Part shown: in pieces, positions 1-25,311 of the stretch
How positions within the stretch are numbered: position 1 is the stretch's first letter
Layout: every line of letters starts with the position of its first letter
DNA from: a virus
Length of the DNA: 25,311 bases
Virus record (IMG/VR): IMGVR_UViG_3300050033_000889
Coordinates: 1 to 25,311 of that record
Strand: one strand, 5' to 3'
The notes under the pieces: model-generated
Database searches by the model: none
Told to the model about the DNA's origin: nothing
What the model saw: the letters and a program-made list of their open reading frames with translations, nothing else
Position numbers and translations under genes: made by a program

Positions 1-1164
1 ATGAAAACAACCCTAAAAACCGAAATCACCGTCAAAGATATTTGCGCAGGATTTGTCTATAACGAACTCGAAGGCAAGGGGCTGTTTGGTTTGTCCGGCA
101 AATTAACCATCCAGCCGGAATATCAGCGCAACTATATCTACGCCGATGGCAAAAAAGATGTGGCCGTCATCGAATCAATCCTCAAGGGCTATCCACTGGG
201 TTTGATTTATTTCGTTAAAGTGAGTGACGATAAATTTGAAGTTTTAGACGGCCAACAGCGTATTACTAGTTTCGGACGGTTTGTAACTGATAAATTTGCC
301 GTTAAAGATGAAAACGGTATGGAGCAATATTTTAGGGGTATTGCAGCTGACAAGCAGGCCAGGATTTGGGAAACGAAACTGACCATTTACGAATGCGAAG
401 GCACCGAAAGTGAGATAAAACAATGGTTTCGCACGATTAATATTGCTGGTGTTCCGCTCAACGATCAGGAATTACTCAACGCCATCTTCTCAGGACCATT
501 TGTAACACTCGGCAAAGAGGAGTTTAGTAATAGCCAAAACTCCAACATCCAAAAATGGAGCGCATATGTATCTGGTAGCGCAAACCGGCAGGAGTTTCTG
601 GAATGCGCTCTTGACTGGGTAAGCAAAGGTAACATTAGCGATTATATGAGCCGACACCGCTTTGACACGAATATTACTGAATTAAAAACTTATTTCAATA
701 GTGTGATCGAATGGGTTTCAAGCGTATTTAAAGATGTCGAGAGTGAGATGCGTGGGCTGGAGTGGGGGCAATTGTACGAAAAGCACCACAAGAAAGCGTA
801 TGATCCGGCTAAAGTGTCGGAAGAAGTACAGAAACTCTATAGTGATCCTTATGTCAAAAACCGTAAAGGTGTTTTTGAGTACATTCTTGGCGGTTCAGTT
901 GACACAAAATTGCTTGATGTCAGGGTCTTTGACGAGGCAACCAAGAAATCCGTTTACTCAACACAAACAGCTGAAGCTGCAACTAAAGGTGAATCAAACT
1001 GTCCGCATTGTGCCATTGGACATGATGCCAGCAAGGGTAAGATATGGAAGTTTGTTGAAATGGACGCCGACCACGTAGCAGCATGGAGCAAGGGTGGCGT
1101 AACAGGATCCAAGAACTGTCAGATGTTGTGTAAGACACACAATCGGGCAAAAGGAAATCGCTAA
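1..1164 (+). CDS. DUF262 / HNH endonuclease domain protein (GmrSD-like)
   Basis: The 387-aa protein has an N-terminal DUF262 (ParB/Srx-like) domain with the QPEYQRNY motif near residues 38-45 and the nucleotide-binding signature [10 protein letters not shown] (DGQQR at 83-87). The C-terminus is a complete HNH/treble-clef nuclease: CPHC at 334-337, DADH at 355-358, N372 and CKTHN at 377-381. DUF262 plus HNH is the architecture of type IV modification-dependent restriction (GmrSD, BrxU, SspE relatives), where NTP binding or hydrolysis controls DNA cleavage. From that I infer a defence or superinfection-exclusion nuclease carried as cargo. The ATG is the first base of the window, so an upstream in-frame extension cannot be excluded, but the protein looks full length. 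It is followed by its own terminator-like hairpin. Family assignment is firm; target specificity is unknown. Confidence 0.85.
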
Positions 1165-1214
1165 TGAACCACATGAAATTTAAAAGCAAAGGTTCGAAAT
1201 TTAAAGTTCACGCC

Positions 1215-1250
1215 GATCTTTCCTTCTAAGTCACAAAAGATCAGTCTTTT
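1215..1250 (+). terminator. Intrinsic terminator after the DUF262-HNH gene
   Basis: A 7-bp inverted repeat GATCTTT (1215-1221) / AAAGATC (1236-1242) is followed by a T-rich run (TCTTTTTTG). It lies about 50 nt after the nuclease stop codon and separates that gene from the structured leader that follows. Confidence 0.55.
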
Positions 1251-1341
1251 TTGCTTTGACCTGGCCCACCAACTTTTTTCTTCTCAAATACGCAGAAGAA
1301 GAAAGTTGCAAAAAAGAAGGGCGTTGGCCAGCGCACTTTAT

Positions 1342-1574
1342 TAAACTCGAAATTTCCGCAAAGTTACCTGCGAAAAATCCGCTTTCAGCTATAAAACTGT
1401 AAAGGGCGACCTCCTGATGGAGCTGTCGCTCTTCGAGTGTATTCAGATTGGTAATCAATCTGACCTACACCCTTGACATTATTTATTTTTCTCGGTATTC
1501 ACTTGGGCTAAAATTTCAATTTTAACCAGGTGGGCCAGAAACCTAAATAAGACCCCAGGGCAGGGGCGGATATC
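1342..1574 (+). promoter_or_regulatory. Structured leader, copy A, upstream of the ArdC-like gene
   Basis: This non-coding leader shares an ordered set of helices with 3661-3884. P1: GCGAC (1406-1410) / GTCGC (1425-1429), with inner CTCC (1411-1414) / GGAG (1419-1422). A small CTC-TTC-GAG hairpin follows (1429-1437). P2: TCAGATT (1443-1449) / AATCTGA (1457-1463). P3: GGT (1529-1531) / ACC (1541-1543) closes the conserved loop GGGCCAGAA. P4: CCCC (1553-1556) / GGGG (1563-1566) closes the loop AGGGCA and ends 8 nt before the ATG. GCC of the P3 loop is complementary to GGC of the P4 loop, so a loop-loop contact is possible. A conserved GCAAAGTTA (about 1358-1366) lies upstream. Further upstream, CTGGCC (1261-1266) / GGCCAG (1326-1331) brackets another imperfect stem. 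P4 beside the start codon suggests translational control; this is inference. Confidence 0.7.
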
Positions 1575-2516
1575 ATGAATAACTCACAGATCTACGCAGC
1601 CATCACCGAGAAGATCATTGCCAACCTTGAAACAGCCGGAAGCTGGATGAAGCTTTGGCAGGTTCCTTCCCCGGTCAGCATGAATGGCCATTATTACCGG
1701 GGCATCAATCGTCTGGTGCTTTCTTCCGATCCCTACAAGAGCCGGGTTTATGGCACATTCCAGCAGATTCGCTCCAACGGTGGACAGGTTCGCAAGGGCG
1801 AAAAATCCACCATCGTTGTGTTCTGGAAGACCGGCATTGAACAGGATGAAGCCACCGGCGTTACAAAGAAGACCTTCCTTCTGAGGTTTTACCATGTTTT
1901 CAATACCGAACAGGCCGACTTTGACGAGCAGGGTAAGCAAAAGATCGCCCAACTTCAAAGCCTGGTTGACGAAAAGGTCAATGATGAACACCTGGAGGCT
2001 GAATCAATCATCGAAGGCTACGCAGGCCGTCCGGAAATCATCTTCTCCGACAAAGACGACCGTGCATACTATGCCCCGCTTGCAGATCTGATCTCAGTTC
2101 CGGATAGGAAATATTTCACAAGCTCTTCTGCTTTCTACCGTGTGGTTTACCATGAGCTTGGTCACTCGACTGGCCACCCCAAACGGCTCAACCGCTATGA
2201 CGGAATGTCGAACAATTTTAGCGATATCCCATACAGTAAAGAGGAACTTGTTGCTGAACTCTGTTCTTCATTCCTCTCCGGTATCGCTCACCTTGACCCG
2301 GATATCCGAAACTCAGCCGCTTATATCAGGGGATGGGCATCGGTGCTCCGTGACAACCAGAAATGGGTCATGTGGGCTGCTGCAAGGGCTGAGAAGGCTG
2401 CCGATCATATCCTGGGCATTGACTCTTCTTACACTCCTTCAGAAGAAAAAACCACAGCAGAAGCTACCAGCGAAGTTCCTGTACTGGAGCCTGTCCTGGA
2501 AGACTCACCTTTTTAA
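1575..2516 (+). CDS. ArdC-like antirestriction protein (ssDNA-binding domain plus zincin metallopeptidase)
   Basis: The 313-aa protein starts with an ArdC-type ssDNA-binding domain (DUF1738; residues about 1-125, with WxxPWQ-like and 'GxNxLxL' features seen as KLWQVPSP and YYRGINRLVL). It continues into a metallopeptidase-like domain with HELGH at 193-197 followed by STGHPKRLNR, the arrangement of the polyvalent-protein zincin family. ArdC homologues on plasmids, ICEs and phages protect incoming single-stranded DNA from host restriction. The acidic C-terminus ends in LEDSPF, resembling an SSB C-terminal tip. The start is set by the end of the structured leader 8 nt upstream. A terminator follows at 2539, so this is a single-gene unit. 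Family assignment is secure; substrate and partner are inferred. Confidence 0.88.
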   Translation: MNNSQIYAAITEKIIANLETAGSWMKLWQVPSPVSMNGHYYRGINRLVLSSDPYKSRVYGTFQQIRSNGGQVRKGEKSTIVVFWKTGIEQDEATGVTKKTFLLRFYHVFNTEQADFDEQGKQKIAQLQSLVDEKVNDEHLEAESIIEGYAGRPEIIFSDKDDRAYYAPLADLISVPDRKYFTSSSAFYRVVYHELGHSTGHPKRLNRYDGMSNNFSDIPYSKEELVAELCSSFLSGIAHLDPDIRNSAAYIRGWASVLRDNQKWVMWAAARAEKAADHILGIDSSYTPSEEKTTAEATSEVPVLEPVLEDSPF

Positions 2517-2538
2517 CTGAACCATTCATTCAATAGAG

Positions 2539-2567
2539 CCATCCCGAGCAACCGGGGTGGTTTTTTC
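2539..2567 (+). terminator. Intrinsic terminator after the ArdC-like gene
   Basis: CCATCCC (2539-2545) pairs with GGGGTGG (2554-2560) through one G-U pair, followed immediately by six T residues. It sits 22 nt after the stop codon and before the next start at 2590. Confidence 0.8.
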
Positions 2568-2589
2568 ATTTACATTAAAACCAAAACCT

Positions 2590-2808
2590 ATGAACAATTT
2601 TAACAGTTATTCCGGGGATCCACGCCAGATCACAGCCCGCTTCGCAAGTAAATGTCACACCTGCGGCAAACCAATAAAAAAAGGCGAACAAATCATCTAC
2701 TGGCCAAATGGCAAACATGCCGGACATCTGAAATGCGATGAAGCTGACTACCGAAATTCTTTGGCTTCCTTTGAAGATGAAGAGAGGTACAACAGCCAGT
2801 ACCGATAA
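2590..2808 (+). CDS. Small zinc-finger-like protein, unknown function
   Basis: The 72-aa protein contains CHTCGKPIKKGEQ (C-x2-C near residues 22-25) and, after a WPNGKHAGHLKC stretch, His and Cys residues that could complete a C2HC zinc site. This resembles short PARP-type or 'inspection' zinc ribbons found in mobile-element proteins, but I cannot name a family with certainty. The ATG at 2590 was chosen because an earlier in-frame ATG at 2557 lies inside the upstream terminator and would add a low-complexity tail. The gene stands alone between two terminators, in the accessory block beside the ArdC-like gene, which points to nucleic-acid-related cargo. Function is unknown. Confidence 0.65.
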   Translation: MNNFNSYSGDPRQITARFASKCHTCGKPIKKGEQIIYWPNGKHAGHLKCDEADYRNSLASFEDEERYNSQYR

Positions 2809-2820
2809 TTCCGATTCTTA

Positions 2821-2851
2821 AGCCGCTGTGAGAAACCACAACGGCTTTTTT
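2821..2851 (+). terminator. Intrinsic terminator after the zinc-finger gene
   Basis: AGCCG (2821-2825) / CGGCT (2842-2846) and TGTG (2827-2830) / CACA (2837-2840) form one stem with a single mismatch. The stem is followed by a TTTTTTC run, 12 nt after the stop codon. Confidence 0.85.
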
Positions 2852-3185
2852 CTTGCTCGTTAATACGTGTAGTCATTAATTTTGTCTGGGATTTTGCGCT
2901 TTCGGGATGTCTATCATGCCTTTATGCAACTCTACGAGCATTTTTCCTTTGATCATTCAGCCCTTCTGCTTTCTTTTTCTGGGATGCAGTTCACATAAAT
3001 CTGATGTCTGTGGTCTTTGTTTAATTCCTATGCTAAGCTATTATTCCATTCCAGGGTGAAAGTGCTACTCATTCAAGAATTTTCCCGGCATATCCTGCAG
3101 GTATTCGGTATTCCAGTTCCTACTTGAGTGCCCCTCCATGGTCTTAATTACACTTGCATATAAATTTCACTTAAAAATCACAGCC
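2852..3185 (+). other. 334-nt intergenic stretch with no recognised gene
   Basis: No ORF with coding character is seen on either strand, and the structured leader present upstream of 1575 and 3885 is absent. It is T-rich on the + strand and probably contains the promoter and 5' leader of the gene at 3186, but no clear TTTG/TAnnTTTG pair was found. The minus strand carries a 24-codon ATG ORF around 3078-3152 that I do not consider a gene. Confidence 0.5.
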
Positions 3186-3497
3186 ATGAAAAATTTTGTA
3201 AAAAACTACATCGGAAAAGGAAAGAAAATCGAAGGCCTTGAAATCATTAAGATCAACTTCAAAATCGAAGATCTCGTAAAGTTCTCACACAAATACAAGG
3301 ATGAAGATTACATCTCCCTTGAAATCGCAAAACTGAAAAGCCCCGACCAATTCGGACATGACTACACCGCATATGTAAACCGCCTGGAAGAATCCGAAGT
3401 CAACGAACCGGTAAAGCCCACTGAAACTCCCAAAAAGAAACGCAATACCTCAAAGAAGGTTTCCAAAGACACGCCATCAGAAGAAATCCCCTTCTGA
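3186..3497 (+). CDS. Small basic protein with SSB-like acidic tip, unknown function
   Basis: The 103-aa protein has a folded-looking N-terminal part of about 65 residues rich in Lys/Glu and aromatic residues. A flexible Pro/Lys/Thr-rich linker follows (residues about 75-97), and the protein ends in SEEIPF. This layout (small globular domain, disordered linker, acidic-hydrophobic tip ending in PF) copies bacterial SSB, though I see no clear OB-fold signature. The ATG at 3186 was preferred over the one at 3138, which would add 16 residues from the intergenic leader. Its neighbours are ArdC-like and other mobile-element accessory genes. Possible role: a DNA-binding protein that engages host SSB-interacting factors. 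That is inference; no family is recognised. Confidence 0.65.
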   Translation: MKNFVKNYIGKGKKIEGLEIIKINFKIEDLVKFSHKYKDEDYISLEIAKLKSPDQFGHDYTAYVNRLEESEVNEPVKPTETPKKKRNTSKKVSKDTPSEEIPF

Positions 3498-3519
3498 TCA
3501 ACACAGAAACCCTGAGAAA

Positions 3520-3547
3520 GGCTGCCTCTCGGCAGTCTTTTTTTTTG
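3520..3547 (+). terminator. Intrinsic terminator after the gene at 3186
   Basis: GGCTGCC (3520-3526) pairs with GGCAGTC (3531-3537), including one G-U pair, around a TCTC loop. A run of nine T residues follows directly. Confidence 0.85.
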
Positions 3548-3660
3548 TTCGCGAATCAGGCTTTTTTCTTTGAGACCAGGACAAAGAAGAAACCCTGCCA
3601 AAAAAGAAATCCCTTCCGGGCAGCTTTTGAAAAAAGCAAGCAAAAGCCAACCCACTATTA

Positions 3661-3884
3661 CTCAAAATTTGCAGCAAAGTTAAACTCGTGAAAATCTTTT
3701 TCGCTAAGAGTGACCGCCTCCAGGCATCGTCACCCTTCGGGTTCATTCAGATTTTATTGCATAAAATCATGACCCAAACTCTTGCTTAAAATTTTCACTC
3801 CGTTTGTTCCCGGTGGCATAAATTTTTCTTAAACCCCGGCGAGCCAGATGCCTAAAAAAGTCTGCAAGGCAGCAGCAAAACACA
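3661..3884 (+). promoter_or_regulatory. Structured leader, copy B, upstream of the gene at 3885
   Basis: This is the second copy of the leader at 1342-1574, with the same order and geometry of helices. P1: GTGAC (3710-3714) / GTCAC (3729-3733), inner GCCT (3716-3719) / AGGC (3722-3725). CCC-TTC-GGG at 3733-3741. P2: TCAGATTTTAT (3747-3757) / ATAAAATC(A)TGA (3761-3772). P3: GGC (3838-3840) / GCC (3850-3852) with loop GAGCCAGAT. P4: CTGC (3862-3865) / GCAG (3872-3875) with loop AAGGCA, ending 9 nt before the ATG. Compared with copy A, several pairs change on both sides while pairing is kept, which argues for a functional RNA rather than recent duplication. Conserved primary sequence includes GCAAAGTTA, ATTCAGATT, GCCAGA, CCTAAA and ARGGCA. 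Upstream, GCTTTTTTC (3560-3568) / GAAAAAAGC (3629-3637) encloses further stems. Confidence 0.7.
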
Positions 3885-4331
3885 ATGACAAAGATTACAG
3901 CACCAGTACTGAAGCCGACCAACGGCGGAGCATCCAAGGAAGAAAACGCAGTTCTTGCAGCTGCAAAAACGGTTCTCAACCCTGAAGAGAAAATAACCGA
4001 AGAGCAGAAACCGCTCTTGAAGGTCGAACCTGAAAAACCTGTTGTTCCTGCTCCTGAACCGGTCAAGGAAATGACCCTGATGGAGAAGATCCTCAAGGTC
4101 GAAAACCTCCAGTTGGTCATCGAAAAAAGGGCGAAGCTGGTCCAGACCCGCAGCGAACTGGAAAGGTTCCAGACGGCATCTAATGATTTCAACTGCTCCA
4201 TGCGGCTGAATGACTCAGACGGTAATGTCTTCACCACCAGTTTTACCCCTGGAATCAAGAAAGTCATTGATTTTCTCAAGTCATCATTCGATTCAAGCAT
4301 CGCTGATGTTGAAGGCAAAATCAAGTTCTGA
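3885..4331 (+). CDS. Hypothetical mobile-element protein with predicted coiled coil
   Basis: The 148-aa protein has a Pro/Glu/Lys-rich N-terminal half, probably disordered (residues about 1-60, with repeated EPEKP/PEPV patterns). A helical, probably coiled-coil segment follows (about 63-100), then a C-terminal module containing DSDGNVFTTSFTPGIKKVI. I recognise the general type as a short conserved protein of Bacteroidota plasmids, ICEs and phages, often near ArdC-like genes, but no function is known to me. Its start lies directly after helix P4 of the structured leader. It shares that leader with the ArdC-like gene, suggesting the two are regulated together although they are 1.4 kb apart. A strong terminator follows. 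Confidence 0.7.
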   Translation: MTKITAPVLKPTNGGASKEENAVLAAAKTVLNPEEKITEEQKPLLKVEPEKPVVPAPEPVKEMTLMEKILKVENLQLVIEKRAKLVQTRSELERFQTASNDFNCSMRLNDSDGNVFTTSFTPGIKKVIDFLKSSFDSSIADVEGKIKF

Positions 4332-4355
4332 CCTTCGGTCCAGTCCATGATTAGG

Positions 4356-4387
4356 GCGTTCAGGCTAAGGCCTGAACGCTTTTTTTT
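4356..4387 (+). terminator. Strong intrinsic terminator closing the accessory zone
   Basis: A perfect 10-bp stem, GCGTTCAGGC (4356-4365) / GCCTGAACGC (4370-4379), with a TAAG loop is followed by eight T residues. It isolates the accessory genes from the structural operon that begins at 4455. Confidence 0.93.
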
Positions 4388-4414
4388 ATGGTCGTAAAGC
4401 CTGGAGGAAAATAG

Positions 4415-4454
4415 TGTCCTTTATTATTCATGGTCGCCATTGTAGTATTGCCTC
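4415..4454 (+). promoter_or_regulatory. Late-type promoter copy 1 (leaderless start)
   Basis: TGTCCTTTATT (4415-4425) and TAGTATTG (4443-4450) are separated so that TTTA at 4420-4423 and the -7 box have a 19-nt spacer. This matches the geometry of Bacteroidota primary-sigma promoters (TTTG-N19-21-TAnnTTTG). The ATG begins 4 nt after the -7 box (TTGC-CTC-ATG), so the start codon is at or very near the predicted transcription start. The same element recurs at 13778 and 19297. Confidence 0.7.
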
Positions 4455-4802
4455 ATGAATTCAACATTTATCCGGTTGTGGGATGTTTTAGAGATCATGG
4501 AATCTTTTGATGGTCAGGGAAGGCCCGCCAGGTTTCAGATCAAGTTTGTCACTGCTGACCGGACAACAAAAGAAGGTGGACAGATAATCGAACTGAAGGA
4601 TGCTTCCAAATGCTCTGTCAGGACAAAGCAGGGTAAGGAAATTTTTCCGGTGAAGAAAAATGTTCCGGTTCCGGACAAGGTAACAAAAGACCCTCATCAC
4701 TGGACCAATTCAACCAGGAACATTCTTTTACCCAACGGACAGAAACGCAAATTGCATATCCGGCTGATCATCGAATTCAATAACAAGAAAGTTTGCTACT
4801 GA
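4455..4802 (+). CDS. Conserved-type hypothetical protein, first gene of the structural operon
   Basis: The 115-aa protein has mixed alpha/beta character and no signal peptide or membrane segment. Its central part is charged (GGQIIELKDASKCSVRTKQG). It ends with a basic stretch in the final 40 residues (GQKRKLHIRLIIEFNNKK). It is the first gene behind promoter copy 1 and its stop overlaps the portal start by one base, implying translational coupling to the head module. Position suggests a small structural or head-assembly protein, but no family is recognised. Confidence 0.7.
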   Translation: MNSTFIRLWDVLEIMESFDGQGRPARFQIKFVTADRTTKEGGQIIELKDASKCSVRTKQGKEIFPVKKNVPVPDKVTKDPHHWTNSTRNILLPNGQKRKLHIRLIIEFNNKKVCY

Positions 4803-6139
4803 TGAAACAAAAGGTCGTTTACGAAAACGAGGTTGCATTTATGCCCGGAGCAAAGGCCGTTGCAACATCCTATAAAAGGACTGAAGATGCAGCCACCGAA
4901 AAAGTAGTAATCCCGGTTGATTACTCATCCTGGCCATGGTCTCCGTGGGGTGACGACAATTTGTTTCCTCAAAATGTATTGAAGGATCTGGAAAAGAATT
5001 CAATCGCACTCAGGGCACTGGAAAAAAGAAAGACGGTCCATTATGGCCGTGGAATCCTGGCTTATCGTGATAAAGGCAAGGATAACCTAGGAGTGCCCAT
5101 ACGGGAGATTGTAACTGATCTGGAAGTGGTCGAGTTTCTTCGCATTAACCGGTTGAACTTCCAATGGATCGACCTGATTGGAAGTCTGGAAATCTTTGCA
5201 AATGGTTGGATCGAATTCATTCTGAACAAAGGAAAGGATAAGATCAACAAGGTTTTTGTGAAAGATCCTGCTTACTGCCGGAATGCTAAAATGGACAGTG
5301 ATCATCCGACACGTATCCCATACCTATTCTTCTCAGCCCAATGGGATTACACGCCGAGTGAAGAAAGTGGAACATTGGTTAAAATCCCAATGTATGATCC
5401 TGCTAATTATGACGGCAACCGTTACAAGGACCCCCAGTTCGCATACCCGATATTTTATCGTTCCTTCAACAAATCCTATTATCATCTCTCCGTATGGAAT
5501 GGAATACGTCAAAGCGGATGGCTCAGCATTGCCAATAAGGTTCCTCAGCTCAAGCAAGCGATCATGCGCAACCAGATGACTATCAAGTACCATATAGAGA
5601 TACCCGATGATTACTTCATGAACCGCTATCCTTCTCCGGATTATACCAGGGAACAACGTGAGTCGGCAAGAACAAAGGTGTTGGCTGAAATGAACGATTT
5701 CCTTTCGGATGTCGAGAATACCGGAAAAGCATTTCTCACTTTCACATTCTTCAATAAGTTCAAGAGCGAATACCTGGCTGGTTGGAAGATCAACGTAATC
5801 GACAATAAGCTCAAGGATGATGCGTATTTGCCTGATTCCCAGGCGGCAAATTCAGAAATCCTCTTTGCAATCGGGGTTGATCCCTGCCTGGTGGGTTCAG
5901 GATTGCCCGGTGGGAACCTTGGAGCAGGGAGCGGATCTGATAAACGGGAAGCCTTCTGGCAGCTCAATGCCGAGATGGGCATTTACCGGCAGATCAGCTT
6001 GGAACCGCTTTATTTCATCCGTGATTTCAATAAATGGTCGCCGGATATTGAGTTTGATTATGTGACTGTTGACACCTCCCAAACCTTGCAGGACCATCCG
6101 ACGAAGATTGATAAACGCATCGACAAGAACATCGCATGA
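4802..6139 (+). CDS. Phage portal-like protein
   Basis: The 445-aa protein has the layout of Bacteroidota prophage portal proteins: an N-terminal SWPWSPWGDDNLFPQ segment, then a helical core with YGRGI near residue 80. After a long stem-like middle, the C-terminal wing/crown region contains AIGVDPCLVGSGLPGG followed by SGSDKREAFW (about residues 360-385). Portals form the dodecameric ring at the capsid vertex through which DNA is packaged. The start is the ATG at 4802, sharing its first A with the TGA of the preceding gene; a TTG at 4793 would add only three residues. The stop overlaps the next ATG. No terminase or capsid gene flanks it, which is unusual for a portal. The call rests on motif resemblance. 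Confidence 0.72.
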   Translation: MKQKVVYENEVAFMPGAKAVATSYKRTEDAATEKVVIPVDYSSWPWSPWGDDNLFPQNVLKDLEKNSIALRALEKRKTVHYGRGILAYRDKGKDNLGVPIREIVTDLEVVEFLRINRLNFQWIDLIGSLEIFANGWIEFILNKGKDKINKVFVKDPAYCRNAKMDSDHPTRIPYLFFSAQWDYTPSEESGTLVKIPMYDPANYDGNRYKDPQFAYPIFYRSFNKSYYHLSVWNGIRQSGWLSIANKVPQLKQAIMRNQMTIKYHIEIPDDYFMNRYPSPDYTREQRESARTKVLAEMNDFLSDVENTGKAFLTFTFFNKFKSEYLAGWKINVIDNKLKDDAYLPDSQAANSEILFAIGVDPCLVGSGLPGGNLGAGSGSDKREAFWQLNAEMGIYRQISLEPLYFIRDFNKWSPDIEFDYVTVDTSQTLQDHPTKIDKRIDKNIA

Positions 6140-7146
6140 TACGATTCATTGATAACCTGTCACAGGTTTTAACTGCTGCATCCATAAATGTCAGCAATTT
6201 GATTGAAAACTGGTTCCCGTACATCGATGAAGCTCAGGAGACCTTCATCAAACCTGTGCTTGGCAATGTTCTCTATGATCAACTTCAAGACTTGATGGCC
6301 CTTGATCCGGTTCCTCCGGATGATGGAACCACAGAAGCTAACCTGGTGAAACTGGTTTATATGATACGCAAACCATTGGCGTTATACGCTCTATGGCTTG
6401 GTGCCGATGAATTCGGAGTGAGCATTTCAAGCCAGGGTATCCAGGTGATTGAATCACCAACTCATAAGACAGCTCCCCAATATCGGGTGCAGAATCTTAA
6501 AGAGAATTGGATCCGCAGGGCAAATACATCGCTGGACCTTGTCCTGAAATTCCTTGATGAACACAAGGCTGATTACCCCGGATACGAACCACTGGACGCA
6601 GACCTGTTTATCCGTGGGACCCTTGAGTTCAACAGTGAGGTGGATATACGCGAGAGCAGACGGGTTTTCGTAAGCCTCAAACCTATCATCCGCTCTGTGG
6701 AAAAGAAGTATATACGACCTACACTTTCTGCGGAATTGTTCGATGAGCTTAAAGTGGCCTGGCAATCCGATGAAGATTTGACAGCTTCACAAATTGCGCT
6801 TCTGTATTTGATCCGCCCGGCATTGGCTCATCTTACCATGGCAAGGGCACTGCTGGAAATCTCCATTGACATTCTCGATTGGGGTATTTTCGATACTGCC
6901 GGCAATACGTTTGCCAACGTATCTTCAAAGCAGGCTTCCAACAAAGATCGTATCTCCATCATGGCTGAAGCCAATCAAAGGGATGGAGAATCCGAGTTGA
7001 AAGCCCTTCAGCAGTTCCTTGATGAAACAGCCAGCGAGGATGTTTACCCGGCTTATTTTCATTCTTCCCGGTATGCTGGAACAGTAAAAGCCGAAACCCG
7101 TAACGAATTTTTAAACAAATCCAATAACTCATTCTTTCTAGCATGA
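6136..7146 (+). CDS. DUF6712-like head-completion-type structural protein, internally duplicated
   Basis: The 336-aa protein consists of two related helical halves. FIKPVLGNVLYDQL (37-50) matches YIRPTLSAELFDEL (192-205), and LVYMIRKPLA (73-82) matches LLYLIRPALA (222-231), at the same internal spacing. This resembles the DUF6712 family of Bacteroidota phages, usually placed with head-tail connector or head-completion proteins. It directly follows the portal-like gene with a 4-nt ATGA overlap, fitting a connector role. The tandem fusion could supply two subunits per chain. A linker around residues 150-175 joins the halves. The family label is tentative; the duplication is seen directly. Confidence 0.65.
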   Translation: MIRFIDNLSQVLTAASINVSNLIENWFPYIDEAQETFIKPVLGNVLYDQLQDLMALDPVPPDDGTTEANLVKLVYMIRKPLALYALWLGADEFGVSISSQGIQVIESPTHKTAPQYRVQNLKENWIRRANTSLDLVLKFLDEHKADYPGYEPLDADLFIRGTLEFNSEVDIRESRRVFVSLKPIIRSVEKKYIRPTLSAELFDELKVAWQSDEDLTASQIALLYLIRPALAHLTMARALLEISIDILDWGIFDTAGNTFANVSSKQASNKDRISIMAEANQRDGESELKALQQFLDETASEDVYPAYFHSSRYAGTVKAETRNEFLNKSNNSFFLA

Positions 7147-7433
7147 AGCCACTTGATTTTATCCTCCAGGATGTTTTTGACATCATAAAGATTATTGCAA
7201 TTCCAGTCATCGGGTTTTTCCTGTACCAATTTTATATAGGTGTGATCGCCTTAAAAAAATCAGTCGATAAGCTCATTATCCAGATGCAGTGCCGTGAGAC
7301 TTACTGCACGGAAAAGCATAAAGAGATCGGTGAACACCTGTGCCGGCATGATACCGGGATCGAAGAGATAAAAGTCACCCTGGGCGATCATGGCGAAAGA
7401 ATTTCAAAAGTTGAAGGTCAATTATCAAAATAA
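7143..7433 (+). CDS. Small membrane-anchored protein of the lysis region
   Basis: The 96-aa protein has one hydrophobic segment near the N-terminus (IIKIIAIPVIGFFLYQFYI, about residues 14-32). A polar C-terminal domain follows with several Cys and His residues (CRETYCTEKH, HLCRHD) and a helical tail of the kind seen in short coiled coils (IEEIKVTLGDHGERISKVEG). It sits directly upstream of the holin-like and muramidase genes and overlaps the preceding stop codon. An accessory holin, antiholin or lysis-timing protein is possible. Similar one-TM proteins are common in Bacteroidota prophages, but no function can be assigned from sequence alone. Confidence 0.65.
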   Translation: MKPLDFILQDVFDIIKIIAIPVIGFFLYQFYIGVIALKKSVDKLIIQMQCRETYCTEKHKEIGEHLCRHDTGIEEIKVTLGDHGERISKVEGQLSK

Positions 7434-7439
7434 CGAAAA

Positions 7440-7610
7440 ATGAACGAGAGAATTTTTAAGAATTGGAAAACCACACTGACAGGTATATTGATGCTGGCCG
7501 GTGGCTTAGCATTGGTTGGAATAGGCAAGGCAACCCTGACCGAATTCGTGGTATTTGCCCCGATTTGCTTTGCCCTGATCTTTGTCAAAGACCCATCATT
7601 TAAAAAGTAA
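7440..7610 (+). CDS. Holin-like small membrane protein (56 aa)
   Basis: This short gene encodes 56 residues: a basic N-terminus ([10 protein letters not shown]), a first hydrophobic helix ([16 protein letters not shown]) and a second ([13 protein letters not shown]), ending in a Lys-containing tail. The two-helix hairpin with charged ends is typical of small class II holins. It starts 6 nt after the preceding stop codon and ends one base before the muramidase start, so it lies in the expected holin-endolysin order. The length is at the low end for holins. Membrane topology is well supported; holin function is inferred from context. Confidence 0.65.
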
Positions 7611-7611
7611 C

Positions 7612-8133
7612 ATGGCAAAGGTCGAACTATTTGCCCCGAAAATCCTTCGGTACGAAGGCGGGTTTGTCAATGATCCCAAAGACAAGGGCGGTGCCACCAA
7701 TATGGGTGTAACCCTTGCCACCTGGAAAATGGTCGGTTATGATAAAGACGGCGATAGCGACATTGATGCTGAAGATATCAAGCTGCTTTCCAAAGAAGAT
7801 GCGGTAAAAGTCCTGAAGCTGAATTACTGGAACCGGTGGAAAGCAGATCAGATTACCAACCAGAGCATCGCTGAGATCCTCGTTGACTGGGTCTGGGGAA
7901 GTGGAAAATGGGGTATTGTCATTCCACAAAGGATACTGAAGGTAGTTGATGATGGCATCGTCGGGATGGGAACGTTGTTCGCCGTCAATAACGTCAACCA
8001 ACGCGGCCTTCATGCCTCAATCTTCCAGGCAAGGAAGACTTTTATAGAAGAATTGGTAAAGAACCATCCGGACCAGCTCAAATTTTTCAACGGATGGATG
8101 AACCGATTGAACAATTTTAAATTCATAGCATGA
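7612..8133 (+). CDS. GH108-family phage muramidase (endolysin)
   Basis: The 173-aa protein starts with [28 protein letters not shown] (residues about 7-34, given here as separate motifs). EGG supplies the catalytic Glu and D-x-GG-x-TN-x-GVT is the GH108 signature. The C-terminal part with LVDWVWGSG and a helical tail corresponds to the PG_binding_3 region. These enzymes cleave the glycan strands of peptidoglycan in the periplasm. There is no signal peptide, fitting holin-dependent release. An insertion with [14 protein letters not shown] resembles an EF-hand-like acidic loop. The ATG at 7612 was chosen over 7582 because the upstream extension would overlap the holin-like gene. Confidence 0.88.
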
Positions 8134-8642
8134 TGAAACCGGGTTTCCTGATCCTGCTCCTGGCCGCATTAATGTCCGGCTGTATTTCTGAAAAAAGATG
8201 CGCTGAAAGATATCCTCCTACAGAGAGGTCTGATATTTTTGTTCAGCATGATACCGTTACATGCGTGAAAGATTCCCTGATCCCGCTTCCGGCTGACAGC
8301 GGCCTGATCAAAGCGCTATTGGAATGCCAGGACGGGAAAGTGGTTGTAAAAGAGATTCTGGAGACTAAGCCGGGAAAGCGGGTGGTTCCTTTCTTACTGC
8401 TTAAGAATAATGTTTTGACCACCGGCGCAAAGATCGACAGCAGCTCGATCTACTTTTCCTGGAAAGAAACTCACATCCGGGAATCCAGGATTGAGTCCAG
8501 AACAATTGAAAAGCCGGTGTATAAAGTCACCGGCTTTCAGAACTTCCTGATCTGGTCGGGTGGAATTGCATGGGTGATCATTGTTATTCTGGTCGGAATT
8601 AATGTTATCCGGATGTATTTCAAAAGGAAACTACTGCCATGA
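8130..8642 (+). CDS. Predicted unimolecular spanin (u-spanin) lipoprotein
   Basis: The 170-aa protein has an N-terminal lipoprotein signal ([18 protein letters not shown], lipobox Cys at about residue 18). It has a soluble region of about 115 residues with predicted beta strands, and a single C-terminal membrane helix ([20 protein letters not shown]) followed by a basic tail RMYFKRK. An outer-membrane lipid anchor plus an inner-membrane C-terminal anchor is the topology of u-spanins such as phage T1 gp11, which fuse inner and outer membranes at the end of lysis. It directly follows the endolysin with an ATGA overlap. No family was matched, so the call rests on topology and context. Confidence 0.72.
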
Positions 8643-9445
8643 ACCAGGTTGAAATAGATGGTAAGACATATTTCATACCTTCCGACTGGAACGAGCTGAC
8701 TAAGAAACAGGTTTTATCTGTCAGCCGCTTGTTCCAGGGACAGCTCACGATGGTGGATTTTAAGCTCAGGGCGCTATTTGATTTTCTTTCGGTCAGGCCG
8801 AAAGTCACCAAACGAATTCATCCTGAGGATGCCTATTCCCTTTGTGAAAGTCTTGATTTTCTTTTTAAAGAGGTCTCCCTGACCAGAAACCTTCTGCCAG
8901 CAGTCAGAACCGGTTGGAGGAAGTATTTAGGTCCCTCGGATGCGATGATGAACTGCACATTTGGGGAATTCACAATTGCAAATTCCCTTCTCGATTCCTT
9001 TACAAAGACCAGGGAGCAAAAGTATCTCGATGAAATGGTGGCAGTTCTTTACCGGCCAAAGAAATGGTTCTGGTTCGTCCGGAAGGCTTTTACCGATAAC
9101 CAGGATCCCCGGAAAAAGTTTGTCAACCGGTCGCTTAAGAAACGATGTACCAGGATAGCATCAGTTGATTACGATATCAAGTATTCCGTTTTCCTTTTCT
9201 TTTCTGGTGTTCTGAATTCATTACCGGTGCTATATCCTTACATTTATCAGCAAAAAGGGGATGCCGGCAGCGAAGATAATGGCTGGGCATCACTGATCAT
9301 CTCACTTGCCGATGGCAAGACCGACGATAAAAGCCTTGAAACAGTAATGAATTCAAACCTTTACAATGTGCTGATCGGTTTAAACAAGAAGGCTAAAGAG
9401 TACCACGATTATATGACCAAGATCGAATCCTATGACCGACATTAA
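8639..9445 (+). CDS. Unknown phage structural/assembly protein
   Basis: The 268-aa soluble protein begins with [20 protein letters not shown], a short beta-hairpin start typical of Bacteroidota prophage proteins located before the tape measure. It continues as a mostly helical protein with aromatic-rich KKWFWFVRKAF (about residues 140-150). It overlaps the u-spanin stop by 4 nt and the next gene by 14 nt, so it is translationally coupled to both. Position resembles tail-assembly chaperones (lambda G/GT), but no slippery sequence or fusion was seen. I do not recognise the family with confidence. Confidence 0.68.
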   Translation: MNQVEIDGKTYFIPSDWNELTKKQVLSVSRLFQGQLTMVDFKLRALFDFLSVRPKVTKRIHPEDAYSLCESLDFLFKEVSLTRNLLPAVRTGWRKYLGPSDAMMNCTFGEFTIANSLLDSFTKTREQKYLDEMVAVLYRPKKWFWFVRKAFTDNQDPRKKFVNRSLKKRCTRIASVDYDIKYSVFLFFSGVLNSLPVLYPYIYQQKGDAGSEDNGWASLIISLADGKTDDKSLETVMNSNLYNVLIGLNKKAKEYHDYMTKIESYDRH

Positions 9446-9935
9446 CAGCTACGTTGAGTATTTCCGCACGATTGCTAGGGAACATAAGGAAATCAATGAT
9501 TTCTACATGATGGATATCAACGAACCGCTGGATGCTTTGCGGTCAAACATCAAATACCCAGCACTAATCCTGACCAGTCTTTCCGGTAATTTTGAGGCTT
9601 CAAACCTCGATAATATCCTGGATTTAATCAATGGAGGGTTCCTGATCATCGGGCACCTTGAACAGGTTGATGACTTTTCCGGTGAAATGCAACTTGTATC
9701 AAAAATGAAGCAAATAGGAACTGATATCATTGCCCGGATGCTGGAGGATCACCTAAAATGTGAACTACTTGCTGTGAAAGCCATTCCGGGGTTCCATATC
9801 AATTCTGTAAGCTATGAAATGCTGGGGCCGGTGTTTGATAATGATTTTGGAGTTATGTATTCGTTCAAGCTTTCCGATTGCATTAATTTAGAATATCTTG
9901 CAACAAAATGGTTGACCCCTCAACCTAATCGGTAA
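9432..9935 (+). CDS. Unknown phage tail-region protein
   Basis: The 167-aa soluble protein has alpha/beta character, with YPALILTSLSGNF and GGFLIIGHLEQVDDF segments and a C-terminal FDNDFGVMYSFKLSDCINLEY stretch (split here only by notation; residues about 135-155). Similar-sized proteins before the tape measure gene in siphophages act as tail terminator or completion proteins, and this gene is the last of the first structural block. It overlaps the preceding gene by 14 nt. The cargo island begins about 100 nt downstream, separating it from the gp10-like gene that would normally be its neighbour. Function is not established. Confidence 0.65.
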   Translation: MTDINSYVEYFRTIAREHKEINDFYMMDINEPLDALRSNIKYPALILTSLSGNFEASNLDNILDLINGGFLIIGHLEQVDDFSGEMQLVSKMKQIGTDIIARMLEDHLKCELLAVKAIPGFHINSVSYEMLGPVFDNDFGVMYSFKLSDCINLEYLATKWLTPQPNR

Positions 9936-9977
9936 TTCTCATCAATAACCGTTATTCTACTCCATAATATTCAAAAG

Positions 9978-10010
9978 TTTTATTTTATAGGGTTTTTTTC
10001 GTTTACTTTG
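9978..10010 (+). promoter_or_regulatory. Probable promoter of the ATPase-methyltransferase cargo operon
   Basis: TTACTTTG (10003-10010) matches the Bacteroidota -7 box TAnnTTTG with one change. An upstream T-rich -33 candidate (TTTT at 9978-9981) is 21 nt away. It precedes the ATG at 10043 and lacks the TGTCC motif of the three structural promoters, so the island seems separately controlled. A 13-base palindrome AATAACCGTTATT (about 9943-9955) lies just upstream and might be an operator; that is speculative. Confidence 0.45.
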
Positions 10011-10042
10011 CATTACCATGGGAAACTAAACGTTTTTTACAT

Positions 10043-11425
10043 ATGACACCAACGCCAGAAAAACCAAAAGATCCAAACAAGGTTGAAGGGATACCATCAA
10101 AGGAGTTATTTATTACTATGTTAGTTAAAGATATTACCCTTAAAGACGCAATTGGTGATTTGGTCGATAATTCTATTGATGCTGCAAACATTAATGCACC
10201 CAAAAAAAATGCTTTGAGTGGTTTCTCTATCACAATAACCATTGATAAAAATCATTTTGAGATTATAGATAATGCTGGAGGTATTGAAGAAAATGTTGCA
10301 CGAGAATCTGCATTTAAATTGGGCAAACCTAAAAATTATGAGGTTGGCAAGCATACAATCGGACAGTTTGGTATTGGGATGAAAAGAGCTTTTTTCAAAA
10401 TCGGTGAAATGATATCAGTTGAATCAGTAGCCCCCAAATCTTCGTTTAAAATTAATATTCCTGTTCGTGATTGGCGAGACAGAAAAGATGAAACAGATTG
10501 GGATTTCTCCTTTGAAACAATAAAGAAAGAACCAAGTTTGTTAAAAGATACTAAGACAAAAATTTCAATTACTGAACTCAAGGAGGATGCTAAAAAGCAA
10601 TTCGCTGATCCAAAGTTTCTTATTGATTTGAAAAATGAAATCGCTTTAGAACACCTGGTTGCTATTAATAATGGATTAACCATTTATATCAATTCAGAAA
10701 AATTAAAAGCTCCCAAAATTACACTCATATATGATACTGATGTCCAGCCTTGTTATTGGAAGCATATTTTTTCTGATGGATTGCGTGCTGAAATCATAGC
10801 AGGCGTTTCTGAAGATATTGGTGAAGAAGGGGGGTGGTATGTGTTTTGTAATGATCGGTTAATTCTAGGTCCTGACACAACCGAAGTCACTGGTTGGACT
10901 GGAGGTAAAGGTAAAGGTGAAAGGGGGGAACGAAAGGCAAAAGAATTGCCAAAATATCATGATCAATTTTTCAGATTTAGAGGTTACGTATTTTTTAATG
11001 CAGAAGACTCCTCCAAGCTTCCGTGGAATACTTCAAAAACGGGAATGGATAAGGACTCACCGCATTTCATATACGTAAGAACTCAAATGATTATTATGGC
11101 AAAACAGGTGAAGAGTTTGATGGATGACATGAAAAAGGAACGCGAGAAGGGAAATCCATTAGAAAATCAAACGCTTAATAGAAGAATTGAGAATGCAAAA
11201 GTTGTTACGGTAAAAGAAGTGTTGAGTCACAGAGCTGAACTTCCGGTTGTATATTCTTATCCAAAAAACTTACTAAATCCTATTGAGGCTACGAAGAATG
11301 TTTTGCCTATAGCCTTTACTAAGCCCAAAAAAGAGGTTATAAAAGCAATGGAACATTTTGGTGTTGATGATCCGAATGCTGCAGGATCACTGGCATTCGA
11401 CTATTTTTTTGAAAACGCAATCTAA
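10043..11425 (+). CDS. GHKL-type ATPase (MORC/paraMORC-like), cargo operon gene 1
   Basis: The 460-aa protein has an N-terminal GHKL (Bergerat) ATP-binding domain: N box DLVDNSIDAA (about 39-48), G1 box DNAGG (76-80) and G2/lid box GQFGIGMKRA (107-116). The usual general-base Glu of ELxxNSxDA is Asp39 here. The middle contains a second alpha/beta domain, as in MutL/MORC (LPWNTSKTGMD near 330). The C-terminus is helical, with no endonuclease motif that I can see. Established knowledge: MORC-like and MutL-like ATPases occur in bacterial operons with DNA methyltransferases and are linked to restriction (Iyer, Abhiman and Aravind). Here it is gene 1 of a three-gene unit with a cytosine methyltransferase. 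A role in sensing or clamping DNA in a restriction or defence system is inferred. Confidence 0.8.
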   Translation: MTPTPEKPKDPNKVEGIPSKELFITMLVKDITLKDAIGDLVDNSIDAANINAPKKNALSGFSITITIDKNHFEIIDNAGGIEENVARESAFKLGKPKNYEVGKHTIGQFGIGMKRAFFKIGEMISVESVAPKSSFKINIPVRDWRDRKDETDWDFSFETIKKEPSLLKDTKTKISITELKEDAKKQFADPKFLIDLKNEIALEHLVAINNGLTIYINSEKLKAPKITLIYDTDVQPCYWKHIFSDGLRAEIIAGVSEDIGEEGGWYVFCNDRLILGPDTTEVTGWTGGKGKGERGERKAKELPKYHDQFFRFRGYVFFNAEDSSKLPWNTSKTGMDKDSPHFIYVRTQMIIMAKQVKSLMDDMKKEREKGNPLENQTLNRRIENAKVVTVKEVLSHRAELPVVYSYPKNLLNPIEATKNVLPIAFTKPKKEVIKAMEHFGVDDPNAAGSLAFDYFFENAI

Positions 11426-11433
11426 TAAGTAAG

Positions 11434-12453
11434 ATGGCTGAAATTCTACCTACTAAAACAAATGCGGAACGAATAAATTACACCCTCAGACCTGCAAAGC
11501 ATGCTGAGCGAAAAATGTTTTGTGAAACATTCGGGAGGTTATCGGCCTTGGATAATCTAAAGAATTATCGTTACATAGGCATGGGCTCTGCATATTTTTC
11601 TGATTTTAGTTTATTTCACAAAACACTGGGAATATCGAAATTAGTGAGTATTGAAGGTGAGGATGAAGGCTATCAAAAAGAACGAATTAACTTCAATAAA
11701 CCATACTCGTGCATAGATGTTAAATTTGGATATACACATGAAGTATTACCAGCACTACCATGGGATCAATGGAAAAATAAAAGTATAGTGTGGTTAGACT
11801 ATGTAGATTCATTAATGAGTTATATGTTAGGTGATCTGGATACTGTAATATTCAATATTCAACCAGGTAGCGTCATTTTAATTAGCGTTAATATTGAAAA
11901 AGAAGTCAATAATAACCCAAATCTTAAAATAAGTGATAAAGACTACCGTATTAAAAAATTAATTGAAAATGTCGGCAGGGAAAATATTCCCACCAGGGCA
12001 TATGATATGAACCTAAGTGTCGAAAAAAATAAAATAATTATTCGTGAGATTATCAATAATTCGATATTAACTGCTTTAAAAAATAAAAATTGCGGACTGG
12101 AGGCAGAAAATCAAATTCTTTATCAACAATTATTCAATATTTATTATAAGGATAGTGCAGATATGCTTACAGTTGGAGGGATTATTTACAATAAAGAACA
12201 GGCTGTCATATTGAATAAAATGTTCAGTAACCTTGATTTTGTGCGGTCTGATGAAAAATGCTTTGATTTGGTTGTTCCTAAACTTACATATCGGGAAATC
12301 CATGCATTAGATAAATTACTGCCTAATAAGAAAACTAATAAAACGGGCATTGCCAAAACTGGTAGAAAGAAAATTCCGTTATCTGAAGAGGATATTAAAA
12401 ATTACGCCAAAATATATCGCTATTTTCCAACTTTTACTGAAGCAAACCTATGA
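11434..12453 (+). CDS. Unknown protein with methyltransferase-like N-terminal fold, cargo operon gene 2
   Basis: The 339-aa protein contains YRYIGMGSAYFSDFSLFHK (about residues 49-67) followed by SKLVSIEGEDEGYQ. This resembles motif I and the acidic end of strand 2 of a Rossmann methyltransferase. WLDYVDSLM (about 125-133) sits where an acidic motif IV would be. No NPPY, PPC or nuclease signature was found, so it may be a divergent or inactive methyltransferase, or an effector with a related fold. The C-terminal region has a Lys-rich segment (KKTNKTGIAKTGRKKIP) followed by a short helical end that could bind DNA. It starts 8 nt after the ATPase stop and overlaps the methyltransferase start by 4 nt, so all three proteins are expected together. 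As the operon's only unexplained protein, it is the best candidate effector. Confidence 0.75.
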   Translation: MAEILPTKTNAERINYTLRPAKHAERKMFCETFGRLSALDNLKNYRYIGMGSAYFSDFSLFHKTLGISKLVSIEGEDEGYQKERINFNKPYSCIDVKFGYTHEVLPALPWDQWKNKSIVWLDYVDSLMSYMLGDLDTVIFNIQPGSVILISVNIEKEVNNNPNLKISDKDYRIKKLIENVGRENIPTRAYDMNLSVEKNKIIIREIINNSILTALKNKNCGLEAENQILYQQLFNIYYKDSADMLTVGGIIYNKEQAVILNKMFSNLDFVRSDEKCFDLVVPKLTYREIHALDKLLPNKKTNKTGIAKTGRKKIPLSEEDIKNYAKIYRYFPTFTEANL

Positions 12454-13673
12454 AAAAGCAAGAGCAGGTATTTAAAGTGCTCGATTTATTTGCTGGTGCA
12501 GGCGGTTTTGGACTTGGATTTAGTTTGGCGAGCAAATCATACAAACTAATTTGTTCACTTGAGGTAGATAAATGGGCTGTTGAAACGTTAAAAGCGAATA
12601 ACAACGACGGACAGAAAATTATCGAAGATGATATTCGCAATTATGATAACGCTGATAAAATCCTCAATGTTTGTAATGTAAAACCGGATATCATTATTGG
12701 AGGACCTCCCTGTCAAGGATTTAGTACTGCTAAGTCAATAAAAAACCCTAAAGATCCCAGGAATTCCCTATTTAGAGATTTTGCCTTGTGGGTAGATGTA
12801 TTAAAACCAAAGGTCTTCGTTATGGAAAACGTTCGAGGGCTTTTAAGGGGGAAAAATGAAAATGGAGAAAAAGTAATTGATATTATAAAGGAAACATTTA
12901 GTGCAATCGGATATTTAACCAACATATGGGAACTTAATGCAGCCCATTATGGAGTACCTCAAAATAGAGAGCGAATATTTATCGTCGGAAATAGGTTCAA
13001 TCAGGAAATATCTAAACCCCAAGCTACCCATTATCTTCCTCAAGAAAAACAAAAGCTGAATGGATCGGCACATTCATTAAGTCCAGCAATTAATGTTATT
13101 AAAGCAATTGGTGATTTACCTCCACTTAAAGCGGGAACTGGGGCAGAAGAGGCAAATTATACTTTGAAACCTAAAAATGATTTTCAAAAAGGATGTAGAA
13201 CTTCAGTTTCAACCTTGTATAATCATGTTACTATGGCTCATACTCAGAGAATCGTTCAACGGTATGAGCAAATTCTAAATGGACTTTCACTTGAAGAGAT
13301 ACCTGACGAGTTACAAGTAAGAAAAAGGAATGGAAATGGTGAACTTTCTACATGTGATTTCAATTCAAATTATAGGCATCTTAAACCCAAGATGATAGCT
13401 TACACTATTCCTGCTTCATTTTATTCAAATTTCGTTCATCCTAATCAACCAAGAAATATTACTTCTCGAGAAGCCGCACGACTGCAATCATTTCCAGATA
13501 ATTACATTTTTAAGGGCAAAAGAACGCAGATTTCTTCTAAATTGTTGAAGCAACTCGGGAAAGATGATCAAAATTATCTTTCTCAATATAATCAGATTGG
13601 TAATGCTGTCCCCCCTTTATTAGCAAAAGCTATTGCTACAAAAATTTTACCTTTCTTGAAAAAACATAAATAG
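12450..13673 (+). CDS. Cytosine-C5 DNA methyltransferase, cargo operon gene 3
   Basis: The 407-aa protein contains all main C5-methyltransferase motifs in order: motif I DLFAGAGGFGLGF (about 12-24), motif IV GGPPCQGFS with catalytic Cys88, motif VI ENV at 126-128, motif VIII QNRERIFIVG from 171, a target-recognition region of roughly 140 residues, motif IX with REAARLQSFPD, and motif X QIGNAVPP from 382. It transfers a methyl group from SAM to C5 of cytosine, probably protecting DNA from a cognate restriction activity. No standard restriction endonuclease gene is adjacent; the ATPase and the unknown protein occupy that place. The AT-rich composition matches the rest of the island and differs from the flanking phage genes. 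Activity is well supported; the recognition sequence cannot be read from here. Confidence 0.95.
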   Translation: MKKQEQVFKVLDLFAGAGGFGLGFSLASKSYKLICSLEVDKWAVETLKANNNDGQKIIEDDIRNYDNADKILNVCNVKPDIIIGGPPCQGFSTAKSIKNPKDPRNSLFRDFALWVDVLKPKVFVMENVRGLLRGKNENGEKVIDIIKETFSAIGYLTNIWELNAAHYGVPQNRERIFIVGNRFNQEISKPQATHYLPQEKQKLNGSAHSLSPAINVIKAIGDLPPLKAGTGAEEANYTLKPKNDFQKGCRTSVSTLYNHVTMAHTQRIVQRYEQILNGLSLEEIPDELQVRKRNGNGELSTCDFNSNYRHLKPKMIAYTIPASFYSNFVHPNQPRNITSREAARLQSFPDNYIFKGKRTQISSKLLKQLGKDDQNYLSQYNQIGNAVPPLLAKAIATKILPFLKKHK

Positions 13674-13777
13674 ATTTTTATAATCTTTATCACTTCTGTT
13701 ATAGGATTATAATATTATTTTCAAGATTTTTCGTCGATGATTTATTCATTGATTCAGTCGTTTGGTGTTATTTTCTT

Positions 13778-13817
13778 TGTCCTTTTATTTTCCTAAAATT
13801 GAGCTTCCCTTTGCTCA
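13778..13817 (+). promoter_or_regulatory. Late-type promoter copy 2, restarting structural transcription after the cargo island
   Basis: TGTCCTTTTATT (13778-13789) matches the upstream box of copies 1 and 3 with one added T. TCCCTTTG (13806-13813) corresponds to the -7 box, and the ATG lies exactly 4 nt further (TTGC-TCA-ATG). The spacer is 18 nt and the A of the TA step is missing, so this copy is weaker by consensus. It lies between the AT-rich cargo operon and the gp10-like gene. Confidence 0.55.
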
Positions 13818-14258
13818 ATGCAAAACCTTCAAACCAAACTTTCCGAACGTGAAATAGCCGAAGCCTGGGCTAAGATCACTATTCAACTCTGGCGGAAGAA
13901 CCTGACCCGGATGAAGATCGGTCAGAATTCTTCCGGAGATCTCAATCGAAGTTTCAAGTATAAAGTCATCGCCGGTTCCCATGGAAACGTGGACCGGATC
14001 GAATTTGCCTTCAATTATTATGGCAAGTTCCTGGATATGGGTGTCGGCAAAGGCACGAAGCTAGGAGACCGCCCGGTCTCTAAAGGCAGCAGGGTTTTAG
14101 CGGACAAAATGCTTGGAGGAGTCCGCAAACCCAAGAAATGGTACTCCCGGACTTTTTACGGTGAAGCTCAACGGCTTTTCGAAATCCTGCAAAAAGAGTA
14201 CGGCAGGAAAGCCCAGGTGGTGATCTCTGAGAATATCAACGACAATTCAATAAAATAG
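13818..14258 (+). CDS. HK97 gp10-like / tail-completion-type protein
   Basis: The 146-aa basic protein has YYGKFLDMGVGKGTKLG (about 71-87), a Gly-rich loop, and RKPKKWYSRTFYGEAQRLFEIL near the C-terminus (helix; residues about 110-131). Short proteins of this kind directly before the tape measure gene in Bacteroidota prophages resemble the HK97 gp10 / minor tail-completion family. It starts 4 nt behind promoter copy 2 and ends 4 nt before the tape measure start. Role in joining head connector and tail is inferred from position. Confidence 0.62.
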   Translation: MQNLQTKLSEREIAEAWAKITIQLWRKNLTRMKIGQNSSGDLNRSFKYKVIAGSHGNVDRIEFAFNYYGKFLDMGVGKGTKLGDRPVSKGSRVLADKMLGGVRKPKKWYSRTFYGEAQRLFEILQKEYGRKAQVVISENINDNSIK

Positions 14259-14262
14259 GGCA

Positions 14263-17200
14263 ATGGCAAAGATGACAGAAGAGGCCAGGGCAACCGTTAT
14301 TTTGAACGGTCAGCAGGCCAATGCAACGCTAAAGGAGATCGAAGCATCAGCTAGGGCCTTGAATGCAGAACTGAAAGGACTCAAAACAAATACACAAGAG
14401 TTCGCAGATAAATCAAAGAAGCTTCAGGAACTCAACACCAAATTGGCTGATATCCGCAGCCAGACCAGAGCCATCGGCGATGAAATGAAAAAGAATGCCG
14501 GTGGCCTGGGAGGTCTCTTCGATTCTTTGAAAGGAGCAGCTTTGCAGATGGGGGGAGCAATGGCCGCTGCTTTTTCCATCACTGCCATTGCAGATTATGT
14601 CAAAGGCGGAATTCAAAAAGCAATCGAACTACGGGATGCCGAAAAATTGCTCCTTGATGTATTGGACGGCAATAAAGCTACCCAACGGGAATTGATTGAT
14701 CTTGCAAAAGAACGCTCAGGATCAACCAAGGATAGCCGCCTTGAGATCGAACAGGCTGAAAAGTTCCTGGCCATCCAAGGAAGGACTCCGGAGCAAATTC
14801 GAAAAACGATCTTAGCCGCACAGGATCTGGCGGTTGTCACCGGCCAGACTTTGGAAAAGGCTGTCGAAGATCTTGACGGAACAATGGAAGGCAGGCTTGC
14901 AAAGGGTTTACAAAAGCTTTCCAGTCAATTCAAAGATTTGTCGAAAGAACAACTTTATCATGGCGCTGCCATTGATATTGTTGCCAAAAAGTACAAAGGT
15001 TTGGCAGAAGAAGAAATGCAAACCACCGAAGGACGGTTAGTTCTGCTTGGAAAAAGTTGGAAAGCGTTACAACGCACAGTGGGTGAAGCGCTACTTGGTA
15101 CCAACGGCATGTTCGACGGACTTGTGCAAGGAGCTACACAAGCCCTGAATTCAGTCAAGAAACTCTTCGAACTCCCGATGGCAGAAAAATACAGGGAAGA
15201 GCAGGAAACCTTAAACGCCCTTGTATTTCAGATACAGGCTACCAACACTAACCAGGCTGAACGTAACCGACTGATCGATGATCTTCGGCAAAAGTACCCG
15301 GAGTTTTTAGGCAGCATGAAAGATGAAGATGTTACCAACCAGTTCCTGGCAAAACACCTGGAGGAAGTCAATTTTCAGTACATGGAAAAGATCCGCCTTG
15401 CAGAATCCGAGGATAAACTCAAAGACATTGCCGAAGCCCAGTCGAAAGCTTCAAAGAAACTTACTGAAGCTGAAGGCGAACGAAACAGAATACTGGCTGC
15501 TTCCATGCAATTGCTTTATGATTCAAAACCGGCTTATGCCCGGTTGGTAGAACAGGCAACTACGTTGGAAGAAAAGATAAAGCTGGTAAAGCAATACTGG
15601 GGAACCGGAGGCGGAACCACCGGAACTGCAGGATGGTTTTTGGAAGCGGCAGATAATGCCAAGAAAGCGGCAGACAAGATGAAAGTGTATTCGGTTGAAT
15701 TTAAAAACGAGCAGTTAAAGATCGCAGAAGAAGCTGTCAATTCCTCTTTGAACCTTAGTAACAGTCTTGACATGGTTTCCAACCAGATCCTTACGATTGC
15801 CATGCAAACCAAGGATGAAACCCTAAAGATGATCATCAAGACCGAACTGGAGGACCGTGAGCGTACTCACCGGATGGTCGAGAACCGGAAAACGGAATTC
15901 AAGGAGGAACTTGACTGGAAAAAAATGTCGATCGATCAGCTCAATGATTACATCTCAAAAGGCAGGGAAGCCGATGCAACCAACACTGACCGTACCAACA
16001 TGCGAAAGGCGACCGATGAATTGAACAGCCGGGTCAAGGCCAGTGATAAGATCAGGGAAGCCTACAAGAACCTGATGGATTCTTTGAAGGAAATTGAAGG
16101 AAAAAACTATGCTGACAAGTTCACCCAGACCCAGCAGGAAATCAGGAATGTCGAAGAGAAGTACGACACCCTGATCAAAAAGGCCTTGAAGTTCAAAGCA
16201 GATAATGATAAAGCATTATCCCCGGAGCAGAAAAAAGGGATTGATGACAATGTATCTTCTTTGGAAGTTCAGCGGGATTCGCAGATCAAACAAGTGCTGC
16301 TTCAGGCAGAACAGGCCTTTGCAGAAGATGTAAAGAAGATCCATGAAAACCTGCGGGTTGCCCGTATGAGCATTACCCAGCGGCAAATCTATGAGGTAAA
16401 TAAAAAGTACGAGGATGCAAGTAAGGAGATCCTCGGGGCTATAGAGTTTGCCTATAAAGAAGAAGTTGCTGCCGCTGAAGGAAATTCTGAAAAGATCATT
16501 CAGGCAGAGAAGAACAAAGCAGCGGCGCTCAAGGCCATTCAGAAAGACCTGGATGCTTTAAAGACTGGCCAAAAGCAGGAAACCGCCGAGGCAAAGAAAC
16601 AAGGGGATACGAAGTTTGAGGATGACCTGAATAATCTCAAACTCAAAGGTGAACGTGATCTGGCATTGGGAAAAGAGAAAATCCAGCTTGAGGTCAATGC
16701 CAGGTACAAAAAACTGCTGGAAGAAAACCTGGGAGATGAACAGCGTACCGCGGAAATCAAAAAGCAGATATCTGAAGAAGTTGCCGCAAAACAGCTTCAA
16801 CTTTCCAAAGAGACAGCCCTAAAAGTAGCCGATGATGCTATCTCCCTGGCAAAAGGCGCTGTTGATGGCCTGGCAGCAATCTTCTCCATGCAAACCGATG
16901 CTGAGAACCAGCAGCTCAAGGAGGATGAAGAAGCCAACAATAAGAAGAAAGCGAACTTAAAGGCGCAGCTTGATGCCAAGTTGATTTCAAAGTCCCAGTA
17001 TGATTCTCAGGTCGATAAAATGGATAAGGACCTGGACAAGAAAAAGAAGAAGATGGAGCATGATCAGGCTGTTAGGAACAAAGAAGTGGCTTTGTTCAAT
17101 GCCCTGATCAGTGTTGCTACGGCGGTTGCTTCAGCGCTGGGCGCCGGTCCCGGAGTCGGGATCGTGCTCAGCATCATTACTGCGGCTTTGGGTGCAATTC

Positions 17201-17649
17201 AAATCGGTTATATCCTGAGCCAGAAAGTACCGGAGGCAGCCAAAGGCCGCTATTCGGTAATAGGCCAGGATGACAACAAACTCTATAAAGATGTTCCGCT
17301 GGTCAATTCACCTGAGACCGGTTTGTATTCAACCCCAACACTGATCAGTGAAACAGGGCAGGAAATCGTCATTGATCCCAAAACGACAAAGAACCTTATG
17401 GTGAATTACCCCCAGGTTATTGATGCCATCAATTTTGCAAGGGTTCCGCAAAGAGCCGTTGGCCGGTACATTGATTCTCCGGCTTCGACACCGGCAGGAG
17501 TTCCCTCAGTGGCCGATCCCGAGTTCACGGCCAGTATAAACAGGCTGAATTCCTTGATTGAAAGCGGTATTCCTGCCTTCATTTCCTTTGATCACCTGAG
17601 GGAAACGACAAACCGGATCAATGAGATCGAAGCCGAAGTATCCAAATAA
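14263..17649 (+). CDS. Phage tail tape measure protein
   Basis: The 1128-aa protein begins with a coiled-coil region (residues about 20-80, heptad-like LKGLKTNTQEFADKSKKLQE). A Gly-rich, hydrophobic AALQMGGAMAAAFSITAIAD segment and long charged helical regions follow. Around residues 945-985 lies a hydrophobic block (NALISVATAVASALGAG, GIVLSIITAALGAIQIGYI) typical of tape measures. The C-terminal part with ETGLYSTPTLISETGQE and AVGRY matches the ending usual in Bacteroidota prophages. Tape measures set tail length and are threaded through the tail tube; 1128 residues would imply a long non-contractile-type tail. No lytic domain was identified. It is the longest gene in the window and anchors the call of a tail module. 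Confidence 0.9.
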   Translation: MAKMTEEARATVILNGQQANATLKEIEASARALNAELKGLKTNTQEFADKSKKLQELNTKLADIRSQTRAIGDEMKKNAGGLGGLFDSLKGAALQMGGAMAAAFSITAIADYVKGGIQKAIELRDAEKLLLDVLDGNKATQRELIDLAKERSGSTKDSRLEIEQAEKFLAIQGRTPEQIRKTILAAQDLAVVTGQTLEKAVEDLDGTMEGRLAKGLQKLSSQFKDLSKEQLYHGAAIDIVAKKYKGLAEEEMQTTEGRLVLLGKSWKALQRTVGEALLGTNGMFDGLVQGATQALNSVKKLFELPMAEKYREEQETLNALVFQIQATNTNQAERNRLIDDLRQKYPEFLGSMKDEDVTNQFLAKHLEEVNFQYMEKIRLAESEDKLKDIAEAQSKASKKLTEAEGERNRILAASMQLLYDSKPAYARLVEQATTLEEKIKLVKQYWGTGGGTTGTAGWFLEAADNAKKAADKMKVYSVEFKNEQLKIAEEAVNSSLNLSNSLDMVSNQILTIAMQTKDETLKMIIKTELEDRERTHRMVENRKTEFKEELDWKKMSIDQLNDYISKGREADATNTDRTNMRKATDELNSRVKASDKIREAYKNLMDSLKEIEGKNYADKFTQTQQEIRNVEEKYDTLIKKALKFKADNDKALSPEQKKGIDDNVSSLEVQRDSQIKQVLLQAEQAFAEDVKKIHENLRVARMSITQRQIYEVNKKYEDASKEILGAIEFAYKEEVAAAEGNSEKIIQAEKNKAAALKAIQKDLDALKTGQKQETAEAKKQGDTKFEDDLNNLKLKGERDLALGKEKIQLEVNARYKKLLEENLGDEQRTAEIKKQISEEVAAKQLQLSKETALKVADDAISLAKGAVDGLAAIFSMQTDAENQQLKEDEEANNKKKANLKAQLDAKLISKSQYDSQVDKMDKDLDKKKKKMEHDQAVRNKEVALFNALISVATAVASALGAGPGVGIVLSIITAALGAIQIGYILSQKVPEAAKGRYSVIGQDDNKLYKDVPLVNSPETGLYSTPTLISETGQEIVIDPKTTKNLMVNYPQVIDAINFARVPQRAVGRYIDSPASTPAGVPSVADPEFTASINRLNSLIESGIPAFISFDHLRETTNRINEIEAEVSK

Positions 17650-17661
17650 TTGTAAATCCTT

Positions 17662-19293
17662 ATGCTGTCCATCCTGATTGCCGACCAACCCCTTGACCTG
17701 AACGATGATTTTTCGGTTTCACTGAACCTCAAATCTCCTATTTTCAATGATGTCGGGGATTATTCATTTCCATTCAAAGTTCCTTCTACGGCAAGGAATA
17801 TGTCAATCCTGGGATGGAAAAACCGGTTAGCATCTACCCGGAGCATCTATGAAACCTTTGATGGCAGTATCCGGTGGAATGGGATAGTTCTTTTTGTCGG
17901 TCAGATAAAAATCAAGACAGCATCAGATAAGACATTTGAAGGTACCCTTTACATCAACAAGGGCAACTTCAATTATGAAGTGAAGGATCTTCTTTTAAAC
18001 CGGATAGACTTTGGAATGAAAACCTTTCCCACTGATCAGGATGCAGTAAATTACTTCAACTGGTCGTTGACGCATTTTTATCCTGAAGTGGACTTTTCTT
18101 TGCCCGAGATCGCCAACCTTGACTTCTTTGATCCGGCGGCCACCAATCCGGAACTGATGGCTTACAATCACATATTCCCGGATGGATGGCTTCATAAAAC
18201 CACAACGGACGGACAAAGCAGAACGATCCTGATCCCTTTTCTTTACCTGAAGTTTGTCCTGAATAAACTGGCAGAAAACTTCGGGTACCGGTTGCAGGAT
18301 GAATTTTTTACTTCCAGCATCGAGCTTTCACGCCTGGTGATATACCATTCTGTAAACTTGAGCGAAGTAATATTCGGCCTTCAGCAGATTTATTACTGCC
18401 GCTTCCTTCCCAAGGTGAAGGTGAGTGAATTCATATCCGGGCTGGAGAAGTGGTTCAATTGCTGCTTTCATGTGGACTCCAAGCAAAGGGTTGTTAGGAT
18501 TGTCAGCAACAAAGAGGTGTTGCTTCGCTCCGAGGTAGTTGAGTTTTCAAAGAATGTTCTATCAATCTCCCAGGAGATCCCCGAACAGATCACCGGCTTT
18601 CGGTTCCTGTTGGGTCCCGATTCGGGGGATAAGGTTTACCAGGCACAGTTGGATGCGGAAAAAGGAATCACTGACTATATCAAAGGCGCAGTACAGAGCT
18701 TTTCAGATATTCCGCCATATCCATTTACCTGGCTCGGCGATATCTACTATATCGCTGATACAAACACCTGGTGGCAGTTGGGAGTTAATGGCATTTCATT
18801 TCTCATTGAGTGGCAGCAATTGCCAAATGGACCAACTCTGACCGATAAGTTTTTCTACAAATGGGGGGATGATAAAAATAAGTATGAGACAATTTTCTCG
18901 TCTCTATCGGATAAGTACATCGGTGTAAGTTGCGGGAACCTGGGAACCGATAAAGACAAAATCACACCCCGTTTGTTTTGGGTTGGTATTGTTGGCGGTT
19001 GGGGTACCCCTGTCCGTCTTAAAGGACTAGCCAATAACAGCAATTTCTCACTCCGGTACCCTGGTCCCAATGGATTGTTCAATCTCTATTGGAAGGACTG
19101 GGTAAACTGGATCATGGATAACCGAAAGAGCGTAAAGATCGAAAAGCAGATGGATTTCATAGAGTTGAAAAATCTCGATTTTACAAAGCGTTACCGAATT
19201 AACGGCATCAATTATCTTGTCAGTGAAATTGCCGTTACCCTGAATAAATCCTCGATTAAATCCGCTCAGCTCAAGTGCTTCACGGCTCCCTGA
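17662..19293 (+). CDS. Tail-tip / distal-tail-like structural protein
   Basis: The 543-aa protein follows the tape measure. It starts with MLSILIADQPLDLNDDFSVS and then SPIFNDVGDYSFPFKVPST, a beginning characteristic of large Bacteroidota prophage tail proteins that occupy the Dit/Tal position. It is beta-rich throughout, with a galectin-like or hub-type appearance and no catalytic motif that I can point to. The C-terminal part contains RYRINGINYLVSEIAVTLNK. By position it should form the tail-tip or baseplate hub linking tube and fibres. The ATG at 17662 is 12 nt after the tape measure stop. Family-level function is inferred from gene order. Confidence 0.7.
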   Translation: MLSILIADQPLDLNDDFSVSLNLKSPIFNDVGDYSFPFKVPSTARNMSILGWKNRLASTRSIYETFDGSIRWNGIVLFVGQIKIKTASDKTFEGTLYINKGNFNYEVKDLLLNRIDFGMKTFPTDQDAVNYFNWSLTHFYPEVDFSLPEIANLDFFDPAATNPELMAYNHIFPDGWLHKTTTDGQSRTILIPFLYLKFVLNKLAENFGYRLQDEFFTSSIELSRLVIYHSVNLSEVIFGLQQIYYCRFLPKVKVSEFISGLEKWFNCCFHVDSKQRVVRIVSNKEVLLRSEVVEFSKNVLSISQEIPEQITGFRFLLGPDSGDKVYQAQLDAEKGITDYIKGAVQSFSDIPPYPFTWLGDIYYIADTNTWWQLGVNGISFLIEWQQLPNGPTLTDKFFYKWGDDKNKYETIFSSLSDKYIGVSCGNLGTDKDKITPRLFWVGIVGGWGTPVRLKGLANNSNFSLRYPGPNGLFNLYWKDWVNWIMDNRKSVKIEKQMDFIELKNLDFTKRYRINGINYLVSEIAVTLNKSSIKSAQLKCFTAP

Positions 19294-19296
19294 TGC

Positions 19297-19336
19297 TGTC
19301 CTTTATTTCCGTGCGTTCTCATGGTACTATTGCACC
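19297..19336 (+). promoter_or_regulatory. Late-type promoter copy 3 (leaderless start)
   Basis: TGTCCTTTATT (19297-19307) is identical to copy 1, and TACTATTG (19325-19332) is the -7 box. TTTA (19302-19305) is again exactly 19 nt from the -7 box, and the ATG begins 4 nt later (TTGC-ACC-ATG). CATnGTAnTATTGC is shared with copy 1. It overlaps the first 40 nt between two structural genes that would otherwise be co-transcribed. Confidence 0.7.
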
Positions 19337-21010
19337 ATGATTGACATCACGGAGCAGCCCAATCTCATTTCTTTTGCCGGTAATCCGGTCATTTATGAAG
19401 CCTGCTCAGACAATTATCTGATCTCCCATGGTTCATTTGCATACTTTGAATTGGTGGTCTCCGCAGTTGATACCACCGTGGGTCATTCGTTCCACCTTCA
19501 GTTTGCCGGGAAAACCCTCATTTTTCAGTCAGCCGGCTTCACCGGTTTTGACGGGTTGCTGTTTGAAGTCGGCTATCTCGGTCAAACCTTCAATGATTTC
19601 GCAAACAATATTTACCAGTGTTTTCTTTCAAATTATGACATCCAGAAATATTTCAATGTTACACTTGACCCACCAGGTGCAAGCCAGCGAAATATCAAAC
19701 TCCATGCAAAGGAATCTGGTTCCGATTGCTCAGTAGTACTTTCGAATAACGGAGTTTCGGGGGTAGGGCAGGGGGTAAACACTCCTGGAACAGATGATAT
19801 TTACACGGATTACTTCAGTATCCTTTGCCTAATCCGCGATACGCTGAATAATTCGATAGGGGAGGACCTTAAACCCAGCGATTTCATCGGCTGTGCAAGG
19901 TTCGATATCTCTGATTATTTGAGGTCAAAGTTTGCAGCCTGGGAAATTGCACGCTTTGAATTCCCGGAACTTACAGGAAACGTCAAAGCTCACGGCTGGG
20001 ATTACCTATTGAAATACCGGGTATCATTTGCAGAAAGCATTGCCGGTAATGTCAGAGGTTTGCAATCGGATGGATGGAAATACGCCCTGGCCGGTGGCCT
20101 TAATCATGAACTGCTGACTTCACTCAACGAGAAGTACCTGGAATATTTCTCTATCCCTGCAAACAAGTCCAAATTCCTTTCATGGCTTCCTACGACAAAA
20201 TATTCCCGATCCGGAGTTATGGAGAAACTGTTTTTCATGTTCCAGGACAACCCAACGGGAGTTCAGTACAGGCTGGTTGTGGTTATCACCTTTACAGACG
20301 GATCCCACAAGATTGTGAACGCAACCCCGCAGGTGGCGTATCCGGCTTTTTCAGTTATGGAATTCAAGGTAGGCTTCGATCACCTTGACCTGGTTAATGC
20401 TCAGTATGGCAAGACAGTCCAGTCATGGGAAGTGTATTTGATGGACAGCAATGATGACTTGCTTTCTGAAGTACGGGTATTCTATAATGATACCAGGGTG
20501 TTTGAAAATGAGAAAGTCTTTTTTTACCGCAATTCTTTTTCGGCCTATGATACTTTCAGGTTTCTGGGAAAGTCCGAATTGAACCTGGAATATGAACGCT
20601 TGATAGGAACTACAGTCCGGGAAGAAAAGTACTCCTTTTTTAATGCTTCAACCATGCAGTTCAGCGCAAAAGAAACTGAAAGCTGTAAAGCCAATTCCGG
20701 ATGGATATCCTTAGGGGAAAAGAATTGCCTCCGGGAGCTTTTATTGTCAACCGAGGCATACGAGCAGATCGGTAAGGAACTGTTCCAGATCGTAGTCAAG
20801 TCGGCAAAAGTCACTCCATTCCTCAAAGACGGAGAATACCTGTACAATCTGGAAATTGAGTATGAACGATCGTATCAGAATTCCTTCTTTTCGGTTCACG
20901 TTCCTGAAAGCTCAGCCAATGCGATAATCTTACCGCAGCCGCTGACCTGGGATAACATGGAGGTCAGTTTTGATGACATGGAAATAACATTTGACCAGAT
21001 AGAATATTAA
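19337..21010 (+). CDS. Large tail/baseplate protein, unknown detailed role
   Basis: The 557-aa protein is beta-rich with no signal peptide or membrane helix. The first half has FHLQFAGKTLIFQSAG and a long loop with Gly/Asn (NNGVSGVGQGVNTPG). The second half contains an immunoglobulin-like pattern (QYRLVVVITFTDGSHKIVNA) and ends in a segment with WDNMEVSFDDMEITFDQIEY. It has its own promoter copy 3 although it sits in the tail operon. Bacteroidota prophages often carry such a protein between the tail-tip and fibre genes. A baseplate or fibre-network role is inferred. Confidence 0.68.
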   Translation: MIDITEQPNLISFAGNPVIYEACSDNYLISHGSFAYFELVVSAVDTTVGHSFHLQFAGKTLIFQSAGFTGFDGLLFEVGYLGQTFNDFANNIYQCFLSNYDIQKYFNVTLDPPGASQRNIKLHAKESGSDCSVVLSNNGVSGVGQGVNTPGTDDIYTDYFSILCLIRDTLNNSIGEDLKPSDFIGCARFDISDYLRSKFAAWEIARFEFPELTGNVKAHGWDYLLKYRVSFAESIAGNVRGLQSDGWKYALAGGLNHELLTSLNEKYLEYFSIPANKSKFLSWLPTTKYSRSGVMEKLFFMFQDNPTGVQYRLVVVITFTDGSHKIVNATPQVAYPAFSVMEFKVGFDHLDLVNAQYGKTVQSWEVYLMDSNDDLLSEVRVFYNDTRVFENEKVFFYRNSFSAYDTFRFLGKSELNLEYERLIGTTVREEKYSFFNASTMQFSAKETESCKANSGWISLGEKNCLRELLLSTEAYEQIGKELFQIVVKSAKVTPFLKDGEYLYNLEIEYERSYQNSFFSVHVPESSANAIILPQPLTWDNMEVSFDDMEITFDQIEY

Positions 21011-21013
21011 GCT

Positions 21014-21772
21014 ATGGCAAGACAAGAAATTAACCTCGGGATTGTCCCGGGAGATAAAAGGGGAGACAAACTCCGGGTAGGCGGAAAGAAGATCAATGAA
21101 AATTTCACCGAACTGTATAACAGTTTGCAAAATGGCCAGTCTTCGCCAGTCATTGCAGGAATTCATGTGATAACGGAGGATGAAAGCAACCGTTTGACAG
21201 AAATCAATGTAATTATTCCTGCACCTGGAGTTGGTAAGATCATCGACCTTATTTCGCTTATTGCCCGGATCACCCCGGCACCGCCGCCAATCGGAGGATT
21301 GAACATTTATCCTAACCAGACATTGAATGTGACGACGGATGGCGATACCGAAACACGGGACTGGGGATATTTCCCGTCACTTTTTCTGATGTCTCCGTCC
21401 ATGGAGATTCAGCGGATGACGCCTGTTTTCTCGACGCAGCTCTTTGAAAACACTCCTGTATATGTTTGCCTTTCCGGTGGTGAAAATCCCAAGTCCGGAA
21501 ACGCAAAAATTGAGCTTTTCTTTTTATACCGAATCATTGATCCTTCCGGATCAGGAGTTCCCGGAGGTGGCGGCGGCTCAACGCTTCAGGTAGTCCAGTC
21601 TTTTGTCAACCAGAGTGAAATCACGGTTCAGCATAACCTTCAAAAGTACCCTACAGTGGTAGTTGTTGACACTACCGGTCGGGAATTGATCTCGGAAATA
21701 ACCCATGAATCGACAGATGAAATGGTGATCCGTCTCAATCCTGCTGCAAGCGGAAAGATAATTTACAGTTAA
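21014..21772 (+). CDS. Tail-fibre-like protein with N-terminal attachment domain
   Basis: The 252-aa protein starts with [20 protein letters not shown] followed by [10 protein letters not shown], the well-known N-terminal motif of many phage fibre and tail-appendage proteins (NLG...GD.LR..G.KIN.NF.ELY). A Gly-rich linker ([10 protein letters not shown]) near residue 185 precedes a C-terminal domain with [20 protein letters not shown] and ending SGKIIYS. That domain is typical of fibre tips that present a receptor-facing beta structure. It starts 3 nt after the preceding stop codon. Function is most likely adsorption to the host surface. Confidence 0.75.
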
Positions 21773-21801
21773 CCTTTTTTTTAAACCTTAAAATCACAAA
21801 C

Positions 21802-22893
21802 ATGGCAAAGAAAGTACTGGTCCCGTTGGACTTCAATAAAAACGAATTGCAGAATGCTGTAATTCAAAATCTGGCATCGGCACCGGGAAGTCCGATAAAA
21901 GGCCAGAAGTATTTTGACACAACTGACAATTATGAGAAGTACTGGAATGGAACGGTATGGGTAAAATCGGTTGACCCCACAGCGATTGACCACAATTCCT
22001 TACTCAATCGGGGCACAAATACTCATGCTACGATTGATACCCATCTTGCATCGACTTCCAATCCTCATGCAACTACCAAAGCCCAGGTCGGCCTGTCAAG
22101 TGTGGATGATATCAAACAAATGCCACTGGCATACCTGGATACAGATGCGGCTTTAACGGCCAACTCCGATGCAAAGGTAGCCAGTCAGAAAGCTACCAAG
22201 TCATACGTTGATGGCCAGATTGCAGCAATCCAGGGGCAGATCACCGCCGGAATGGTTTACAAAGGCACGTTTGACGGCAGCCAGACGATTGTAGCACAGG
22301 GGATCACAACCATTCAAAAAGGCTGGTTCTGGAAGGTCACCGTTGCCGGTACCGTTTCAGGGGTGAATACTCCATCAGGAGCAGGTGTAAGTGTAGGCGA
22401 TATGGTCATCGCAAACGTCACTAAAGGCTCTGGTATCACAGCAGCCGACTTTGACGGTGTTGACAACACTGAATCTTCCGATCTTGTAAGGTTAGCTGGC
22501 GCTCAGACACTCACTCAAAAAACCATCGATGCTGATTCAAACACGATCAGTAACCTTGAAATTGATAATTTCAAAACCGGTGTCATTGATACAGATGGAA
22601 CTTTGTCTGCCAATAGTGATGCAAAATTGGCGACCCAGAAAGCAACGAAAACGTATGTGGACGGGAAGACCACCGGTCGTACCAAAAAGTATGTTGGCAC
22701 TATTACTGCCGTTTCCACCCAGACCATCGCCGCAGCTACTCATGGATGCGGAACGGATGTGATTGTTGCCGTTTATGAAACGATCTCCACCACCCGGTAT
22801 TCTGTTGAAGTTGACATCAACGTGAATGCTGCCGGTGATGTTACCTGGACTTCGGCCACCGCAATCACCGGTCAGATCGTAATTGTCGGATAA
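21802..22893 (+). CDS. Tail-fibre-like protein with internal repeat
   Basis: The 363-aa protein begins with [20 protein letters not shown] followed by [19 protein letters not shown], an attachment domain also present in the next gene. The [10 protein letters not shown] and [12 protein letters not shown] segments are the 'NPH.tTkaQvGl' motif of phage collar and fibre shafts. A 26-residue unit occurs twice (see repeat entry). The middle (about 150-220) is Gly/Val-rich beta structure. The C-terminal domain with [16 protein letters not shown] resembles fibre heads. A trimeric fibre shaft ending in a receptor-binding domain is expected from the family. Confidence 0.75.
22138..22665 (+). repeat. 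Two copies of a 78-nt coding repeat in the fibre gene
   Basis: Copy 1 at 22138-22215 and copy 2 at 22588-22665 both encode DTD..L.ANSDAK.A.QKATK.YVDG with no length change. The nucleotides differ at many synonymous positions, so this is an old, selected duplication of a fibre-shaft unit. Confidence 0.85.
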
Positions 22894-22916
22894 ACTCTGA
22901 AACTTAAAAAGTTGTT

Positions 22917-23522
22917 ATGCCATCATTTAAGTCCAACCTGGACATACAGCAAAATCAACTCCTGAACGCTGTCCTGCATACTCTACGGGATTTACCTCAA
23001 AATCCCGTAGCAGGGCAGTTGTATTATAATGAGGGTAAGCAAACCGCATACCTTTATAATGGGAATTGGTGGATGCCCTGGGGGGAATATTCCGGAGGTC
23101 AGACCCAGCAGGTCAAGCAATATTTGCTGAATATTCCCAACCCGTCAATCAAATCGTCAATGGTTATCGCAAGATTATACGAGGCCCAGGATGTCGTAAG
23201 GATTGACTCTCATTTCAGCACCGAATCAATTGTGAATTTTATCATTGAATCAAGAAGCTCGGTCAATGAAAGAGGGTTTTCGTTGACTGATAGACCTATT
23301 CAGGCGGTTTATGCAGGAACAGAAACGACGGATTTCGCAAACTCAACTTTGCCACAAGACAACTGGCTTTATCTCGATATTGTTCAGAAAGACGGAGGAG
23401 AAATTGTACCTAAAGAAGGTGATCCGGCGGTTATTCCCGGAGAAACTGAACCACCTGCGATTACGATTGACGCTGAAATACTCGGCTTGTTGACAATAAC
23501 GATCACCTGCGTTGTCAGGTGA
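22917..23522 (+). CDS. Second fibre-like protein sharing the N-terminal attachment domain
   Basis: The 201-aa protein begins with SNLDIQQNQLLNAVLHTLRD and NPVAGQLYYNEGKQTAYLYNG. It aligns with the start of the preceding fibre protein (nQLqNAVi..l...P..p..GQkYfdt....yw NG.wv). The remainder, containing WLYLDIVQKDGGEIVPKEGD, differs entirely, so the two share a docking domain and carry different effector domains. Its last codons and stop lie inside the left arm, loop and right arm of a 15-bp hairpin at 23495-23530. It is the last gene of the structural block. Confidence 0.72.
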   Translation: MPSFKSNLDIQQNQLLNAVLHTLRDLPQNPVAGQLYYNEGKQTAYLYNGNWWMPWGEYSGGQTQQVKQYLLNIPNPSIKSSMVIARLYEAQDVVRIDSHFSTESIVNFIIESRSSVNERGFSLTDRPIQAVYAGTETTDFANSTLPQDNWLYLDIVQKDGGEIVPKEGDPAVIPGETEPPAITIDAEILGLLTITITCVVR

Positions 23523-23530
23523 TCGTTATT
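23495..23530 (+). terminator. 15-bp perfect hairpin ending the structural block
   Basis: AATAACGATCACCTG (23495-23509) is the exact reverse complement of CAGGTGATCGTTATT (23516-23530), with a CGTTGT loop. The stop codon of the last fibre gene lies within the right arm. The T-run after it is weak (TCTCC), so it may act as an mRNA 3'-end stabiliser or factor-assisted terminator rather than a strong intrinsic one. Confidence 0.65.
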
Positions 23531-23598
23531 TCTCCGGATTTAATAATTTAAGAATTGGTTTGAAAATACAAATTCAGCACCCTAGTCTTTTTTATAAT

Positions 23599-23606
23599 TA
23601 TCTTTG
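23599..23606 (+). promoter_or_regulatory. Promoter -7 box for the structured RNA and HTH gene
   Basis: TATCTTTG is a perfect match to the Bacteroidota -7 consensus TAnnTTTG. The -33 region about 19-21 nt upstream is poor (TTCAGC). Transcription would start close to 23611, at the base of the structured RNA. Confidence 0.6.
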
Positions 23607-23610
23607 CATC

Positions 23611-23726
23611 GACTTACCATTTTTATTATTTAAGACAGGAACGGGCATTGCCCGTTGTAGGTGTTTAAGAAACACATCATAGTTCCTGTCTTGAACAATG
23701 GTAAGTCAGTGCAGCGGGTTTTTTTA
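23611..23726 (+). ncRNA. Putative branched structured RNA upstream of the HTH gene
   Basis: Four nested or adjacent helices account for most of the stretch. Outer stem: GACTTACCAT (23611-23620) / ATGGTAAGTC (23698-23707). Second stem: AAGACAGGAAC (23632-23642) / GTTCCTGTCTT (23682-23692). Inside this are two hairpins: GGGC-ATT-GCCC (23643-23653) and GTGTTT-AAG-AAACAC (23661-23675). The whole forms a three-way junction on a 21-bp interrupted stem, followed by GCAGCGGG and seven T residues (to about 23725). A perfect -7 box lies just upstream, so the RNA would start at or near the outer stem. It could be an independent small RNA or a leader controlling the HTH gene that starts 2-20 nt after the T-run. 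No known RNA family was recognised. Confidence 0.6.
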
Positions 23727-23744
23727 ATGGTTACAATAATCCGC

Positions 23745-23996
23745 ATGATACTATCTACAAAGGACCTCGCAATATTTATGGAGTGCAGTCAAAAGACAGC
23801 ACAAAGACGCTCGAAAGAAATCAGAGACCATTACGGGATTAAGCACATTACTGTCTACCATCTTGCGGAATACTTGGGTATTTCACCGGCTCATCTTGCT
23901 GCCTTTTGGCCATATGAGGCCAGTAAACCAAGTGCAGAAAAGTTAGTATTTCCTCATTTAAAGACAAAAAAGGACAAATTAGGTCAACAAGAGTAA
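23745..23996 (+). CDS. Small HTH protein next to the integrase
   Basis: The 83-aa protein has a helix-turn-helix-like region (LSTKDLAIFMECSQKTAQRR, residues about 3-22) and a second helical segment ITVYHLAEYLGISPAHLAAF. The tail is basic and Lys-rich. Small HTH proteins of this kind next to Bacteroidota tyrosine recombinases act as excisionase-like factors or transcription regulators. An alternative start at 23727 would add six residues and place the ATG directly after the T-run of the structured RNA; the 23745 start gives the better N-terminus by family resemblance. The gene is probably regulated through the RNA leader and the promoter at 23599. Exact role is unproven. Confidence 0.65.
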   Translation: MILSTKDLAIFMECSQKTAQRRSKEIRDHYGIKHITVYHLAEYLGISPAHLAAFWPYEASKPSAEKLVFPHLKTKKDKLGQQE

Positions 23997-24010
23997 AATA
24001 CGGAACCGCA

Positions 24011-24042
24011 TTTTCTCCGTCTCAATTGAATAGATATTTTTG
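24011..24042 (+). promoter_or_regulatory. Promoter-like site upstream of 24057
   Basis: TTTT (24011-24014), a 20-nt spacer and TATTTTTG (24035-24042) fit the Bacteroidota promoter pattern, the -7 box perfectly. The predicted start lies about 10 nt before the ATG at 24057. Transcription from it would run antisense into the 3' end of the integrase gene. Confidence 0.5.
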
Positions 24043-24056
24043 CGAAAAGTTAAACA

Positions 24057-24299
24057 ATGAATAAAAAATCAAAAATACTGCCCGATACTAGAGATTCGCT
24101 TTCCCGAAAAAAGGTTAAAAAGTTAATGAAGTTACCTAAGATTGCTTTGGCTGAATTAGTTCAGAATTATGAGGATTGTTTTCGCGAGGCTTCGAAAACG
24201 CACTTATCATCTGTTCTTTTATTATTTTCTTTTCCAGTTTTGCATATATCAGAGTTGTTTCAATATTTGTGTGACCAAGGATGTTTGATATTGTCGTGA
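24057..24299 (+). CDS. Possible small ORF overlapping the integrase 3' end (doubtful)
   Basis: An 80-aa ORF follows a good promoter-like site. Its first 26 codons are in free sequence (Lys-rich, KKSKILPD...KKVKKLMKLPK), but the rest is antisense to the integrase coding region. No family is recognised. It may be a genuine short gene whose reading frame happens to continue, or only an antisense transcript with a chance ORF. The promoter is the main reason for listing it. Confidence 0.25.
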   Translation: MNKKSKILPDTRDSLSRKKVKKLMKLPKIALAELVQNYEDCFREASKTHLSSVLLLFSFPVLHISELFQYLCDQGCLILS

Positions 24300-25311
24300 T
24301 TGGCACTCCTTTTCTCAGCATCCAGGTTGCTGCAGTATGACGTAATACGTAAGATGTCAATATTTTCGTGAAGTCACAGCTAGCACCTAAGATTTTAAGG
24401 TCTCGATTGTATCCCCACAAATCCCTGCATGGTATTAATTTGTCCTTTCCGGCATACCTGTCAATGATCTCCACCGCTTCAGGCAATAGATAAATCGTGT
24501 ACATCTCACCAGACTTTTTTCGCAATCCCTCCAGCCAAACATCTGATCCATCTCTACGGAGATTCTTTTTTGTGAGCTGCTCAAGGTCTTTATGTGTGAT
24601 TCCAGTAAAAAGCTGAAAAACCGCACAATCCCTCGTCATCGATGCTGGTTTTTTTATCAATGCTTCAATCTCGTTATCGTCCAAACGTGTTCTGATTTTA
24701 TTCTTTCCCTTGCTAAATGTAAATTTCAGATATGGATTAGCTCCATAAGCTAAAAGGTTTGCCTTGGTGGCCATATTGATATAGGTTTTTACCACCTGGT
24801 GATGTTTAGCAATAGAGGGTTGTGCCTTCAATTCCTTTGAAATGAACTGGTCAAAGGAAACAATATTAATATAAGTAAGGTCAGTGAACTGTTTGATGCC
24901 ATGCTGTTCCAGTCTGTTTGCAACTCTGGTGTGCAAGTATCTGGTACCGCTGGCAATGTCATTCCTGGCTGCTATCTGATCACGCATAAATGCCACAAAT
25001 GATCCCGCAGCTTTCTTTTCTAGGGCGATATTGACTTCATTTCCGGTTAGTAGTCTATTGCTGTCAATCAGGATAAGCTCATGCGCCCTGATCTTTCCAA
25101 CCTTATCTGAGATTTGATTATTCAGTTTAGTTGCAAATGGACTGTTAGTAATTTGCCGGGATTTGGCATCCCATTCATTTGCAGGTATTTTTAGTCCCGT
25201 AGCAACATATTTACGGGTCCCATCAGGAAGATGTATTTCAATCTCAACCGGTGCAATCCCTTTGTTTCCTCTACGATCCCAAACAATTTTATAAGTAGAA
25301 TAGTTTCTCAT
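24136..25311 (-). CDS. Tyrosine recombinase/integrase with variant active site
   Basis: The 391-aa protein has an N-terminal arm-binding domain (residues about 1-60, with GTRKYVATGLKIPANEWDAK), a SAM-like core-binding domain (about 100-205) and a C-terminal catalytic domain. The catalytic positions read: box I FTGITHKDL, where Thr239 stands in place of the usual Arg; Lys266 in LRKKSGE; box II YVLRH at 321-325, keeping Arg324 but with Tyr321 in place of the first His; His347 in LGHTN; and the nucleophile Tyr356 in LIYAKL. Loss of the first Arg is known for CTnDOT-type Bacteroides integrases. The protein is complete, starting at the last base of the window. It is convergent with the phage operon and marks one end of the integrated element. 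The attachment site was not found. Confidence 0.9.
   Translation of the reverse strand: MRNYSTYKIVWDRRGNKGIAPVEIEIHLPDGTRKYVATGLKIPANEWDAKSRQITNSPFATKLNNQISDKVGKIRAHELILIDSNRLLTGNEVNIALEKKAAGSFVAFMRDQIAARNDIASGTRYLHTRVANRLEQHGIKQFTDLTYINIVSFDQFISKELKAQPSIAKHHQVVKTYINMATKANLLAYGANPYLKFTFSKGKNKIRTRLDDNEIEALIKKPASMTRDCAVFQLFTGITHKDLEQLTKKNLRRDGSDVWLEGLRKKSGEMYTIYLLPEAVEIIDRYAGKDKLIPCRDLWGYNRDLKILGASCDFTKILTSYVLRHTAATWMLRKGVPITTISNILGHTNIETTLIYAKLEKKIIKEQMISAFSKPRENNPHNSELIQPKQS

Follow-up and report, generated by a model that had tools for sequence, protein, structure and literature searches.

The window (the whole stretch of DNA analyzed here, 25,311 nt) comes from an IMG/VR virus record and encodes a phage tape-measure protein and a phage integrase. 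It carries two related elements, at 1342-1574 (copy 1) and 3661-3884 (copy 2), and we confirmed both as the duplicated series of helices, each ending 8 to 9 nt before an ATG, that an earlier note had described. Copy 1 precedes a gene for an ArdC-like antirestriction protein, while copy 2 precedes o148, the gene most commonly found behind the element, whose 148-aa product gave no match in Pfam or PHROG. The features of the two copies are as follows.

1349..1517, minus strand: 5′ domain of copy 1, a long imperfect hairpin upstream of ArdC and a proposed template-strand hairpin promoter
1349-1355/1511-1517: helix H1 of copy 1
1365-1368/1494-1497: TACC/GGTA pairing of copy 1
1372-1378/1485-1491: helix H2 of copy 1
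1402-1406/1470-1474: helix H3 of copy 1
1407-1469: apical hairpins of copy 1
1359..1366, minus strand: sigma-ABfr -7 box TAACTTTG in the left arm of copy 1, directed away from the gene in duplex DNA (consensus TAHHTTTG; PMC6847099)
1518..1574, plus strand: 3′ module of copy 1, then 8 nt to the ATG
1529-1531/1541-1543: stem A of copy 1, with loop GCC at 1534-1536
1553-1556/1563-1566: stem B of copy 1, with loop AGGGCA at 1557-1562
1575..2516, plus strand: ArdC-like antirestriction protein (ArdcN, PF08401, and MPTase-PolyVal, PF18818)
3664..3826, minus strand: 5′ domain of copy 2
3664-3670/3820-3826: helix H1 of copy 2
3682-3685/3802-3805: AAAC/GTTT pairing of copy 2
3688-3695/3791-3798: helix H2 of copy 2
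3703-3711/3778-3785: helix H3 of copy 2
3712-3777: apical hairpins of copy 2
3675..3682, minus strand: sigma-ABfr -7 box TAACTTTG in the left arm of copy 2, with TTAG rather than TTG near -33
3827..3884, plus strand: 3′ module of copy 2
3838-3840/3850-3852: stem A of copy 2, with loop GCC at 3843-3845
3862-3865/3872-3875: stem B of copy 2, with loop AAGGCA at 3866-3871
3885..4331, plus strand: o148, a 148-aa protein with no function assigned

The outer helices H1-H3, the candidate promoter on the minus strand of the left arm and the division into modules are absent from the earlier note. The compensatory changes that it listed between the two copies were all verified in the sequence: P1 GCGAC/GTCGC versus GTGAC/GTCAC, inner P1 CTCC/GGAG versus GCCT/AGGC, the triloop hairpin CTC/GAG versus CCC/GGG, P3 GGT/ACC versus GGC/GCC and P4 CCCC/GGGG versus CTGC/GCAG. 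Folded as RNA, both elements far exceed shuffled sequences (z -5.6 and -3.4). The note had also recognized no named family in this pattern, and searches with the Rfam 15 covariance models bore this out, giving no match in the window at the gathering score, nothing relevant over 1200-4000 at E values up to 5, and no match describing the elements at nine loci with relatives at E values up to 1; the STAXI (RF01728) and radC (RF01754) models of Rfam 15 did not match the element. This element family of Bacteroidales phages, prophages and mobilizable elements is undescribed.

Relatives, gene context and modularity

More than 100 copies of the element are present in Bacteroidales phages, prophages and mobilizable elements. 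A pattern scan of 84,980 species genomes returned 33 loci, nearly all of them in Bacteroidales (one, in Desulfotignum, was rejected as a chance match inside a gene), and phage contigs yielded additional copies in pattern scans. R1, a covariance model built on the 3′ part, matched in 33 of 34 source records, with a maximum of 16 copies per genome, and in 27 of 295 genomes from the order of Draconibacterium, the weakest of these matches being doubtful. Protein searches of plasmid and phage collections returned only distant ArdC homologues, and a first scan with a 5′-core pattern gave mostly chance matches in GC-rich phages, with 1 of 23 true.

As the earlier note had anticipated, many homologues with covarying pairs lie upstream of ArdC and other, unrelated genes. 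The genes behind the element encode ArdC, SSB, RadC, a DnaJ-like protein and small unknown proteins, and the presence of ArdC, SSB and RadC among them supports the suggested link to early or transfer-type functions. In all 40 contigs with at least two copies, the copies are on one strand. A relaxase and a type IV (T4) coupling protein lie 7-11 kb from a copy in two genomes, and a conjugation protein is encoded on the same contig as a copy in a third; most copies are in phages. As searches for relaxase and DUF3875 tied few genomes to conjugation, we do not claim a purely conjugative origin. Most of the other genomes belong to phages or prophages, whose genes run in the order o103-ArdC-zinc ribbon-o148-o115-o445, in which o445 is a probable portal, judged by position only.

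The element consists of two separable modules, a 5′ domain of ~165-175 nt and a 3′ module of ~45 nt. Without a 5′ domain, the 3′ module also sits immediately behind the stop codon of the preceding gene, ahead of one cistron after another. In L157 some nine consecutive cistrons are each preceded by such a lone module, and L074 has one separating RadC from the gene that follows it. Conversely, L048, one of the L009 copies and the RadC copy in L038 have a 5′ domain but no recognized 3′ module. Since each occurs alone, the two are separate devices.

The 3′ module

The 3′ module is made up of stem A (loop GCCAGA) and stem B (loop ARGGCA) and ends 8 to 9 nt before the ATG. In an alignment of 94 distinct sequences, which was fitted to the model and is therefore biased towards it, the covariation score was 0.506, compared to 0.170 ± 0.011 after shuffling; standard pairs filled 97.1% of pair cells (80.0 ± 0.8 shuffled, at most 46% slid), and 120 cells were changed on both sides, compared to 26.7 in shuffled alignments, with five of the eight pairs changing both sides. 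An unfitted MAFFT alignment of 30 3′ modules gave the same picture. Stem B appears as CCCC/GGGG, CTGC/GCAG, CCGC/GCGG, CTCA/TGAG, CCTA/TAGG and more, with intermediates that contain G.U in five distinct versions and A.C in one. Three genomes (L145, L146 and L164/L168) have ACC/GGT in place of the GCC/GGC contact between the loops, and L134 has GCC/GGT; these swaps support a kissing interaction.

With its covarying stems, conserved loops and fixed distance to unrelated ATGs, the 3′ module has the marks of a cis-acting structured RNA, and we regard it as a new cis-acting RNA family. Because its position before unrelated start codons is fixed, its role is probably the control of translation.

The 5′ domain and its minus-strand box

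Alignment of the left and right arms of the 5′ domain reveals a single long, imperfect hairpin whose tip varies. In promoter-type copies, complementarity between a copy's own arms is 47.4, compared to 39.2 (SD 5.2) for mismatched mates, while modules that directly follow a gene have nearly none (40.9 versus 39.5). The nested outer helices H1-H3 enclose the entire domain, and the nested helices covary; in a set of 26 copy-2 relatives, both sides change in 22 pairs, compared to 12.0 ± 1.9 in shuffled and at most 10 in slid alignments. The left arm of copy 1 carries an extra hairpin-forming insertion. Folded as DNA, the minus strand of copy 1 reaches -32.1 kcal/mol (z -6.2), and that of copy 2 has a z of -3.5; a pre-melted -7 box was sought in the predicted DNA fold and not found (mean pairing, 0.55).

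Mismatches in the closing stem favor a fold of the minus strand. Where pairs flank a single mismatch, the plus strand has A.C, equivalent to G.T on the minus strand, in 18 contexts, against 5 with G.T (p ~0.02 against composition), and closing-stem wobbles in the copy-2 family run in the same direction, with six A.C pairs on the plus strand versus one. The apical hairpins show no minus-strand wobble bias and contain some G.U on the plus strand. Raw folding energy had also preferred the minus strand (56 of 72), but we discarded this result because normalization against dinucleotide shuffles in 34 clusters left no strand preference.

In Bacteroidota, the housekeeping -7 box is TAHHTTTG and transcription starts 4 to 5 nt further on (PMC6847099); a TTTG motif at -33 has been deduced in B. 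fragilis (PMC7366714). For 43 independent promoter-type clusters, we counted the -7 box over the 250 nt that precede the 3′ module, with arms not anchored on AAnnTA. The minus strand contains it in 26 of the 43 (3.75 expected from shuffles): in 22 it falls in the left-arm zone, 98-187 nt upstream, and in the remaining four it sits in the right arm or at a greater distance. On the plus strand, by contrast, the box occurs in none of the 43 clusters over the same 250 nt (3.5 expected from shuffles), and a search of 34 clusters found none in the 150 nt flanking the hairpin on its left. As controls, 150 other upstream regions from the same contigs gave 24 minus-strand and 24 plus-strand boxes, and Fisher tests against them gave p values of 8e-6 for the minus-strand excess and 0.003 for the missing plus-strand box. 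With a box on the minus strand and none on the plus strand, a promoter in the element would be directed away from the gene in duplex DNA. Invertible promoters are common in Bacteroidales; we rejected this explanation here, as a box in the opposite orientation was found in 0 of 43 clusters.

Upstream of the minus-strand box, TTG peaks at a gap of 21 nt, the same gap as in an ordinary plus-strand promoter at 2877, which precedes an element-free 103-aa ORF. In the intergenic DNA to the left of the structural genes, the window's only minus-strand boxes are the two in the elements. Counting against a hairpin promoter, TTG at the 21-nt gap is absent from both window copies, and a perfect left-arm -7 box is missing in about half of the clusters. 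The even strand balance after shuffle normalization, the plus-strand G.U pairs of the apical hairpins and a -7 box that is not clearly unpaired in the predicted DNA fold count against it too. We consider the strand evidence moderate and the evidence for this putative promoter strong.

Proposed mechanism, alternatives and known systems

On balance, we lean slightly towards a model in which the element is a two-part expression cassette of Bacteroidales mobile elements, combining a minus-strand-hairpin promoter with a kissing-loop 5′-UTR. The minus strand, which is the template strand of the gene, would fold on itself and assemble the promoter in the 5′ domain, with the complement of the left arm supplying TAHHTTTG, often with TTG 21 nt upstream, as a predicted promoter for the host sigma-ABfr. 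In the folded strand, the arm with the box would be the non-template and the opposite arm the template, and the polymerase would exit through the hairpin base into the gene. As RNA polymerase would start near the hairpin base, the mRNA would begin at about the start of the 3′ module, which would form its 5′-UTR, with the two hairpins in kissing-loop contact, and would most likely be a translation-control element common to the element's genes. We infer that RNA polymerase uses the folded strand and that it does so early after entry.

The double-stranded DNA tailed phages that are home to most copies have, to our knowledge, no single-stranded stage, and cruciform extrusion is costly for a hairpin this long; both points count against such a promoter. 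Replication, end resection or supercoil-driven extrusion like that of phage N4 may provide a single strand or cruciform in these phages. The promoter hairpins of N4 are short, while that of the element is ~170 nt, and we know of no tailed phage in which the host RNA polymerase uses a folded-strand promoter.

The earlier note took the whole ~230 nt for one structured leader RNA, a cis-regulator. On this view, a promoter located before the left arm would drive transcription towards the gene. The strong RNA folds, the covariation throughout the element, apical loops of the UUCG-like kind and a tip that includes some G.U pairs all fit this reading, and its 3′ half is clearly RNA. It is nonetheless unlikely for the element as a whole, as it leaves the conserved minus-strand box of the left arm unexplained and finds no plus-strand TAHHTTTG either in the 250 nt (43 clusters) or in the 150 nt to the left (34 clusters), while the halves are separable and the closing-stem wobbles are A.C, not G.U, on the plus strand. 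A 5′ half with no plus-strand box (0/43) but a minus-strand box (22/43) is better explained by a folded-template promoter, and since that promoter would face the gene if the template strand folds, the term leader RNA holds for the final ~50 nt but probably not for the remainder.

Folded-strand geometry would be identical if the hairpin were instead a single-strand initiation site (sso/ssi), at which RNA polymerase primes second-strand DNA synthesis and expression is a by-product or absent; indeed, ssi and Frpo have been treated together (PMC11541004). We give this little credence, because the element occurs once per gene or operon, always gene-oriented and usually followed by the 3′ module before the ATG, and priming needs none of this. 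Just as hard to credit is an ordinary duplex promoter at the minus-strand box, producing a leftward antisense or regulatory RNA, with the hairpin as a regulator binding site. TTG-N21-TAHHTTTG is a good promoter by sequence, but both left neighbors in the window are on the plus strand, so there is no divergent gene for it to serve; moreover, a leftward RNA would exclude the covarying hairpin, and the missing plus-strand promoter would not be accounted for.

The geometry of the hairpin promoter that we favor is that of Frpo in the conjugative plasmids F and ColIb-P9, in which a folded single strand carries a promoter facing the gene (PMC9849209, PMC11541004). Like Frpo and ssi, the element has a long imperfect hairpin with promoter boxes in the stem that would be meaningful, and face the gene, only in the folded strand (a perfect left-arm sigma-ABfr box in 22 of 43 clusters); it lies upstream of anti-restriction, SSB and other leading-region or anti-defense genes (ArdC, SSB, RadC and others) and occurs in several copies per mobile element. 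Unlike them, it has sigma-ABfr TTG/TAHHTTTG in place of TTGACA/TATAAT, is found in Bacteroidota with many copies in tailed phages and is fused to a separate RNA module; judged by its sequence, the 5′ domain probably works like an Frpo promoter.

STAXI (RF01728) is likewise a structured, pseudoknotted motif near SSB, antirestriction, integrase and topoisomerase genes, and its authors raised the same RNA-versus-ssDNA question (PMC2864571). The radC motif (RF01754), from Proteobacteria, is named for its accompanying gene (PMC2864571). Both differ from the element in structure and in taxa, theirs being Proteobacteria, and STAXI units are tandem pseudoknots. The early promoters of phage N4 are read by its virion RNA polymerase (PMC4496689). 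As proposed here, they are template-strand hairpins in a dsDNA phage; supercoiling exposes them, and N4 injects the polymerase that uses them, whereas the boxes here are those of the host polymerase.

The 3′ module is a new RNA family for Rfam and flags an unexplored regulon of small unknown genes adjoining ArdC, SSB and RadC. More tentatively, we propose that Bacteroidota mobile elements, including dsDNA tailed phages, may express anti-restriction and DNA-handling genes from sigma-ABfr template-strand hairpin promoters fused to a new kissing-hairpin RNA that would control translation cistron by cistron. If so, a hairpin bearing TAHHTTTG on its minus strand, together with the 3′ module, would offer a sequence handle on early-expressed anti-defense genes of Bacteroidota, and single-strand promoters would extend from sigma-70 in Proteobacteria to a Bacteroidota sigma factor and to phages.

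Variation in the 3' module

Divergent copies of the 3' module, the ~45-nt two-hairpin RNA that ends 8-9 nt before an ATG, were found with AGGGTA and ACCAG loops at three loci in other contigs:
L164 6129-6188, minus strand
L146 1501-1560
L145 1501-1561

These copies hint that the family is broader than is detected by R1, the covariance model built from the 3' part of the element. RadC-like genes lie behind two of the three.

The stem A loop of the module tolerates insertions: additional hairpins are found there, with a common insertion point, at five further sites in four contigs:
L157 9806-9917 and 12333-12447, extra hairpins
L120 1002-1106, extra hairpin
L124 1257-1340, extra hairpin
L144 1501-1583, extra hairpin

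Those of L157 and L120 are apparently repetitive palindromic DNA.

An ordinary promoter in the window

Upstream of the 103-aa ORF, which neighbors the element copies but itself lacks one, is a conventional promoter:
2853-2884, plus strand, TTG-N21-TAATTTTG

Its TTG gap (N21) is identical to that of the hairpin promoters proposed for the folded minus strand of the 5' domain, for which it is a useful internal control.

Probable restriction and modification genes

Two regions of the window carry candidates:
1-1164, left end, GmrSD-like nuclease with an HNH domain, which has a match to a PADLOC model for type II restriction enzymes
10043-13673, a DNA cytosine methyltransferase together with two ORFs (460 and 339 aa), an insertion among the phage structural genes

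The latter looks like a modification or anti-restriction cassette, of which the methyltransferase is the sole member identified.

A known RNA family on a contig with the module

One Bacteroidales contig (L159) has both the 3' module and a DUF805b RNA (RF02914), the latter scoring above its gathering score:
L159 1235-1268, minus strand, DUF805b RNA
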